Position numbers and translations under genes: made by a program. Below are positions 1-64,000 of a stretch of DNA of 64,000 nucleotides, one piece after another (position 1 is the stretch's first letter; each line of letters starts with the position of its first letter). The DNA comes from Tenuifilaceae bacterium CYCD (GTDB lineage Bacteria > Bacteroidota > Bacteroidia > Bacteroidales > Tenuifilaceae), in the NCBI GenBank assembly GCA_036322835.1, contig AP027304.1, positions 992,001-1,056,000 on the forward strand. Direction: 5' to 3'. The notes beneath the pieces were generated by a model. The model was not told where the DNA came from. It made no database searches and saw only the letters and a program-made list of their open reading frames with translations.

Positions 1-2660
1 AATCCGTGCTAATCGCATTGGATGTTACAATTGAATAAGGGATATTATCATCGTCGACATTGTCATCAACCCCTGTAATTGTTAAAGATTGAGCAGTATT
101 CCAATTATCTACAGTGAATGTTACACTGGATGGAGAAACCGTTCCCTCGTTTGTATTATTTGAACTTAGGTTAATGGTGACACCGGTCGTTGGTTTAGTA
201 TTTAATACTATTGTGAATGATGCTGTTCCTTCTGCTTCTGTTGTAGTTAATCCTGTTGTTGGCGTAACCGTAACACCAGCGTCATCGTTATCAGTATTTG
301 TTACAGAAACATCGGCAACCGTCATTCCATTATACTTAGTATCGGTACTTGATGCGGTGGATGTTATAATTGTGTATGCAACATCATTATCATCAACATC
401 ATCATTTACCCCAGTAACTGTAACCGTTTGAGCGGAAGCCCAGTTTGTTGTATTAAATGTAATCGAAGCAGGAGAAACAGTTGCCTCTGCAGTGTTACTT
501 GAACTCAAGTTAATGGTTACACTAGCGGTAGGCTTACTATCTAACTTAACCGTAAAGGTTGCAGTTCCGCCCGCTTCTGTTGTTATCAAACCGGTAGTCG
601 GAGTAACCGTTACGCCTGCAACATCATCATCGACATTGGTTACGGCAACATCGGCAACAGCCATGTTAGAGTATTTAGAATCGGAACTAACGGCATTACC
701 AGTAACAATTGAGTAGGACACATCGCCATCATCAATATCATCATTGACTGGCATAACGGTTACTGGTTGCGAGGTGCTCCAGTTTGCGGTGGTAAATGTT
801 ATACTCGATGGGGAAACATTCCCCTCTGCTGTATTGCTCGATGTTAAACTGATTGTCACATTCGCAGTAGGTTGAGTATTCAGTACAACCGTAAAGGTAA
901 CGCTACTTCCATTTTCATTTGTTGTTAATGATGTTGGCGACACTGTAACGCCAGCCACGTCATTGTCATTATTAGTAACGGATACATCAGCAGGGTTAAA
1001 ACCGCCATAAAGAGGATCGGTACTAGTTGCCGCAGCGGTAATAATATTATAGGGCTGAGCGCCATCGGCCACAGCATCGTTTACTCCGGTAATTGTAATT
1101 ACCTGTGCGCTATTCCAGTTTGCAGGAATAAAAGTAACGCTTGCTGGCGATACTGTTCCCTCCGCTGTATTGCTCGATGATAAACCTATTGTTACATTAG
1201 CCGTAGGTTGACTTGCAAGTACAACACTAAAAGTTGCGGTTCCTCCCGATTCCGTTGTGATTAGTCCAGATGTAGGACTAACAGTTATTCCCACTGCATC
1301 ATTATCCTGATTGGTAACAGAAACATCTGCAACATTTAGATTATTGTACTTGGTATCGGTACTCGATGCGTTTGCAGTAACAATAGTATATGCTTGATCA
1401 CCATCGTCAACATAATCATTTACCCCCGTAACTGTAACTGTTTGAGCAGTATTCCAGTTTGATGAAGTAAATACAATGCTTGTTGGAGAAACCGAACCTT
1501 CTGCTGCTCTGCTTGAACTTAGCCCAATTGTTACATCTGCAGTGGGCTTACTATTCAAAACTACTGTAAATGTTGCGGTACCTCCCAACTCGGTTGTCAC
1601 TAAGCCGGACAATGGATTAACGGTTACTCCAGCCACATCATCGTTATTGTTAACCACGGATACATCCGCAACATTCATGTTGCTATACTTGGTATCGGTG
1701 CTCGATGCGTTGGATGTAATGATTGTGTAACTGATATTTCCATCATCTACATCGTCATTCACCCCCGTAATAGTTATAGTTTGCGGAGTACTCCAATTTG
1801 CAGAAGTAAAAGTAACGCTTGTGGGCGATACGTTCCCCTCGTTAGTATTGCTCGAACTCAAACTAATGGATACATTCTGCGTTGGTTGACTATTAAGTGT
1901 AATTGTAAATGTTGCAGTACCTCCTGCTTCGGTTGTTATTAAGCCAGAGGTTGGGCTCACAAGCACACCAGCCTCATCGTTGTCGGTATTTGTAACCGAA
2001 ACATCTGGCACAGCCAAACTATTATACAGAGGATCGGAACTTGTAGTACTGGAAGTAACAATTGTATATGCAACATCACCATCATCAACATAATCATTTA
2101 CACCTGTAATGGTAATTGTTTGTGGCGTATTCCAGTTTGTATCATCCAAATTGATTGTAACTGGAGAAACCGTTCCTTCGGCTGTATTATTTGAACTAAT
2201 AGATATACTTACCGCCGAAACGGGCTGGCTTGTTAGCCTAATGGTGAATGTTGCTGTTCCGCCAGCTTCGGTTGTTATTAAGCCTGTTTGCGGGGATACA
2301 GTTATACCTACAACATCATTATCAAGGTTAACCAATGAAATATCAGCAAGATCCTTACCGTTATAGTTCAAATCCGAACTCGACGCCGCCCCAATAACAA
2401 CAGAATAGGAGATATCTCCATCCTTTACAAAATCATCAGCACCCGTAACAGTTATTGTTCGTGCTGCACTCCAATTCGACGAAGTAAATGTTACACTTGC
2501 CGGAGAAACCGTTCCTTCGGTTATATCGGAACTACTAAAGTTAATTGTAACATCGGCCGAGGGCTCTGTATTAAGAACTATAGTAAATGTTCTTGCGACA
2601 TTCGGTTCCGAAGTGTTTCCGGAGATAGAAGAAACTGTTATTCCAGGCTCTCTAACAGTA
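1..2660 (-). repeat. Tandem array of ~339-bp coding repeats (Calx-beta-like units)
   Basis: On the plus strand the complement of the EGTVSP codons recurs near 144, 480, 819, 1158, 1494, 1830, 2169 and 2509, a spacing of 336 or 339 bp, always in frame. Units differ by scattered substitutions, so the array is old or diversified rather than a fresh duplication. The array continues past the left edge, so the copy number is at least eight. Confidence 0.85.
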
Positions 2661-5608
2661 ATAACCGCTGAAGTGCTCATATCTACCTCGCAATTATTAT
2701 TATCGGCCTTAACAACAAATGTGTTTGTGCCAATTTCAAGATTTGAAGAGGCTACTGTGATTGTTAAATCTGCATCAGCACCAGCCCCCGAAGTTATGTA
2801 TACATTATTCTTATATACATTATAGGTAACACCGCTTTGGGCAGATGATACCGTTATTGTTCCGCTCTTGCCCGGGTCAACCGTGCTACCTGTAATGGTC
2901 AAGCCTATATTGGGTTGATTTATAACAGATATTGTAAAAGGATCCGATTTAGCATTACACCCACCCTTAGTTACTTCGAGTGTGTAATCTGTTCCCGAAT
3001 CGGTTAATGTTGCGCTATTCTTATAGAATTGTTTTGTGGTTGAAACGGTTAAGGTTCCTTTTCTCCAAATATAGGAAGCGTTATTTTCTACTGCACTTAA
3101 AGATATCTCTTCATTAACACACACATATTTATCGCCAGTGACATCGGTTAATGGCGAAATTGCCACCTCAAAGTTGCGGGTTGAAGTACAACCATCCTTT
3201 ACCACTGTTAAAGACCAATCTCCAGCACTATAGCTACCCCACGATAGGGAAAGGGTTTTGGCAGTTCCCATGATGGTTGTACCACGCTTCCATGTATATG
3301 AGGTTGCACCTACCTCCTGAGCTACCAAATACAAATCCTGTCCATAACAAACTGTAGTATCGCCAGTAAACTCCAAATCGGGACCCACATACACAGCAAA
3401 TTCCTGAATGGCTTCCGAATATTCATCTTCAACCATTACATAAATTATTGCACTCCCCGATTTATTGGCGACAGGAGTAACAGTTACTGTCCTATTTGCA
3501 CCACTTCCGCCCACAACAATTGAACTATTAGGCACAAATGTTGGGTCGGCAGAATATGCCATTACCACAAGATTATCAACAGGCGTTTCTGAAGCACCAT
3601 CTCCAACCGTAAACGGAATTGCAGGAGATGGGGTATTCGTACATAAATTCTGATCGGCAATTGTAGATATTGTTGGACGGGTGTTTATTGTGATATATAC
3701 CTTATCGCTATTTACCGAGACCTTGCCTGCTGCATTTGTAGCCGAATAATCAAACGATGTCCGTCCCACCCAATCGGTAGTGGGAACAAAATTCAAATTT
3801 GCCAAGTTGGCATAAGTAATTGTATTACCTGCAGATACAGGGGTTGTTCCTACCCTAAGAACGCCATGCTCTGGTAGCGATATAACTTTAATACTCGATA
3901 ATGCTTGTTCCGTGGGATCAAAAAACTTCTTTGTAAAATCGGTTTGCTTAAATAACAATGTTCTATTCGGAAGTGTGTCCTTGTAAATATCTCCAACGTA
4001 CGGAGCCAAACCATCAACACACTTATCACTTATGCTCACATTCAACGTAATGTTAGAATACCCTAAATCAATAGCATTAAACCATGTATTCATGGTATTC
4101 TTATTCCCATTAAAGTTTACCGTTTCCAAGGCAGAATTCCATGACCAAATACGAGGAACTTTAGTGTTAATTACCAATTGCTTTTGCTGGGTTTCATCCA
4201 TCAATCCCTGATCTGTTTCATCGCCCCAGCGACTAATGTAGGTATCATCCCAGTACAGCGAAGTGTTCAACTTTTTAAAAGGACGAATAGCCGAGGTCTG
4301 TACACCATCCAGCTGTTCCACATCGTAAACCGGGAAATTGGTTGGGCCTCTTCCCAGAAATGTAGCTGAAGCGTTATAGGTTCCTGGAGGAACATCAGAC
4401 CCCGCATCTGTTTTAAAATTCCATAGTATATAGTTATTACCCTTAAGCATATCCCAGTATATAACCCTATCGCTACCAGTTGTTGAATAACTACCATCTC
4501 CATCAACGTCAATAAGAATAGCCGTGAATCCATTTATGCTTGAATAGATTTTGAATATTGCGATAGAGCTATACTCACAACCATCACGGTTTTGCTCAAG
4601 AAATATATCCCTATCTGAAAATGAGAGTTCCTGAGGTGTTCGGGTATAACTGTAATCGTAAAAAAGTGTATCATCAGCCCAAACCTGAACTTTAGGAGGC
4701 ACCAGCCTTGTATTAGGCCAAACCCTTCTGTCCGGATCATTTACAAAAATTCTATACTCCGAAGCATTTTCTGTTTGATCGTTATCCTTACTTTGAGCCC
4801 TTTTGATGTAATTGCTTTCAGAGGAAGGTGTGATCAACCCGTATGAATTTGATTGAAAAACAAAAGAAAATGGATAAAACTGAAAGTTTATTTTATTGAT
4901 AAACTCATCGGAGGTGAATACATAAAAGTATGAGTTTACAGGATACTGGGTAAAACTAGTTGTGGTCATCTGCCATGCTTTGGACCACAATCTACCAGCC
5001 GATACGTTCGGGGAACCCGGATTTGTAATAATATTGTTGCTAGCATCGGTAACCGTCATATCAAAGTACTGCAAAGCAAAACGTCTTGTTCTCGCAGAGT
5101 TTCCTGGATCACCATAATCGTACCGCCAGTACTGAAACTCAATGTAAAAATCTCCTGATGTCTCTGCTGTAAATGACAATGGGGTATATCCTCCACTAAT
5201 AGTAGTTCCATTTAACTTAACGCCATTAGGCCCAGTAATAGCTTGAGTGTAAGTACTTATATAGCCAGCTTCTCCTGATTTAACCATTCTTCTTTCAGCA
5301 AAAACCACGTTGCCTGCTGGATCCTTAATTCTAAAAGAAACATTCTTATAATCTGTGTAAACATCCGATGAATACTCTAGTGTATTCATCTTCATACCAA
5401 AATAAAGGTTCTCTCCCTCGTTAAGCCTAATATTAATTCGTTCCGACTCAGGACATCCATAAATACCAAAATTCACATTATCAAACACATTAAACTCCAA
5501 CCAAAGCCTATCGCTGGAGTTTGGCATAAACTGCTTAGTTCCCTCCTGGGCCCAGACATTACTACTTAACGCAAATAGTACCAGTAGTTTGAGTAATACT
5601 TTTCTCAT
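1..5608 (-). CDS. Giant secreted surface protein with Ig-like region and Calx-beta-like repeats (3' end outside window)
   Basis: The reading frame opens at ATG 5608 with a signal peptide (MRKVLLKLLVLFALSSNVWAQ) and stays open to the left edge, about 1,869 codons, so the C-terminus is missing. The first ~550 residues form an unassigned domain rich in Asp, Tyr and Trp. A cadherin/Ig-like stretch follows (plus positions ~3900 to 2900; motifs such as YTWKRGT and YIWRKGT with paired Cys). Downstream there are at least eight tandem units of 112-113 residues, each with EGTVSP, VTFTSSNW, TVTGVNDxVDDGD and SVTNxDNDxAG. The acidic DVDDGD and DNDxAG turns resemble Ca2+-binding Calx-beta loops. This looks like an exported adhesin or matrix protein. 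A T9SS sorting domain is expected at the unseen C-terminus, which is inference. Confidence is high that it is one large exported repeat protein and low for its precise role. Confidence 0.85.
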   Translation of the reverse strand, partial: MRKVLLKLLVLFALSSNVWAQEGTKQFMPNSSDRLWLEFNVFDNVNFGIYGCPESERINIRLNEGENLYFGMKMNTLEYSSDVYTDYKNVSFRIKDPAGNVVFAERRMVKSGEAGYISTYTQAITGPNGVKLNGTTISGGYTPLSFTAETSGDFYIEFQYWRYDYGDPGNSARTRRFALQYFDMTVTDASNNIITNPGSPNVSAGRLWSKAWQMTTTSFTQYPVNSYFYVFTSDEFINKINFQFYPFSFVFQSNSYGLITPSSESNYIKRAQSKDNDQTENASEYRIFVNDPDRRVWPNTRLVPPKVQVWADDTLFYDYSYTRTPQELSFSDRDIFLEQNRDGCEYSSIAIFKIYSSINGFTAILIDVDGDGSYSTTGSDRVIYWDMLKGNNYILWNFKTDAGSDVPPGTYNASATFLGRGPTNFPVYDVEQLDGVQTSAIRPFKKLNTSLYWDDTYISRWGDETDQGLMDETQQKQLVINTKVPRIWSWNSALETVNFNGNKNTMNTWFNAIDLGYSNITLNVSISDKCVDGLAPYVGDIYKDTLPNRTLLFKQTDFTKKFFDPTEQALSSIKVISLPEHGVLRVGTTPVSAGNTITYANLANLNFVPTTDWVGRTSFDYSATNAAGKVSVNSDKVYITINTRPTISTIADQNLCTNTPSPAIPFTVGDGASETPVDNLVVMAYSADPTFVPNSSIVVGGSGANRTVTVTPVANKSGSAIIYVMVEDEYSEAIQEFAVYVGPDLEFTGDTTVCYGQDLYLVAQEVGATSYTWKRGTTIMGTAKTLSLSWGSYSAGDWSLTVVKDGCTSTRNFEVAISPLTDVTGDKYVCVNEEISLSAVENNASYIWRKGTLTVSTTKQFYKNSATLTDSGTDYTLEVTKGGCNAKSDPFTISVINQPNIGLTITGSTVDPGKSGTITVSSAQSGVTYNVYKNNVYITSGAGADADLTITVASSNLEIGTNTFVVKADNNNCEVDMSTSAVITVREPGITVSSISGNTSEPNVARTFTIVLNTEPSADVTINFSSSDITEGTVSPASVTFTSSNWSAARTITVTGADDFVKDGDISYSVVIGAASSSDLNYNGKDLADISLVNLDNDVVGITVSPQTGLITTEAGGTATFTIRLTSQPVSAVSISISSNNTAEGTVSPVTINLDDTNWNTPQTITITGVNDYVDDGDVAYTIVTSSTTSSDPLYNSLAVPDVSVTNTDNDEAGVLVSPTSGLITTEAGGTATFTITLNSQPTQNVSISLSSSNTNEGNVSPTSVTFTSANWSTPQTITITGVNDDVDDGNISYTIITSNASSTDTKYSNMNVADVSVVNNNDDVAGVTVNPLSGLVTTELGGTATFTVVLNSKPTADVTIGLSSSRAAEGSVSPTSIVFTSSNWNTAQTVTVTGVNDYVDDGDQAYTIVTANASSTDTKYNNLNVADVSVTNQDNDAVGITVSPTSGLITTESGGTATFSVVLASQPTANVTIGLSSSNTAEGTVSPASVTFIPANWNSAQVITITGVNDAVADGAQPYNIITAAATSTDPLYGGFNPADVSVTNNDNDVAGVTVSPTSLTTNENGSSVTFTVVLNTQPTANVTISLTSSNTAEGNVSPSSITFTTANWSTSQPVTVMPVNDDIDDGDVSYSIVTGNAVSSDSKYSNMAVADVAVTNVDDDVAGVTVTPTTGLITTEAGGTATFTVKLDSKPTASVTINLSSSNTAEATVSPASITFNTTNWASAQTVTVTGVNDDVDDNDVAYTIITSTASSTDTKYNGMTVADVSVTNTDNDDAGVTVTPTTGLTTTEAEGTASFTIVLNTKPTTGVTINLSSNNTNEGTVSPSSVTFTVDNWNTAQSLTITGVDDNVDDDNIPYSIVTSNAISTD

Positions 5609-6001
5609 ATTGATTTTTAAACTAATTGATAATCTTTTTAAAATAAAATAAGTTAAAAGACTGGCAAATAGTCCCTTAACTTCACTTTCTGTTTACAACA
5701 ATCGTTTTCTGTTAAAATATATAAATTCAGCCAATCTCATGTAACCAACACACAAAAACATCGTTAAATAGCAAATTTTTTACATCATTTGTTTTAATAA
5801 ATCCTAATACCGACGCGGAATTGACAATGATTCACGTATTCCCATAACAGGAAACAAGTTACAACAATTTTTAAAATAGCAAGTGCGGATAATCACAATT
5901 GTTACAAAACTAACGCAACCATTGATGAACAGAATTGATCTGTTCGTCAATGCTTTGTTTTGACAATTTAATTTTAGACGCGCTAATAAAAACCTTGAAT
6001 A
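5609..6001. other. 393-bp intergenic region
   Basis: No open frame or RNA gene is visible. It is AT-rich and must hold the promoter of the giant repeat-protein gene (minus, start 5608); I see no clear TAnnTTTG element for it. The only structure found is the inverted repeat at 5920-5952. Confidence 0.5.
5920..5952. terminator. Hairpin downstream of the M20 amidohydrolase gene
   Basis: CATTGATGAACAG (5920-5932) pairs with CTGTTCGTCAATG (5940-5952) over 13 positions with one G-T mismatch and a 7-nt loop. It lies about 50 bp past the stop of the minus-strand amidohydrolase gene. A strong T-run is missing on the minus strand, so it may be a 3' stabilising hairpin or a protein site rather than a classical terminator. 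Confidence 0.5.
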
Positions 6002-7186
6002 TTAGTCAGCAAGTTTCAAAACCAACCAACACAAAAGCGAAGTTGCTGTAAATAATGACTTTTCGTTTGCAACAAAATTGGGAGAATGAAGTTGTGTTTT
6101 TTCGGCATTATCGAAACCAACACCTAATCGCAAAAAAACAGAAGGCACAACCTGACTAAAATAGGCAAAATCATCGGTAGTCATTCTTGGTTCAAGGCCT
6201 ATCACCTTACTCTCTCCAATGAGTTCAACGGCAAGAGTTCTGGCTTTATTGGTTAACTCAGGATTATTATAGACCGATGGATAGCCATTCCTGATTTCAA
6301 CAGTACAATCGCCCCCCATAGACTGAGCAATACCTTTTGCATTTGCAACAATAAGACTATGAGCCTTGGTTCTCCAACTCTCATCCATAGTTCGGAAGGT
6401 GCCTGCAATTTTCACCTCGTTAGGAATAACATTTGTAGCGCCCATTGCCTCAACCCGACCAAACGATAAAACGGTTGGGATCAGCGCAGGGGCATTGCGA
6501 CTAACAATTGTTTGTAGGTTCAACAATATATTCGACGAAATAACGATAGGATCGACTAGCGTATGCGGCAAGGCCGCATGACCACCTTTGCCTTTCACGG
6601 TTAAATAAACCTCATCGCCAGAGGCCATGTAACGACCGGAGCAAACGCCAATCTCTCCAGTATTTAACTCGGGTAAAACATGCATCCCAATGATACAGTC
6701 AGGATTTAAACGTTTAAACTCCGACGATTCCATTATTGCTTTAGCCCCGCCGGGCAACTGCTCTTCGCCCGACTCAAAAATCAACAAAACTGTACCCTTA
6801 ATATAAGCCTTCAACTCATTCAAAATAAGGCCCACCCCAATCAACGATGCCATATGGATATCATGACCACAGGCATGCATTATTCCATGGTTTTGAGACC
6901 TAAGATCAAGGGTTGTCTCTTCGTTAACAGGCAAGGCATCCAGTTCGGCACGTAGTCCAATTGTTTTCCCGCTTTCATTCCCCTCAATTACCGCAATAAA
7001 ACTGTACCTCCCTTCAATTGGAATTATGTTAATTCCTTCTTTCAACAAAATCTCCTTGAGATAATTTGAAGTGTTTACCTCATTAAATGACAATTCTGGA
7101 TTTTGATGAATATGCCTATAGCAATTGATCACACCCTGTAAATGATTCTGAACAAGAGTAGCAACAGTATCCTTTAAACTATCCAT
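6002..7186 (-). CDS. M20 family metallo-amidohydrolase (hippurate/N-acyl-amino-acid hydrolase type)
   Basis: This cytoplasmic peptidase-family M20D enzyme should hydrolyse the amide bond of N-acyl amino acids or related conjugates. Family marks are RHIHQNPELSFNE (residues ~24-36), ELDALPV (81-87), the metal motif HACGHD (104-109) with the Cys and His ligands, ESGEEQLPGGA (~138-148) with the catalytic Glu pair, and MTTDDFAYF near the C-terminus. The length of 394 residues is normal. The start overlaps the stop of the upstream TauE-like gene by one base (TAATG), so the two are probably translationally coupled. The exact substrate cannot be read from sequence; indole-acetyl amino acids, hippurate or N-acetyl-diaminopimelate are alternatives. 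Confidence 0.88.
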   Translation of the reverse strand: MDSLKDTVATLVQNHLQGVINCYRHIHQNPELSFNEVNTSNYLKEILLKEGINIIPIEGRYSFIAVIEGNESGKTIGLRAELDALPVNEETTLDLRSQNHGIMHACGHDIHMASLIGVGLILNELKAYIKGTVLLIFESGEEQLPGGAKAIMESSEFKRLNPDCIIGMHVLPELNTGEIGVCSGRYMASGDEVYLTVKGKGGHAALPHTLVDPIVISSNILLNLQTIVSRNAPALIPTVLSFGRVEAMGATNVIPNEVKIAGTFRTMDESWRTKAHSLIVANAKGIAQSMGGDCTVEIRNGYPSVYNNPELTNKARTLAVELIGESKVIGLEPRMTTDDFAYFSQVVPSVFLRLGVGFDNAEKTQLHSPNFVANEKSLFTATSLLCWLVLKLAD

Positions 7187-7554
7187 TATTTTCCAAATAT
7201 CATTTTAATTGAAATAAGAAACATAAAAACTCCAAATGCTTTCTTTAACAAGTTATCCGGCAAATGAATAGATATTAAGGAGCCAAAATAACTTCCCACA
7301 ACAACAGTAATCATTAAAATCCACGCAACCCTCCAATCAATCATTCCTGCCTTATAGTAATTGTATACTGCAAATATTCCGACAGGAAAAAGCAAAACAA
7401 CCAAGCTTGTTCCCTGAGCAAAATGCTGCGAAAAACCCATCAAAAAAACCAAGGCCGGTACTATAATAACTCCTCCACCTAAACCCAACGAACCACCCAC
7501 AAACCCCGCAAAGAGTCCGATAAGTATAAGCATGATTACCTGAAAATAACTCAT
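7186..7554 (-). CDS. Short TauE/SafE-family membrane protein
   Basis: This is a 122-residue integral membrane protein with about four hydrophobic segments. Its N-terminal segment is followed by a glycine-rich GGSLGLGGGVIIVPAL motif (~residues 20-35), characteristic of TauE/SafE (DUF81) anion exporters. Usual members have ~250 residues with two such halves, so this protein is a half-size form that probably works as a dimer. It is first in a two-gene operon with the M20 amidohydrolase. That pairing suggests export of an organic acid or sulfonate released by the hydrolase, but this is speculation. Confidence 0.75.
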   Translation of the reverse strand: MSYFQVIMLILIGLFAGFVGGSLGLGGGVIIVPALVFLMGFSQHFAQGTSLVVLLFPVGIFAVYNYYKAGMIDWRVAWILMITVVVGSYFGSLISIHLPDNLLKKAFGVFMFLISIKMIFGK

Positions 7555-7573
7555 ACATCATATTAATATTCAA

Positions 7574-7581
7574 CAAAAATA
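7574..7581 (-). promoter_or_regulatory. Candidate -7 element (TATTTTTG) for the TauE-like/M20 operon
   Basis: Read on the minus strand this matches the Bacteroidota TAnnTTTG consensus, about 20 bp before ATG 7554. No good -33 TTTG was found. Confidence 0.3.
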
Positions 7582-7647
7582 AAATTGTTTTCTTTATTAT
7601 GGTATAGTTGTTGAATCAAAATAATTGGTGTTACCAATAAACTTTTA

Positions 7648-7655
7648 TACTTTTG
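7648..7655 (+). promoter_or_regulatory. Candidate -7 element (TACTTTTG) for the DUF1573 gene
   Basis: It matches the Bacteroidota -7 consensus TAnnTTTG. An ATTG at 7624-7627 lies 20 bp upstream, close to the -33 TTTG. The predicted leader before ATG 7714 is about 50 nt. Confidence 0.45.
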
Positions 7656-7713
7656 AAAACACTATATGTTAGTAAAACCTATCTGACTAATTGTTGAATT
7701 AATTCATAAAGCA

Positions 7714-8805
7714 ATGAAAAGAATTATTCTAAGCGCAATGTTGCTTTTTGCAGTTTCGGTTGTTTCTGCACAACAAGATGGAGCAAAAATTGCATTCAAA
7801 AATACTCAGTACAACTACGGTAGCATCAAAGAGGACGATGGCATTGCTTACTACGAATTTGAGTTTAGCAATAACGGGACAAGCCCATTGATTATTCAAA
7901 GAGTTTCATCGTCTTGTGGTTGCACAACTCCTGAGTGGCCAAAAGAGCCGATTGCACCGAGTAAAAGCGGAAAAATAAAAGTGGGCTACAACCCCAAAAG
8001 CGTTAATGGTCCCTTCGCTAAAACTATTTCGGTATACACAAATGGAGATCCCAACGTTGTTGTTCTTCAGATAAAAGGGGATGTAACCCCCCATGTTAAA
8101 ACCGTTGATGAAATTTATAAAATTACCGTTGGCGATTTACGCTTCGAAAGAAATCATTTCGCACTAGGAAGAATGTTCATAAATAAACCCGTGACAGACA
8201 CCTTGGTATTCATTAACAAAGGTTCGGATCCTGTAAAAGTTTCAACAAATGTTAACAACCTAAAATATCTGTCAATTAAGATTGTTCCTGAAACTGTAAA
8301 GCCCAATGAGTTTGGAAAAATTATCTTATCATACGACCCAAAACTAAAGGATGATTGGGGTTTTGTTGTTGACCGATTTGTACTTCTCCTTAACGATCAG
8401 CCTCAAAACAACACCCCTGTTACCATCACGGGTAGCATTGAAGAGGACTACTCAGGCATTTCGCAAAAGGAACTGGAAAATGCTCCCCAGGTTGAGTACA
8501 ACACAACCCTGTATGATTTTGGAAGCAAGAACGAGGGAGAGCCCGTGGAGTTTGAATTTGTTGTGAAAAATAGCGGCAAAAGCGATTTAATAATCCGAAA
8601 GGTTAAAGCTAGTTGCGGATGCACTACTGCAGAACCTACCAAAAAGGTATTAAAACCAGAAGAATCGAGCACTATTAAGGCAATGTTCAGAACCAACGGG
8701 TACTCTGGTCAACAGAGTAAATCAATAACAGTTATTACCAACGATCCCAAGAAATCTACATCGGTGCTTCGCATAAGCGGCAATGTGGTAAAAAAACAGC
8801 AGTAA
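7714..8805 (+). CDS. Exported DUF1573 protein with two domains
   Basis: The 363-residue protein begins with a signal peptide (MKRIILSAMLLFAVSVVSAQ). It carries two copies of the DUF1573 Ig-like fold, at about residues 25-130 and 255-360. Each has the hallmark cysteine motif SSCGCTTPEWP or ASCGCTTAEPT followed by IxPxxSGxIKVxY. The segment between them looks like a divergent third Ig-like (ASPM/SPD-2/Hydin-type) domain. DUF1573 proteins are abundant in Bacteroidota envelopes but have no settled function. The gene stands alone between its own candidate promoter and a strong terminator. Confidence 0.88.
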   Translation: MKRIILSAMLLFAVSVVSAQQDGAKIAFKNTQYNYGSIKEDDGIAYYEFEFSNNGTSPLIIQRVSSSCGCTTPEWPKEPIAPSKSGKIKVGYNPKSVNGPFAKTISVYTNGDPNVVVLQIKGDVTPHVKTVDEIYKITVGDLRFERNHFALGRMFINKPVTDTLVFINKGSDPVKVSTNVNNLKYLSIKIVPETVKPNEFGKIILSYDPKLKDDWGFVVDRFVLLLNDQPQNNTPVTITGSIEEDYSGISQKELENAPQVEYNTTLYDFGSKNEGEPVEFEFVVKNSGKSDLIIRKVKASCGCTTAEPTKKVLKPEESSTIKAMFRTNGYSGQQSKSITVITNDPKKSTSVLRISGNVVKKQQ

Positions 8806-8827
8806 ATTCTCTCCAATATATATTTCG

Positions 8828-8855
8828 AAAAGGACGGTCAATCACCGTCCTTTTT
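8828..8855 (+). terminator. Rho-independent terminator of the DUF1573 gene
   Basis: AAAAGGACGGT (8828-8838) and ACCGTCCTTTT (8844-8854) form an 11-bp stem with a 5-nt loop, followed by T residues. It starts about 20 bp after the stop codon. Confidence 0.9.
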
Positions 8856-8896
8856 GTTTCTTCATCAATCTTATGCTAAACAATATTGGTTTAAAT

Positions 8897-8904
8897 TAGG
8901 TTTG
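8897..8904 (+). promoter_or_regulatory. Candidate -7 element (TAGGTTTG) for meaB
   Basis: It matches TAnnTTTG about 45 bp before the meaB start and lies just past the preceding terminator, consistent with a new transcription unit. No convincing -33 TTTG was found. Confidence 0.35.
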
Positions 8905-8949
8905 TTAAATACCATTGAATAAATTCGCAATGCATAAAGAAAGAATTTG

Positions 8950-10044
8950 ATGAAATACAAAGAAAATAAAAGTGCTCTAACAGTAAATCCAGGCATTGAG
9001 CAGCCTCCATCTGTAAACGAGGATGCCATTCGCCGTTTTAAGGAAAAAAGGCGTAAACTGCTCTCGGTTGAAGAATACATGGATGGCATTCTCAACAAAA
9101 ACATAACCATTCTAAGTCAAGCCATTACTTTAATAGAAAGTTCGTTGCCCCACCATCACGAACTTGGCCAAAAACTTATTGAGAAATGCTTGCCTTACTC
9201 AGGTAACTCAATCCGAATTGGAATAACAGGAGTTCCAGGTGTTGGTAAAAGTACATTTATTGAAGCGCTGGGCTCAACTATCACATCGCAGGGGCATCGA
9301 CTTGCCGTACTAGCAATAGATCCAAGTAGCGAGCGTAGCAAGGGTAGCATACTAGGTGATAAAACACGCATGGAAACACTTAGTGCAGATCCTAACGCAT
9401 TCATCCGTCCTTCTCCATCTGCAGGATCGCTAGGCGGAGTTGCACGTAAAACCCGCGAAACAATCATACTGTGCGAAGCTGCGGGTTTTGATACAATATT
9501 TATTGAAACTGTTGGTGTTGGACAGAGTGAAACCGCAGTTCATTCCATGGTCGATTTTTTCCTACTACTAATGCTTGCCGGAGCTGGTGATGAGTTGCAA
9601 GGCATAAAACGTGGCATTATGGAAATGGCCGATTTAATTGCTATTACCAAAGCCGATGGTTCAAACAGGGATAAAGCAAAACTAGCGCAAGCCGAATACC
9701 AGAATGCGTTGCATCTATTTCCTCCAGCCGAATCGGGTTGGACAATAAATGCAATGACCTGCTCATCGGTGGAAAGGTCCGGACTGAGTGATATCTGGGA
9801 AACCATTAAATCGTACGTGGAGTTTACCAAAGGCAATGGCTATTTTAGTAATCGACGGAGCCAGCAAGCCAAGTACTGGATGTACGAGAGCATCAACGAA
9901 GCCCTTAAAAGCCACTTTTACCATAGCAAGGATATTCACAGTCACATTCGAAAAACCGAAGATGAAGTAACTAAAAATAAGATTAGCTCGTTTGTTGCAG
10001 CCCAGCACCTGCTCGATCTTTACTTTAAAAAATATTCAGAATAA
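8950..10044 (+). CDS. meaB: Methylmalonyl-CoA mutase-associated GTPase MeaB
   Basis: This is a G3E P-loop GTPase that chaperones adenosylcobalamin loading and protects methylmalonyl-CoA mutase. Motifs are GVPGVGKST (Walker A, about residues 94-102), AIDPSSERSKGSILGDKTRM (MeaB switch region), FIRPSPSAGSLGGVA, ETVGVGQSE (Walker B region), and AITKADG (guanine-specificity NKxD equivalent). The ATG at 8950 is chosen over the in-frame TTG three bases upstream, giving 364 residues. The mutase subunits are not in the window. The thiF-like gene begins 16 bp after the stop and probably shares the transcript. The gene implies B12-dependent propionate/succinate metabolism. Confidence 0.93.
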   Translation: MKYKENKSALTVNPGIEQPPSVNEDAIRRFKEKRRKLLSVEEYMDGILNKNITILSQAITLIESSLPHHHELGQKLIEKCLPYSGNSIRIGITGVPGVGKSTFIEALGSTITSQGHRLAVLAIDPSSERSKGSILGDKTRMETLSADPNAFIRPSPSAGSLGGVARKTRETIILCEAAGFDTIFIETVGVGQSETAVHSMVDFFLLLMLAGAGDELQGIKRGIMEMADLIAITKADGSNRDKAKLAQAEYQNALHLFPPAESGWTINAMTCSSVERSGLSDIWETIKSYVEFTKGNGYFSNRRSQQAKYWMYESINEALKSHFYHSKDIHSHIRKTEDEVTKNKISSFVAAQHLLDLYFKKYSE

Positions 10045-10060
10045 CTTGCGAGGAAGCCCT

Positions 10061-10669
10061 ATGCTCAACTTCAATCAAATAAAATCCATCCTAAAAGATT
10101 ACACCGTAGGCATTGCCGGCGCAGGTGGATTAGGGAGCAACGTGGCAATGGCTCTTACCCGCACCGGTGTTGGAAACCTAATAATTGCCGATTTCGATAG
10201 GGTTTCCGAAAGCAATCTAAACCGACAATTTTACTTTAAGCATCAAGTTGGATTTAAAAAAGTTGATGTCCTAAAAACAAATCTATTAAGCATCAATCCC
10301 GACTTAAACATAATCACCCACGATGTTAAACTAGATGAAAGCAACATTCTTAGGCACTTTACCAACGTTGATGTAATGGTTGAAGCATTTGATAAGGCCG
10401 ATATGAAACAAATTATTATTGAAAAGTTTCATTTCGAAAAACCGAACATTCCATTAGTTGTTGGAAACGGAATGGCAGGGTGGGGTGAGTCCAACTCTAT
10501 GAAAGTACAACAATTTGGGAATCTATATGTCTGTGGTGATGGAACATCCGAAGTAACCAACGATTTTCCCCCATTAGCCCCCAGAGTTACCATTTGTGCA
10601 GCCATGGAAGCCAATGTGGTTTTAAGTATACTACTCAATAAAGCAACCAGCACTAAAGTAAATCCCTAG
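10061..10669 (+). CDS. thiF: ThiF-family adenylyltransferase (short form)
   Basis: This E1-like enzyme should adenylate the C-terminal Gly-Gly of a ThiS-type sulfur carrier. The Rossmann nucleotide loop GAGGLGSNVA lies at about residues 20-29, followed by DFDRVSESNLNRQFYF (the Arg-containing ATP/Mg site) and KVDVLKTNLLSINP. At 202 residues it matches the short ThiF class of anaerobes rather than the ~250-residue MoeB-like form, and the paired CxxC zinc motifs are absent. ATG 10061 is chosen because the fold starts there and AGGAAG precedes it; an upstream extension would overlap meaB. A ThiS-like gene lies 86 bp downstream. No other thiamine gene is present, so the carrier could serve a different sulfur-transfer pathway. 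Confidence 0.8.
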   Translation: MLNFNQIKSILKDYTVGIAGAGGLGSNVAMALTRTGVGNLIIADFDRVSESNLNRQFYFKHQVGFKKVDVLKTNLLSINPDLNIITHDVKLDESNILRHFTNVDVMVEAFDKADMKQIIIEKFHFEKPNIPLVVGNGMAGWGESNSMKVQQFGNLYVCGDGTSEVTNDFPPLAPRVTICAAMEANVVLSILLNKATSTKVNP

Positions 10670-10727
10670 TTTTGAAAAATACCTGCTAAAGATTTTTCTC
10701 TTATCCTTTAACTTTTAATTTTTAGCT

Positions 10728-10735
10728 TAAATTTG
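10728..10735 (+). promoter_or_regulatory. Candidate -7 element (TAAATTTG) for thiS-divIC
   Basis: It matches TAnnTTTG. Transcription from here would start around 10741, which excludes GTG 10735 and supports ATG 10756 as the thiS start. A TTTA 17 bp upstream is only a weak -33. Confidence 0.4.
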
Positions 10736-10755
10736 TGGCAAAACGCGAAATTTTG

Positions 10756-10965
10756 ATGGAAATAATTTTAAACAATAACCCCGATGTAATTGAAACTGCT
10801 GAGGATAGTATCACAGTTGAGAATCTTCTTAGAATTAAAAAATTTAGCTACAAACTGCTTGTTGTTAAAATAAACGACATACTAATCAAAAAAGAGGATT
10901 ACCCCATATCAAGGGTTGTTAAGGGCGACAATGTGCAAGTTATTCATTTAATCACAGGAGGTTGA
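10756..10965 (+). CDS. thiS: ThiS-like sulfur carrier protein
   Basis: This 69-residue ubiquitin-like protein ends in ITGG, the diglycine tail that is adenylated by ThiF and then thiocarboxylated. The beta-grasp pattern is visible: MEIILNNN at the start, a central helix (ITVENLLRIKKF), VVKINDILIKKEDY, and VVKGDNVQVIHLITGG at the end. An in-frame GTG at 10735 would add seven residues, but a candidate promoter element overlaps it. The gene is followed after one base by the DivIC-like gene, and its two terminal glycine codons form that gene's Shine-Dalgarno sequence. Thiamine biosynthesis is the default assignment; sulfur transfer to another pathway is possible. Confidence 0.8.
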   Translation: MEIILNNNPDVIETAEDSITVENLLRIKKFSYKLLVVKINDILIKKEDYPISRVVKGDNVQVIHLITGG

Positions 10966-10966
10966 T

Positions 10967-11284
10967 ATGACATTTGACTCTCAGACTATTTGGCAATGGT
11001 TGCTAGTAAGGTTAAAGAACAAGTTCTTTATTACCGGATTTATATTTATCCTGTGGATGCTCATTTTTGATAATAGCAACTGGATTTCGATGATAAATAC
11101 TCGAAGGAAAATCAACCAAATGGAGGATGATAAGGCATACTATGTAAAAAAGATTGCCGACGATAAGCGAAAGATAAAGGAGTTAAGAACCAATAAGAAA
11201 AACCTCGAAAAATTTGCCCGAGAACAGTACCTTATGAAAAAACCAAATGAGGAAATCTTTATCATCGACGAGAATGACCTTTAA
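10967..11284 (+). CDS. Septum formation initiator (DivIC/FtsB-like) protein
   Basis: The 105-residue bitopic membrane protein has a short cytoplasmic N-terminus, one transmembrane helix (~residues 20-40, FFITGFIFILWMLIF), and a periplasmic coiled coil (~45-85) rich in Lys/Glu/Asp. It ends in the conserved EKFAREQYLMKKPNEEIFII motif. FtsB/DivIC proteins couple FtsL and FtsQ/DivIB in the divisome. A perfect AGGAGG precedes the start by a few bases, which is rare in Bacteroidota. It overlaps nothing but lies one base after thiS. Confidence 0.85.
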   Translation: MTFDSQTIWQWLLVRLKNKFFITGFIFILWMLIFDNSNWISMINTRRKINQMEDDKAYYVKKIADDKRKIKELRTNKKNLEKFAREQYLMKKPNEEIFIIDENDL

Positions 11285-11359
11285 GGATCATTTACACCTA
11301 TAAACAATCAACACGCACTTCAACCAAACCCAAATTTAGTTACTTAGAAACTGCTGTTT

Positions 11360-12394
11360 ATGGATTGTATCATTAGCCCTTTCGGAAAAATTGACAATGA
11401 TAAAGTTTTTCTTTACACGTTTATCACAGAAAATGGATTGGAAATATCCATTACTAACTACGGAGCAATAATTACTGCCATAAATCTTCTTCAAGAGGAT
11501 GGCAGCATAAGGTTGGCGTATGGTTTCGATAATCTTGATCCATACCTAAAAAGCGAGATATATGCTGGCGCCATAGTTGGTAGGTATGCCAATAGAATTG
11601 CAGAGGCTAAATTTAGAATCAACGGTAATCTCCACAACATCAGCAAAAACGACGGCAACAACCATCTCCATGGCGGTTCTGCTGGTTTCAACAGGAAAAT
11701 TTGGGATACATTGCTCTTTGAGCAAGTTAACGGAATCTGCACTTTAAAATTTTACCTCCGAAGCTTGAATAACGAAGAGGGTTTTCCTGGAAATGTTGAT
11801 GTTTGGGTTACATACCAAATCACCGATGATAACCAAATCAGTATTAACTACTCAGCAAAAACCGACGCTCCAACCCATATCAACCTAACATCACACAGCT
11901 ACTTCAGCCTTAGCGGTTTCTTCACCGATGTGCTTGATCATGTTCTAAAAATCAATGCAAACCATTACCTTCCCGTTAATGATGAACTAATACCCACCGG
12001 TGAAATACGAGAACTGGAAGGAACTCCTTTTGACTTTAGGCATCCAAAAGCAATTGGAGCCGATATAGACCTAGTGGATGGATTGTACGACCATTGTTTC
12101 GTACTTAAAAATCCAACCCTCGATGAGCCCTCCGTTATACTTCGAAATCCAAAACTCGATTTAAAACTAAGTATTTTTACCACCCAACCGGGGCTGCAAC
12201 TTTACACCCCGCTAAAAAAGCCACAAATACTCAATAACAGTATTAATATTCCCCGATCTGGCAACTGGGCTGTTTGTCTCGAGCCACAGCATTTTCCCAA
12301 TACTCCCAATTGTTCTAATTTTCCCTCAACCCTTTTAATGCCAAACGAGGAATATAATCACACCACAATTTTTAGTTTTGACTTAGGGGAATAA
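11360..12394 (+). CDS. galM: Aldose 1-epimerase (galactose mutarotase)
   Basis: GalM interconverts alpha and beta anomers of aldoses such as galactose and glucose. The family beta-sandwich motifs are present: NDGNNHLHGG with His104, NLTSHSYFSLSG with catalytic His179, DDxDLVDGLYDHCFVL-type substrate loop, and the catalytic base Glu308 in AVCLEPQHFPNTPN. The length of 344 residues is typical, and no signal peptide is seen, so it is cytoplasmic. It has no galactose-operon partners here and sits alone between divIC and the AOR gene. Confidence 0.92.
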   Translation: MDCIISPFGKIDNDKVFLYTFITENGLEISITNYGAIITAINLLQEDGSIRLAYGFDNLDPYLKSEIYAGAIVGRYANRIAEAKFRINGNLHNISKNDGNNHLHGGSAGFNRKIWDTLLFEQVNGICTLKFYLRSLNNEEGFPGNVDVWVTYQITDDNQISINYSAKTDAPTHINLTSHSYFSLSGFFTDVLDHVLKINANHYLPVNDELIPTGEIRELEGTPFDFRHPKAIGADIDLVDGLYDHCFVLKNPTLDEPSVILRNPKLDLKLSIFTTQPGLQLYTPLKKPQILNNSINIPRSGNWAVCLEPQHFPNTPNCSNFPSTLLMPNEEYNHTTIFSFDLGE

Positions 12395-12535
12395 TTTCTC
12401 CTAACAAATCTCTTGTAAAGCGCATATTTTCACGATATGTAAAGATTTTCATATTGATAATAGTCATGTTTTATTTTTAACTTTACAAATACTTTAGTGC
12501 ATATTTTAATTTGATCAAACCATAATATCAATAAT

Positions 12536-14692
12536 ATGAATGTCCAAGAATTAGCCAAAAACATGAAACTGCTGAAAAAGTGGAACTACGAATGGAAACC
12601 GCTTTACAGAGGCTATACCGACAAGATTTTATACATAAACGTGGGTAGCAACGAGGTAAAAGAAAAAGCAGTTCCTCCACAAATGAAAGAAAAATTTATT
12701 GGGGGAAAAGGTTATGGGCTTCGGCTACTGTGGGATGCTACAAAGCCCACAACAAAATGGAACGATCCCGAAAACGAACTCAACATTAGTTCTGGTCCGG
12801 TGGGGGGTATAACACAATACTCCGGAACAGGAAAATCGTTAATCGTAAGCATTTCTCCACAAACCAATTCCGTAATGGATTCCAACGTGGGTGGTTTCTT
12901 TGGTCCCTTTCTAAAATTCTCAGGTTACGATGCTTTAGAGCTACAGGGAAAAGCCGAAAAGGATATCATTATATATATCGATGGAATTAACCACACGATT
13001 GAAATATACGAAGATCCCGGTTTTGCAAAGGATTCTCACATTCTAGGGGAAGAACTAACCGAGGTTTTTGCCGAAGAGGAAAAAGATTATAAAAACATTG
13101 GTATTGTTTCAACAGGAGCCGCCGCAGAGAACTCTTTGATCGGTATGATTAACTTCACGTTCTACGACCCTAAACGTAAAAAAGTAAGGCTAAAACAGGC
13201 AGGAAGAGGCGGTCTTGGAACCGTTATGCGCGATAAGAAAATTAAGGCCATTGTTGCGCGAGTTGAAGGTGTTAAAGGAAATCTAAATAATGTTGCAAAC
13301 CTTGATGCAATTGTAGAAAGAGGTCGCCGGTATCAAACCGAAATGCGAGAACTAGATGATGTTCAAAACCAAATGCGAAAGAAGGGTACAGCCAACATTG
13401 TAAACGTAATGAACGATTACGACCTTTTACCCACTCACAATTTTAAGTTCGGCAATACTGCTGATGGCATAAAGATCCATAGCGATTTGCTCCGCGATAA
13501 GTACTTTACCCTAGGTGTTCCCGATGGCTGCTGGATTGGTTGCGCAATGAGCTGCTCAAAAGGGGTTGATGACTTTATCCCAAAAACTGGTCCTTACAAA
13601 GGCACCAAGGTTATTGTGGATGGACCAGAGTACGAAACCGCCGCAGGACTTGGTTCAAATCTTGGCATTTTTAACTATGACGGCATAATTGAGGCAAACT
13701 TCTACTGCGACACATACGGGATTTGCACCATTACATGGGGAACATGTATGGCTTTTGTTATGGAATGCTACGAGAATGGAGTTCTAAACAAGGAGCGTAC
13801 GGGTGGACTTGACCTTAGCTTTGGCCAATTCGAGAATATGATGGAGGTGATGCACCAACTTGCCCGTGGCGAAGGTTTTGGTTTAGTGGTTGGACAGGGT
13901 GTTCGTAAAATGAAGGAAAAATTCGTTAAAGAATACGGTGCCGATCCTGCCTTCCTACAAGACATAGGGATGGAGAATAAAGGATTGGAATACTCGCAGT
14001 ACGTTTCTAAGGAATCACTGGCACAGCAAGGCGGATACGCCATGACTAACAAAGGACCACAGCACGATGAAGCTTGGCTGATTTTCATGGACATGGTTAA
14101 CAACCAGCTCCCAACGTTCGAAGCAAAAGCAGAAGCACTACACTACTTCCCAATGTTCCGCACATGGTTTGGTTTACAAGGTTTCTGTAAGTTGCCCTGG
14201 AACGATGTTGTTCCTAAAGGAAATTCGCAAACAAAAGAACCTCACAAAATTCCTGAACACGTTGATAATTACATAGCCGTATATAATGGTGTAACAGGTA
14301 ATAATATCGATATAGATGGTCTTATACGCCAAAGCGAGCGTGTATACAACTTCCAGCGCATATTTAATATTCGTCGTGGGTATGGTTTACGTAAACACGA
14401 TGCCCAGCCATACCGTGCGTGTGGACCTGTAACCAAGGAGGAATACCTGAGTCGTCAGGAACGTTACGATAAGCAACTTAAAGAACTGGTAGGCGTTGAT
14501 CCTACCAATATGACACTTGAGGAAAAAATGGCAGCAACTCGTAAGTATCGTGAAAATAGATATGAACAACTGCTAGATGCTGTTTACAAACGCCGTGGTT
14601 GGAACAGTAATGGGGTTCCTACTATTGAGCATCTGAAGGAAATAGGAATGGATTTACCTGAACTTATTGAAGTAGTAAAACCCTTACAATAA
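12536..14692 (+). CDS. Aldehyde:ferredoxin oxidoreductase family protein (tungsten/molybdenum pterin enzyme)
   Basis: AOR-family enzymes use a tungstobispterin and a [4Fe-4S] cluster to oxidise aldehydes to acids with ferredoxin. Family marks include GGKGYGLRLLWD (~residues 57-68), NISSGPVGG, TGKSLIVSISPQTNSVMDSNVGGFFGPFLKFSGYDALE (domain 1 pterin region, split here by normal spacing) and GRGGLGTVMRDKKIKAI. Putative cluster cysteines are C332, C336, C340 (in GCWIGCAMSC) and C551 (GFCKLPWND). The first three are spaced CX3CX3C rather than the usual CX2CX3C. At 718 residues it is about 100 longer than archaeal AOR. No pterin or tungstate-uptake genes are nearby. The physiological aldehyde is unknown. 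Confidence 0.88.
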   Translation: MNVQELAKNMKLLKKWNYEWKPLYRGYTDKILYINVGSNEVKEKAVPPQMKEKFIGGKGYGLRLLWDATKPTTKWNDPENELNISSGPVGGITQYSGTGKSLIVSISPQTNSVMDSNVGGFFGPFLKFSGYDALELQGKAEKDIIIYIDGINHTIEIYEDPGFAKDSHILGEELTEVFAEEEKDYKNIGIVSTGAAAENSLIGMINFTFYDPKRKKVRLKQAGRGGLGTVMRDKKIKAIVARVEGVKGNLNNVANLDAIVERGRRYQTEMRELDDVQNQMRKKGTANIVNVMNDYDLLPTHNFKFGNTADGIKIHSDLLRDKYFTLGVPDGCWIGCAMSCSKGVDDFIPKTGPYKGTKVIVDGPEYETAAGLGSNLGIFNYDGIIEANFYCDTYGICTITWGTCMAFVMECYENGVLNKERTGGLDLSFGQFENMMEVMHQLARGEGFGLVVGQGVRKMKEKFVKEYGADPAFLQDIGMENKGLEYSQYVSKESLAQQGGYAMTNKGPQHDEAWLIFMDMVNNQLPTFEAKAEALHYFPMFRTWFGLQGFCKLPWNDVVPKGNSQTKEPHKIPEHVDNYIAVYNGVTGNNIDIDGLIRQSERVYNFQRIFNIRRGYGLRKHDAQPYRACGPVTKEEYLSRQERYDKQLKELVGVDPTNMTLEEKMAATRKYRENRYEQLLDAVYKRRGWNSNGVPTIEHLKEIGMDLPELIEVVKPLQ

Positions 14693-14704
14693 TAAAGTCA
14701 AACC

Positions 14705-14734
14705 AAAACCCCCAGATTAACGCTGGGGGTTTTT
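14705..14734 (+). terminator. Rho-independent terminator of the AOR gene
   Basis: AAAACCCCCAG (14705-14715) pairs perfectly with CTGGGGGTTTT (14723-14733) around a 7-nt loop, followed by Ts. It sits between the plus-strand AOR gene and the minus-strand permease gene and should mainly serve the former. Confidence 0.92.
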
Positions 14735-14755
14735 AATTTCTATCTCGCTAAATTT

Positions 14756-15979
14756 CTATAAATCAATACGTATTTGCTCAATATCGTCTTTATGCCTTAA
14801 GTATGTCCGGTGTAAAATAATCCAGTTGGCAAAAAAGAATATCACCACAAGAATCCAAAGATGTAACCAGTTTGATATCGCCGCATCAAAAGCAGTTCCC
14901 ATTGAGTTTATCTTTATAAAACCTTTGATAGCAGGAACTACTGGAAATACCTGCGCTAAAAAGTTAAGGCCTTTAGGAAGAGCCTCTTCTGGCCACGAAA
15001 AGCCCGACAAAAATAACAACGGCACAGAAGTAAAAAGCAATGTTATCAGTGACTGTTCCCGACTTTTAAACATGGTAGACAGCAACATCCCCAGCAACAT
15101 AGATGCGAGTAAAAATGGAAGTAAAAAACCAAGTATTACCAATACGTTGCCATAATGCGGAAAATTAAAGCCCCTTATAACCAGCAACAGTAAATAAATA
15201 ACCACCGGTATATATACGGTTAGGTAAGCCAAAACTTTACCTATTATAAGCCGAACGGCACTCCCTTTCAATTTGGCAAGTATACCCAAGTAACTTTCGG
15301 CCCCCCGTTCCCTTGCCGATCCGGCAAGCATGCCTATTCCCATAAGCAAACTCTGTTGAATGATAAGCAGAATCAATGGTGGCATAGCATAGGTTCCATA
15401 TCCAGACACCGGATTATACAATGGTTCACTGATAAACTCCACAGGTGTAGCATAATTTTTTGCCATTTCGGGATTTACACCCTGCATAACATAACGGTTA
15501 ATTTTTAACTCGGTGCCCAACGCCATGGATGCAGAAACCACTCCCTGCAATGCCTGCTTGTAAATTAGCATGTAACTGGCATCGGCATATAGTGCAACAT
15601 ACGCTTGAGCTCCAGTAAGAGTATTCTTCGAAAAATCCTCCGGAATAACAACAATTCCATTTACCTCACCCCTATTAAACTCATCGGTAGCCTCGGCCAA
15701 ACTGGTGGGCGTTAAATACACCAAAACCTGCTCGGTAGCATCAATCTTTCGAACCAACTCCCTTGATGTCTTAGAATTGTCTAAATCAACTACAGCAATC
15801 CTTGTTTCACGGAGCAGCTCAGGATTATAACTGATGCTATAGAGCAATGGATAAATAATAGTTGCCCCAAAGAAAAGTAGCATCACACCTCCATCGCCGA
15901 AAATCCTTTTTAACTCAAACAGCCAAAGAGTTCCAGTTTCTCTAAAAGCTCCTTTTACATATTTAAATAGACGTATCAT
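14756..15979 (-). CDS. ABC-2 type transporter permease (efflux operon, second permease)
   Basis: The 407-residue membrane protein has the ABC-2 permease plan: an N-terminal transmembrane helix (~residues 30-50), a large extracytoplasmic domain with the motif RIAVVDLDNSKTSRELVRKID (here ~80-100) and EVNGIVVIPEDFSKN, then five C-terminal helices including PPLILLIIQQSLLMGIGML. This is the YbhS/YbhR and YhhJ class of drug or toxin exporters. It lies 12 bp downstream of a homologous permease gene; together they would form a heterodimeric channel. No ATPase gene is in the operon. Confidence 0.9.
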   Translation of the reverse strand: MIRLFKYVKGAFRETGTLWLFELKRIFGDGGVMLLFFGATIIYPLLYSISYNPELLRETRIAVVDLDNSKTSRELVRKIDATEQVLVYLTPTSLAEATDEFNRGEVNGIVVIPEDFSKNTLTGAQAYVALYADASYMLIYKQALQGVVSASMALGTELKINRYVMQGVNPEMAKNYATPVEFISEPLYNPVSGYGTYAMPPLILLIIQQSLLMGIGMLAGSARERGAESYLGILAKLKGSAVRLIIGKVLAYLTVYIPVVIYLLLLVIRGFNFPHYGNVLVILGFLLPFLLASMLLGMLLSTMFKSREQSLITLLFTSVPLLFLSGFSWPEEALPKGLNFLAQVFPVVPAIKGFIKINSMGTAFDAAISNWLHLWILVVIFFFANWIILHRTYLRHKDDIEQIRIDL

Positions 15980-15991
15980 TACAAATCACTT

Positions 15992-17173
15992 TTAGTTCTT
16001 CCCCCATAATTTTGGAGTATTACAAATCTTTTTAAGTCTTTTGAGAAAAAAGAATGGCAGCAACAAAAACAGGTTCAGAATGAGCAACGACTTAAGAGAA
16101 CTGTATGTAGGTGCACCCTGTAACGCCTGATTTATAAATACCTCGTGGTAATGGGTAAACGGAAACAGGAAGCCAAGAATCATAACCGGTTTATACATTG
16201 CTATATGCGGAAAAGTTAAACCAGACATGGTGAATGCCAACGCCGCATATACCGATGAAATACTTAAAGCCATTCGTAAACTGGTAAATATGGAAACAAT
16301 TACAATTCCCATGGATATGTAGGCCAATACGAATAAAAAGGCATTATATATCAAAATCCAGACGTTCCCTTTAAATGGAGTCCCAAAATATTTTATCAGC
16401 AAAACATTCACAAATAGCATCAAAATAGAATAGATAAAAAGGTATGGAGCCATTTTTGCCGATAGCGCCCTAACAATGCTTCCGTGTGCAGTTTTAAGCC
16501 ATTCTCCCGCGCGATGATACTTAAACTCGGATCCTATTGCATATACAGTTCCGCTTAGAATAAACATCAGGAGCATTACCGGAAGAAACGCTGTGGTTAA
16601 ATAGTAGAAATAGTTGGTGTAAGGGTTAAATAGCATGTGCGTATCAACCTTAACCGGCATAACCGAAACCATTGCCTGTTTGTAGTATTGACCTTTTTTT
16701 AGTCTCAAATTCAAATCCACGCCGGCCGAAAAAGTAGAAACAACGGTTGTTACATCCTTATTAATGAATCCACCAACAATCATATAGGCATTGTTGAAGA
16801 AAAAGGCCACCTGAGGCTGTTCGCTTTTGAATAGACTTTGCTCAAAATCCTCGGGGATTATAAATATTCCGTATACATCTCCACGCTCCATCGCCTCCTT
16901 GGCCTCGCTAAGGTTAGCGTAAGTAGAAACTATTTTTGCCGAAGGCACAGCATCAACCATTCTGGCCAACTTCCTAGAGGTAGCGGACCGATTCAAGTCA
17001 ACTAATCCGATTGGTAAATCGCGAGGAACTCCCTTAATAAACACAAGCGTCATCACGCCTATGGCAATAACCGGGAGGATCAGCGTTACCATTAAATAAG
17101 TTCGCCGACCTATCATCAAGGCAAATTCGCGCTTTATTACATTCCACCAACCCTTTGGATTATACCTGCTCAT
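15992..17173 (-). CDS. ABC-2 type transporter permease (efflux operon, first permease)
   Basis: It has the same architecture as its neighbour: helix at ~27-47 (YLMVTLILPVIAIGVMTLVF), extracytoplasmic domain with LPIGLVDLNRSATSRKLARM and DVYGIFIIPEDFEQS, and C-terminal helices with FLPVMLLMFILSGTVYAIGSEFK. Length is 393 residues. Sequence similarity between the two permeases suggests an ancient duplication. It is 12 bp from the adaptor gene upstream, so it is clearly cotranscribed with hlyD and tolC. Confidence 0.9.
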   Translation of the reverse strand: MSRYNPKGWWNVIKREFALMIGRRTYLMVTLILPVIAIGVMTLVFIKGVPRDLPIGLVDLNRSATSRKLARMVDAVPSAKIVSTYANLSEAKEAMERGDVYGIFIIPEDFEQSLFKSEQPQVAFFFNNAYMIVGGFINKDVTTVVSTFSAGVDLNLRLKKGQYYKQAMVSVMPVKVDTHMLFNPYTNYFYYLTTAFLPVMLLMFILSGTVYAIGSEFKYHRAGEWLKTAHGSIVRALSAKMAPYLFIYSILMLFVNVLLIKYFGTPFKGNVWILIYNAFLFVLAYISMGIVIVSIFTSLRMALSISSVYAALAFTMSGLTFPHIAMYKPVMILGFLFPFTHYHEVFINQALQGAPTYSSLKSLLILNLFLLLPFFFLKRLKKICNTPKLWGKN

Positions 17174-17185
17174 GCTTTGCTGCTG

Positions 17186-18175
17186 TTAAATTTTATCCCA
17201 CTCAATAATTACGCTCATACCAGGACGTAAATTCTCAATCTTTTGAACGGGCAACGCTCTAACCTCAAACGATTTTAAATCAAACGAACCACTAGCCTTG
17301 GTTGCGCGCCAAGTGGCAAAATCGGCCTCTGCCTTAATATAGTTTACCTTAAACTTTACATCCTCAATTTTTAATGCAGGAATATTAGCCTCAAACTCCT
17401 TTCCCATGGTGAATTTTGAAAGCAGATCCTCGCGAACATAGAAAGTAATCCAGCAATCGGTTAAATCTACAATTTGAACTACAGGGAAACCGGGTGTTAC
17501 CAACTCTCCTACCTCTGCATTAATCTGCGATATTTCACCATTAATAGGCGATAGCAGAACTGTTTCGCCCAAATATGACTGTACCTCCAAAACGGCACCT
17601 TGAGCCTGATTAACCAGCGCACGTGCGGCATCCTTATCCTCTGTGCGGGTTGCATTAAGCGCCATTTGGTAGGTGGCCTTTGCAGCCTCCTCGTTCATTT
17701 TGGCAACTTTCAACTGGGTTTCGGCTTCGTCTCTTTTTTGTGCAGGTATAACACCCTCGTTATATAGATTCTGAATTCGATCGAAAGTCTTCTCCATTAA
17801 ATCTTTCGCTGCTATTGCATTTTGGTACACACTGTAAGCTTGCGCAATTTGCTCGTCGCGAGCACCCTTGTCGGCTTTGCTTTTCTGTGCTTTAGCCGCA
17901 TCGCTCAAAGCCATAACCTGCTGCAATTTTGCGTCAATTTCTGGGCTGTTCAAAACTATCAACCTATCGCCAACCTTAACCGTTTGACCCTCATCAAAAT
18001 TACTTTCCGATATACGACCTGCAATTTTAGTGGCCACCCTAACCTCGGTTGCCTCCACTTGTCCTTGAATAATAATAGGCGCTGGCCTAAAGGCAATCCA
18101 ACCAATAATGGATAGTAAAAGTACAAATGCAATAATTACTACACCTACTACAATGGTACTGTTTTTCATTTTCAT
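17186..18175 (-). CDS. HlyD/EmrA-family membrane fusion protein
   Basis: This is the periplasmic adaptor of the efflux system. It has one N-terminal transmembrane anchor (~residues 7-30), then the lipoyl half-motif GQVEATEVRVATKIAGRI, a long alpha-helical hairpin (~75-195, Ala/Lys/Glu-rich coiled coil), the second lipoyl half (VLLSPINGEISQINAEVGELVTPG) and a beta-barrel. It ends with LRPGMSVIIEW. It should bridge the permease pair to the TolC-type outer-membrane channel encoded immediately upstream. The start could be ATG 18175 or ATG 18169. Confidence 0.92.
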   Translation of the reverse strand: MKMKNSTIVVGVVIIAFVLLLSIIGWIAFRPAPIIIQGQVEATEVRVATKIAGRISESNFDEGQTVKVGDRLIVLNSPEIDAKLQQVMALSDAAKAQKSKADKGARDEQIAQAYSVYQNAIAAKDLMEKTFDRIQNLYNEGVIPAQKRDEAETQLKVAKMNEEAAKATYQMALNATRTEDKDAARALVNQAQGAVLEVQSYLGETVLLSPINGEISQINAEVGELVTPGFPVVQIVDLTDCWITFYVREDLLSKFTMGKEFEANIPALKIEDVKFKVNYIKAEADFATWRATKASGSFDLKSFEVRALPVQKIENLRPGMSVIIEWDKI

Positions 18176-18202
18176 AATAATCTATGTTTAATATTTTAAC
18201 TT

Positions 18203-19681
18203 CTATTTATCCGATAGCGCATACTGTGTGAACGACTGACTATCGCCAGTAAGTTCAAGTAGCGATGCTAGTGCAACATCAAAATCGTACATTGCCTTTA
18301 GCTGCTCCACCTTCACTTTCGATAAGTTCATATTGGCATCAACAACCTCGGTTGATGTGGCAAACCCTTCGCCAAAAGCCTTTCGGCGAACCCTTAGGTA
18401 CTCTTCGGCAAACTTAAGGCTTACGGCACTACTCTCGTACTGTTCCTTTGCCTGAAGCATTTGCTGGTAAACCTTGGTTATTCCGGTAGATATATCCAAC
18501 GCGGCCTTCTCCTGATAGGTTTCTACCTGACTTCGTTGGATTTTGGCAGCTTGTATTTTATTATTTTTTGAGAGACCATCAAAAATATTAAGCTTTAATC
18601 CAACTCCAACAAACCAATCGGGAACAAGCATCTCCGAAACCTGATAACGGTATATATCGTACGATCCCATTATTGCAACATCGGGTAAATAAGCCGAACG
18701 TTCCTTTCGAATGGCCTGATTTGCCTGAACTCTCTTTTGCTCAAGTTGACCAAATATGGGGTTCAACTCTTTCGACTTGTTCACGTAATCATCAACCGAT
18801 TGTACGTTTGCTACTATAAATAAATCCCCTGTTGGAACAATAGGCTTATCTGTATTAAGCACGCATTTAAGGGCTGTTTGCATCAACTCAACATCCCCCA
18901 AAGCCTTTTTATACTCACGGTTTGCCTCGGCATAGGCCACCTCTGCATGCAACCGTTCGGCCTCCGAAATCATTCCATTTTTCTCTAGTTTCTTAGCATT
19001 GTCAAGATGCTCAAGCATACCTTCCACAACCGACTCGCGAACCTTGGCCACCTCAATTGTCAACTGAAGTCCATAGTAACGTTGCACCAAAGAGGTGATC
19101 TCACCATTTGTAACCATACGGGCCTTTTCCTCACTCTCCGCAACCTTAGCCTTAGCAGCGTTATTCGCAGCCATAATTTTACCGCCAGTAAATATTGGCC
19201 AACTAACATTTGCCGAAATCATACCGGTTTTATCGCCAAGAAGATCCTGCTCCCATTCAGCCGCTTGCACCTTAGCAAGCCCCTGCTGCGCACCCTGTAG
19301 CAACTGCTGATACTCTGTTGTTGCTGTAATGGCAGGATTTATTGCACCAAGCATCTGTATTTGTCCTGCAGATAAAGAATAGAGACCTTCCAATGCTTTT
19401 CCAATAGGAGAATGGTCTATTGTTACTGATTGACTGATAATCCCAAAATCAGCACTTAAACCAATCTTAGGCATGTATAAACCATGTGCAGCCTTAAACT
19501 CGTACTCCATCTGCTCATTGGCCTGATTTGCCGCAGCTATAGCCGGGTTCTGACCCATCAAAAGATCGAGGCTCTGCTTTAAGTCTAGCCTTAGCGTATC
19601 CGAGGCGTTCTGTGCTCCCAAAAAAGGAGAAACCAGCATCAGACCGGAAAACATGAAAAATATAAATCTCACTCTTTTCAT
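18203..19681 (-). CDS. TolC-family outer membrane efflux protein
   Basis: The 492-residue precursor has a signal peptide (MKRVRFIFFMFSGLMLVSPFLGAQ) and two outer-membrane-efflux-protein repeats of long helices. Motifs include LDLKQSLDLLMGQNPAIAAANQANEQ at the start of repeat 1, NVSWPIFTGGKIMAANNAAKA, and VGVGLKLNIFDGLSKNNKIQAAK in repeat 2. It forms the trimeric exit channel for the adaptor and permeases encoded downstream. It lies 27 bp after the tetR stop, so the regulator is the first gene of the operon. Confidence 0.92.
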   Translation of the reverse strand: MKRVRFIFFMFSGLMLVSPFLGAQNASDTLRLDLKQSLDLLMGQNPAIAAANQANEQMEYEFKAAHGLYMPKIGLSADFGIISQSVTIDHSPIGKALEGLYSLSAGQIQMLGAINPAITATTEYQQLLQGAQQGLAKVQAAEWEQDLLGDKTGMISANVSWPIFTGGKIMAANNAAKAKVAESEEKARMVTNGEITSLVQRYYGLQLTIEVAKVRESVVEGMLEHLDNAKKLEKNGMISEAERLHAEVAYAEANREYKKALGDVELMQTALKCVLNTDKPIVPTGDLFIVANVQSVDDYVNKSKELNPIFGQLEQKRVQANQAIRKERSAYLPDVAIMGSYDIYRYQVSEMLVPDWFVGVGLKLNIFDGLSKNNKIQAAKIQRSQVETYQEKAALDISTGITKVYQQMLQAKEQYESSAVSLKFAEEYLRVRRKAFGEGFATSTEVVDANMNLSKVKVEQLKAMYDFDVALASLLELTGDSQSFTQYALSDK

Positions 19682-19708
19682 ACTATATCTTAAGTTATAT
19701 TACACCAT

Positions 19709-20290
19709 TTATTTTGAAATTCCGGAATAGATAATCTCAATTACAGAGTAAAGCCGCTCCTCAACCGAAAGCGGAAAACCCGAAGCCAATTCATCTGGCA
19801 TTGTATCGCGGAAGGAGTCGGTGAACAACTTCTCCGAGGCCGCCATAAAAATGTATAGCGCCATGTTCAACGTCCATCCTTCCTTTAACTTGCCCAGATG
19901 AACGCCCTCGTTCAAAATCTGCATACCCTGCTTTACAATTATCTCTTTATTAAACTTGGCAATAGTATCGTAAGCTTCGGGCAAATTTCGTTTTAAATCT
20001 TGAATTAGCACCTGAACTTTAGACACCCACAAACCAAGCAACGAAAGGCTTGCCTTTATTTTCTCCTCAAATTGCATTTCTGGATTATCCTCAATGGCGG
20101 CAAAATCTCGCGCTATTTCCTGCTTACTGGCCTCAATCACCTCAAACAAAAGTTCCTCCTTACTTCCAAAGTGATTGTAGATTGTTTTTTTACTGATGTT
20201 TAGTTCAGCAGCAATCTCATCGATACGAATTTTACTGTACCCATGACGCAGAAACATCTCCCTTGAAACCTGTAATAATCTTGTTTTCAT
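19709..20290 (-). CDS. TetR/AcrR-family transcriptional regulator
   Basis: The 193-residue protein has a TetR helix-turn-helix near the N-terminus: MFLRHGYSKIRIDEIAAELNISKKTIYNHFGSKEEL, residues ~12-48. A helical ligand-binding domain follows. It is the first gene of the tetR-tolC-hlyD-permease-permease operon and probably represses it until the exported compound binds. A 36-bp interrupted palindrome immediately upstream of its start overlaps the predicted transcription start and is the likely operator. The ligand cannot be inferred. Confidence 0.92.
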   Translation of the reverse strand: MKTRLLQVSREMFLRHGYSKIRIDEIAAELNISKKTIYNHFGSKEELLFEVIEASKQEIARDFAAIEDNPEMQFEEKIKASLSLLGLWVSKVQVLIQDLKRNLPEAYDTIAKFNKEIIVKQGMQILNEGVHLGKLKEGWTLNMALYIFMAASEKLFTDSFRDTMPDELASGFPLSVEERLYSVIEIIYSGISK

Positions 20291-20294
20291 TGCA

Positions 20295-20330
20295 GAAACC
20301 TATTTACACTTTTTTAGTGTTTTTAGTTTC
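20295..20330. promoter_or_regulatory. Palindromic operator candidate for the TetR efflux operon
   Basis: The arrangement is GAAAC(20295-20299)...ACACT(20306-20310)-ttttt-AGTGT(20316-20320)...GTTTC(20326-20330), two nested inverted repeats on nearly the same centre. It lies 4-40 bp upstream of the TetR start and overlaps the start site predicted from the adjacent -7 element. Confidence 0.6.
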
Positions 20331-20332
20331 CG

Positions 20333-20340
20333 CAAAAGTA
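20333..20340 (-). promoter_or_regulatory. Candidate -7 element (TACTTTTG) for the TetR efflux operon
   Basis: Read on the minus strand it fits TAnnTTTG. Transcription would begin near 20327, inside the palindrome at 20295-20330, as expected for a repressed promoter. No -33 TTTG at the usual distance was seen. Confidence 0.4.
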
Positions 20341-20434
20341 TAATATCAATTTAAATGTTGTACCGATAGGCACAAAAAAAAATTTGTTGATATGTTAATT
20401 ATTGCTAATTGATAAGCAGTGTGGAACAAATAGC

Positions 20435-20461
20435 AAAAAAGCCAGACATGGTTTTGCTGGC
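20435..20461 (-). terminator. Rho-independent terminator of the sigma-factor operon
   Basis: On the minus strand GCCAG (20461-20457) pairs with CTGGC (20445-20441) and is followed by TTTTTT (20440-20435). It lies just beyond the last gene of the operon (stop 20488). The stem is short and the loop is 11 nt. Confidence 0.6.
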
Positions 20462-20487
20462 ATAATTACAATACAGTTAATTGAATC

Positions 20488-20859
20488 TTACCCTAATCTG
20501 AGAATCGCGTTTCGAATTGTTTTCTCAAAAATTGAATCAAGCAGAATCAATACTAGAACAGATAGTACAACCACCATTACTGATGGGCTAAGTATAAATC
20601 TGAAAATTTTGTCGAGGAGCTGCAACGCAGACGACAGTTCTGGGAAAAACATTATTAGGGAGGTAAAAATCCCAACTATTAAGCCTAAAACGCTAATTGT
20701 TAAAGGAACCCATCCTGCAATTATTCCCAAATTGCTTTTTTGCGGCAAGGCATCAGTTTGGGTTATTTTACTTTTTACCAATAGTTCCAACTCCGCAGGT
20801 ACATCAAGCACTCCATAAGAAAGTACTTTTGCGATGTCTTTATTGTTTTCGGTGCTCAT
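20488..20859 (-). CDS. Hypothetical membrane protein encoded with an ECF sigma factor
   Basis: I do not recognise this 123-residue protein. The first ~45 residues are soluble (contains YGVLDVPAELELLVKSKI). Two hydrophobic segments follow, ~47-72 (IIAGWVPLTISVLGLIVGIF) and ~92-112 (VMVVVLSVLVLILL). Its start overlaps the sigma-factor stop by four bases (ATGA), which implies coupled translation. A small membrane partner in this position suggests an anti-sigma role, but there is no zinc-binding HxxxCxxC motif. It could equally be a regulated membrane effector. Confidence 0.65.
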   Translation of the reverse strand: MSTENNKDIAKVLSYGVLDVPAELELLVKSKITQTDALPQKSNLGIIAGWVPLTISVLGLIVGIFTSLIMFFPELSSALQLLDKIFRFILSPSVMVVVLSVLVLILLDSIFEKTIRNAILRLG

Positions 20860-21431
20860 AGTAAGTTTTTTACTTCTACATCTAACATATTGGTCAACTT
20901 CTCGTGAAGTTTATTTCGCCCTCTAAAAAGCTTAACCTTAACATTCGATTGCGATATCTGCATGATTTGCGCAATCTCATCAACACTCTGCTCCTCAATG
21001 TAGTAAAGCAAAAGGATAGTGCTATCGTCGGGGTTAAGTTTCTCCATAGCTTTATTTACATAACGTTTTCTATCCTCAATACTCAACTGCTCAATTGCAT
21101 TTGCAATGCCTCCAAAGAAAACCTGATCATCAGGAATTTCTTGCAAATCCTCAAACTTCCTCGCGGATCGTTTCTGCATTAAAGCCTGATTTACGGCAAT
21201 CCTATATATCCATGTAGACAACTTGCTCTCGCCCCGAAAATTTGGCAACCCTTTATATATTCGAATAAAGGTTTCCTGCGCAACCTCAAGGGCATCATCC
21301 CTATTACCCATAAAACGAAAAGCAATGGAATACACCAAGCTCTGATACTCCTTAAAAATCGCATCGAACGATGGGTATTCCAAAACCTCCTGTTGATCTT
21401 CCTTAGCAATAGAACTACTCGGTTTTGCCAT
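20856..21431 (-). CDS. ECF-type RNA polymerase sigma factor
   Basis: The protein (191 residues from ATG 21431) has sigma region 2 at about residues 20-90 (LVYSIAFRFMGNRDDALEVAQETFIRIYKGLPNFRGESKLSTWIYRIAVNQAL, quoted in parts: DALEVAQETFIRIYKG and STWIYRIA) and region 4 at ~130-180 (DEIAQIMQISQSNVKVKLFRGR). It lacks sigma regions 1 and 3, as in the ECF group. A TTG 12 bases upstream is in frame but less likely. The gene overlaps the upstream DUF6249 gene by 17 bp and the downstream membrane-protein gene by 4 bp, so the three form a tight operon. Confidence 0.9.
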   Translation of the reverse strand: MAKPSSSIAKEDQQEVLEYPSFDAIFKEYQSLVYSIAFRFMGNRDDALEVAQETFIRIYKGLPNFRGESKLSTWIYRIAVNQALMQKRSARKFEDLQEIPDDQVFFGGIANAIEQLSIEDRKRYVNKAMEKLNPDDSTILLLYYIEEQSVDEIAQIMQISQSNVKVKLFRGRNKLHEKLTNMLDVEVKNLL

Positions 21432-21759
21432 TCTTTTTACCAATGGTAAAATAGTAGATCAATAATCCCAATCCTCCGAAAAGGAATATCGACGAAAACA
21501 TAACCGCAGGCTCCGAAAGCGCTGTAAAATGAATTAACAATGCACCGATTATTAATCCCAAAGCAACACCAACCAATAAAAAACCCCATTTGGCTACAGC
21601 CGTTGGATTCGAACGTTTTTTGTAAATACTTGTAACGTCCATACCCTTTTCAATCATGGCCATACGTTCACGATTCTGTGCCCACAATGCATAAATTAAC
21701 GCACCACCCGATACAATGATTGCTACAATTGGAATAAAGATAGCTAGAATACTTTCCAT
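21415..21759 (-). CDS. DUF6249-type small membrane protein
   Basis: This 114-residue protein has an N-terminal transmembrane segment (MESILAIFIPIVAIIVSGG), a charged stretch AQNRERMAMIEKGMDVTSIYKK (central part ERMAMIEKGMD is characteristic), and two more hydrophobic helices (~58-80 and 86-106). The RxxMIEKG motif is common in small Bacteroidota proteins encoded next to ECF sigma factors. It is the first gene of the operon and its end overlaps the sigma-factor start. The role is unknown; sensing or anti-sigma activity is possible. Confidence 0.7.
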   Translation of the reverse strand: MESILAIFIPIVAIIVSGGALIYALWAQNRERMAMIEKGMDVTSIYKKRSNPTAVAKWGFLLVGVALGLIIGALLIHFTALSEPAVMFSSIFLFGGLGLLIYYFTIGKKNGKTE

Positions 21760-21894
21760 AGTTTTAATTTTTAGTTTACAATACTATGATGCAGCAAGTG
21801 GAATTTTGGTTACAAAAATTTATTGATCGTGATTTGTTGATTGTTGTTCAAATTGATTTTTAGAACGTTACTACATCACTACTACAACAACCAG

Positions 21895-22215
21895 CTAAAA
21901 AGTGACCGTTTTATCGGCCCAAGCAACAAGGTTTACACAATCTATCATTGTAGAAAGCGGGCAAGATTCTGTACCTTCCAAATTCCTCGATTTAAGGCAT
22001 GTTCCACAGGCCAAAATTTCGCCCCCAATTTTCACAAATGCTTTCAACTGTTCATCTACATTATACTTGGCATGTATAAGTCCTTCGCACTCTACGGCCT
22101 CTCCCATTAGAAAAACCTTAACCTCGTGACCCTGTTTTTTTGCAGTAACTGCAAAACGAAAAGCATTCCAAGCTTTTTCGTACTCTTTAGTTTCAATGAT
22201 TACTCCTATTTTCAT
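21895..22215 (-). CDS. DsrE-family (YchN-like) sulfur-relay protein
   Basis: The 106-residue cytoplasmic protein has the DsrE/F fold: a first strand MKIGVIIETKEYEKAWNAFRFA, the alternating helix/strand VKVFLMGEAVE, and the conserved cysteine region ILACGTCLKSRNLEG (~residues 66-80), where a Cys can carry persulfide. Related proteins bind sulfane sulfur or act in tRNA thiolation. It stands alone with its own candidate promoter, about 16 kb from the DsrE2/DsrC cluster. Confidence 0.82.
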   Translation of the reverse strand: MKIGVIIETKEYEKAWNAFRFAVTAKKQGHEVKVFLMGEAVECEGLIHAKYNVDEQLKAFVKIGGEILACGTCLKSRNLEGTESCPLSTMIDCVNLVAWADKTVTF

Positions 22216-22237
22216 AACCTACATTATTATTAAGGTA

Positions 22238-22245
22238 CAAATTTA
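22238..22245 (-). promoter_or_regulatory. Candidate -7 element (TAAATTTG) for the DsrE gene
   Basis: Minus-strand match to TAnnTTTG, 22 bp before ATG 22215. A TTTT sits about 19 bp further upstream, a weak -33. Confidence 0.4.
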
Positions 22246-22333
22246 GCGAATATATCGATTAAAATAGGAGTTTAATTTTCACCGCAACCCACATAATAAC
22301 AGTTAAATAGTATCGTTCTACTAAAAACTTTTC

Positions 22334-22756
22334 ATGAAAACGATAATTCTTAAATCAACTCTTCCTGTTTTTATAGGAATTTTTAATGTTCTTTTTTTGC
22401 TGGTATTGGTTCATATAGGGGTTTATAAAAATTTCTCATTTACAGCCGATGCATATATGTTAAGATATTTTGTACCAGTATCAGCAACAATTGCTGTAAT
22501 TATTCAACATTTTATAGTAATACCCATTTGGGAAAAGTTTAATAAGACAAATACTGTGTGGGGATTAACAATAATCCACTTTACCCTTATTGTATGTTTG
22601 TTAGGCGGAACGCTGTTTTCAGTAGCATTCTGGGAGCGCGATTTGGGATACGGAGAACTGGTGGCTGTATTTCTAACAGGTTTTATCGCGTTTGTTATTT
22701 ACTGGTCAAGCAACCTACTTGTACTTAAATACATCGACAGTAGGATTACCCATTAA
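22334..22756 (+). CDS. Hypothetical four-helix membrane protein
   Basis: Not recognised. The 140-residue protein has four clear hydrophobic segments, at ~9-30, 45-70, 78-100 and 110-132, and almost no soluble domain. It converges with znuB and the two coding ends overlap by 11 bp. The absence of charged or catalytic motifs prevents a functional guess. Confidence 0.6.
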   Translation: MKTIILKSTLPVFIGIFNVLFLLVLVHIGVYKNFSFTADAYMLRYFVPVSATIAVIIQHFIVIPIWEKFNKTNTVWGLTIIHFTLIVCLLGGTLFSVAFWERDLGYGELVAVFLTGFIAFVIYWSSNLLVLKYIDSRITH

Positions 22757-23582
22757 CTTTAAGGGACTCCATAAATATTGTCAACCTAGCCCACGCTACG
22801 AGTTTGGCAAAAAGATAAAAAAACATCAATGCTATAATAATGGTAGCGCCAGAGGGCACATTAAGCCGATAGGATAATATAATTCCAAAGGTAATTGAGA
22901 GAAAACTAATAATACCCGACAGGGTGATTATCCTATTAAACCGTTTTGTAAACAAATTCGCAATATTAGCGGGAATGGTTAAAAGCGATATCAGCAGAAT
23001 TATTCCGATAGCCCTTATGGAGAAAACAATGGCCATCGCTACTAAAATCTTAAGCATATAGCTGATAAACTTGGCGGGTACATGTTGCGTTTGGGCATAG
23101 TCCTGATCGAAAGAGATAAACAGAATAGGGCTGTAAAAAACTGAAAAGAATAAAGTTACAACAACCGACAAGGCAAGCAACAGCTGAATATCAACCATCG
23201 AAATGGTGAGAATATTCCCAAATAGGTACGACATCAAATTAGGTGCATAGCCCGGTGTTAGGAATACAAAGAAAATCCCAATAGCCATACCAATCGACCA
23301 TAGCATTCCAATGGCAGAATCCTCGCGTAGCACTTTACCTTTAGTTAAAGACTCCAAACCTATAGCCGTAAGTATTGAAAAGATAGATGCTCCCAGTATT
23401 GGGTTAATGCCAAAATACCAAGCAATACCAATCCCTCCGAACGATGCATGCGTAATACCGCCACTCAGGAAAACCAACCTTCGAGCAACAATGTACGTTC
23501 CTATAAATCCTGCTATTACGGAAATTAATAGCGATGCCCAAAAGGCATTCTGTATAAACTGGTAACTAAAGAAATCTAGCAT
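22746..23582 (-). CDS. znuB: Zinc/manganese ABC transporter permease
   Basis: The 278-residue ABC-3 permease has eight or so hydrophobic segments and family marks such as FWASLLISVIAGFIGTYIVARRLVFLSGGITHASFGGIG (first half RRLVFLSGGITHASFGG) and GIILLISLLTIPANIANLF. It carries metal ions through the inner membrane with the ATPase and binding protein encoded directly upstream. The gap to znuC is 67 bp. The His-rich loops in the partner proteins favour zinc over manganese. Confidence 0.9.
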   Translation of the reverse strand: MLDFFSYQFIQNAFWASLLISVIAGFIGTYIVARRLVFLSGGITHASFGGIGIAWYFGINPILGASIFSILTAIGLESLTKGKVLREDSAIGMLWSIGMAIGIFFVFLTPGYAPNLMSYLFGNILTISMVDIQLLLALSVVVTLFFSVFYSPILFISFDQDYAQTQHVPAKFISYMLKILVAMAIVFSIRAIGIILLISLLTIPANIANLFTKRFNRIITLSGIISFLSITFGIILSYRLNVPSGATIIIALMFFYLFAKLVAWARLTIFMESLKVNG

Positions 23583-23649
23583 TGGCTTAGTTAGTTGTTC
23601 GTTGATGGTTGTTCAATTTCAAAAATCAAAATTTATAACTCCGCATTCG

Positions 23650-24423
23650 TTATTCCGCATGATGATCGTGGTTGTGATCCAGCAACACCGTATGCGGCAC
23701 AGGCCCATGCGCAATAATCTGGATAGGGCAATTGTAGGCCGCCAGTTGCTCCGTGGAAATTTGATTCGATCTATGGTAAAACAACGAACGATTCACACAG
23801 GCTATTGTTTTAACATACGATGTAATTGTACCTATATCGTGCGATACCATTACAATTGCCATCCTCTCGTTAAGCTTGCGGAGCAACTCGTACAGCTCAC
23901 CCTCAAACTTATTATCAACATACGTATTTGGCTCATCGAGAATTAGCAACTTTGGATTCGAGATCAATGCACGGCAAAGCAGTGTCCGTTGAAGCTGTCC
24001 GCCCGAAAGTTCTCCAATACTTTTGCTTTTCAGATGCTCAACCCCAGCCATTCGCATATACTCAATGGCACTACGCTTATGCTTCCGCCCATAGCGGCCA
24101 AACAGACCCTCGCTGGCCAGCAATCCCGATAGCACAACCTCCATAACAGTAATCGGAAAATTCTTATCGATTTGCCCGGCCTGAGGAAGATAGCCAAAAA
24201 ACGACCCGCCACCCTTAGTATAATAGTTAACCTCGCCCGCGAAAGGCTTTAGTTGGCCTATCAGTAACTTTAGAAATGTTGTTTTCCCTCCACCATTAGG
24301 GCCGATGATACCAATAAAGTCGTTCTCGAAAATATCTAACGATACATTCCTAAGAACAACCTCCTTGCCGTATCCAACGGTAACATTGCTAACCTTTAAT
24401 ATCAACTTTGAATTCTGACTCAT
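23650..24423 (-). CDS. znuC: Zinc/manganese ABC transporter ATP-binding protein
   Basis: The 257-residue ABC ATPase has Walker A GPNGGGKTT (~residues 40-48), a Q-loop, the signature LSGGQLQR (~138-145), Walker B LLILDEP (~158-164) and a switch His in VMVSHD. The C-terminus ends with a histidine-rich tail (DHNHDHHAE) that may bind zinc. The start codon directly abuts the znuA stop. It powers uptake by ZnuB. Confidence 0.92.
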   Translation of the reverse strand: MSQNSKLILKVSNVTVGYGKEVVLRNVSLDIFENDFIGIIGPNGGGKTTFLKLLIGQLKPFAGEVNYYTKGGGSFFGYLPQAGQIDKNFPITVMEVVLSGLLASEGLFGRYGRKHKRSAIEYMRMAGVEHLKSKSIGELSGGQLQRTLLCRALISNPKLLILDEPNTYVDNKFEGELYELLRKLNERMAIVMVSHDIGTITSYVKTIACVNRSLFYHRSNQISTEQLAAYNCPIQIIAHGPVPHTVLLDHNHDHHAE

Positions 24424-25308
24424 CTATTCTCCCGATATTGCTTTGGCGATTTGAACCATACTTTTATCCCATTCTTCGGCCAAAGGATCGACCTTTACAA
24501 CAGTCCCTCCAATTTCATTGGCAATAGCCTGTGCGTTGTGAACATCGAACTGGCTCTGCGAAAGTACTGATTTAATGCCTTGTTTTTTTGACTCCTTAAT
24601 AGTATTTATAATTCCACCAGCCGAAGGATTTTTACCTTCCTCCTCAATGCTCATCTGCGTAATTCCATAATCGCGGGCAAAGTAACCTAATGCAGGGTGA
24701 TATATCAAAAACGCTTTTGCTCCTGTCTTTGTGAGTGTGGACTGAATCTCTGCATTAACGCTATCAATAGTGGCCAGCAATTTTGAGTGATTCGCGGAAA
24801 AGAAATCCTTTTGCTCGGGGTAAACCTCAGATAACTTGTTAAGCATTACATTGGCAATATGCTTTGCCTCGTTAACCGACACCCAGATATGAGGATCAAT
24901 GCCGTGGTTATGGTTCTGATCGGCATGCTCCTCCTCATGATGTGTGCAACTACCCTCCATTAGGTTTGCACCATCGGAAAGGTTGATGTATTTAGCCTTA
25001 TATCCATCCTTTAGCTTAGGCTCCAAACCCCTCTCGAAATCGAGCAGTCCTATGGCAAAGTATATATCCGCTGTACTAAAATCGACCAGTTGGCTTGGTG
25101 TAGGCTCATACATCTCGGGACTGCTGCCCGGAGGCACAAGCACCTTAACCTGAACGGTTGAATCGGCAATTCTCTCCACAAAGTATTTTAGGGGCAGAAT
25201 ACTCACCACCACGGTGGGTTTACTCTTAATCTCGGCATTTCTATTACATCCTCCGGCAAAAAAAAGCCCCACAAGAATAAAAGGAAAAACAAAATATTGT
25301 TTTATCAT
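24424..25308 (-). CDS. znuA: Zinc/manganese ABC transporter substrate-binding lipoprotein
   Basis: A 294-residue lipoprotein: signal with lipobox FAGGC (~Cys21), then the cluster A-I binding-protein fold with VVSILPLKYFVERI, LVPPGSSPEMYEPTPSQLVDF and IDPHIWVSVNEAKHIA. A His/Asp/Glu-rich loop (~residues 118-135: HHEEEHADQNHNHG) is typical of zinc-specific members. It is first in the znuA-znuC-znuB operon. TAACTTTA, a possible -7 variant, occurs about 25 bp before the start; I could not identify a Zur box. Confidence 0.93.
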   Translation of the reverse strand: MIKQYFVFPFILVGLFFAGGCNRNAEIKSKPTVVVSILPLKYFVERIADSTVQVKVLVPPGSSPEMYEPTPSQLVDFSTADIYFAIGLLDFERGLEPKLKDGYKAKYINLSDGANLMEGSCTHHEEEHADQNHNHGIDPHIWVSVNEAKHIANVMLNKLSEVYPEQKDFFSANHSKLLATIDSVNAEIQSTLTKTGAKAFLIYHPALGYFARDYGITQMSIEEEGKNPSAGGIINTIKESKKQGIKSVLSQSQFDVHNAQAIANEIGGTVVKVDPLAEEWDKSMVQIAKAISGE

Positions 25309-25330
25309 AATCCAGTAAAATTTTCGATGA

Positions 25331-25338
25331 TAAAGTTA
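25331..25338 (-). promoter_or_regulatory. TAACTTTA motif upstream of znuA
   Basis: Minus-strand TAACTTTA lies about 23 bp before ATG 25308. The same octamer precedes the DUF3352-like, AOR, TPR-lipoprotein and PBP1A genes, so it may be a -7 variant (TAnnTTTR). No -33 partner is clear. Confidence 0.3.
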
Positions 25339-25401
25339 TATAAATACCATCATAGAGTAACCATTGCGAAGCGATTTTGTTTAGGCTGAAGTGTTACCAA
25401 A

Positions 25402-28149
25402 CTATTTTAATTCATAGTTTACTACGGTGCCCTGTGCCGAGCCCACAATTAAACTCATTGCATTACCCTTTGCGGCAATTCTTGAGATGCTAAACGATGT
25501 AGAGCCAGCGTAAAGAAAAGAGTTCTCCAGTCTACCTTTACTGTTGATCAGGTAAATCTTATTCGATTTCTCCGAAACCACGCCAATCTTATTATCGCCT
25601 CCAAAATCGAAAAACAATATTTCGGGCTTTATATCGTCCTTAACTTTTAGCTGAAAGATCAATTTTTGTGACGAGTCGAATGCGTATACGGTACTGTTAT
25701 CGGAGAAAATGTAGTCCTTTACTCCATCGCCATTCAAATCCTGATAGATAAATCCATGCCATTTGGAGAACGACTGCAAAGCAATATCCTCAACCGTTCC
25801 GTTCAGGTAAATACGATGAACCAAACCAATTGTATCGGTGGTTACAACGAACAGGTTACCATTATCCGATCCTAACGAAAATGTACTGTTAGGAGCCTTG
25901 GCGAAGTACTGCTTTAGGTGTACTCGCTCCTCGCCTTTTCGATTAAGCAGGTACGGACGGTTTGCATCGAATACAATTAGGTAATCCAAACCACTCGACC
26001 GAACAAAGCCAACCCTATCAGTTACCATGGTCTCGGTTTTGCCAAAACTCCAGCCCTTAACCAGTTTTCCCATAATATCGTAAACGTAAATTTTCCGATC
26101 GGAACAGGCCTGAAAGAATCGGTAATCGCGGTTCCCATCGTAATCGATAACCGACACGGGGTTTGTGGCGGTTTTAGCGTAAAGTACTGGAAACCCATCC
26201 ACATCCTTTCCGTTACGATCAACCACGTACAGTTTAAGCGCTGTATTAAAGGTATACTGCAACTTTTTGTTCCTGAAAATATCAACCTGTACCACATCGC
26301 CCATTATGGCTCCATCAACCTTGCGCTTCCAGAGGATACGACCAATGTTGTTGATGAGGTAAATATTGTTGTCGGAATCCTGAATAAGAATCTCTTTCTC
26401 CCTATTGGTGTGATTTAAAACAACAAACGGCTTGGTAATTGGCGCGGCATCCAGCTTGGTTTCCCATACATTGGATTTTGTGATGCTAGCAACCTCCTGT
26501 CCCGATGTCACCGTTAGCGTATTAAAGATTAAACTATTTCCTCCAATTAACTCATAGCTGATGCCCTGTAAACCCAGCAATGGTTGACGTAAAGGTTTAT
26601 CAGCAGATAAAAACTCCTTCGCAAGTTTATCAATCAAACTTGGGTTTATATAGATAAGGTAATTGGCCTTATTGGGTATTTGCTGGCTAAACTGCTTGAA
26701 CGAATCGCTATTCTTTAAAACATTATTATGAATGTTGGCATTTATATACCGCTCCAACGATTCGGGCGATGCTCCCCAGATAATCCAGTTATCGACAAAG
26801 CAGTAGTACTCATCCGATACCGTTGAAAACAGGCTTCCCAGCAAAAGACTATGCAAGCCTTTTATTGGGTAATGGTAAACCGTAACCGATTTTTGATTAT
26901 CAATTTTTATAGCGATTTGGCTATTTATACCCTCTTGGTTCTTCTGTTTCTGATATTTTGAAGCAATATCCTGCAGATGTTGGCGTGTGCTACTTGCGCT
27001 TTTGGTTCTGGCAACAATATACCAATCGCTTGGCCTATTGCTGCTCGAAGGAAAAAACGCAATTCCCACCTCTTCATCAATAATCGATTTAAAGTAGTCC
27101 TGCACCTGCATACCCAGCACATTCATACAATTGCTAAGGTTCTGCGTGTAATCGAAAATTACATTTTTTCTATCGAGATATGAGCGGTAACCCTCTAAAT
27201 ACTCATCCAAATCCGATATACCAAGCCATACCAGTAAACCTGTTTCAACCGGTAGAGTCGATGGCATTTTGATATCTACTGGTTTTTGGCTCGACAGAAT
27301 TCTGAGGAATGAGTTAGTTGAGTCCGAAACGGTTGACAACCCCGACATAATCAAACTATTACCCGATAGATTTAAATCCAACTCAATCCATTGGGCAATA
27401 TCGCTCAACGTGCTTGCACCATTCTGGTATGTTTTGCTCAGCGAGGATTTAAGTATCTGCGGAAGAAACTTTAGGTTGATGTAAATATTTGCATCGACCT
27501 TTGAACCTGATGTTTTGTCTATAGCCACAAACTGCGGATTTTTTTGGAGCGAAACATCGCCATCGAGCTGCGCAATAGATTCCTCTAGCAGGACCAAAGA
27601 ATTACCAACCAGCAAAATACCATTATGGCATGCCACCGAAATGCTTGCAAATTCCGAATTTTCCTGCTTAAATGTTATTATTGATGTTCGATTATAGAAC
27701 TTCTCCTCGTCGCAGTACAGCCCAATAGCTTGGAGTTTTGATAACGAATACAGATCAGAAGGATTAACACCTTCGGGCAACTTTATCGAGAACAGGTAGG
27801 CCGATCCACCATTTTCTAACGCACAAAGCGATGCACAAAGCGGATTGTTGCTTAGTAAACTTCTAACCGATGAGTTGGAATTTCGCAGGCTATCAATAAA
27901 ATTTATAGCATCGGAAATACTTGAAGCACCCCTTACACTCAAGGAGGATTCCCAAACTTTGTTCTGATTAAGCGACTCCTTTAACCGAACAAAATCGTCA
28001 ACCTTTACAATAACAGAAGCATTAATTGGTATCGCCTGAATGGCATCGGAGGTTTTTCCGTTCCTTGGGTTTAACCATAGGTATGCACCCACAGCAAGCG
28101 TAGCAATAAGTATAAATGAGACAACTATCAGAACTACATATTTCTTCAT
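25402..28149 (-). CDS. DUF3352-like membrane-anchored protein with C-terminal beta-propeller
   Basis: The 915-residue protein has an N-terminal signal anchor (~residues 5-27, VVSFILIATLAVGAYLWL). Residues ~35-570 resemble the DUF3352-type fold (IPINASVIVKVDDFVRLKESL, VGIAFFPSSSNRPSDWYIVARTK in part, YLIYINPSLIDKLAKEF). From ~590 to the end there are repeated short strands with DxDxxNxIYLINNIGRILWKRKVDG-like and DLNGDGVKDYIFSDNST motifs, typical of FG-GAP/PQQ-like beta-propellers. It is probably periplasmic or surface-exposed and binds ligand rather than catalyses. The cellular role is unknown. The neighbouring znu operon and sdaA do not suggest a pathway. Confidence 0.72.
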   Translation of the reverse strand: MKKYVVLIVVSFILIATLAVGAYLWLNPRNGKTSDAIQAIPINASVIVKVDDFVRLKESLNQNKVWESSLSVRGASSISDAINFIDSLRNSNSSVRSLLSNNPLCASLCALENGGSAYLFSIKLPEGVNPSDLYSLSKLQAIGLYCDEEKFYNRTSIITFKQENSEFASISVACHNGILLVGNSLVLLEESIAQLDGDVSLQKNPQFVAIDKTSGSKVDANIYINLKFLPQILKSSLSKTYQNGASTLSDIAQWIELDLNLSGNSLIMSGLSTVSDSTNSFLRILSSQKPVDIKMPSTLPVETGLLVWLGISDLDEYLEGYRSYLDRKNVIFDYTQNLSNCMNVLGMQVQDYFKSIIDEEVGIAFFPSSSNRPSDWYIVARTKSASSTRQHLQDIASKYQKQKNQEGINSQIAIKIDNQKSVTVYHYPIKGLHSLLLGSLFSTVSDEYYCFVDNWIIWGASPESLERYINANIHNNVLKNSDSFKQFSQQIPNKANYLIYINPSLIDKLAKEFLSADKPLRQPLLGLQGISYELIGGNSLIFNTLTVTSGQEVASITKSNVWETKLDAAPITKPFVVLNHTNREKEILIQDSDNNIYLINNIGRILWKRKVDGAIMGDVVQVDIFRNKKLQYTFNTALKLYVVDRNGKDVDGFPVLYAKTATNPVSVIDYDGNRDYRFFQACSDRKIYVYDIMGKLVKGWSFGKTETMVTDRVGFVRSSGLDYLIVFDANRPYLLNRKGEERVHLKQYFAKAPNSTFSLGSDNGNLFVVTTDTIGLVHRIYLNGTVEDIALQSFSKWHGFIYQDLNGDGVKDYIFSDNSTVYAFDSSQKLIFQLKVKDDIKPEILFFDFGGDNKIGVVSEKSNKIYLINSKGRLENSFLYAGSTSFSISRIAAKGNAMSLIVGSAQGTVVNYELK

Positions 28150-28175
28150 AAAGCAGAGCTATTTCCTTTGGTGGA

Positions 28176-28183
28176 TAAAGTTA
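28176..28183 (-). promoter_or_regulatory. TAACTTTA motif upstream of the DUF3352-like gene
   Basis: Minus-strand TAACTTTA begins 34 bp before ATG 28149; it is the same octamer as at 25331-25338. Proposed as a -7 variant, not proven. Confidence 0.3.
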
Positions 28184-28319
28184 ACGTTTATGAAGTAAAC
28201 TGAAAAGTTTTATGGCGATTTGCCTGCTAACTTAAATCCGAGAATCGCGTAATCAAAACAAACATTACGGTTACCATCAACGGACAACAGTCAACCAACA
28301 AATCACCAAACCATCTTCA

Positions 28320-29522
28320 TTACAAAAAAGGCTCCCAATTCTTGGCTAATCCACCAATTCCTGTTTCACGGTAAGCTACCTGAATATCACGACCCGTTTC
28401 GGCCATGGTTTCCACCGCCTGATCGAACGAAACTTTATGCCCTCCATCGGACGATAATGCGTAAACTCCGCAGGAATATGCCTTAGATGCGGCAATTGCA
28501 TTACGCTCGATACAAGGAATTTGTACGTAACCTAAAACGGGATCGCAGGTTAAACCGAGATTGTGCTCCATGCCCATCTCGGCGGCATACTCAATTTGAG
28601 TTGGAGACCCCCCAAGAATTTGTGCCATTGCGGCAGCAGCCATTGCACATGCTGTTCCAATTTCTCCTTGGCAACCAACCTCGGCTCCGGAAATAGATGC
28701 ATTATGTTTAACTAAGTTGCCAATAAGCCCAGCAGTTGCTAGCGCCCTCAGAATTTTTGGCTCGGTTAAATGTTCCTCGCTGTTTAGATAAAAAAGCACA
28801 GCAGGAAGAACTCCCGACGATCCACAGGTTGGCGCGGTAACAATTCGTCCACCCGAAGCATTCTCCTCCGCCACGGCAAGCGCAAAGGCAAATAGCAGAC
28901 CAACATTCTTCATGGTGCCATGGCTATTCAACGCCTTGGTGTACTGCGACGACGCCCTGCGTGCTAGCTTTATTGGACCGGGAAGAACGCCTTCGTTATC
29001 GATTCCACGCTTAACAGTATCCTTCATTGTATACCAAATCTCATGAAGGAATTCCCAGATTTCTTTCCCTTCGTTATCCTCTACAAACTCCCACAATGCC
29101 TTTCCCTCCTTCTTGCACCAAGCAAGAATATCTGTCATTGTTTCCAGTTCGTAAACCTGATGGCTATTTAAAATCCCACTTTTATCCTTCAAATCACCAC
29201 CACCAATGCTGTATACTTCCCACGAATCAATCACATCGTTGGACTCGTTAAGCGCTTCAAAAATTAGTCCGTTGGGATGAAGCGGTAGACTCTCCTCTGG
29301 CTTCCATACAATATCTACCGATTTGGGCAAAAAACTTTTCCGGATAGCACTATCGGTATGGTGCCCTTTCCCGGTTAGTGCCAAACTTCCATAGAGCAAC
29401 ACCCTGAAATTTTGGATATCGGGATGTTTGGCCAAAAATATCTCTGCTGCTCTAACTGGCCCAATGGTGTGACTACTCGATGGACCATAACCCTCCTTGT
29501 ATATCTCCTTAATCGAAAGCAT
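28320..29522 (-). CDS. sdaA: L-serine ammonia-lyase, iron-sulfur dependent (single chain)
   Basis: It deaminates L-serine to pyruvate and ammonia using an oxygen-labile [4Fe-4S] cluster. Both fused halves are visible: the beta half with GPSSSHTIGPVRAAE (~residues 13-27) and TGKGHHTDSAI, and the alpha half with APTCGSSGVLPAVLFY (~residues 229-244), NASISGAEVGCQGEIG and the two further cluster-type cysteines in LTCDPVLGYVQIPCIERNA. The 400-residue length fits the single-chain form of Bacteroidota. It is transcribed alone, divergent from the sugar transferase gene. Confidence 0.93.
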   Translation of the reverse strand: MLSIKEIYKEGYGPSSSHTIGPVRAAEIFLAKHPDIQNFRVLLYGSLALTGKGHHTDSAIRKSFLPKSVDIVWKPEESLPLHPNGLIFEALNESNDVIDSWEVYSIGGGDLKDKSGILNSHQVYELETMTDILAWCKKEGKALWEFVEDNEGKEIWEFLHEIWYTMKDTVKRGIDNEGVLPGPIKLARRASSQYTKALNSHGTMKNVGLLFAFALAVAEENASGGRIVTAPTCGSSGVLPAVLFYLNSEEHLTEPKILRALATAGLIGNLVKHNASISGAEVGCQGEIGTACAMAAAAMAQILGGSPTQIEYAAEMGMEHNLGLTCDPVLGYVQIPCIERNAIAASKAYSCGVYALSSDGGHKVSFDQAVETMAETGRDIQVAYRETGIGGLAKNWEPFL

Positions 29523-29672
29523 TTGGTGTAATTTTATGACTGCAAAACTGCAAGATTTTTACCGAATTATCAAATGCTACAAATTGCAACGATAAGTTAT
29601 ACGCGTAATGTTTTTTCTTATAAAGAAAAATACATCTATCTTAGTATTAAAATTCAACGATACACCCCCACA

Positions 29673-31187
29673 ATGAACAAACGCATTTTCATACTAGTTC
29701 TTCTTGATTTACTACTAATTGTACTTTCGTTTTACATCTCAACGCTCTTTAAGGGCGTTAGTTTTGTCTCGTATTTTTGGAACTACTTTTATGGAATTTT
29801 AACTTTTACAGGAATTTGGATTTTAACATCGCTGCTTTACCGCAAGTATGTTTTTACCGAATATTCACCAACAAAAATATCGGTGAACATCGTAAAATCG
29901 AATCTTATTGCACTGGCTGTAGTCACAAGTATCATTTTTATTACCCGAACCGTTTACTATTCCCGATTTGTTGTTTTCAGCACAATAGGATTCATTTCGG
30001 CATTTGAGCTGTTTATCTTTAATCTTTGGGTGATACTAAAACGCACGCAGGTTATTCCGGAAGATCTACTCGGGAAAATTGAGCGTAGCGTACGCAGAGA
30101 TCCCAAAACGGTTAATATAAATCAAGATGTTGACCCGAAAAGAATTCATTCCATACAGAAGGCAATTCTCTCCGAATTCGATAAGGAAGTACTAAACTAC
30201 CTCGAGGCAAATTCTTCGCTATTCTCGGATAAAACACTGATTGTTGCAACCACTACATCCTTCAACATCCTTAATCAACCCGACGGATACTTCGATACCA
30301 TTATTAACCTAAAACGTATAAACGATATCCGAAGGATTAACAAGTTTTTCGAAGCAATCAACCAGAAACTCCCCAAGGGTGGTACATTTATTTGCCTCGC
30401 CGAAACCCAGGAACAGCGAAAGAAACGTATTTTTAAAAAATTTCCGCCGGTACTGAATGGTATCTACTACTTTTTTGACTACATAATTAAACGCGTTTTC
30501 CCAAAGTTTTCGCTAACCATGGGAATATACTTCTTCCTAACCCGTGGCGAAAACAGAGTACTAAGTCGTGCAGAACTACTTGGTAGGCTTTACTCCTGCG
30601 GCTTTGATGTTATGAACGAAGTAGAGATAAACAAGCATTACTATGTTGTAGCAAAAAAGATAAAACGTCCGTACTTTGATTTAGAACCCACATACGGCCC
30701 ACTAATTAAACTGCAAAGAATTGGTAAGGGCGGAAAAATTATAAGGGTGTATAAATTCCGAACAATGCACCCTTACTCGGAATACTTGCAGGAGTATATC
30801 TACAACAAGCATAGTTTACAGGAGGGAGGCAAATTCCGGAACGATTTCAGGGTATCTACAGCCGGTAAATTCATGCGGAAATTTTGGATTGATGAACTGC
30901 CAATGATAATAAACCTTCTCCGTGGCGATTTAAAAATTGTGGGCGTTCGTCCCTTAAGCCGACATTATTTTGGCTTGTACTCCAAGGAACTTCAAGAACG
31001 CAGAGTAAAGTACAAACCTGGGCTTATTCCTCCTTTTTACGTAGATAAGCCAAATACCATTGATGAAATTATGGCCTCGGAAATGAAATACTTCGACGCC
31101 TACGACAAGCATCCTCTCCTAACCGATATACGTTACTTCTTTTTAGCCGTATATAACATTGTATTCCGGAAATACAGGAGCAAGTAA
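29673..31187 (+). CDS. Sugar transferase (polyisoprenyl-phosphate hexose-1-phosphate transferase type) with an inserted domain
   Basis: The 504-residue protein starts at ATG 29673; an earlier in-frame start would add an implausible stretch before the membrane segments. Four hydrophobic helices lie within residues 5-125. A soluble middle region (~150-330) with a methyltransferase-like pattern (VVATTTSFNILNQPDGYFDTIINL-type strand, then LPKGGTFICLAETQEQ) precedes the bacterial sugar-transferase domain: KFRTMHPYSEYLQEY, WIDELPMIINLLRGD with the catalytic Asp-Glu, and VGVRPLSRHYFGLY. The enzyme should start assembly of a surface glycan on undecaprenyl phosphate. In T9SS-bearing bacteria such a glycan can anchor cargo (A-LPS); that link here is inference. 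Confidence 0.85.
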   Translation: MNKRIFILVLLDLLLIVLSFYISTLFKGVSFVSYFWNYFYGILTFTGIWILTSLLYRKYVFTEYSPTKISVNIVKSNLIALAVVTSIIFITRTVYYSRFVVFSTIGFISAFELFIFNLWVILKRTQVIPEDLLGKIERSVRRDPKTVNINQDVDPKRIHSIQKAILSEFDKEVLNYLEANSSLFSDKTLIVATTTSFNILNQPDGYFDTIINLKRINDIRRINKFFEAINQKLPKGGTFICLAETQEQRKKRIFKKFPPVLNGIYYFFDYIIKRVFPKFSLTMGIYFFLTRGENRVLSRAELLGRLYSCGFDVMNEVEINKHYYVVAKKIKRPYFDLEPTYGPLIKLQRIGKGGKIIRVYKFRTMHPYSEYLQEYIYNKHSLQEGGKFRNDFRVSTAGKFMRKFWIDELPMIINLLRGDLKIVGVRPLSRHYFGLYSKELQERRVKYKPGLIPPFYVDKPNTIDEIMASEMKYFDAYDKHPLLTDIRYFFLAVYNIVFRKYRSK

Positions 31188-31259
31188 CTCTCTAATAGTA
31201 ACAAACGTAATCCTACTTCAGATTCATTTAAAATATAACTAACAACACACAATGTTCTT

Positions 31260-34200
31260 ATGAAAAAATTTTATGCATTATTACTTACGCTCTCTTTTGT
31301 TTCATTACAAATCTATTCACAAAAACTAGTTAATCTTAACCCCGATCCCAATGGAGAACCTTGGTATGTTGGGGGGCTAAGAAAACTTACCAAGGTTGAT
31401 TCTTTCAACATTGAGCATACTCCAAAGCTGACATTGCAGAGCATAAGAACAAAAGGGGAATTACCCAGTTTTGTGGACAATTCACTCAACAAATATTTCC
31501 GTCCAATATTTAATCAGGAAGGAGGCAGCTGTGGGCAGGCAAGTGGTGTTGCATACAACTTTACCTATGCTATTGACTATGCACGCGACTTAGCAGCAAA
31601 CACGGTTCAAACGCAGTACCCCTCGCACTACACATGGAATTTTCTGAATGATGGTGTTGGCAACGGTTCCTTTTACTTTGACGGTTGGGAGATAATTAGG
31701 GCCAACGGATGCCCGAATATTGAAACATACGGAGGAACACCCTGGGAAGGTGGTGATACCCGCTGGATGAGTGGTTACAATAGTTATGTATCTGGAATGC
31801 AAAATAGAACATTGGATGTTTTTACAATAGATGTCTCCACCCTTGAAGGTTTACAAGTATTAAAATCGTGGATGAATGATCAGCTGGATGGTTCAGCTGT
31901 TGGTGGATTAGCAAATTTTGCAGCTGGTGTTTCAGGGACTTTCACTATGATGTATTTACCCACAGGAACTCCCGAAGCATACAAAAGTGTAATTACTCGC
32001 TGGGACTCAGATGTAAATCATGCCATGACCTTTGTAGGCTATAACGATAGCATCCGCTACGATTTCAACAACGACGGAAAATACACCAATAATATTGATA
32101 TCAATAACGACAATATTGTTGATATGCGTGATTGGGAAATTGGCGGATTAATCATGGCAAATAGCTGGGGAACTGGCTGGGGCGATGATGGAAAGGCTTA
32201 TGTAATGTACCGTTTACTGGCAGAACCATCTACTAATGGAGGAATTCTTAATGGACTAGTTCATGTTATCAGGGCAAAGGCACAATACAACCCGCTTGTT
32301 ACGCTTAAAGCTACCATCAAACACACATCAAGAAATAAACTTAGAATAACCGCGGGTGTTTCATCTAACCCCAATGCAGCAATCCCGGACTATACGCTAA
32401 GTCTTCCCTTGTTCAACTATCAGGGTGGTAATTACTATATGCAAGGAACCACTACTGAAAATGCCAAAACAATAGAAATAGGAATAGATATTACGCCTTT
32501 ATTGAGTGAGATTGAAAGCGATCAAGATGCTCGATTTTTTCTTGCGGTAAACGAAAATGACCCTAGCAATACCGCTTCGGGAGAAGTTGTTTCATTTTCG
32601 GTGTTCGACTCGGCAAATGGCAATACCGAAACAGTATGTTCATCAGCAAACGTTGAAATAGCAAACAACTCAACAACCTATCTGCATCTAAATAAAAGTA
32701 TAAGTTTCGACAAAGTAAGTATTCCCCAGCAAACACCATCTACCATAACGGCTGGTTTCCCCTTTGAATATACCCTTACTGCAAACGGAGGAACTGCTCC
32801 ATATAAATGGACTTGGTTGATTAATTATGATCAAAATGAATCAGCACAACCTGTTACTACATACAATACAAAAAAATTAGAACCCTCCAGCGATGATGAT
32901 GGTTTTGCCGAACTCAATCTGCCATTCCAATTCCCTTTTTATGGCGAGTTGTACAGTAAGGTTTTGATAAGCACCGATGGGTCTATACTTTTTAGCAATA
33001 ATTTTGAATATGTTAGAAACGAGGCCAACCTGATTGACTCCAAGGCCATTACTGTGTATGGCACCGACTTAATGCTTTACGAATCTGATAATGATGGAAT
33101 TTGGTATCACTCCACTCGTGACAGCTTAACAGTGCATTGGAAAACCTCAAAATACAACAACCCTTCATTCAATGCCGATTTCTATGCTACAATTTTCCCG
33201 TCCGGAAAAATAAAACTGCTATATGGACCAAATATTACTCCATCGAACGATTGGGTTGCAGGAATTTCCAACGGCGATAAGGATAATTACCTTAAAGCAA
33301 CAGTTGCAGGTATGCAAACCATTTCAGGAAATACTTGTATTACATTAAACACTACAGAAACCCCAGAAGGATTCAAACTATCCGAAGATGGAAAAATATC
33401 TTTTACAACTAAAACAGGAGATGGCCATTGGGATATCAAGGTAAAAGCCACTGATCAAAAAAACATTTATAGCACGCAAACCATTTCGCTCCAATCCGAG
33501 CCATCGATTGAGGTTAATCCAACCCAGTTACTATTCCAAAATCCTATGGAAGCCGATCCGTTTACAGTTGGAAAAACCATTACCATTCATAACTCGTGCT
33601 TGCAAAATGTGCAAATTGATTCTGTAAAAACAAATGGAAATTACTGGTATATCGATAATACAACTACGAAACAGTTAACACTAAACCCCAACGATGATGT
33701 TTTGTTGATCGTTAAGTTGAAGTCAAGTTCTACAAAAAGTTCAAACTTGATATCGGATTCTATCAAGATTTACACCCCTTATACAACGTACTCTATTCCT
33801 ATTCTTGTTGATCCGGAAGTTTTAACAAACACCACTTATGCTGTAAATTTTACAGTAATGCATAATGAAACAATGGTAGAGAACGCAACGATTGAAATAA
33901 ATGGAGTGGTAAACCCACTTATTACTGATTCCAATGGTACAACATCTATTTCTCTCCCCAACGGTAACTATAGCTACACCATAACCGTTCCCAATAAATA
34001 CCAAGATACAGATAGTTTTACGGTTAACGAAGAACCTTTATCCTTAACCATACACATTATACCATCGGGAATAGATGGCGATTTAGACCAATTGGTTGGG
34101 GTATATCCAAATCCTTTTAAGGATGAACTGAAAATCAGAGGGTTTAATCAAACCGTAAAAGTTCGCTTGCTTGATATACTTGGGAAATGCATAAGAACTC

Positions 34201-34319
34201 AACTGGTAGATTGTGAAAATCAATCAATAAAAACAGAGTATCTTAAGGCAGGAGTATATATAGTTATCGTTGATGACGAAAAAGGTAATATAAAATCTTT
34301 TAAGCTTGTCAAGATATAA
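31260..34319 (+). CDS. Secreted papain-family (C1) cysteine peptidase with T9SS C-terminal sorting domain
   Basis: A 1,019-residue exported protease. Signal peptide MKKFYALLLTLSFVSLQIYS; peptidase domain with catalytic Cys91 (NQEGGSCGQASG), His254 (VNHAMTFVGYND) and Asn301 (MANSWGTGWGDDG). An acidic insert between His and Asn (DFNNDGKYTNN, DINNDNIVDMRDW) looks like EF-hand/dockerin calcium loops. Residues ~340-960 hold Ig-like beta-sandwich domains. The last ~75 residues are a type A T9SS sorting domain (VGVYPNPFKDELKIRG, LKAGVYIVIVDDEKG). It should cross the outer membrane through the T9SS, whose core is encoded 10-16 kb away. Promoter not identified; a strong terminator follows. Confidence 0.93.
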   Translation: MKKFYALLLTLSFVSLQIYSQKLVNLNPDPNGEPWYVGGLRKLTKVDSFNIEHTPKLTLQSIRTKGELPSFVDNSLNKYFRPIFNQEGGSCGQASGVAYNFTYAIDYARDLAANTVQTQYPSHYTWNFLNDGVGNGSFYFDGWEIIRANGCPNIETYGGTPWEGGDTRWMSGYNSYVSGMQNRTLDVFTIDVSTLEGLQVLKSWMNDQLDGSAVGGLANFAAGVSGTFTMMYLPTGTPEAYKSVITRWDSDVNHAMTFVGYNDSIRYDFNNDGKYTNNIDINNDNIVDMRDWEIGGLIMANSWGTGWGDDGKAYVMYRLLAEPSTNGGILNGLVHVIRAKAQYNPLVTLKATIKHTSRNKLRITAGVSSNPNAAIPDYTLSLPLFNYQGGNYYMQGTTTENAKTIEIGIDITPLLSEIESDQDARFFLAVNENDPSNTASGEVVSFSVFDSANGNTETVCSSANVEIANNSTTYLHLNKSISFDKVSIPQQTPSTITAGFPFEYTLTANGGTAPYKWTWLINYDQNESAQPVTTYNTKKLEPSSDDDGFAELNLPFQFPFYGELYSKVLISTDGSILFSNNFEYVRNEANLIDSKAITVYGTDLMLYESDNDGIWYHSTRDSLTVHWKTSKYNNPSFNADFYATIFPSGKIKLLYGPNITPSNDWVAGISNGDKDNYLKATVAGMQTISGNTCITLNTTETPEGFKLSEDGKISFTTKTGDGHWDIKVKATDQKNIYSTQTISLQSEPSIEVNPTQLLFQNPMEADPFTVGKTITIHNSCLQNVQIDSVKTNGNYWYIDNTTTKQLTLNPNDDVLLIVKLKSSSTKSSNLISDSIKIYTPYTTYSIPILVDPEVLTNTTYAVNFTVMHNETMVENATIEINGVVNPLITDSNGTTSISLPNGNYSYTITVPNKYQDTDSFTVNEEPLSLTIHIIPSGIDGDLDQLVGVYPNPFKDELKIRGFNQTVKVRLLDILGKCIRTQLVDCENQSIKTEYLKAGVYIVIVDDEKGNIKSFKLVKI

Positions 34320-34332
34320 CCTTTCTTCATAC

Positions 34333-34373
34333 AAAAAGGAGTTCTTCTACATATCATGGAGGAATTCCTTTTT
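34333..34373 (+). terminator. Rho-independent terminator of the C1 peptidase gene
   Basis: AAAAAGGAGTTCTTC (34333-34347) pairs with GAGGAATTCCTTTTT (34359-34373), a 15-bp stem with two G-T pairs and an 11-nt loop, ending in a T-run, 14 bp past the stop. Confidence 0.9.
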
Positions 34374-34442
34374 GTATTATAACTACTCACCACCTCCGTT
34401 GATTGCCAAGAATCAACTTGCTCATTTATTAAATTAAAAGCC

Positions 34443-34452
34443 TAACTTTACG
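34443..34452 (+). promoter_or_regulatory. TAACTTTACG motif upstream of the TPR lipoprotein gene
   Basis: It carries the TAACTTTA octamer. The identical 10-mer lies 23 bp before the PBP1A start (54276-54285). Possible -7 variant, 27 bp before ATG 34479. Confidence 0.3.
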
Positions 34453-34478
34453 AGCTCAACTAAGTAATGTATTGTGTG

Positions 34479-35381
34479 ATGAATTTTAAACTTGTATTCA
34501 ACGTTAGATCTATTGTTCTACTGCTACTCCTGAGTGGTTGTACCGCAAGCAAGCAAGCCAAGCAACTCCATAACGATGCAAATTCAGCACTTGCTAACGG
34601 CGACTATGAAAAGGCTCTGGCCTCCTACGAAAGCATAATTACCAACAACAAAGCGAATAACAAGGAAACTCCTGGATCGATATATAATAGCGCGGGTATT
34701 GCGGCTTGGAATTTACAGCAGGCTGATAAAAGTATTGACTATTTAGAAACGGCGAAGAAACTATCGGCATCAACCGACGAAACCTTTTCAACTATTGCAA
34801 AAGCATACAAAAAGATTGATAACCTGTCAAGAGAAATATCTAACCTTGAGGAGTATGTTCAACGCTATCCTCAAGGAAAGGAAATAAATCCCGTTCGTAG
34901 CCAACTATTCGACGCCTACGTGAGAAGTGAGAATTGGGAATCGGGCGAACAGCTGTGGCCACAACTCGACTCTACATCACACAATAACATTCAGTATTTA
35001 ACCGGTTATCTTCGCATTAAACGTAAACTTGAAAAAACTGATGATGGTGATGCACTTGCAAAACAACTGCTAAAAATGGATAAAAATAACATAGAGGCTT
35101 TGGAAACTATGGCTGAAAAGCATTACAACCTAGCCGATGATATCTATGTTAAGGAAATGAAGGCTTACGAGAAAAACAAAACCATGAAGCAGTATAATCA
35201 GCTTACCGAGGCGCTAAAAAAGGTGAATCAGGACTATAAAACTGCGCGCGATTACTTTGAACGGCTCTACAAGCTGAACCCCGATCCAAAATATGCAAAC
35301 TTCCTTGGAAATATTTATACTAGATTCGAAAACAAGGAAAAGGCAAGCTACTACTACCGCTTGGCTAAAAAGAAAAAATAA
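34479..35381 (+). CDS. Tetratricopeptide-repeat lipoprotein
   Basis: A 300-residue lipoprotein precursor whose signal ends in the lipobox LLSGC (~Cys20). It then carries TPR-like helical pairs: ANSALANGDYEKALASYESII (~residues 32-52), NSAGIAAWNLQQADKSIDYLETAK, and near the C-terminus ARDYFERLYKLNPDPKYANFLGNIYTRFENKEKASYYY. The central part is helical and Lys-rich. ATG 34479 is preferred to ATG 34467 because the signal peptide starts cleanly there. It probably acts as a scaffold in the periplasm or outer membrane; a partner is not identifiable. Confidence 0.8.
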   Translation: MNFKLVFNVRSIVLLLLLSGCTASKQAKQLHNDANSALANGDYEKALASYESIITNNKANNKETPGSIYNSAGIAAWNLQQADKSIDYLETAKKLSASTDETFSTIAKAYKKIDNLSREISNLEEYVQRYPQGKEINPVRSQLFDAYVRSENWESGEQLWPQLDSTSHNNIQYLTGYLRIKRKLEKTDDGDALAKQLLKMDKNNIEALETMAEKHYNLADDIYVKEMKAYEKNKTMKQYNQLTEALKKVNQDYKTARDYFERLYKLNPDPKYANFLGNIYTRFENKEKASYYYRLAKKKK

Positions 35382-35401
35382 CAAAGCTGACACACTATCA
35401 T

Positions 35402-35430
35402 GCCCTCGATCTTTACTCGAGGGTGTTTTA
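35402..35430 (+). terminator. Rho-independent terminator of the TPR lipoprotein gene
   Basis: CCCTCGA (35403-35409) pairs with TCGAGGG (35417-35423), loop of 7 nt, followed by GTTTTA and T-rich sequence about 20 bp after the stop. Confidence 0.75.
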
Positions 35431-35545
35431 TTTTTTTAACTATCGAATTTTATCGGTTCAACTCTTTTATACAGAGCATCATCTCCAATAAAAAGTCATC
35501 CGAAAAAAATATTTGGTATTCAGAACAATATTGCAAATCCTGATA

Positions 35546-35553
35546 TACCTTTG
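35546..35553 (+). promoter_or_regulatory. Candidate -7 element (TACCTTTG) for kup
   Basis: It matches TAnnTTTG about 75 bp before the kup start. A TTTG at 35512-35515 is too far (30 bp) to be a regular -33. Confidence 0.35.
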
Positions 35554-35626
35554 CCGCGTTTTTTTCTGAATATTCATAATATATTTTGCATTACAAACTG
35601 TATTTTAAACACTTCCGTTGATTTAT

Positions 35627-37558
35627 ATGTCGAGTAAGAGTAGCATTAAAAAGGTTAGCATTGCAGGACTGTTGATAACCCTAGGAATTGTATTTGGCGA
35701 TATTGGAACTTCGCCCTTGTACGTGATGAAAGCCATAATATCCGACGGAATTACAAGTCCAGACTTTGTTATTGGAGCAATATCGTGCATAATCTGGACA
35801 CTAACCCTACAAACCACAATTAAGTACGTTTTCATAACCCTGCGTGCCGACAATAAGGGCGAGGGTGGAATTCTAGCCCTATTTGCACTTCTCCGAAAAA
35901 AGAAAACCACTCTATATATAATTGCCTTAATTGGGGCTAGCGCACTTTTAGCCGATGGAGTAATTACCCCATCTATCACGGTAACATCGGCTGTTGAGGG
36001 TCTTAACGTAATATACCCTCACATATCAATTATACCAATTGTACTAATCATTCTCCTTATAATATTCTCCTTACAGCAATTCGGAACAAGTTTTATTGGT
36101 AAATCCTTTGGGCCAATAATGTTTGCATGGTTTTCGGTTCTGGGGATTCTTGGAATAAGCCAGTTTGTTAATCATCCCGAGGTTCTAAAAGCATTCAACC
36201 CGATTTACGCCATAAAAGTACTGTCGGAAAATCCGAAAGGAATATTAATTCTTGGTGCAGTTTTTCTTTGCACAACTGGAGCCGAAGCCCTTTACTCCGA
36301 CCTAGGACATTGTGGGCTAAAAAATATTCGAATTAGCTGGTTATTCGTAAAAATCACGCTAATCCTAAACTACCTTGGACAAGGGGCTTGGATTATAGCA
36401 CAAAAAACCAACGACTTGCCAAACCCATTCTATGCAATAATGCCCACCTGGTTCATAATTCCAGGGGTAGTTTTAGCCACTACAGCGGCAGTAATTGCGA
36501 GCCAAGCATTAATATCGGGCTCATACACCATAATAAGCGAGGCTATTACACTAAACTTTTGGCCCAAGGTGATGATAAAATACCCTACTAAAATTAAAGG
36601 TCAACTATACATTCCCAGCGTAAACTGGCTTTTATTCTTTGCCTGTTCCTTGGTTGTTGTGCTTTTTCAAAGTTCCAGTAACATGGAAGCAGCCTACGGT
36701 TTATCTATATCTATTACCATGTTAATGACAACCCTTTTGTTATTCTACTATCTGGATAAAAAACATTACAGCTGGTACATTAAATGGGGTTTTCTTTCAG
36801 CCTACCTTATTATTGAACTAACATTCCTGGTTGCTAACTTACACAAGTTCCCCTACGGAGGTTGGTTAACCATACTCCTCGCCGGCATTATATTTTTTAT
36901 GATGTTTATATGGAATAGAGGGCGCGAAACTAAAAAGCGCTTCACCGAGTTTCTTCCAATTTCGAGCTACGGAGAGGTGTTGAAAGATCTGAGGAATGAT
37001 ATTGAGATTCCAAAGTTTGCCTCCAACCTTGTTTATATAACCAGAGCCGATAAATGCTCTGATGTTGAATCGAAAATAATCTACTCCATACTCAGCAAAC
37101 AACCCAAAAGAGCCGATAGATACTGGTTTATACGCATAAACATTACCGATGAACCATTCACAAAACACTACAAGGTTAACACAATAATTCCAGACATTCT
37201 CTATAGAGTCGACTTCTATCTTGGCTTCAAGGTTGATGCAAGAATAAATCGCTACTTTAACCATGTAATATCCGAGATGGTTCAAAAAGGTGAAATTGAT
37301 ATTGTAAGTAACTACCAATCGCTCAAAAAGCATCAAATACCGGGTGACTTTAAATTCATAATTATTGATAGAATTCCCACGGTGGATATTCAATTCTCAA
37401 ATTTTGAACGCTTTGTCATGAATTTCTACGAAGTTATCAAAAACTTTAGCATTACCAGCGTAAAAGCCTATGGACTCGATACCAGCAACGTAACCATAGA
37501 GAAAGTTCCTCTTGGGGTTATTAAGCTGAACGAGCCTGATTTTATTAGAATTAACTAG
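35627..37558 (+). CDS. kup: Kup-family potassium uptake protein
   Basis: A 643-residue K+ symporter with about twelve transmembrane segments in residues 10-430 and a C-terminal cytoplasmic domain. Family marks are GIVFGDIGTSPLYVMKAI (~residues 21-38), NKGEGGILALFALL, and LLADGVITPSITVTSAVEGL. ATG 35627 is chosen over a TTG nine bases upstream. It is transcribed alone. Kup works constitutively at low K+; no cognate regulator is next to it. The C-terminal domain of ~200 residues is within the usual range. Confidence 0.93.
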   Translation: MSSKSSIKKVSIAGLLITLGIVFGDIGTSPLYVMKAIISDGITSPDFVIGAISCIIWTLTLQTTIKYVFITLRADNKGEGGILALFALLRKKKTTLYIIALIGASALLADGVITPSITVTSAVEGLNVIYPHISIIPIVLIILLIIFSLQQFGTSFIGKSFGPIMFAWFSVLGILGISQFVNHPEVLKAFNPIYAIKVLSENPKGILILGAVFLCTTGAEALYSDLGHCGLKNIRISWLFVKITLILNYLGQGAWIIAQKTNDLPNPFYAIMPTWFIIPGVVLATTAAVIASQALISGSYTIISEAITLNFWPKVMIKYPTKIKGQLYIPSVNWLLFFACSLVVVLFQSSSNMEAAYGLSISITMLMTTLLLFYYLDKKHYSWYIKWGFLSAYLIIELTFLVANLHKFPYGGWLTILLAGIIFFMMFIWNRGRETKKRFTEFLPISSYGEVLKDLRNDIEIPKFASNLVYITRADKCSDVESKIIYSILSKQPKRADRYWFIRINITDEPFTKHYKVNTIIPDILYRVDFYLGFKVDARINRYFNHVISEMVQKGEIDIVSNYQSLKKHQIPGDFKFIIIDRIPTVDIQFSNFERFVMNFYEVIKNFSITSVKAYGLDTSNVTIEKVPLGVIKLNEPDFIRIN

Positions 37559-37597
37559 TCCCTTCTGTTAAAAATTAAATATTCGCTTGTTTATTTT

Positions 37598-37641
37598 GGG
37601 CATATGCTTATTTTTGTCATCACAATATTAAGCATATGCCC
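37598..37641. promoter_or_regulatory. Inverted repeat spanning the DUF134 start codon (candidate self-operator)
   Basis: GGGCATATGCTTA (37598-37610) and TAAGCATATGCCC (37629-37641) are perfect 13-bp arms separated by 18 bp. Each arm contains the 8-bp palindrome GCATATGC, so a dimer could bind either arm. The ATG of the DUF134 gene (37636-37638) lies in the right arm. Confidence 0.65.
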
Positions 37642-37941
37642 AGAAAGAAGTGTTTACGAAAAACCTGTATAAGCCCAGAAGCGCTCTACTACAAGCCAAC
37701 AGGCATTCCGTTAAGGCTCCTCGATGAAGTTGTTATAGAAATTGATGAGCTAGAAGCAATTCGCTTGGCCGATGCTGAAGGATTGTACCACGAGGATGCA
37801 GCCAAGCATATGGGTATATCGCGTCAAACATTTGGACGGATAGTTGAGTCTGCGAGAGGTAAAATTGCCAGTGCTCTTATAAATGGCAAGGCTATCAAAA
37901 TAAATTCACTGAGCAATCCATTCACTGAGGAAAACACATAA
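37636..37941 (+). CDS. DUF134 (UPF0251) family DNA-binding protein
   Basis: The 101-residue protein begins MPRKKCLRKTCIS, with two cysteines that could bind metal, continues with the family core EIDELEAIRLADAEGLYHEDAAKHMGISRQTFGRIV (in parts: IDELEAIRLADAEGL and a helix-turn-helix AKHMGISRQTFGRIVESARGKIA, ~residues 56-80). DUF134 proteins usually accompany NifX-like or DsrE-type proteins in anaerobes. Here the NifX-like gene follows after 28 bp. The inverted repeat that contains its start codon suggests that it represses its own operon. Confidence 0.9.
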   Translation: MPRKKCLRKTCISPEALYYKPTGIPLRLLDEVVIEIDELEAIRLADAEGLYHEDAAKHMGISRQTFGRIVESARGKIASALINGKAIKINSLSNPFTEENT

Positions 37942-37954
37942 TATCACTTAAACA

Positions 37955-37961
37955 TAAGGAG
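37955..37961 (+). promoter_or_regulatory. Strong Shine-Dalgarno (AAGGAGG) of the NifX-like gene
   Basis: AAGGAGG lies nine bases before ATG 37970. Strong SD sites are unusual in Bacteroidota, so this could reflect acquisition from another phylum. Confidence 0.6.
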
Positions 37962-37969
37962 GATTTAAT

Positions 37970-38347
37970 ATGAAAATAGCAGTTCCAACACGAGGCAACT
38001 ATGTGGATGAACATTTTGGCCATTGCGAGTACTATACCGTTTTCAGCATCGAAGATGGTAAAATCCAAAACAAGGAGATCCTAGACTCACCTCAGGGTTG
38101 CGGATGCAAATCAAACATTGCATCAATCCTAAAAGAAATGAATGTCACCACAATGTTAGCCGGGAACATGGGCGCAGGCGCACAGAATGTGCTAGGCATG
38201 CACGGTATAAACGTAATTCGTGGCTGCTCTGGCAATGTTGACGAAGTTGTAAACCATTACTTAACCGGTAATATTTCCGACTCTGGGGTATCGTGCTCTC
38301 ACCACGACCATCACCACGGTTCTGACGGTCATGTATGCAACCATTAA
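37970..38347 (+). CDS. NifX/NifB-type (dinitrogenase Fe-Mo cofactor-binding) protein
   Basis: The 125-residue protein has the RNase H-like NifX fold: MKIAVPTRGNYVDEHFGHCEYYTVFSIEDG (in parts: DEHFGHCEYYTVF), then CGCKSNIASILKEMNVTTMLAGNMGAGAQNVL, and VIRGCSGNVDEVVNHYL. A His/Cys-rich tail (~residues 108-125, SHHDHHHGSDGHVCNH) suggests metal or Fe-S binding. No nitrogenase genes are nearby, so the role is not nitrogen fixation. The DUF134 partner and the convergent sulfur genes suggest iron-sulfur or sulfur handling. Confidence 0.9.
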   Translation: MKIAVPTRGNYVDEHFGHCEYYTVFSIEDGKIQNKEILDSPQGCGCKSNIASILKEMNVTTMLAGNMGAGAQNVLGMHGINVIRGCSGNVDEVVNHYLTGNISDSGVSCSHHDHHHGSDGHVCNH

Positions 38348-38354
38348 AAAAGAA

Positions 38355-38415
38355 TGTCATTTCGAACGAAGTGAGAAATCTATACAATAGATTCTTCGCT
38401 TCGCTCAAAATGACA
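38355..38415. repeat. Interspersed palindromic (REP-like) element between convergent operons
   Basis: The 27-nt arms 38355-38381 (TGTCATTTCGAACGAAGTGAG...) and 38389-38415 (...TTCGCTTCGCTCAAAATGACA) are inverted copies with five differences and a 7-nt spacer. It fills the space between two convergent transcription units and could terminate both. Similar TCATTTCGA...TCGAAATGA palindromes are known to me from Bacteroidota genomes as dispersed elements. Confidence 0.7.
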
Positions 38416-38431
38416 ACTAAGCAACAAAAAT

Positions 38432-38935
38432 CTAAGTAAAAATAATCTGGGTTCCCTCACCAGCAGCCAACTCGTAGAACTGGCCAATGGTGATTATATC
38501 CTTTACGTGTTCGCTGAAATCTTCCTTCTTCAACCCGAACATTTCAACCGCTAGTTTGCAGGCATATATTTCGCCACCGCCTGCAGTTATAAGTTCTAGA
38601 AATTCATCAACCGGAGGAATATCTAGTTTCTCCATTTGACTTTTCATCATAGCAGAAACACCAGCCTCTACCCCAGGTATCATACCCAAAATTGTTGGGA
38701 AAGGAAGCCCCCCGGGCATTCTTAAGCCAGGATTTCCAACTGTTCCGGTATGTAATTTCTTCATCTGTTTCTTGGTAATTGCATCAAGGCCAAAGAAAGT
38801 AAAGAATACCTTTGCCTCAATTCCTTCCATAACGGCACCATTAGCCATTACAAGCGCAGCATAAACATCCTCGATGCTTGCCTTTGCGCATATTATCATT
38901 ACCTTCTTTATGGGATGATCAATTGTATTTGCCAT
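38432..38935 (-). CDS. DsrE2-type sulfur carrier protein
   Basis: The 167-residue protein has the DsrE2 layout: KVMIICAKASIEDVYAALVMANGAVMEG (Cys16 region), VFFTFFGLDAITKKQM, HTGTVGNPGLRMPGGLPFP, and YACKLAVEMFGL, where the conserved Cys (~128) can carry sulfane sulfur. DsrE2 proteins take persulfide from rhodanese, TusA or SQR in sulfur-oxidising systems. The gene is last in a three-gene minus-strand operon (SQR-like, DsrC-like, DsrE2). Gap to the DsrC gene is 56 bp. Confidence 0.88.
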   Translation of the reverse strand: MANTIDHPIKKVMIICAKASIEDVYAALVMANGAVMEGIEAKVFFTFFGLDAITKKQMKKLHTGTVGNPGLRMPGGLPFPTILGMIPGVEAGVSAMMKSQMEKLDIPPVDEFLELITAGGGEIYACKLAVEMFGLKKEDFSEHVKDIITIGQFYELAAGEGTQIIFT

Positions 38936-38991
38936 AATTATTGCTTTACAAATTATTATCCAATGTGATATCTTATCTCTTGTGTCTTATA

Positions 38992-39303
38992 CTAAACACA
39001 ACTCGTTGGTTTTGCCACACCGGCAATTCTGCTCGCTTTTTTAAGAGGAGCGCCAGGGAACAATTCGTAAAATCCTTTTGTATCTATAACTCCAGATTTT
39101 CCGATGGTACGAATAGTTAAAGCCTCACCCTTAAGTACTTTTTCTCGAATGTAATCAATTACAGCATAGTGCTTGTCGGTAATTTCGATACCTTCCTCTT
39201 TAGCAATTTCTGCTGCAATTTCCTTAGTCCATTGACTAGCATCGGTTAAATAACCATCCTCGGTTACATTTACCGATTTTCCTGCATAAACTTTTTCTGC
39301 CAT
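38992..39303 (-). CDS. DsrC/TusE-family sulfur-relay protein with one cysteine
   Basis: The 103-residue protein has the DsrC fold (GYLTDASQWTKEIAAEIAKEEGI, KHYAVIDYIREKV) and the C-terminal arm RIAGVAKPTSCV. Cys102, the penultimate persulfide-carrying cysteine, is present. The second cysteine of true DsrC, 11 residues upstream, is Ser (SRIAG). This makes it a TusE-like single-cysteine carrier, unable to form the DsrC trisulfide. It sits between the SQR-like and DsrE2 genes, so it probably accepts sulfur from one of them. Confidence 0.9.
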   Translation of the reverse strand: MAEKVYAGKSVNVTEDGYLTDASQWTKEIAAEIAKEEGIEITDKHYAVIDYIREKVLKGEALTIRTIGKSGVIDTKGFYELFPGAPLKKASRIAGVAKPTSCV

Positions 39304-39351
39304 AACCTATAGTTTTATTAATTAGTTTATTGATTATATGGAACATTTGGA

Positions 39352-40584
39352 TTAATCTGCCTTTTTTCCGCTCATACTCATTGCTGAGCTAACCGGCAAA
39401 TGCTTCCCTTTGATTAGAATATACCAGTAAATATATTTAAATGCCAACTTCCCAAAATGATTTAAGCGTGTATTCTTTAAAAGTTTCATTGGCCCCACAA
39501 CGGGAACTGGATACGAGCCGGGTAGAGGCTCCGTGTCATAATTAAAATCAATTAACGATCCCTTACCAAAGCCCGTTTCAATAAAGCAATTTGAGTGCCC
39601 ATCAAATTTAGCTTCCAATGGCTTACCATTAATTGCCGATAGAATATTTTCATATACAACGTCAGCTGCAAAATGGACTACAGAACCCGCTTTTGAGGTG
39701 GGAATATTGCTGGCATCGCCTAGCACAAATATATTATCCCATTTCTCAGAACGTAGCGTAAATTTGTCAGTAGGGATGAAATTCAAATCGTCCCCCATTC
39801 CACTTCGGGCAACATAATCTGCACCCATGTTTACAGGAATTGAAGCAAGAACGTCAAAAGAAATTTCTCTACCATCGTAGGAAATCAACTTTTTATTCTC
39901 ATCGTCAACGCGCTCTAAGTAGAAATCAGGTACAATTTCGATATTTTTCTGTTTTAATAGTTCGCCTAACATGGCCGTTGCCTTGGGCTTGGTAAATGCT
40001 CCAGATAGTGGAGTTGTGTAAAAAATGTTAACCTTATCGCGAATTCCCTTCTTTGTAAAGTACGCATCGGCCAAAAAAGCAAACTCCAATGGAGCAACCG
40101 GGCACTTTAAGGGTAGTTCGGCTATATTTATCACCAAGTTTCCACCTGTCCAATTCTTTAGATAGTCGTGAAATGCAACAGCCCCTTCGTAAGTATAAAA
40201 GTCAAAAATACTTTTATGCCATTCTCTGCCCTGTAATCCAGGGGTTTCAGATGGTTTAATATCTGTTCCAGTTGCAATAATTAAGTAGTCATACTCTAGT
40301 GTTTTTCCATTACTTAAGAAGACTTTTTTTAAGTCTGGCTCTACTCTATCAATTTCTGCAAGTATAAAATCTACACCCTTTGGTATAAATTTCTTCTTTA
40401 GCTTGCTAACTGTATTCTTCTTATAGATTCCAAAAGGGATAAATAAGAAGCCTGGCTGGTAGTAATGGGTTGGCTCTTTATCCACAACGGTTATATTCCA
40501 AGCATTGAGGTTAAGGGCTTTTTTTAATTTATTGGCCATTATTGAACCGCCCGTTCCTGCACCAAGAATTACAATCTTTTTCAT
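39352..40584 (-). CDS. Sulfide:quinone oxidoreductase-like flavoprotein
   Basis: A 410-residue FAD protein: MKKIVILGAGTGGSIMANKL at the N-terminus binds FAD, YLIIATGTDIKP is the second motif, and VLGDASNIPTSKAGSVVHF the C-terminal FAD motif. Cys161 (LKCPVAPLEFA) and Cys333 (HSNCFIETGFGKG) align with two of the redox cysteines of SQR; the third, expected near residue 128, is absent. The tail (LKLLKNTRLNHFGKLAFKYIYWYILIK) is amphipathic, as in membrane-attached SQR. It probably oxidises sulfide to persulfide with quinone, or reduces it in reverse. It is first in the SQR-DsrC-DsrE2 operon and divergent from the FNR gene. Confidence 0.88.
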   Translation of the reverse strand: MKKIVILGAGTGGSIMANKLKKALNLNAWNITVVDKEPTHYYQPGFLFIPFGIYKKNTVSKLKKKFIPKGVDFILAEIDRVEPDLKKVFLSNGKTLEYDYLIIATGTDIKPSETPGLQGREWHKSIFDFYTYEGAVAFHDYLKNWTGGNLVINIAELPLKCPVAPLEFAFLADAYFTKKGIRDKVNIFYTTPLSGAFTKPKATAMLGELLKQKNIEIVPDFYLERVDDENKKLISYDGREISFDVLASIPVNMGADYVARSGMGDDLNFIPTDKFTLRSEKWDNIFVLGDASNIPTSKAGSVVHFAADVVYENILSAINGKPLEAKFDGHSNCFIETGFGKGSLIDFNYDTEPLPGSYPVPVVGPMKLLKNTRLNHFGKLAFKYIYWYILIKGKHLPVSSAMSMSGKKAD

Positions 40585-40673
40585 TATTTTTGATTTTTAG
40601 ATTACTCGTTATTTTCTTTTAACATATATCTGTTTTATAATTAATTATTATAGCTTTACAGGTATTGTTAAAA

Positions 40674-40694
40674 ATCAAGTTTGATAAATATCAA
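40674..40694. promoter_or_regulatory. FNR-type operator (perfect TTGAT-N4-ATCAA)
   Basis: TTGATAAATATCAA at 40681-40694 is a perfect FNR box, 14 bp before the FNR-like start and 97 bp from the SQR-like start. An adjoining ATCAAGTTTGAT (40674-40685) overlaps it as an everted half-site pair. Confidence 0.75.
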
Positions 40695-40708
40695 AATATA
40701 TAGATACG

Positions 40709-41404
40709 ATGAGAGATGTTTGCCCCAGCTCAAAATGTACTGATTGTGGTTTTCGCTCTACAGTTTTTGAATCACTCAGCGATAATCAACTTGATATGCT
40801 TACCGAAGGAAAAACTTTCAATGTTGCTAAAAAGGGGACAGTAATTGCAAAGCAAGATGAAGTTATTGAAAATTTTATTTTTCTGAGGGTTGGCCTCGCT
40901 AAGTTAACAAGAACCACCGCTGATGGCCGCGAACAAATTGTGGGAATTGCAACTCCCAAAGATTTTGTTGGACTTCTGAGCGCTTTCTCTTCTAAAACCT
41001 ACCAATATTCAATTATAGCAATTGAAGACTCCGAGTTCTGTAGCGTTAACTACAATACTATAATAGACCTAATAAGCAATAATGGAATTTTCGCCAAAAG
41101 TTTGCTCGAAAAAATATGTAGCGTTTCCGACACGCTGATCAATACTCGCCTCGATTTAGATTTGAGACAACTAAGAGGCAGGGTTGCTTTTATAATTTGC
41201 TACTTTGCTAACGAGGTTTACAATTCGACAAAATTCAATCTCCCAATTTCGCGCAAAGAAATAGCTGAACTTATAGATATGCGGGTTGAGAATGTGGTTA
41301 GAATCCTTTCCGAACTTCGCCGCGATAACATTATCAAAATTGAGGGAACAACAATAGAAATAATAGACCAGGCAAAACTAAAATGGATAAAGGTTCACGG
41401 ATAA
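40709..41404 (+). CDS. FNR/CRP-family regulator with candidate [4Fe-4S] cysteines
   Basis: The 231-residue regulator has an N-terminal cluster motif with Cys5, Cys10 and Cys13 (DVCPSSKCTDCGF), a cyclic-nucleotide-type beta-roll, and Cys111 (AIEDSEFCSVNY), aligned with Cys122 of E. coli FNR. These four match the oxygen-sensing [4Fe-4S] ligands. The C-terminal winged helix (ISRKEIAELIDMRVENVVRILSELRR, ~residues 190-215) has recognition residues E-x-x-V-R. It should sense oxygen or nitric oxide. The FNR box immediately upstream suggests autoregulation and control of the divergent sulfur operon. Its stop is one base from the mlaF stop. Confidence 0.9.
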   Translation: MRDVCPSSKCTDCGFRSTVFESLSDNQLDMLTEGKTFNVAKKGTVIAKQDEVIENFIFLRVGLAKLTRTTADGREQIVGIATPKDFVGLLSAFSSKTYQYSIIAIEDSEFCSVNYNTIIDLISNNGIFAKSLLEKICSVSDTLINTRLDLDLRQLRGRVAFIICYFANEVYNSTKFNLPISRKEIAELIDMRVENVVRILSELRRDNIIKIEGTTIEIIDQAKLKWIKVHG

Positions 41405-41405
41405 T

Positions 41406-42158
41406 CTAGAGTATACCCTTAATTTTCTTAGTTAATTCGGACGAGAATACAAAATCATTTAACTCCTTATTATCGCTATCCAGAACATCTACACTAGTTC
41501 CTTCCCACCATTTTTGCCCCTCATGTATGAAAATAACTTTATCGCCCATGCTCATCACCGAGTTCATGTCGTGAGTGTTAACAATAGTCGTTATGTTATA
41601 CTCCTGGGTTATCTCCTTTATTAGTTGATCAATTACTATGGATGTTCTAGGATCAAGGCCGGAGTTTGGCTCATCGCAAAACAGGAACTCTGGATTTAAT
41701 GCAATTGCCCGGGCAATTGCCACTCTTTTCTTCATTCCACCGCTAATCTCTGCTGGATATAAATTGTTGGAATTTATGATATTGACTCTCTGAAGGCAAA
41801 AATTTACCCTGTCCAATTTCTCCTCTTTACTCTGTTCGGTAAACATATCCAAGGGAAACATCACATTTTCCTCAACCGTGGAAGAATCAAATAGAGCCGC
41901 ACCCTGGAAAAGCATTCCCATCTTTTTTCGGATCTCCTTTTTCCCGCTGAAATTCAACTTGCTAAAAAGTATGTCGTTGAAGTATATCTCACCCTCATCA
42001 ACATCGTGCAAACCAACAATGCTTTTAAGCAAAACAGTTTTCCCCGATCCGCTTTGGCCTATAATAAGATTCGTTTTTCCCTTCTCAAAAACTGCACTGA
42101 TATCGCTTAAAACAGTTCGTCCCTCGAACGATTTGCTAACATGATTTAGGGTAATCAT
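41406..42158 (-). CDS. mlaF: MlaF-type ABC transporter ATP-binding protein
   Basis: A 250-residue ABC ATPase with Walker A GQSGSGKT (~residues 34-41), signature EISGGMKKR (~137-145), Walker B FLFCDEPNSGLDP and switch His in VNTHDMNS. It powers the MlaE permease, whose gene overlaps it by 4 bp (ATGA). The system moves phospholipids between the membranes. No MCE-domain (MlaD) gene is in the window. Confidence 0.9.
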   Translation of the reverse strand: MITLNHVSKSFEGRTVLSDISAVFEKGKTNLIIGQSGSGKTVLLKSIVGLHDVDEGEIYFNDILFSKLNFSGKKEIRKKMGMLFQGAALFDSSTVEENVMFPLDMFTEQSKEEKLDRVNFCLQRVNIINSNNLYPAEISGGMKKRVAIARAIALNPEFLFCDEPNSGLDPRTSIVIDQLIKEITQEYNITTIVNTHDMNSVMSMGDKVIFIHEGQKWWEGTSVDVLDSDNKELNDFVFSSELTKKIKGIL

Positions 42159-42895
42159 GATAATAACAATTGTGTTAAAATTAAATTGAAAAGAAGAATA
42201 AATACGCTACTAACAACCACGGCCTTTGTGCTCGCACGGCCAACCTCCAAAGAACCACCCTGAACGTTATAACCATAAAAAGCAGATATGGTTGTGATAA
42301 GAAAAGCGAAAACCACGGTCTTTATTAATGAATAGGTAATGTAAAAAGGAACAAACCCATATCTAATTCCTTCGATGTACGACTGCGATGAAATTACACC
42401 AGCACTAATACCCGCAGCCCAACCTCCAATAATCCCAACATTTATGCTCAACATCGTTAAAAACGGGTTAAAAAGCATAGTTGCAAAAACCTTTGGTAAA
42501 ATTAAATAGCTGGCGGAGTTTACACCCATGATTTCTAAAGCATCAATCTGTTCGGTAACCCTCATCGTTCCAAGCTCGGAGGCTATATTCGAGCCGACCT
42601 TACCTGCTAAAATTAAGGCAATAATAGTTGAAGAGAATTCTAGCAGGATGCTATCTCTGGTTCCTAGTCCGATTAAGTAATCGGGTAAAAAAGGATTTTC
42701 AGTGTTATATGCAGTTTGGAGCGTAATTACTGCCCCCATAAAAAATGATATAATGGCAACAATCCCAATTGATTTAATACCCAACTTATCTATCTCCTTA
42801 ACAGTTTGGATATAGTATACCTTTCCTTTCTCAGGCTTAGAGAAAACCTTTTTAAGGAGTAATATATATTCGCCAAATGAATGAAAAACTCTCAT
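42155..42895 (-). CDS. mlaE: MlaE-family ABC transporter permease
   Basis: The 246-residue permease has five hydrophobic segments. Marks are VAIISFFMGAVITLQTAYN (~residues 42-60), LAGKVGSNIASELGTMRVTEQIDALEIMGVN (family core, in parts: GSNIASELGTMRVTEQ) and GGSLEVGRASTKAVV. It anchors the lipid-trafficking complex in the inner membrane. A promoter with both Bacteroidota elements lies immediately upstream. Confidence 0.92.
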   Translation of the reverse strand: MRVFHSFGEYILLLKKVFSKPEKGKVYYIQTVKEIDKLGIKSIGIVAIISFFMGAVITLQTAYNTENPFLPDYLIGLGTRDSILLEFSSTIIALILAGKVGSNIASELGTMRVTEQIDALEIMGVNSASYLILPKVFATMLFNPFLTMLSINVGIIGGWAAGISAGVISSQSYIEGIRYGFVPFYITYSLIKTVVFAFLITTISAFYGYNVQGGSLEVGRASTKAVVVSSVFILLFNLILTQLLLS

Positions 42896-42903
42896 ACTAA
42901 AAC

Positions 42904-42934
42904 CAAAGTTACTTCATATTTTTATCATCACAAA
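42904..42934 (-). promoter_or_regulatory. Bacteroidota promoter of mlaEF (TTTG-N19-TAACTTTG)
   Basis: Minus strand: -33 TTTG (42934-42931), 19-bp spacer, -7 TAACTTTG (42911-42904). The start of transcription would be only a few bases before ATG 42895, so the transcript would be nearly leaderless. A second TAAATTTG at 42938-42931 could provide a longer leader. Confidence 0.55.
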
Positions 42935-43029
42935 TTTACTCTATTTGCCATGTATTAAACTACATTAAAGATTTTTTATGAGAAATATCTGAGCAATGTA
43001 GGTTGCTTTTCGCTTTAGAATATTTTAAC

Positions 43030-43037
43030 TACGTTTG
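43030..43037 (+). promoter_or_regulatory. Candidate -7 element (TACGTTTG) for the mannose-1-phosphate guanylyltransferase gene
   Basis: It matches TAnnTTTG about 15 bp before ATG 43052. TTTT 19 bp upstream is a weak -33. Confidence 0.4.
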
Positions 43038-43051
43038 TATTCCCAAAAAAA

Positions 43052-44149
43052 ATGAAAATGGTTGAAAAAAATAATCTCTACTGCATTGTTATGGCAGGAG
43101 GCATTGGAAGTAGATTCTGGCCACTGAGCCGAGCATCGCGCCCAAAACAGTTTATTGATATACTTGGTACCGGCAAATCTCTTCTTCAACAAACATTTGA
43201 TAGAATGTCTAAGATTTGCCCTCCTGAGAATATATTCGTTGTAACAAGCACAATATACCGAAATCTAGTTCTTGAGCAACTTCCTCAGATTAATCCAGAA
43301 CAGGTTCTGCTAGAACCCATGCGACGCAACACAGCCCCCTGCATAGCATATGCTACATATAAAATTCATCAGAAAAATCCTAATGCAATTGCAATTGTTG
43401 CGCCAAGTGATCACTTAATACTTAATGAAGATAAATTCATTGAAACGATTAATGAGGCCACAAAATTTGCAAGTGCAAATAACGCTTTACTAACTTTGGG
43501 AATAAAACCTAGTCGTCCAGAAACAGGTTACGGCTATATTCAAATAGATAAACCAGTTAAAGAATATTCAACCCTACATAAGGTTAAAACCTTTACTGAA
43601 AAACCAAATTTAGAGCTGGCAAAGGTATTCATGGAAAGTGGTGAGTTTTTCTGGAACTCTGGCCTATTTGTATGGAACTTACAGTCAATAGAAAACGCTT
43701 TTGAAAGTTACCTACCCGAAGTTAACTCCATATTCAAAGACGCTACATCTAGTTTTGGCACAAAAGAAGAAACTTCTACTGTAGAAAAAACATACTCCGA
43801 ATGCCGAAATATATCAATTGATTACGGTATAATGGAAAAAGCAGATAATGTGTATGTGGTTTGTTCAGAGTTTGGATGGTCCGATTTGGGCACATGGGGT
43901 TCCCTTTATACCCACGTCCCTCACAACAGCAATGGTAATGCAGGTTTATCAAAGAACATTAAATTCTATCAAACCGAAAACACTATTGTAAGCGCTAAAA
44001 ATGACAAACTTGTTGTTGTTCATGGATTAAATGATTACATAGTTGTAGACACCGACGATGTTCTACTGATCTGCAAAATGCAAGACGAGCAGCAAATAAA
44101 GAATTTTGTCAATGAAATTCAATTAGAGCAAGGAGAAAGGTTTTCATAA
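43052..44149 (+). CDS. manC: Mannose-1-phosphate guanylyltransferase
   Basis: It forms GDP-mannose from mannose-1-phosphate and GTP for glycan assembly. Motifs: VMAGGIGSRFWPLSRASRPKQF (pyrophosphorylase signature, in parts GGIGSRFWPLSR and RPKQF, residues ~14-37), EPMRRNTAPCIAYA, APSDHLI and TFTEKPNLELA, with GFFW-like FFWNSGLF. The 365-residue length shows that the C-terminal isomerase domain of bifunctional enzymes is absent. It may supply mannose, rhamnose or fucose precursors for surface polysaccharide. It stands alone between mlaE and the T9SS operon; the start may also be ATG 43058. Confidence 0.92.
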   Translation: MKMVEKNNLYCIVMAGGIGSRFWPLSRASRPKQFIDILGTGKSLLQQTFDRMSKICPPENIFVVTSTIYRNLVLEQLPQINPEQVLLEPMRRNTAPCIAYATYKIHQKNPNAIAIVAPSDHLILNEDKFIETINEATKFASANNALLTLGIKPSRPETGYGYIQIDKPVKEYSTLHKVKTFTEKPNLELAKVFMESGEFFWNSGLFVWNLQSIENAFESYLPEVNSIFKDATSSFGTKEETSTVEKTYSECRNISIDYGIMEKADNVYVVCSEFGWSDLGTWGSLYTHVPHNSNGNAGLSKNIKFYQTENTIVSAKNDKLVVVHGLNDYIVVDTDDVLLICKMQDEQQIKNFVNEIQLEQGERFS

Positions 44150-44164
44150 TTTGTTTCGTTAAAT

Positions 44165-44192
44165 AAAAAAGGCTGCTTTTGGCAGCCTTTTA
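44165..44192. terminator. Bidirectional terminator between manC and porN
   Basis: AAAAGGCTGC (44167-44176) pairs with GCAGCCTTTT (44182-44191), loop of 5 nt, flanked by A- and T-runs on both sides. It separates convergent operons and should work in both directions. Confidence 0.88.
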
Positions 44193-44204
44193 TTATTAAA
44201 TATT

Positions 44205-45086
44205 CTAGTATTCCCAAAGGTCGTGCTCCAAGTTGAATATTTCATTCTTAATCCTATCGGATTCCTGCATGGTATTTATTCCTCCAAAAGTATACTCGCT
44301 AATTCTTCTGTTATCATAAACGTTAGATTCCTTAATTATATAGGAAGAAAACCTACGTTTAAAGAAAATATCATCAAAAGATATTCTTTGAGCATCGTTG
44401 AAAGAGTTGAAAACATCGGTATTAGCCAATACACTTCTTGCCTCAGGAAAATATACCCAAAATAATTGGATTCTATTAATTTCTCCAGCCTGTTCCTCTT
44501 CTCCGCCAGTATCAAGAATCCTCATTGAATGCATAATAGGGCAAATTCCGATAATTCGAACCTGCAAGGTTGAGTGCTGTTTGTCAAAAAACCATTCCTC
44601 TTTTACGAGTAGTTCCTTGATCGAATTCCACTTAATCTCACCTTTAATGGTTACCTCAACTTCTTGGCCATTTTCATCGGTTTGCTTTTGAACCTTATCA
44701 ACGGCTTCCATATTAGCTAAAACCTGATCGTACGATAAGCGAGTTGTGAATTCTCCATCAAGGTCATTCTCATAAGCGGTAATCTCATTAAACTTAATCG
44801 CTCTAACCAAACGTTGCATTAAACTTTCCCTATCAAGCATAAGCTGGGTTGGAAAGTACAGTGGATAATTAACCTTTTGCCTCAGATCAATGATCCTCCA
44901 AACACGTTTTGAATACATTACATCCGATTCCCTTACGTAAGGATAAGGAATTGGTTGTCTTGCAGGTATTGTCTCACGAGTATAAAACCCATCATTAACT
45001 AGACTTTCCTTGCGATCCTGCGCAGGTGCATAGTATGAACTTGCAAGAACTGCTATTCCAGAAATTAAGATACTTAATCTTTTCAT
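44205..45086 (-). CDS. porN: T9SS ring component PorN/GldN
   Basis: The 293-residue protein has a signal peptide and the GldN fold: IPYPYVRESDVMYSKRVWRIIDLRQKVNYPLYFP (in parts: KRVWRIIDLRQKVN) near residues 46-80, with the conserved WSRDDMxxKR-like positions later replaced by FDDIFFKRRFSSYI. In the T9SS, PorN forms the outer-membrane-associated ring with PorK. It is last in the porP-K-L-M-N operon, 11 bp after porM. Its length is close to other PorN proteins. Confidence 0.92.
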   Translation of the reverse strand: MKRLSILISGIAVLASSYYAPAQDRKESLVNDGFYTRETIPARQPIPYPYVRESDVMYSKRVWRIIDLRQKVNYPLYFPTQLMLDRESLMQRLVRAIKFNEITAYENDLDGEFTTRLSYDQVLANMEAVDKVQKQTDENGQEVEVTIKGEIKWNSIKELLVKEEWFFDKQHSTLQVRIIGICPIMHSMRILDTGGEEEQAGEINRIQLFWVYFPEARSVLANTDVFNSFNDAQRISFDDIFFKRRFSSYIIKESNVYDNRRISEYTFGGINTMQESDRIKNEIFNLEHDLWEY

Positions 45087-45096
45087 ATCTATATGC

Positions 45097-46737
45097 TTAT
45101 CTTATCTTTAACACCATGTCACTAAGTTCAACAACCTCACCACTTGGTCCTACAGCTTTTACATCTGTAATTGCAACCTGATTACCAGTTCTTAAACTAT
45201 TAATTATCTTCTTTTGCTCGTCAGTGAATCTTGAAGTAGTAGATTCTTTTTCCTGTAAAAAGCCACCTACAGTTGACGATAACTTAAACCCAACAACTTT
45301 ATACTTTAATTCGAAGTCAAAATCTGGTGGCATTTCTGCAAGAACACCTAAAGAAGCAACTAATATATTCTTTTCTACTGACTTTCCTGTCACACCAATA
45401 ACTTTTGGTGATGGAGGTGGAACCTTCTTTACACGAAAAGTTTTAGTTCCCATTGCTTGCTTTCTCTTTCCTTCCATCTCTGCATATACAGTAATCTCAC
45501 AGGTAGCAACACCTGCTCCTGGCTGTGCTACATAACTTCCACTACCAACTGGCTTAATTGATCCCTTACTAATAGTGGCAGATGTTTTATCGGGAGAAAT
45601 GCCTGGTATAGATATCTCTAATGGGTTATCAACTCCAAGATAAAGAACATTCATTTTAACGGCAGCAATTACTACGTTTGGCGGAACAACAGCATAACTA
45701 TGTTTAAATGGCTTTCTCACAATTGACCCGTCAGGTGCTGTCATTTCGATTAGCCCACCCCACGATATTTGACCTAAATTACTCGCCTTTCTAACAAATT
45801 GTCCTTTACCATATTTATCAACTGGAATGCTTTCTTCACCACCAATTGGTTTATAGTCATAATCACCAGATGTCTGATTAAAGGTAGAGTCATATCTACA
45901 CAAATAGATTTTAGGTTGCTGGGTTGTATCAGAAGCGGCAAGGAATACCTGCGCTTTAAAATCAGTTCCTTGAAAAACAATACTCGAATTAGGAATCACA
46001 GTTGCAGCAAGAACATTAAATTTAAAATCCGAAGCCCCAATCTGCTGCAACAAGTAGTTTAAAATTTCTGCCTCAGTATTTAAAATATCAACCTGTACCT
46101 TTGTTAACTGGGGTATTACAGAAATTAAAGGAATATGCTCAAAACGAGCGCTTTCCCATGAATTGTGTGTTCCATCTTCTTTTACAGGAGGAGGATCTGT
46201 ATTTAAAATTCCATTAATAGATTTAATTAATTCTGCACCTTTATCAGGATCAATTTGCTTAACTACATACTCCCTAAAATCGACAATTTTTCGTTTTAAT
46301 TCAAAGGCTTTACCATTCCCTTCAAGTCCTATCAATATCTTCGCCGCTTTGTCAAGATCACTCTTTGCCTCAATTTTTTCACTTATAACAGTTCTTCCCT
46401 CAATTGCAGGAGTCTCCTCCCCTTCTGATGCCTTAACAACCTCAATTTTTAGATCTTGCACATAATCGTATATTTCCCTTGATTTTGCCTTAATCTCATC
46501 AGACTTCTGTTTAAATGGGCCAACCTTTACGGGATTAACAAGCATTGCATTTTCGAACTCAGTATACAACTTATCGTTCTTAACCCTATAGTTATCAGTT
46601 GTTCTTGAAAGCCCATTATCAACCAAAACAAAAGCTTCGAGTACTTCGGAAGATACATTTAAAGCAAGCATCGCTGTCAGCACGAGGTACATCATGCCGA
46701 TCATCTTTTGCCTGGGGGTTTCTTTTCCGTGTGACAT
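45097..46737 (-). CDS. porM: T9SS motor component PorM/GldM
   Basis: The 546-residue protein has the characteristic N-terminus KETPRQKMIGMMYLVLTAMLALNVS (residues ~5-29), a single transmembrane helix, then four periplasmic domains that form the long GldM stalk. Late motifs are VKKVPPPSPKVIGVTG and KIINSLRTGNQVAITDVKA. It couples the proton motive force sensed with PorL to the outer ring. It lies 22 bp after porL and 11 bp before porN. Confidence 0.94.
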   Translation of the reverse strand: MSHGKETPRQKMIGMMYLVLTAMLALNVSSEVLEAFVLVDNGLSRTTDNYRVKNDKLYTEFENAMLVNPVKVGPFKQKSDEIKAKSREIYDYVQDLKIEVVKASEGEETPAIEGRTVISEKIEAKSDLDKAAKILIGLEGNGKAFELKRKIVDFREYVVKQIDPDKGAELIKSINGILNTDPPPVKEDGTHNSWESARFEHIPLISVIPQLTKVQVDILNTEAEILNYLLQQIGASDFKFNVLAATVIPNSSIVFQGTDFKAQVFLAASDTTQQPKIYLCRYDSTFNQTSGDYDYKPIGGEESIPVDKYGKGQFVRKASNLGQISWGGLIEMTAPDGSIVRKPFKHSYAVVPPNVVIAAVKMNVLYLGVDNPLEISIPGISPDKTSATISKGSIKPVGSGSYVAQPGAGVATCEITVYAEMEGKRKQAMGTKTFRVKKVPPPSPKVIGVTGKSVEKNILVASLGVLAEMPPDFDFELKYKVVGFKLSSTVGGFLQEKESTTSRFTDEQKKIINSLRTGNQVAITDVKAVGPSGEVVELSDMVLKIR

Positions 46738-46759
46738 AGACTTTTATATGAGTCCTTAC

Positions 46760-48037
46760 CTATTTACCGTTAGACATTGCATTGATTGCTGAAAGCATAT
46801 TTCCGTAAACAGTATTTAGGGATGCAATATTCTTATTAAGCGTTTCAACTGCTCCCGAGAATTTTTCCGTTTCAGCTATTGTTGTATTTAATTTCTTTAC
46901 CATACCATCAACACCTGCATAAACCTTCTCCGCCTCTTTTAATCGTTGAGTTGTTTCCTGTAAGTGCAATTCATGGGCAGCATTTAAAGCCGCCATGTTC
47001 TTGTTCAACTTCTCTAACTGTTCCTTATAATTAGTATTACCATCAGTAATATTCTTACCATTTGCATTCATGGTTTCTGATAACTGAACATACGTTGATG
47101 CTAGATTATCAGAGGCAGAACCCAACTTACTTGCAACTTGCTCTACAGATTCAGTTATTCTATTACTTACCTTTTGACCAGCAGTAGTTAACTCATTCTC
47201 TAAACCCTTTACTGATTGGTTAACACCATCTAAGAAATTCTGTCCAGATTCAGACATAACTCCAGCAGTTTTCTGGACATTATCCTTTAACAAATTCATT
47301 GAATCATTAAGGGCTTGTCCACTTTGGCTATAGTTCTGATTGAAGTTATTAACAGATTCAGAAGCCTTTGATAATTTATCTGAAAAATCTTTTACAACTA
47401 CTGTTGAGTTTGAAATGTCTGCTATCTTACTAGAAGCATCTCCAAGTTTGTTTAAACCTTGGCTAACTTTATCAAATAAAGCAGGACTTATTTCAGCGCT
47501 CTCCAGCATTTTATTAAACTTTTCTGTGAAAATCAAAGCACCAGCTGCACTTCCTCCTCCTGCCACAACTGGAGCGGCTTGAGTTACCTGTTGACTAGCA
47601 ATAGCAGGAGCACTTCCTCCTCCTGCCACAACTGGAGCGGCTTGAGTTACCTGTTGACTAGCAATAGCAGGAGCACCACCTCCTCCCGCAGGCATTGATG
47701 CTAAAATTCCTGTAATTATTTCCTGAATCTCCTCTGGTCCTATTCCCTGCTTACGACTACTTCTATAACCTTTAATCTCATCCTCCTCCGTCATTCCTGT
47801 AAGTTCAGGATAAACCAAAGTCCAATCCAACTCTTCATGAATAGGCTCAAACGCCGAGAAAAAGAAAATCACAGTTTCAGTTCCCATTCCTGCCATAAGC
47901 ATCATACCTGCACCGGGTAAGTGAAGGATTTTAAATAAAGCTCCAAGAATTACCACGGATGCACCCCATCCGTATAGGTATTTCATAAAGTTTTTCCATT
48001 TCTTGGAAGTTACAATTTCTTCAATATTGATTTTCAT
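46760..48037 (-). CDS. porL: T9SS motor component PorL/GldL with extended coiled coil
   Basis: Two N-terminal transmembrane helices (LYGWGASVVILGALFKILHLPGAGMMLMAGMGTETVIFFFSAFEP, residues ~19-65; key Glu in TETVIFF) form the GldL motor core, which uses the proton motive force with PorM. The rest is unusually long: 425 residues against ~220-310 typical. It contains an Ala/Gly/Val/Gln linker (~residues 115-165) built from two identical 21-residue repeats, then an extended helical region. Codon usage in the duplication is identical copy to copy. Confidence 0.9.
   Translation of the reverse strand: MKINIEEIVTSKKWKNFMKYLYGWGASVVILGALFKILHLPGAGMMLMAGMGTETVIFFFSAFEPIHEELDWTLVYPELTGMTEEDEIKGYRSSRKQGIGPEEIQEIITGILASMPAGGGGAPAIASQQVTQAAPVVAGGGSAPAIASQQVTQAAPVVAGGGSAAGALIFTEKFNKMLESAEISPALFDKVSQGLNKLGDASSKIADISNSTVVVKDFSDKLSKASESVNNFNQNYSQSGQALNDSMNLLKDNVQKTAGVMSESGQNFLDGVNQSVKGLENELTTAGQKVSNRITESVEQVASKLGSASDNLASTYVQLSETMNANGKNITDGNTNYKEQLEKLNKNMAALNAAHELHLQETTQRLKEAEKVYAGVDGMVKKLNTTIAETEKFSGAVETLNKNIASLNTVYGNMLSAINAMSNGK
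47547..47672 (-). repeat. Exact 63-bp tandem duplication within porL
   Basis: Positions 47547-47609 and 47610-47672 are identical and encode the 21-residue unit APAIASQQVTQAAPVVAGGGS, in frame. A partial third copy begins at 47673 (GCACCACC). Perfect identity points to a recent expansion. Confidence 0.93.
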
Positions 48038-48081
48038 GCGTCAGATTTTTTATTGATTCGGACACTGAGTAATATACTACA

Positions 48082-49410
48082 TTATTTTGCTCCCAAATAA
48101 CCACGAACACACCTAAATCCAATATAAGATTTTGCTGTATCCTGATATTCGTAGGAGCGCGTTCCAACCTGAAGGAAGAAACTTATATCCTTCCACGATC
48201 CACCTCTAATAACTTTGCGTTTCATAGCCGGTAAATCGTTAGGTTTTGCATTATACTTATAGTCTGGGTTCATGTCGTGCATAAAAGAGTATGCACTTTC
48301 ATCGTATGCATTTGCAGTCCATTCAGCAACGTTGCCAGCCATATCGTACAATCCATAATCATTAGGTTCATAACTTCCTACGGCAATAGGAATAAGGCCG
48401 CCGTCATCAATATAGTTCCCGCGCAAAGGCTTAAAGTTTGCTAAGAAGCATCCCTCTATGTTACGTGGATATGGTCCGCCCCATGGATACATACTGTGAT
48501 CGAGATTTCCGCGAGCAGCATATTCCCATTCAGCCTCCAATGGAAGACGATAATCCTGAATAGTGGTACCATCCGCTGATAAATACTTATTGAGCAACTG
48601 TGTTCTCCATATACAAAAAGCGGTTGCCTGTTTCCAGTTAACACCAACTACAGGATAGTTATCAAATGCTGGGTGCCAAAAGTAACTTGCAGTATACGGC
48701 TCATTAAAAGAATAAGAAAAATCAGCTATCCAGCATAGCGTATCGGGATAAACATTAACCTTATCACGCATGATAAAACTTTGTCTATTATCAACTTTTA
48801 CCTTTTCTCCAAGGCTATTGATAACTTCACCCTGATCGTAACTTAAAGTCTCGAAGTTATAACGATTGCGTTTTTGTGCTGCTTGTTTTAAATCTATCCA
48901 GTAGTACTCATAAAAAAGTTTACGTGTATCGAGTTCCTTCTTTCCATAAAAAGCATCTTCCTTGGAGTAGTACATGGAATTAAGAATTTCACGTTGCTCT
49001 TCATCTTCTGGATCAATAGGAACCTCCCAGTTTAATACTGGTGGCTCAATAGGATTGCCAAATTCATCCTCAGCAATAACAAACTCATCGTTTTGTTCAC
49101 CTATCAATCTTCTAGCTATGGAATCCCTTACGTATTCAACAAATTGTCTATACTGATTATTGGTTATCTCAGTTTGATCCATCCAAAACGCATCAACCGA
49201 AACCGTTTTAGTTGGGGCATTGATTGCCCACGCAACATCTTGGTCATTACTACCCATTGTGAAGGATCCCATAGGAACAAAAACCATTCCGTAAGGTGTG
49301 GGTTCCGCGTATCCTCTTCGGCCTGGAACCCCTGTAAGTTCGCCATTCCCGCTTGGCGCACAGCTGTATAGGGACGCTGTTGCAAAAATTATGAAAAGAA
49401 ACTTTTTCAT
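48082..49410 (-). CDS. porK: T9SS ring lipoprotein PorK/GldK
   Basis: The 442-residue lipoprotein (lipobox SLYSC, ATG 49410 chosen over a TTG 21 bases upstream) has a formylglycine-generating-enzyme-like (sulfatase-modifying) fold: MVFVPMGSFTMGSNDQD (~residues 41-57), TEITNNQYRQFVEYV, WPRLPTEAEWEYAARG-equivalent RLPLEAEWEYAARGN, and GGSWKDISFFLQVGTRSYE. PorK pairs with PorN in the outer-membrane-facing ring. It is between porP and porL in the operon. Confidence 0.92.
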   Translation of the reverse strand: MKKFLFIIFATASLYSCAPSGNGELTGVPGRRGYAEPTPYGMVFVPMGSFTMGSNDQDVAWAINAPTKTVSVDAFWMDQTEITNNQYRQFVEYVRDSIARRLIGEQNDEFVIAEDEFGNPIEPPVLNWEVPIDPEDEEQREILNSMYYSKEDAFYGKKELDTRKLFYEYYWIDLKQAAQKRNRYNFETLSYDQGEVINSLGEKVKVDNRQSFIMRDKVNVYPDTLCWIADFSYSFNEPYTASYFWHPAFDNYPVVGVNWKQATAFCIWRTQLLNKYLSADGTTIQDYRLPLEAEWEYAARGNLDHSMYPWGGPYPRNIEGCFLANFKPLRGNYIDDGGLIPIAVGSYEPNDYGLYDMAGNVAEWTANAYDESAYSFMHDMNPDYKYNAKPNDLPAMKRKVIRGGSWKDISFFLQVGTRSYEYQDTAKSYIGFRCVRGYLGAK

Positions 49411-49467
49411 ACTACTCCGTTTATTTAGCAAATAACGTAATTTTTTTCTTTAGATTATCAACTTTGA

Positions 49468-50403
49468 TTATAAAAATCTTATGCTTTTATATTGCTGGGG
49501 TGGTTTTTCCTTTTTCAGCTGGAAATTGTACCCTAGCATAAACTCATGAGAGCCATTGTTATACTTACTAATTCTGCTAGTACTATAATCATAGGCATAC
49601 CCGATTTTTATTCCATTAAATAACTCCACTCCTACCATTCCTGTAATCGCCTCCCCAATACGATAAGAAACGCCTCCCCATATCTTTTTATTGTACTTAA
49701 CAATAGAATTGATAGAATATCTGGAACTTGCTATATCAGTAGTTATTAATACCGATGGTTCAAACTGCCACGCCTGACTCAAATTTAAAAGATAACCACC
49801 TGTAACATAAAATTGGCGTGTATACCTAGCATCTGTGCTCTTTGTTGTCTTTGCTTCGTTTAAGTGTGTTGCGGATACACCAAAGAACATGTTTTCTGTA
49901 TTATAGAACAACCCAAGGCCTAAATCAAAATTGATTGAACTTTCTTTTTCTTGTGGTATAGAGTTATCGGCAGTCCCATCTGGATATGTCCACGTTGGAT
50001 TCAAGGTATTATTTACCACTCCACCATTAATACCAACTCCTAATGTTCCATCAACCACCTTAAATTTAAAACGAGCAGCATACGCAAAACTAATACCTAA
50101 ATCACTATTAAATCCGTACTTATCATTAAGTATGCTCAAACCAATTCCACTTTTAAATCCAAAAGGAGCAATGGGTGCATTAATGCTAACCGCAGTGCTC
50201 ACGGGTGCACCATCTCCAAAACCAGTCCATTGCAATTTGTTAATTGCTCCGAATCCTATCATATTTAAACTTCCTGCATAACCGGGATTGATGCTCATAG
50301 GATTAAAGAGTATTTGACTAAATTGTGGATCTTGCTGGCTTTTAGCAGCAAAAGAAATAAATAAAAGGCCTAAAAAAAGTATATATCTTTTTATTATCGA
50401 CAT
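49468..50403 (-). CDS. porP: PorP/SprF-family T9SS outer membrane protein
   Basis: A beta-barrel precursor of 311 residues with signal MSIIKRYILFLGLLFISFAAKS. Family marks are QQDPQFSQILFNPMSINPGYAGS (~residues 22-44), GIGLSILNDKYG and YAYDYSTSRISKYNNGSHEFMLGYNF at the C-terminus. A GTG at 50421 is less likely as start. It is first in the T9SS operon and has a candidate -7 element upstream. PorP/SprF proteins assist secretion and attachment of specific cargo. Confidence 0.9.
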   Translation of the reverse strand: MSIIKRYILFLGLLFISFAAKSQQDPQFSQILFNPMSINPGYAGSLNMIGFGAINKLQWTGFGDGAPVSTAVSINAPIAPFGFKSGIGLSILNDKYGFNSDLGISFAYAARFKFKVVDGTLGVGINGGVVNNTLNPTWTYPDGTADNSIPQEKESSINFDLGLGLFYNTENMFFGVSATHLNEAKTTKSTDARYTRQFYVTGGYLLNLSQAWQFEPSVLITTDIASSRYSINSIVKYNKKIWGGVSYRIGEAITGMVGVELFNGIKIGYAYDYSTSRISKYNNGSHEFMLGYNFQLKKEKPPQQYKSIRFL

Positions 50404-50479
50404 ATTTAAAACAAATAACACATAAACTGCTTTACCCTTTAAACGGAAAAGTAAAGTAAATAAAAAATTTGAATACCTA

Positions 50480-50487
50480 CAAATTTA
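50480..50487 (-). promoter_or_regulatory. Candidate -7 element (TAAATTTG) for the T9SS operon
   Basis: Minus-strand TAnnTTTG about 77 bp before ATG 50403. No clear -33 TTTG at 19-21 bp. It is the only promoter-like signal in the gap between the ureohydrolase-like gene and porP. Confidence 0.35.
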
Positions 50488-50573
50488 TTAACAAATATGT
50501 GTTGATAAATAAAAAACCGTAAAGTCTTATACCTTAAAAAAAATTATTGGTTTCTTTTTTGGCAAAAAAACTT

Positions 50574-51758
50574 TTACTTTCCACTATTAGTAAGAAATTG
50601 AACTTTCTGAAAGAAGCGAAGCCAGCGCTCAGGTATATCCTGTTTACTTGCAAGGACATAATCCGATGGAGAGCATGGGATCATGAATTTTTCGATGCGT
50701 TTACCCTGCGTTGAATACGGGATCTCGAACCACCAATTGTCCGATAATTCGCTTCTGTAAAAAACGAGATCCATCCCTGGTGTTCCGGAGTTTACTATAA
50801 ACTTTTTGAATTTATCGGATTGGGCATTCGGAATCTCTCCCTTTCGTAACATTATCCCCTCAATAAAATGCCAAGCCAACTGAGCCGCTAGTAGTGCCGA
50901 CTGCTTAACTTGATCTTTATCGGGGTTATACTCAAAAATTCCAAAACATGATGTTCTATCGCTCGTTCCTGCATAACGCGCAAGTTGACACGCTTCCTCG
51001 GCGTATAGACCATTAGGAGAAGGAAATGTGTTGCTAGGCGAATCGGAAGATCGAATTGCTCCCATGTCAAAACTAACTATATCTGAACTTCTCAGGGTCG
51101 GTTCAACCTCCCTATAATTCCCTCGAACAAAACCAAGCCTTAATAATTCAAAATTCTGGTTACGGATTCTATCAATTTTTTCGGAATCAACAAAATAGCC
51201 CTGATAACCTATTAAACTTATATCGAAAAGTAATCTTGAATCTTCCCGAAATAACCTATTCAAATAATTCAAGGAATGGAAGTCTTCTAGTTCATCATCG
51301 GCATCAATATGAGAGTCGATAACAGATATGGTTGTCAATTCCTTATTGGATAGTTTGTACCCACAGTAAATGCTCTCGGTTAACTCCTGGGTCCCCCCTA
51401 ACACTAATAAATTTACCTCATGTTTTAGCATTAAACTTACAACATCGGACAACGCTTTGTAGGTCTGGGATGGGGTATCGGTTTGCACAATATTTCCAGC
51501 ATCAATAATTCTGCCCTTAACGTTAATTGCAGACAAGCCATAAAGATACTGACGAATTATATTAGGCGCATTTTCCACCGCCGGCTGTGACGAATTTCTA
51601 CTCTCGTTAACTCCAATAATAACAATATCTTCAGCCAGAATTTCTGTTCCTGCCTGATGAAGTGAAACTACTTTACTATATAAAGAAGACTGCTTACCAA
51701 CCCCTATATTCATCGGGTTAACTTGTGCTGGTTCTAGATAGGCAAGCAATTCTTCCAT
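50574..51758 (-). CDS. Ureohydrolase-fold protein (arginase/formimidoylglutamase family) with altered metal site
   Basis: The 394-residue protein has the arginase-family fold but lost several Mn ligands. The first motif is GGTQELTESIYCGYK (canonical GGDHS, His replaced by Gln), the second DSHIDADD (canonical DAHxD, close), the third SFDMGAIRSSDSP (canonical SFDxDxxDP; the second Asp is replaced). Bacteroidota carry a related group near topA and gld/por genes, commonly called formimidoylglutamase. With these changes, hydrolysis is doubtful; a scaffolding role or a different reaction is possible. It is 10 bp after topA and likely shares its transcript. Confidence 0.75.
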   Translation of the reverse strand: MEELLAYLEPAQVNPMNIGVGKQSSLYSKVVSLHQAGTEILAEDIVIIGVNESRNSSQPAVENAPNIIRQYLYGLSAINVKGRIIDAGNIVQTDTPSQTYKALSDVVSLMLKHEVNLLVLGGTQELTESIYCGYKLSNKELTTISVIDSHIDADDELEDFHSLNYLNRLFREDSRLLFDISLIGYQGYFVDSEKIDRIRNQNFELLRLGFVRGNYREVEPTLRSSDIVSFDMGAIRSSDSPSNTFPSPNGLYAEEACQLARYAGTSDRTSCFGIFEYNPDKDQVKQSALLAAQLAWHFIEGIMLRKGEIPNAQSDKFKKFIVNSGTPGMDLVFYRSELSDNWWFEIPYSTQGKRIEKFMIPCSPSDYVLASKQDIPERWLRFFQKVQFLTNSGK

Positions 51759-51768
51759 AATTGATTAA

Positions 51769-54090
51769 CTATTTTTTACCTTTTTTGGTAAATCTCTTTG
51801 GGGTTGTTCCCTTCCCTTGTGTTTTAATAATTTTTAAACACTCCTCGTAGGTTAATGCATGTGCATCGGTTCCCTTGGGAATTTTATAATTTTCTCCATT
51901 GGATGCTATGTATGGACCCCAACGGCCATTCAGCACCTGGATCTTTTCCTCCTGATCGAATATCTTGATAACTTTTTCGCGCTCTTTCTTTCTTCCTTCC
52001 TCAATCAACTCTATAGCCCTATCAAGTTCGATGGTCATTGGGTTATCATCCTTCTTCAATGAGTAGAACTTAGAATTATGACGAACGTAGGGGCCAAAAC
52101 GACCTACCCCTATTACAACCTCTTTCTCCTCATAGTTTCCAATGATTCTAGGAAGTTTGAATAGTGAAAGTGCCTCCTCAAGAGTGATTGTTTCAATAAG
52201 TTGACCCTTTAGTAAACTTGCAAACTGTGGTTTTATCTTGTTTGCAGTATCATTCTCGCCAATCTGAACCACAGGGCCAAATCTTCCGATACGAACACTT
52301 ACAGGCTTTCCGCTTACTGGATCAACTCCCAAGATACGCTCTCCCTTTGTATAGTCCGATTCCTTTGTAGTTTTATCAACCAGTTTATGGAAAGGTTTGT
52401 AGAACCGATCTATCATTTCTGTCCACTCCAAATTGCCCAAGGCAATTTCATCGAACTCCTTTTCTACATTGGCCGTAAAGTTAAAACTGATAATCTCCTT
52501 AAAATACTCGAGAAGAAAATCGTTAACAACCATTCCTATATCACTAGGGAAAAGCTTTGACTTTTCGGCCCCTGTTATTTCAGTTTTCTCGAGTTGAGAT
52601 ATTTTACCATTTTTTAGAATGATTGAGCTGTATTTCCGCTCTACTCCTGGCCTGTCTTCCTTGAGAACATAACCACGAGCTAAGATAGTGGAAATTGTTG
52701 GTGCGTAAGTAGATGGACGTCCAATTCCCAACTCTTCAAGTTTTTTAACTAAACTAGCCTCGGTGTAGCGTGGAGGGCGTTGGGTAAACCTTTCGTTAGC
52801 CACAATTTCCTTATGCTCTAACAGCTGCCCTACCTTTACCGAAGGTAATAACTCTTTACCCCCTTCTTCTGAATCGTCATCGGTTGATTCGAAGTAAACT
52901 TTAAGGAAACCATCGAAAACAACTACCTCGCCCGAAGCTATAAACTGATGCTCAGACTTAGAAACCTCGATATTTATAGTGGTTTTTTCTAATTGAGCAT
53001 CGCTCATTTGCGACGCAAGAGTTCTTTTCCAGATCAAATCATACAACTTCTGTTCTGCAGCGCTTCCTGTGATTTTAACCTTATCGAAGTAAGTTGGTCT
53101 AATTGCCTCATGCGCTTCCTGTGCCCCTTTCGATTTAGTTTTGTATTGACGGGCATGATGATACTTGCCACCAAACTCCTTAACAATGATTTGCTGTGCT
53201 GCTTCAATGGCTGTTGATGAAAGGTTAACAGAGTCTGTTCTCATGTAGGTGATGTACCCCGATTCGTATAACTTCTGAGCAATTGTCATAGTCTGCGACA
53301 CCGAAAAATTATACTTACGGCTTGCCTCCTGCTGAAGGGTGGAGGTAGTAAATGGAGGAGCTGGTGATTTTTTAGTAGGCTTTTTGGTTACATCAAGAAC
53401 CTTAAATGTTGCATTTTTGCAATGATCGACAAAGTTTAGAGCCTCCTTAAGGTTTGGTAACTTACTTGATAATTCTGCCTTAATATCGATATCACCCTTA
53501 AAAATTCCTGTTACCTTGAAAAACGAAGTTGAACTGAACGCAATAATTTCTCTTTCTTTCTCTACAATAAGCCTTACCGCAACAGATTGAACTCGACCGG
53601 CGGACAATGCAGGCTTAACCTTTTTCCAAAGAATTGGCGATAATTCAAATCCCACCATGCGATCCAGAATTCTACGGGCTTGCTGGGAGTTAACTAAATT
53701 TATATCGATGCTCCGGGGATTTTCAATTGCATTTAAAATGGCATCCTTGGTTATCTCGTGAAAAACAATTCGTTTTGTCTTTTTTGAATCAAGTTTAAGA
53801 ACCTCGGCCAAGTGCCACGCAATAGCTTCTCCCTCGCGATCCTCATCGGATGCAAGCCAAACCATTTCGGCTTCCGCTGAGGCTTTTTTCAACTCGTCAA
53901 CCAGTTTCTTCTTGTCATCACTTATTATGTATTCAGGCTTATAGTTCTTTTCTACAATAACTCCTAAATTTTTTTTGGAAAGATCCCGAATATGACCAAA
54001 ACTAGACTTCACAACAAACTGTTTACCAAGAAACTTTTCAATTGTTTTAGCCTTAGCAGGAGACTCTACTATAACAAGATTCTCTATCAT
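51769..54090 (-). CDS. topA: DNA topoisomerase I
   Basis: The 773-residue type IA topoisomerase has a Toprim domain (Glu9 in VESPAKAKTIEKF, ASDEDREGEAIAWHL at 80-94) and the catalytic Tyr282 in YITYMRTDS. From ~residue 580, C-terminal repeats (for example GRFGPVVQIGENDTANKIKPQ, GVGRFGPYVRHNSKFYSL and LNGRWGPYIASNGENYKIPKG, quoted in parts) replace zinc ribbons and end in a Lys-rich tail. It relaxes negative supercoils. Divergent from the PBP1A gene. Confidence 0.95.
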   Translation of the reverse strand: MIENLVIVESPAKAKTIEKFLGKQFVVKSSFGHIRDLSKKNLGVIVEKNYKPEYIISDDKKKLVDELKKASAEAEMVWLASDEDREGEAIAWHLAEVLKLDSKKTKRIVFHEITKDAILNAIENPRSIDINLVNSQQARRILDRMVGFELSPILWKKVKPALSAGRVQSVAVRLIVEKEREIIAFSSTSFFKVTGIFKGDIDIKAELSSKLPNLKEALNFVDHCKNATFKVLDVTKKPTKKSPAPPFTTSTLQQEASRKYNFSVSQTMTIAQKLYESGYITYMRTDSVNLSSTAIEAAQQIIVKEFGGKYHHARQYKTKSKGAQEAHEAIRPTYFDKVKITGSAAEQKLYDLIWKRTLASQMSDAQLEKTTINIEVSKSEHQFIASGEVVVFDGFLKVYFESTDDDSEEGGKELLPSVKVGQLLEHKEIVANERFTQRPPRYTEASLVKKLEELGIGRPSTYAPTISTILARGYVLKEDRPGVERKYSSIILKNGKISQLEKTEITGAEKSKLFPSDIGMVVNDFLLEYFKEIISFNFTANVEKEFDEIALGNLEWTEMIDRFYKPFHKLVDKTTKESDYTKGERILGVDPVSGKPVSVRIGRFGPVVQIGENDTANKIKPQFASLLKGQLIETITLEEALSLFKLPRIIGNYEEKEVVIGVGRFGPYVRHNSKFYSLKKDDNPMTIELDRAIELIEEGRKKEREKVIKIFDQEEKIQVLNGRWGPYIASNGENYKIPKGTDAHALTYEECLKIIKTQGKGTTPKRFTKKGKK

Positions 54091-54275
54091 ACCTTAATTA
54101 TATTGCGTTCAAAATTTGGCACAAAGTAAAACATTTGGCCGATCAACAACAACAAAATGAGAAATTATTGTGAAATAAATTATGACTTTAACCATTGTAT
54201 TACTCTGATATTTTGATTATTATGCTGTATTTTACTATAAAGTAAATTAAGGAAAACATTCGCTTAAATATTTCT

Positions 54276-54285
54276 TAACTTTACG
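54276..54285 (+). promoter_or_regulatory. TAACTTTACG motif upstream of the PBP1A gene
   Basis: The same 10-mer precedes the TPR lipoprotein gene. It lies 22 bp before ATG 54308 and may be a -7 variant. No -33 TTTG found. Confidence 0.3.
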
Positions 54286-54307
54286 GCTCATTACGAAACC
54301 TTAACTT

Positions 54308-56653
54308 ATGAAAGTAAAAAGCTTTGTATCGGTTGAAAAATTTCGCTTTTGGTTCTGGGGAATATTTGCATTCGTGGGGCTATTCCTAATCACAATATTC
54401 TTTCTGATTGGCATTGAGTTCTTTGGCCCCATGCCAACCTTCGAGGAGTTGGAAAACCCTAAAAGCAATATAGCCACCGAGATCATCTCTGAGGATAATG
54501 TTGTTCTGGGAAACTTTTTTGTTCAGAATAGGACCTTTGTTGATTACAATGAAATTTCGCCCAACGTGATTAATGCTTTAATTGCCACAGAGGACGCCAG
54601 ATATCACTCTCATAGTGGAATTGATTTCAGGGGGCTGGGTCGAGTAATGTTTAAAACCTTGCTGATTGGGAAAAAGAATGCCGGAGGTGGCAGCACAATC
54701 ACTCAACAATTAGCAAAAAACCTATTCCCGCGCGATACCGCTGGAAATAGATCGGCTATTGCCCGGAAAACAAAACTGGTCATCACCAAGTTTAAGGAAT
54801 GGATTACCGCCGTAAAACTTGAAAGAAACTACACCAAAGAAGAGATTATTGCCATGTACTTAAATGTTGTTGAGTTTGGCAGCAATTCCTATGGCATAAA
54901 ATCGGCCGCAAAAACGTTTTTCGATACTACTCCAGATTCCCTTAAAGTTGAACAAGCAGCATTGTTAATTGGCGTAGTTAATGCACCAACAAGGTATAGT
55001 CCAACCCGAAATCCAGAACGATCGGTACAGCGAAGGAATGTTGTCCTAAAACAAATGGAAAAGTATGGATACATAACAGAGCAGCAATACGATTCCATCT
55101 CAAAAATTTCCATCAACCTTAATTTTAAAGAACAAGACCACAATGCGGGATTAGCAACTTATTTCCGCGAAATGATCCGCCTGTTCATGACGGCAAAACA
55201 GCCAGAACGTCGTCATTATTATTCAGAAGATATGTATAAAGAGGATTCTTCACTTTGGGAAACCAATGCATTATACGGATGGTGCTCCAAAAACCTCAAA
55301 CCCGACGGAACCCCTTACAATATTTACCGCGATGGCTTAAAAATTTACACCACGGTAAACTCCAAAATGCAGCAATACGCCGAAGAGTCTTTAAAAGAAC
55401 ATCTAAAAAATGAACTTCAACCTGCGCTGGATGTTGAGATTAAGGCTCGAAGAGGTAGCCCTTTCTCCTCAAACATTTCCCCAGAACAGGCGAGTGATAT
55501 TATATATTTTGCCATGAGGCAAACCGAACGTTACAGGATATTACGGAATAACGGCGTTGCCAAGGATAGCATTTTTGCTAACTTCAACACAAAAACACCG
55601 ATGACTGTATTTACCTGGAAAGGGGATCGGGATACAATAATGTCTCCGTTAGATTCAATTAGATACTACAAAAGGTTCCTACGTTCCAGCTTCATGGCAA
55701 TGGATCCACACAACGGTCACATTAAAGCTTATGTTGGCGGTCCTGACTTCAGACACTTCAAGTACGATATGGTTAAGCAAGGGAAACGTCAGGTTGGTTC
55801 AACCATAAAGCCATTCCTATACACTCTTGCAATGCAGGAGGGCTATTCCCCCTGCCAAGAAGTTCCAAATGTTCCACAAACATTTATAGTTGGAGATTCT
55901 ACATGGACTCCAAAAAACTCAGGTAGCACAAAGTACGATGGCAAAATGGTTACCCTAAAGTGGGGGTTAGCCAATTCTGTTAACAACATTTCGGCTTGGG
56001 TTATGAAACAGTTTACTCCTGATGCTGTAACAGAAATGATAAAACAATTAGGCATTCATAGCAGAGTAGATCCAGTATACTCAATATTCCTAGGAACATT
56101 CGATTTTAGTTTATACGAAATGGTTGGAGCGTATGGAACTTTTGCCAACAAAGGGGTGCACGTTGAACCAATTTTTGTAACCAGAATTGAAGATAGAAAT
56201 GGGAATGTACTTGCACAATTCAACACAACCAAAACAGAGGCGATCAGCGACCAAACTGCTTTTTTAATGGTAAATCTGTTAGAAGGAGTAGTTAATCAAG
56301 GTACTGGAGTTCGATTACGCTACAAGTATCAACTTCCGGGTAAAATTGGAGGTAAAACCGGTACAACCCAAAACCATTCCGATGGTTGGTTTATGGGAAT
56401 TACTCCAAATTTAGTTGCGGGTGCTTGGACTGGCGCTGAGGACAGAGCCGTTCACTTTGATAACCTAAAGATGGGACAAGGTGCTAGCATGTCTCTCCCA
56501 ATTTTTGGATTGTTTCTGCAAAAGGTTTACGCCGACAAATCGCTGGGGATTTCCCCCGATGACGATTGGGATAAGCCTGTTTTACAAAAATATATCGACC
56601 TGAACTGTGATAAAAAATACGATGATGAAATTAACGAGATAGAATTCTTCTAA
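54308..56653 (+). CDS. Penicillin-binding protein 1A (bifunctional peptidoglycan synthase)
   Basis: The 781-residue class A PBP has an N-terminal membrane anchor (~residues 16-36), a GT51 glycosyltransferase domain with catalytic Glu95 (ATEDARYHSHSGID) and GGSTITQQLAKNLF, and a transpeptidase domain with Ser498 (VGSTIKPF, SxxK), SVNN (~560) and Lys683 in KTGTT. It polymerises and cross-links peptidoglycan in the periplasm. Its last four bases overlap the convergent ABC gene end. Confidence 0.95.
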   Translation: MKVKSFVSVEKFRFWFWGIFAFVGLFLITIFFLIGIEFFGPMPTFEELENPKSNIATEIISEDNVVLGNFFVQNRTFVDYNEISPNVINALIATEDARYHSHSGIDFRGLGRVMFKTLLIGKKNAGGGSTITQQLAKNLFPRDTAGNRSAIARKTKLVITKFKEWITAVKLERNYTKEEIIAMYLNVVEFGSNSYGIKSAAKTFFDTTPDSLKVEQAALLIGVVNAPTRYSPTRNPERSVQRRNVVLKQMEKYGYITEQQYDSISKISINLNFKEQDHNAGLATYFREMIRLFMTAKQPERRHYYSEDMYKEDSSLWETNALYGWCSKNLKPDGTPYNIYRDGLKIYTTVNSKMQQYAEESLKEHLKNELQPALDVEIKARRGSPFSSNISPEQASDIIYFAMRQTERYRILRNNGVAKDSIFANFNTKTPMTVFTWKGDRDTIMSPLDSIRYYKRFLRSSFMAMDPHNGHIKAYVGGPDFRHFKYDMVKQGKRQVGSTIKPFLYTLAMQEGYSPCQEVPNVPQTFIVGDSTWTPKNSGSTKYDGKMVTLKWGLANSVNNISAWVMKQFTPDAVTEMIKQLGIHSRVDPVYSIFLGTFDFSLYEMVGAYGTFANKGVHVEPIFVTRIEDRNGNVLAQFNTTKTEAISDQTAFLMVNLLEGVVNQGTGVRLRYKYQLPGKIGGKTGTTQNHSDGWFMGITPNLVAGAWTGAEDRAVHFDNLKMGQGASMSLPIFGLFLQKVYADKSLGISPDDDWDKPVLQKYIDLNCDKKYDDEINEIEFF

Positions 56654-58257
56654 CTCTTTAATCCTGGAACAGAATCAATCAAATTCTTAGTATAATCGCT
56701 TTGGGGCCTGTCGAAGATTTCATTCACAGGCCCTAATTCTATAATGTTACCGTGTTGGAGAACAATAACTCTATCGCTGATGTGGCGCACAACGCCCAAA
56801 TCGTGCGAAATGAATAGATAGGTGAGGTTGAAATCCCGTTTTAGTTCGTCAAGTAAGTCCAGAATCTGTGCCTGTATAGCAACATCGAGTGCCGAAATAA
56901 TCTCATCGCAGATTAACACTTTGGGTTGGAGGGTTAACGCCCTTGCAATTACAATACGCTGACGCTGTCCGCCAGAGAACTCGTGAGGATAACGATAAAA
57001 ACTGCTTTCGGGCAACTTTACCTTATCCAGAAGATTTAAAACAATCCGCTTGGCATCCTCCGTTTTTGTAACCAATCCGTGATAAAGCATTGGCTCCATA
57101 AGAGCCTGCCCAACAGTTAAGCGCGGATTTAACGATGAGTAAGGATCCTGAAAAATCAACTGAACCTCTCGTCTAAATTTCAGCATTTCGGTCCTCGAAA
57201 ATTCTTCAATGGGTTTCCCTTTGTAGAGTACATTGCCCGAGTTTTTCTTTATCAATCTGAGTATTGACCTCCCTATTGTGCTTTTTCCAGAACCGGACTC
57301 GCCAACCAATCCGAGAGTTTCTCCTTCAAGCAAATCGAAACTTACCTTGTTTACTGCAATAAACAGATTCAATAATCGCTTAAAAAACTTGTTTTGCTTG
57401 CCATACAGCACCTCAAGATTGCTTACACTAAAAATTTTAGGCTTAGCGAGTTCTGTCGAAAATGAACTATTTGGAGAGTTAAGTGATTTTCGGAAATTGA
57501 TTAATGCCTGTGTATATTGATGATTTGGTGAGTTAAACACCTCCTTTGCATTTCCACTCTCAACAATTTCGCCAAGTTTCATCACTATAACTTTATCAGC
57601 AACTTCTTCAACTACACTTAAATCGTGGGAAATAAAAATAATTCCAACGTGGTGCTTATCTCTAATATCACTTAGCAACGACAGAATGCTTTTCTGAACT
57701 GTCACGTCGAGCGCTGTGGTGGGCTCATCGGCAATAAGCAGTTTTGGATTGCCCGCAAGGGCAAGGGCAATCATCACCCGTTGTTTTTGTCCACCACTAA
57801 GTTGGTGCGGATAACTCTTATAAATCTTAATAGGATAGGGCAATTGCATCTCCGAAAGCAACTCCAAACATCGGTTCTCAGCAGACTTTCCTTTCAAACC
57901 CAAGTTTAACTCAACAGATTCCAGCAGCTGCTTACCACATCGCATCGATGGATTCAGCGATGTCTGCGGCTCCTGAAAAATCATCGCAATATCCTTCCCG
58001 CGCAATTGCCGATGTTCTTCATCGGAAATTTTTACTAAATCAACCGAACTGGAATTGTCTTTCGTAAAAAGAATAGAACCCGATTTAACTATCGCATTGT
58101 TTGGCAACAAACCCATAATGCAAAGCGATGAAATGGATTTTCCAGAACCCGATTCTCCAACAATACCAAGTATTTCACCCGAATTAAGATGAAAACTAAT
58201 GCCCTTTACCACCTCATTGCTGCCAAATGCAACGGTTAAATTCTCAACACTCAGCAT
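56650..58257 (-). CDS. Fused ABC transporter ATPase (dipeptide/oligopeptide type)
   Basis: Two complete ABC cassettes of ~260 residues are fused in 535 residues. The first has Walker A GESGSGKS (~residues 34-41), signature LSGGQKQR and Walker B LLIADEP; the second has Walker [10 protein letters not shown] (~315), signature FSGGQRQR and Walker B VLICDEI. This DppD-DppF-like arrangement powers oligopeptide, nickel or opine importers; the permeases are not in the window. In the second Walker B the residue after Glu is Ile rather than Pro. It begins one base into the stop of the FAD-protein gene (TAATG). Confidence 0.9.
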
Positions 58258-59528
58258 TAAAGCGATGTATTTGAGTACTGATTATTCAGAATTGCATCGC
58301 CCATCAGGTAACCGTGAGCGGTTGCATAAATAATTGAACGTGTTGCACCAGAGCAATCGCCAATGAACTTTAACTTCGGATTCGAAAGGTTGTTCAACCT
58401 ATTGGAGTAAAACTTAATTTCTGGTGCATACACCAAGTTGTCGTTGTTGGCAATTCCCGGAATAACGGTATCGAGATTTTCAATAAAGTCAATAATGCTC
58501 TCAATTATTCGCCTAGGAAATGCAAGGTTTACATCACCTAAAATATATTTATCGTGTTCGAGTGTAGGTAAAACCCTATACAAATTCTTTGTACGTTTCG
58601 ATTCCTTAAAGTGACTATACGTTTGCAAAATCACCTTTCCATCTCCTGCCAGTAAATTGGATAGTTTTGCTATATAAGAGCCATACCCAATTGGATCCTT
58701 AAATGGTTCAGTTAAAACTAATGATGCTAAAATGGCAAAGTTCGTATTAGTGCTCTTCTCGCGCATCTTAGCGTGACCGTTCACGGTTGTAAAATCACCA
58801 TAATTCTCAGTAACCACAAAGCCCGAAGGATTGTTACAGAAGGTGCGAACCATATAGCCGGTACGACTCTTGTACTTCACCTTGAACTCGTACATCTCCT
58901 TGTTAAGCTCCTCGACAATGTGGTTTGGAACTTCGTAACGGATGCCCAAATCGACCTTTGTGTTATTCTGAACTAAACTTGAATCTTCCCCGATTAACTT
59001 ATTGATAAGTTTATGGCCACTACGCCCAACAGCCACCACAGCCATATCGAAATAATCGGAATCGTTTATAACAATGCCGCCATTGTTGGAATCTACACTT
59101 TTAATCTCCGCATCGAAGTGAAAATGGATGTTTGATGATTTACCAAACATCGCATATATATTGAAAAGCACCTCCTTGAGTTGATCGGTTCCAATATGGA
59201 AAAATTCCGAGGAGATGGGCATAAAACCTTTCTCGTAGAATTGCTTGTAGTAGGTTTGCGAACTGAATGACTTTCCTGTTTCTACGTGTTTGCGCTCGGT
59301 GAAGTTGATGTAAAAATCGACCAATTTGCGTTGCAGCATAGGATCGATAAATAATTCACCGCCCATTTCGGTAGAGACAAATAGTTTTCCATCGGCTCTA
59401 ATCCCGGAGATACTTGATGAGTATATATCGGGGCTTTTCTCAAACACATGAATTTCGTGTTCGGTATCCTTCATTCGCTCCAACAAACCAATTGCTGCTG
59501 CACCAAATCCTATTACTGCTATTTTCAT
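58257..59528 (-). CDS. FAD-dependent oxidoreductase of the COG2509 type
   Basis: A 423-residue flavoprotein with N-terminal FAD loop (MKIAVIGFGAAAIGLLERM), a conserved interior (SSSISGIRADGKLFVSTEMGG, TFCNNPSGFVV, NTNFAILASLVLTEPFKDP, in parts) and a C-terminal GDCSGATRSIIYATAHGYLMGD segment closing the FAD site. The family is widespread but without an assigned substrate; some members sit near redox or tRNA genes. It is translationally coupled to the fused ABC ATPase. Confidence 0.85.
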   Translation of the reverse strand: MKIAVIGFGAAAIGLLERMKDTEHEIHVFEKSPDIYSSSISGIRADGKLFVSTEMGGELFIDPMLQRKLVDFYINFTERKHVETGKSFSSQTYYKQFYEKGFMPISSEFFHIGTDQLKEVLFNIYAMFGKSSNIHFHFDAEIKSVDSNNGGIVINDSDYFDMAVVAVGRSGHKLINKLIGEDSSLVQNNTKVDLGIRYEVPNHIVEELNKEMYEFKVKYKSRTGYMVRTFCNNPSGFVVTENYGDFTTVNGHAKMREKSTNTNFAILASLVLTEPFKDPIGYGSYIAKLSNLLAGDGKVILQTYSHFKESKRTKNLYRVLPTLEHDKYILGDVNLAFPRRIIESIIDFIENLDTVIPGIANNDNLVYAPEIKFYSNRLNNLSNPKLKFIGDCSGATRSIIYATAHGYLMGDAILNNQYSNTSL

Positions 59529-59639
59529 ACTGTTCGATTCAAAACATTAAACAACAGAAAGTAAAGTTCACTAAAAACTACAGTGAACTTTCCAGTAATA
59601 TTAAAACTTTTAATGCAGAAAAAACAGCGATGTTGATAA

Positions 59640-60245
59640 CTATTGTATGGGTAAACTCTTTGCCGATTTCTTCGAAAGATATTCCACTCTGAACATTAAA
59701 ATCATCAATACCGCAACACAAATAATTGCTCTAACCGAGTAAACCGTTGCAAGAGTCCCCTTGCTCGATAATAGAGATAGGGCTGGATTCAACATCATTA
59801 TAAACCAAACAGAAAATGGCTCCGTATTTTCTTTCGATTCTACAAGACGCTTCACTACCGGAAAATAAGAGATTACCATTATGCCCTGAATACAGAAATT
59901 TGTAATGATATGATCCTGCGTAATAATCCAAAAAAGAACTATCAATAGCACGGCAACCAGGCAGCCCTTGTCGAAGGTCGTGAATTTTGAGCTCTTATCG
60001 CCCCAAATAAAAATTGCCAATGTTACAGAAGTAACATAAACTATATCGGCAGTATTAAGAATGTTGTCGAGGAATCCGTGATTACCATCGGCCATATAGG
60101 TTACCAAACTCATAGTAACTGCAATGGAAAAAAACAGCCACATTGCCAGGGCTGGCTTAATTTCCTTTTTGTAGAGCAACCAACAGTATCGAATTAAAAT
60201 ATATAAAGTAAGAGCAACAACGGTGTAGATTGAAAATTCGCGCAT
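59640..60245 (-). CDS. Hypothetical multi-pass membrane protein
   Basis: Not recognised. A 201-residue protein with about six to seven hydrophobic segments (for example ~5-24, 33-52, 63-84, 95-113, 118-140, 152-166, 170-190). Short loops contain no catalytic motif. Two residues, Asp/Glu and Asn in TADIVYVTSVTL and MMLNPALSLLSSKGTL, occur in helices. It may be a transporter-like protein of two triple-helix bundles, but the evidence is weak. It lies between the FAD-protein and radA genes on the same strand. Confidence 0.55.
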   Translation of the reverse strand: MREFSIYTVVALTLYILIRYCWLLYKKEIKPALAMWLFFSIAVTMSLVTYMADGNHGFLDNILNTADIVYVTSVTLAIFIWGDKSSKFTTFDKGCLVAVLLIVLFWIITQDHIITNFCIQGIMVISYFPVVKRLVESKENTEPFSVWFIMMLNPALSLLSSKGTLATVYSVRAIICVAVLMILMFRVEYLSKKSAKSLPIQ

Positions 60246-60337
60246 AATTTTTTTAAATGAATATAATGAAGATGAGAAAGTTCGAGGAATTTGATTCCTT
60301 TAACTTCCTAATATTCTTCTAACTCCCATAAGCAAAT

Positions 60338-61708
60338 CTAATTCTTCCCAAACAACAACTTTACCAACTCCTCAATCCGTCCAATTGGGATGACCTTTAT
60401 ACCGCCACCGTTCAAATCTATCCCTTTAATGTTATACTTGGAGACAAAAATTCTATCCATTCCCAATTTTTTTGCTTCGGTAATTCGCTGGTCGAGCCTA
60501 TTCACGGGACGAATTTCGCCTGAAAGACCAACCTCCGCTGCAAAACAGGTTGTACCCTGAATTGGAGTATCGAAGGTTGACGAAAGAATCGCAGAAATCA
60601 CAGCGAGGTCAATGGCCGGATCGCTTACCTTTATTCCTCCCGCAATGTTCAAAAAAACATCCTTCTGCGAAAGCCTAAAGCCAGCCCTACGCTCCAAAAC
60701 TGCTAGTAGCATATTCAACCTGCGAGTATCGAATCCTGTTGTGGCGCGTTGCGGTGTTCCGTAAACTGCGGAACTAACCAGCGATTGAGTCTCAATAAGG
60801 AATGGTCTTGCACCATCAATTGTGGCAGCAACACAAACACCGCTTAGCATCTCATCGCGATGCGAAAGCAATATCTCAGAAGGATTGGTAACCTCAACTA
60901 GCCCAGAATTCTGCATCTCAAAAATCCCAATCTCCGATGTGGAACCAAACCTATTCTTACCCGAGCGGAGAATTCGGTAAAGGTAATTCTGGTCGCCCTC
61001 AAACTGTAAAACCACATCAACAATATGCTCCAAAACCTTGGGGCCAGCAATACTTCCATCCTTTGTAATGTGACCTATCAGAATAATGGGCGTTCCGCTC
61101 GTTTTGGCGTAACGCAAAAGTGCTGCAGCGGTTTCTCTAACCTGCGAAACACTTCCGGGAGATGATTCTATAGTGTCGGAATATAATGTTTGAATAGAGT
61201 CGATTACAATTAAATCTGGGACAATATTTTCGGATTGGGTAAGGATATTCTCCAGCAACGTTTCGTTAAGAATCAAACAGGTTTGATTCTTTGGATTTAT
61301 CCTATCGGCACGAATTTTTACCTGACGCGCACTTTCCTCGCCCGAGATGTAAAGCACCTTTAGGTTGTCTAACCCCAATGCAACTTGCAACGCCAATGTC
61401 GATTTACCAATTCCGGGTTCTCCACCCAAAAGGATGATGGAGCCGGGTACAAGTCCACCTCCAAGAATTCGGTTTAGCTCACCCATTCGGGTATCAATTC
61501 TACGCTCGCTGGTCGATTCAATCTCGTTCAATGGCTTTGGCGTGGCATTGCGCGAAACATCTACCAAACCCGGACGCTTTGATGTATCCTTGGCAATACG
61601 TTCCTCAACGTATGTATTCCATTCGCCGCAAGCAGGGCACTTGCCAAGCCACTTTACCGCTTCGGCTCCGCAATTCTGACAAACGTAAACGCTTTTGGTT
61701 TTGGCCAT
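60338..61708 (-). CDS. radA: DNA repair protein RadA
   Basis: The 456-residue branch-migration ATPase has a zinc finger (Cys10, Cys13, Cys24, Cys27 in VCQNCGAEAVKWLGKCPACGE), Walker A GGEPGIGKST (~residues 95-104), the RadA motif KNRFG (251-255) and a Lon-like C-terminal domain (AAEVGLSGEIRPVNRLDQRI). It processes recombination intermediates with RecA. A -7 element TATGTTTG lies 26 bp upstream. Confidence 0.96.
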   Translation of the reverse strand: MAKTKSVYVCQNCGAEAVKWLGKCPACGEWNTYVEERIAKDTSKRPGLVDVSRNATPKPLNEIESTSERRIDTRMGELNRILGGGLVPGSIILLGGEPGIGKSTLALQVALGLDNLKVLYISGEESARQVKIRADRINPKNQTCLILNETLLENILTQSENIVPDLIVIDSIQTLYSDTIESSPGSVSQVRETAAALLRYAKTSGTPIILIGHITKDGSIAGPKVLEHIVDVVLQFEGDQNYLYRILRSGKNRFGSTSEIGIFEMQNSGLVEVTNPSEILLSHRDEMLSGVCVAATIDGARPFLIETQSLVSSAVYGTPQRATTGFDTRRLNMLLAVLERRAGFRLSQKDVFLNIAGGIKVSDPAIDLAVISAILSSTFDTPIQGTTCFAAEVGLSGEIRPVNRLDQRITEAKKLGMDRIFVSKYNIKGIDLNGGGIKVIPIGRIEELVKLLFGKN

Positions 61709-61733
61709 CGACTACATATATTGCATACTAATG

Positions 61734-61741
61734 CAAACATA
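61734..61741 (-). promoter_or_regulatory. Candidate -7 element (TATGTTTG) for radA
   Basis: Minus-strand match to TAnnTTTG about 26 bp before ATG 61708. It would allow radA expression separate from the upstream flippase-like gene. Confidence 0.35.
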
Positions 61742-61771
61742 GTTATTAAAAAGCTAATTCTGAAAAATCTA

Positions 61772-62794
61772 CTAAGCAGTTTTTTCTGCATCGATACTGC
61801 GATGCTTCCTTTGCTTAATGTAAAGGTAAGCAAGAGCTACTAGTCCAGCAATAATAAGGAAAAGTGTTTGCGACTCATGCGAGATTATGGCAAAGATTAA
61901 TCCATCGTCGTATGCAATGCCGAAAACACCCAGCGCCACTGAAGTTATAATATGAAAGGCACCAAACCCTCCTTGAACAGGAACTACCATTCCGTATGAA
62001 CCTATAACCATGATAAAAAGAGCATCCCAAAGTGTAAGATTTGATGTTATAGGTGTTGAATAAAACAGTATCCAAGTCATCATCCAGTAGAACACCCAGA
62101 TTAAAACTGAGAGTAACAGAAACTGTGTCAACTTATGTGTTTTTGTAATTGACTTTAATCCATCAATTACCCCTCTATACATCGATTTTAGCTTCTCGCT
62201 TACCTTATGTCCAAGCAAGCCACTCTTCACAATATAAATAAACAGTAACCCAAAGGCCAATAATACCAATAGAATAATTATAAGTTGATACCCTTCTATT
62301 TGCAATGCTTTGTTCCGTAATGGAAGTACAATTTTGTTGTATATGAATCCTCCAAAAAGGTCTATTTTAATAGCAATAACCACAAATGTTGAAATCATCA
62401 ACATCATTAAGTCCATTGCTCGCTCAACAACTACAGTACCAACTAACGACTCAAATTTTACTCCATCGGTTTTGCGAATACTACCACACTTAGCAACCTC
62501 GCCAAAACGTGGAAATGCCACATTAGCCAAATAGCCAATCATAACTGCACTGAATAAATTTGAGAGAGGAACTTTCTTTCCCAGCGGCTCTACCAGAATT
62601 CCCCAACGGATTGCCCTTAGGATATGAGCAAAAAGACCCGCAATAATTGCTGCAAAAATCCAAAAATAATTAACGCTCTGGAATCCTTTAATTATATGTT
62701 TAAAGTCTACACTACGAAAAGCATAGTAAAGCAAAAGGATAGCTAAGGCTAAAAAAATAGTAAAATTGATGTATTTGCCTATGGCCTTTTTCAA
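61772..62794 (-). CDS. Flippase-like membrane protein (LPG synthase TM/UPF0104 family)
   Basis: A 340-residue integral membrane protein with eight hydrophobic segments. Family marks are HILRAIRWGILVEPLG, VMIGYLANVAFPRFGEVAKCG (~residues 84-104), VERAMDLMMLM and MVVPVQGGFGAFHIITSVALG. The family moves or modifies lipid-linked compounds. The panD gene ends 18 bp before its start, so panC-panD-flippase are probably one transcript. The substrate is not predictable. Confidence 0.88.
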   Translation of the reverse strand: MKKAIGKYINFTIFLALAILLLYYAFRSVDFKHIIKGFQSVNYFWIFAAIIAGLFAHILRAIRWGILVEPLGKKVPLSNLFSAVMIGYLANVAFPRFGEVAKCGSIRKTDGVKFESLVGTVVVERAMDLMMLMISTFVVIAIKIDLFGGFIYNKIVLPLRNKALQIEGYQLIIILLVLLAFGLLFIYIVKSGLLGHKVSEKLKSMYRGVIDGLKSITKTHKLTQFLLLSVLIWVFYWMMTWILFYSTPITSNLTLWDALFIMVIGSYGMVVPVQGGFGAFHIITSVALGVFGIAYDDGLIFAIISHESQTLFLIIAGLVALAYLYIKQRKHRSIDAEKTA

Positions 62795-62812
62795 TGGTAG
62801 TTTCTGATTGTG

Positions 62813-63163
62813 TTAAACAAGTCGGTTGGTAGCAGTATCGGGGAAAATAACTGTTGGTTTGAACTTTTTGGCTTCCTCAAAATCCATCGATGCGTAAGAC
62901 ATAATCACAACAATATCTCCGACAACACATTTTCGTGCAGCAGGTCCATTTAAACATATTTGACCCGATCCACGCTCTCCCTTAATAATGTAAGTTTCTA
63001 AGCGTTCCCCATTGTTGATGTTTACAACCTGAACTTTTTCATTCTCAATCATATTGGCAGCATCTAGCAAATCCTCATCAACAGTGATACTCCCAATGTA
63101 GTTAAGATTTGCCTCGGTTAGTGTTACCCGGTGTATCTTTGACTTTACAACTTCTATAAACAT
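62813..63163 (-). CDS. panD: Aspartate 1-decarboxylase
   Basis: It makes beta-alanine from aspartate for pantothenate. The 116-residue proenzyme self-cleaves between Gly24 and Ser25 ([10 protein letters not shown]), forming the pyruvoyl cofactor. Further motifs are [34 protein letters not shown] (in parts: [15 protein letters not shown]). It is directly downstream of panC, whose product uses beta-alanine. Confidence 0.96.
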
Positions 63164-63189
63164 TTTGGTGAAATTTGTCCCTTAATGGG

Positions 63190-64000
63190 TTATTTAAAAA
63201 TTACATTATCAATCAACCTAACGTTACCCGCGCTAACGGCAATGCATCCCACAATGTGTTCAGCATCGTTCCAGTCTTTTATCGGTTCTAAAGTTATCGC
63301 ATTTGAAAGCTCGAAATACTCAACAGATAAATGCGAATCCCCATTGATTGAATTCACTACCCAATCAATCAGATTTTTTACGCTCATTTCCAACATTTTG
63401 TTACGAGCATCAAAAAGTGTTTTAGAGATAAGCGGAGCGCTTGCCCTTTTCTCTGGATCCAAAAGCAAATTTCGGCTACTCATTGCTAGTCCATCCTTTT
63501 CTCTAAGAATAGGGCATGCAACAATTTCAATATTAAAGTTTAACATTTTGACTAATTTTCGAATAATAGCCAACTGCTGAAAATCCTTTTGGCCAAAATA
63601 AGCCCTATGCGGCTTAACTATTTCGAAAAGTTTGCTGACAATTTGCGCAACCCCATTGAAATGGCCGGGACGATGTTCGCCTTCCATCACCTTATCTAAC
63701 AATCCAAAATCAAACTGTCGTGTGTCCGGTACTGGGTAAATTTCACTTTCGGTGGGCATAAAAACATAATGAACCCCTAAATTATTGAGCAACGCAATAT
63801 CCTTCTCGGGTGTTCGGGGGTAATTTCTAAGATCATTCTTATCGTTGAACTGGGTGGGATTAACAAAAATGCTAACTACAACAAAGTCATTCTCTTCTAC
63901 AGCTTTTTTTACAAGGGATGCATGCCCCTCATGAAGTGCACCCATGGTAGGAACAAACCCTATTGTTTTACCATTACCTCTTAACCCATTAAGGGTTTGG
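63190..64000 (-). CDS. panC: Pantothenate synthetase (5' end outside window)
   Basis: It joins pantoate and beta-alanine with ATP. The reading frame is open to the right edge, and the sequence [21 protein letters not shown] precedes the internal Met that would otherwise look like a start. This is the N-terminal HxGH-type signature, so the true start lies beyond 64000. Further motifs are [33 protein letters not shown] and [13 protein letters not shown]. It is 26 bp before panD in a pantothenate operon. Confidence 0.95.

Follow-up and report, generated by a model that had tools for sequence, protein, structure and literature searches.

A recurrent SQR-DsrC-DsrE2 gene module in Bacteroidota and its possible role in passing on sulfide-derived sulfur

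Introduction

Where sulfur goes after sulfide:quinone oxidoreductase (SQR) in bacteria without dsrAB is the question addressed by a locus in the genome of Tenuifilaceae bacterium CYCD, in which genes for an SQR, a DsrC-family protein and a DsrE2-family protein form one operon. The module recurs in many Bacteroidota families and is small, which makes the fate of sulfur after SQR approachable with three or four proteins. The window analysed here is a 64 kb stretch (64,000 nucleotides) of contig AP027304.1.

Gene content of the locus

The minus strand carries genes for SQR (39352-40584, 410 aa), a compact DsrC/TusE-family protein (38992-39303, 103 aa) and a DsrE2-family sulfurtransferase-like protein (38432-38935, 167 aa), separated by gaps of 48 and 56 bases. 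An FNR-like regulator gene (40709-41404, plus strand; PF00027 and PF13545) is divergent from SQR. Convergent with the operon are, on the plus strand, genes for a DUF134 protein (37636-37941; PF02001, 79.6 bits) and a NifX-like protein with a His/Cys-rich tail (37970-38347; PF02579, 77.3 bits). All six genes named in the original prediction for this locus were recovered in place, and each protein of the operon is a member of a known family.

The SQR scored 643.9 bits against the type III family model NF049943 (cut-off 525) and contains exactly two cysteines, C161 and C333, which do not vary in two alignments (15 and 16 sequences). Type III SQRs are described as having two catalytic cysteines, at about position 159 and at positions 331-339, and C161 and C333 fit this pattern. 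The original count of two cysteines was right, but their number, read as two of an expected three, is normal for type III and no oddity.

The DsrC protein (PF04358, 91.7 bits) scored 75.6 bits against TIGR03342, above the cut-off of 53.5, and its single cysteine, C102, is the penultimate residue and is kept in 84 of 85 module copies; it thus has both the score and the penultimate cysteine of the family. The position of the second C-terminal cysteine is occupied by serine in the window. The whole genome (one contig, 97% complete) contains nothing that matches the sulfite reductase family PF01077; dissimilatory DsrC is marked by a second C-terminal cysteine together with a DsrAB partner, and neither was found here. 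The original prediction had pointed out the missing cysteine; the count of one cysteine holds, and the state is usual in the absence of dsrAB, as the second cysteine is almost always missing from DsrC relatives without DsrAB according to PMC3397948. The DsrE2 protein matched PF13686 with 91.6 bits (cut-off 25), while its 94.8 bits against the NCBIfam equivalog NF047629 were below the cut-off of 210. Of its two cysteines, C126 occurs in 81 of 83 module copies and C16 in 70 of 83.

Recurrence of the module

Gene order was compared among the 80 strongest SQR matches found by scanning species genomes, all with at least 60% identity. DsrC followed SQR at all 74 loci with enough room, and DsrE2 did so at all 68. 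SQR-DsrC-DsrE2 is a real recurrent module whose gene order is beyond chance; the original treatment of these three genes as one unit was borne out by adjacency and co-occurrence, and the suggested check, a search for the gene order in other genomes, was positive for them. Among 198 genomes of the phylum, 53 had both SQR and DsrC, two DsrC only, one SQR only and 142 neither (Fisher p 1.4e-44, uncorrected for relatedness). However, 34 of the 53 genomes belong to a single family (f50), in which the SQR and DsrC genes are not adjacent and DsrC has two cysteines; this two-cysteine DsrC has another explanation. With f50 removed, 19 genomes had both genes, one had DsrC only and none SQR only (11 families), and in these 19 the genes were always adjacent, at most 0.9 kb apart. 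Two SQR matches in the phylum sample scored below the cut-off (G077 and G132, 365 bits), both without DsrC.

Some relatives also carry other sulfur genes near the module, namely YeeE-type transporter genes at 11 of 80 loci, and genes for a PhsA-like enzyme, NrfD and rhodanese at eight of 80 each.

The DUF134 and NifX-like genes are neighbours outside the conserved module: the pair was found in one of the 80 relatives, some 5 kb past DsrE2, and 51 of the 80 loci extend 5 kb or more downstream of SQR. Their inclusion in the module is thus withdrawn, and with it falls the idea that persulfide serves Fe-S assembly through the NifX-like protein. Stated in full, that reading had the relay feeding Fe-S or metal-cofactor assembly by way of the adjoining pair, and it could appeal to the fact that the pair adjoins the operon here and at two same-genus loci, lies 2.9 kb off in a third relative, and that a second DUF134/NifX group of the same genome adjoins a DsrE2-TusA-Hdr-like locus. 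We consider it highly improbable: besides its rarity, the pair was not found at L115 and L118, two loci of the same family flanked by about 7 kb of sequence, and it is convergent with the operon, with a strong hairpin between. This imperfect long hairpin (38355-38415, in the gap between NifX and DsrE2; fold -27.8 kcal/mol, z -7.35), a putative terminator, contains an exact 18-base piece that occurs in the same place at two same-genus loci.

DUF1641 and the C-terminus of SQR

In most relatives a gene of about 225 aa encoding a DUF1641 protein, overlooked in the original prediction, stands between SQR and DsrC; in the window the corresponding junction (39304-39351, minus strand) has only 48 bases and no such gene. 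A DUF1641 profile built from the relatives was run on the window, on fetched stretches of 15 other loci without DUF1641, on L032 as positive control and on L170/L171, and it had no hit in the 64 kb window. The Pfam model found none in the whole genome; as it also misses the L032 relative, a diverged copy may lie beyond the window.

The SQRs without DUF1641 have a more diverged C-terminus, clearly so in two of five groups (A and C); in groups B, D and E the C/N ratios were 1.6-1.8, and the most diverged SQRs with DUF1641 reached equally high values (1.3-2.1). The sister and outgroup rows of this comparison were hand-picked from a tree, from which L116 and L020 (truncated SQR) were left out. The DUF1641-bearing group excluded L083, L098, L116, L020 and L022 (contig ends, fragments, a weaker relative), the DUF1641 gene being present near a contig end in L083 and L098; L040, L056 and L061 were scored as DUF1641-bearing from gap length alone. 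This pattern of constraint gives a lead on DUF1641, a Pfam domain of unknown function: it hints at a contact with SQR, and the protein may dock on the SQR C-terminal part. The model of the DUF1641 protein (pLDDT 55.8) was too poor for a fold search. Its only solved relative found was ForE1/YjgD of B. subtilis (PDB 8rqz, E 1.3e-5).

A tentative extension, which we hold to be possible but rather doubtful, is that type III SQR in Bacteroidota and related groups typically has two subunits, the second being DUF1641, which would sit on the SQR C-terminus and couple the enzyme to membrane or quinone, and that the DsrE2 and one-cysteine DsrC relay replaces a small-molecule acceptor of the sulfane sulfur; the lineage of the window would have lost this subunit and adjusted its SQR C-terminus.

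Regulation

The divergent FNR gene, correctly placed beside the operon in the original prediction, is present at 45 of 72 loci and absent at 27. Cysteines C10, C13 and C111 of its product align with C20, C23 and C122 of E. coli K-12 FNR and are kept in 55, 56 and 56 of 56 copies, respectively. The cluster cysteines of E. coli FNR are C20, C23, C29 and C122; an equivalent of C29 is absent and an extra cysteine, C5, is present. The regulator is probably of the oxygen-sensing type, and the operon may respond to oxygen. Between the SQR and FNR genes lies the FNR-type box TTGATAAATATCAA (40681-40694), the sole perfect match to TTGATN4ATCAA in the window (0.28 expected). Of the 46 relatives whose FNR gene is divergent, 33 have the core box TGATN4ATCA upstream of SQR (0.32 expected), four of 80 upstream regions (<170 bases) having been excluded. 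The divergent gene and the conserved box suggest dedicated control of the operon; the predicted box is compatible with activation and repression alike.

The whole genome has 25 perfect boxes, compared with 7 for a reversed-pattern control. Of 15 sites inspected, 11 lay inside genes and four between genes, with a gene start within 350 bases in two of the latter (the window locus and L129); a genome-wide FNR regulon is not claimed.

Proposed role and candidate acceptors

A persulfide relay from SQR to DsrE2/DsrC is the natural reading of this gene set. We propose, with a probability of about 0.6, that the core is a sulfide-oxidation operon with an FNR-like regulator, in which type III SQR hands sulfur to the DsrE2/DsrC relay. 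The enzyme would oxidise H2S on C161/C333 and pass the electrons via FAD to quinone, and the sulfane sulfur would move to DsrE2 and then to the lone cysteine at the DsrC C-terminus, instead of only being released as polysulfide. Most relatives also encode the DUF1641 protein, which may attach to the C-terminal region of SQR and perhaps serve its coupling to membrane or quinone; the lineage of the window lacks it. In favour of this proposal are the adjacency and co-occurrence of the genes, the family and fold of SQR, the conserved cysteines, the box, and the sulfur genes found close to the module in some relatives. What we infer is that sulfide is the substrate of this SQR and that transfer has this order and direction.

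The reverse direction, in which an SQR-like enzyme working under anoxic conditions would take electrons from menaquinol and convert persulfide or polysulfide, supplied through DsrE2/DsrC, to sulfide by reduction, appears unlikely. FNR-type control would fit it, as would a mostly anaerobic cell, with which a cytochrome bd gene and no match to haem-copper oxidase in the genome are consistent; PhsA/NrfD-like reductase genes also occur near the module in some relatives. However, characterised SQRs work in the direction of sulfide oxidation, and one type III SQR in E. coli is reported to have removed H2S and raised sulfide tolerance. Moreover, A. vinosum DsrC returned no sulfur to DsrEFH (PMC3397948).

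We give similarly little weight to the view that SQR acts alone as a detoxifier releasing polysulfide, the operon being merely shared with a TusE-type biosynthetic relay of DsrC and DsrE2 (e.g., for tRNA thiolation). DsrC does have the TusE-type cysteine only, and both proteins belong to known carrier families; however, outside f50 the presence of DsrC tracks SQR genome by genome, which is unexpected for a housekeeping tRNA relay, and DsrC scored 60.1 bits against the TusE equivalog PRK11508, far under its cut-off of 191.

In the proposed oxidative relay the candidates for the final sulfur acceptor in the genome are three TusA-domain proteins and a DsrE2-TusA-Hdr/Qmo-like locus. A cluster at about 3.524-3.529 Mb holds FlpD-, HdrA-, HdrA2- and QmoC-like genes, and HdrC/B/A-like genes follow 4.6 kb past it; hence the original remark that dsrAB and hdr are lacking stands for dsrAB and fails for hdr at the genome level. 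With seven Hdr/Qmo-type proteins from the genome as queries, the window showed a single weak match (E 2.4e-4), in the frame of the SQR flavoprotein. Among 60 genomes (this one and 59 relatives), with SQR counted over the cut-off and QmoC-like at E <= 1e-30 (only two over the family cut-off), 14 had both, six SQR only, seven Qmo only and 33 neither (p 1.1e-4, uncorrected). However, in the phylum sample only two of the 19 genomes that have SQR and lie outside f50 carry QmoC-like; the Hdr/Qmo-like genes do not track the module, and this locus was therefore rejected as a general acceptor.

Comparison with known systems

The closest solved relative of the SQR by both sequence (E 7.6e-48, best PDB match) and fold (TM 0.79-0.80) is human SQOR, the model having pLDDT below 50 at residues 348-372 and 390-410. 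C161 and C333 align with the two SQOR cysteines that form its catalytic pair. Human SQOR is a type II enzyme that passes sulfur to small molecules, whereas the window encodes protein carriers beside the enzyme.

For DUF1641 a parallel is offered by the YjlC-YjlD model (PDB 9a63), likewise of B. subtilis, in which YjlC, annotated as DUF1641 in a related Bacillus, is modelled together with YjlD, an NADH-dehydrogenase-like flavoprotein. In contrast to ForE1 and YjlC-YjlD, the partner of the module DUF1641 protein would be SQR, and the window itself has no DUF1641 gene.

A selenoprotein subtype of type III SQR (NF049943) with an HxxU motif has been described (PMC13188914). The window SQR shares the family score but has no selenocysteine; since H330-x-x-C333 fits the motif, it is the cysteine form. 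No in-frame stops were found within NF049943 matches over the cut-off in the 60 genomes or the 198 phylum genomes. The available text of that paper does not mention a DsrC/DsrE2 operon, and a literature search, mostly outside subscription journals, yielded no paper that we recognised as describing the SQR-DsrC-DsrE2 operon; the combination of SQR with sulfur carriers may be an undescribed route for passing on sulfur.

In cable bacteria and sulfate reducers, the YTD cluster, or DsrEFH type II (PMC13047784 and PMC13293266), brings type III SQR together with YeeE-like and DsrE-like proteins; however, these organisms have other DsrE-type proteins, another gene set and DsrAB. Closest to the proposed transfer is the DsrEFH-DsrC relay of Allochromatium vinosum, for which PMC3397948 reports that sulfur passes from DsrE Cys78 to DsrC Cys111, Cys100 being dispensable. 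Both systems have a DsrE-family donor and a penultimate DsrC cysteine, and the window DsrC keeps the equivalent of Cys111 without that of Cys100; the window differs in having DsrE2 instead of DsrEFH, no DsrAB and no second DsrC cysteine. As A. vinosum DsrEFH and DsrC, according to the same paper, accepted no sulfur from glutathione persulfide or thiosulfate, direct transfer from SQR to the relay would be new.

Gene organization and recurrence of the module

SQR-(DUF1641)-DsrC-DsrE2 is a real recurrent module, often linked to FNR and built entirely of known families, and is best read as a putative sulfur relay. All six genes of the original prediction were found at the predicted places. The SQR (39352..40584), DsrC (38992..39303) and DsrE2 (38432..38935) genes lie on the minus strand with intergenic gaps of 48 and 56 bases, and an FNR-like gene (40709..41404, plus strand) is divergent from SQR. 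The plus-strand DUF134 (37636..37941) and NifX-like (37970..38347) genes converge towards DsrE2, with a strong hairpin in between (38355-38415), a long imperfect palindrome (-27.8 kcal/mol, z -7.35) present once in the window; an exact 18-base piece of it occupies the same place in two loci of the same genus. The NifX-like protein has a His/Cys-rich C-terminal tail, metal-binding in appearance. The genome is a single contig of 3.92 Mb, 97% complete, and the nearest named SQRs among the matches listed come from uncultured Bacteroidales.

One scan of species genomes gave at least 585 confirmed stretches, the best 80 of which were analyzed. Among these, DsrC followed SQR wherever 1.5 kb or more of sequence was available (74 of 74 loci), and so did DsrE2 wherever 2.3 kb was (68 of 68); a divergent FNR gene preceded SQR in 45 of 72 loci with upstream room. 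DUF134/NifX, originally counted with the module, accompanied it in one locus of 80 (L099) and is not part of it; 51 of the 80 extend 5 kb or more past SQR on the downstream side.

In an even sample of 198 genomes of the phylum (raw counts ignoring kinship), DsrC occurred in 55, SQR above the cut-off in 54 and both in 53, the exceptions being G219 and G244 (DsrC only) and G126 (SQR only). Family f50 accounts for 34 of the 53; there SQR and DsrC are never adjacent (closest gap 1.7 kb, 3/34; many on separate contigs), and DsrC has both cysteines in all 30 copies examined, a feature that has a separate explanation. Without f50, DsrC lies within 0.9 kb of SQR in all 19 SQR genomes, from 11 families, and 19 of 20 DsrC genomes contain SQR.

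Probable FNR-type control

The only perfect TTGATN4ATCAA site of the window is located in the SQR/FNR gap. Of 84 upstream regions, 8 contained a perfect site (0.08 expected from dinucleotide shuffles), and all of these belong to the window or to closely related loci. For the core TGATN4ATCA, regions with a divergent FNR gene gave 33 hits out of 46, against 0.32 expected; where no divergent FNR gene was present, the figures were 4 of 30 and 0.19 (mononucleotide shuffles in both cases). Of the four cysteines that bind the cluster in E. coli FNR, three have counterparts in the FNR-like protein. Elsewhere in the genome (L129, ~696.7 kb), another intergenic TTGATATATATCAA site lies 203 bases upstream of a gene that, judged by eye, resembles a PiT-family permease.

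DUF1641 and SQR divergence

Most relatives have an extra gene of ~225 codons between SQR and DsrC, which forms one cluster across 64 of 80 loci and is DUF1641 by Pfam in two of three scanned. By gap length, it is present in 69 of 85 rows and absent in 16; the window, G017 and G005 are without it, and two genomes of the same genus have it. Its presence changed at least five times on the SQR tree (87 rows, built by a quick method and with some long branches), where gain and loss look alike. A DUF1641 profile built from module copies had one solved relative, ForE1/YjgD (E 1.3e-5). The SQR fold search also returned a PDB entry in which YjlC is modelled together with YjlD, the latter labelled NADH-dehydrogenase-like; excerpts of PMC12020853 give a DUF1641 annotation for YjlC in related Bacillus.

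In the 16 rows without DUF1641, the SQR distance to outgroups was 1.11 to 1.52 times that of sisters; since the corresponding ranges were 0.95-1.28 for DsrC and 0.90-1.43 for DsrE2, the raised divergence can at best be called SQR-specific for groups A to C among the five that lack DUF1641. Departures at sites conserved among DUF1641-bearing SQRs were counted in residues 330-410 (C) and 1-329 (N), with p values that are rough, as rows inside a group are not independent: C 0.208 and N 0.056 in group A, the window's own (p 3.1e-9, C/N 3.7); 0.132 and 0.072 in B (p 0.25); 0.170 and 0.029 in C (p 0.0015, C/N 5.9); 0.167 and 0.097 in D (p 0.00024); 0.170 and 0.105 in E (p 0.12). Rows with DUF1641 averaged 0.014 and 0.018; C-part departure was at least 0.132 in all 16 rows without the gene and at most 0.094 in all 69 with it. 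The ratios of groups B, D and E (1.6 to 1.8) are no higher than those of the most diverged DUF1641-bearing SQRs (L101, L086, L091, L102, L103, L085, L097; 1.3 to 2.1), so that by this measure only A and C are exceptional. For this reason, contact between DUF1641 and the SQR C-terminal region, which the sequence comparison suggests, is a good lead rather than a result. The same ratios lower to about one in three (0.33, from 0.40) our estimate for the combined case that DUF1641 is typically a membrane- or quinone-coupling subunit at the C-terminus of type III SQRs in Bacteroidota and relatives, that the DsrE2/DsrC relay rather than a small molecule takes the sulfur, and that the window's lineage dropped the subunit and adjusted the C-terminus.

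Other sulfur genes

YeeE-type (PF04143) transporters are encoded in the fetched flanks of 11 of the 80 loci. Three further kinds of gene each occur there in 8 loci: those for an NrfD protein, for rhodaneses, and for a molybdoenzyme with PhsA as top NCBIfam match, at a score below the PhsA cut-off. Varying combinations of PhsA-like molybdoenzyme, DsrO-like ferredoxin, NrfD, paired YeeE-type transporters, rhodaneses and cytochrome b/Rieske genes were seen near the SQR module in L049, L050, L053-L056, L058, L060, L064, L074, L080-L082, L086, L087, L099 and L104.

The whole genome of the window gave no matches to PF01077 or haem-copper oxidase; cytochrome bd was found. Three TusA domains are present; the long protein that carries one of them begins with a CoA-disulfide-reductase-like part and, as read by eye, also has rhodanese- and DsrE-like stretches. 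A second sulfur locus (L170, ~3.517-3.537 Mb) contains a Crp/FNR-type gene divergent from DsrE2, together with TusA, FlpD, HdrA-, HdrA2- and QmoC-like genes (most below NCBIfam cut-offs). HdrC/B/A-like genes follow after 4.6 kb, and the opposite side has a DUF134/NifX/ParA-like group. This second locus is a possible sulfur acceptor for the module; loci of this type do not track the module across the phylum.

Comparison with known systems

The cysteine patterns of SQR and DsrC, originally pointed out as lacking a cysteine each, both have precedents and are not unusual. SQR matches NCBIfam NF049943 (type III sulfide quinone reductase, selenoprotein subtype) with 643.9 bits (cut-off 525), and two catalytic cysteines are normal in type III SQRs according to excerpts of PMC10989961 and PMC13047784; the former also describes H2S removal and increased sulfide tolerance in E. 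coli with one type III SQR. Both in sequence and in predicted fold, the solved structure that matches SQR best is human SQOR (TM 0.79-0.80; model pLDDT 77.1, falling under 50 over residues 348-372 and 390-410), and C161 and C333 each align with cysteines of SQOR. A review gives the family an HxxU motif (PMC13188914, in part); the window's SQR has the cysteine form, H330-x-x-C333. DsrC of the window has the penultimate cysteine only, a pattern shared by 84 of 85 module copies; the available part of PMC3397948 states that DsrC binds sulfur at this cysteine only, and that in relatives from genomes without DsrAB the second site is almost always Ala, Ser or Thr. Unlike E. coli TusE and the f50 DsrC, the window's protein is without two stretches of 5 and 4 residues. 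Some Desulfovibrio-type DsrC chains are similarly short, at 105 residues.
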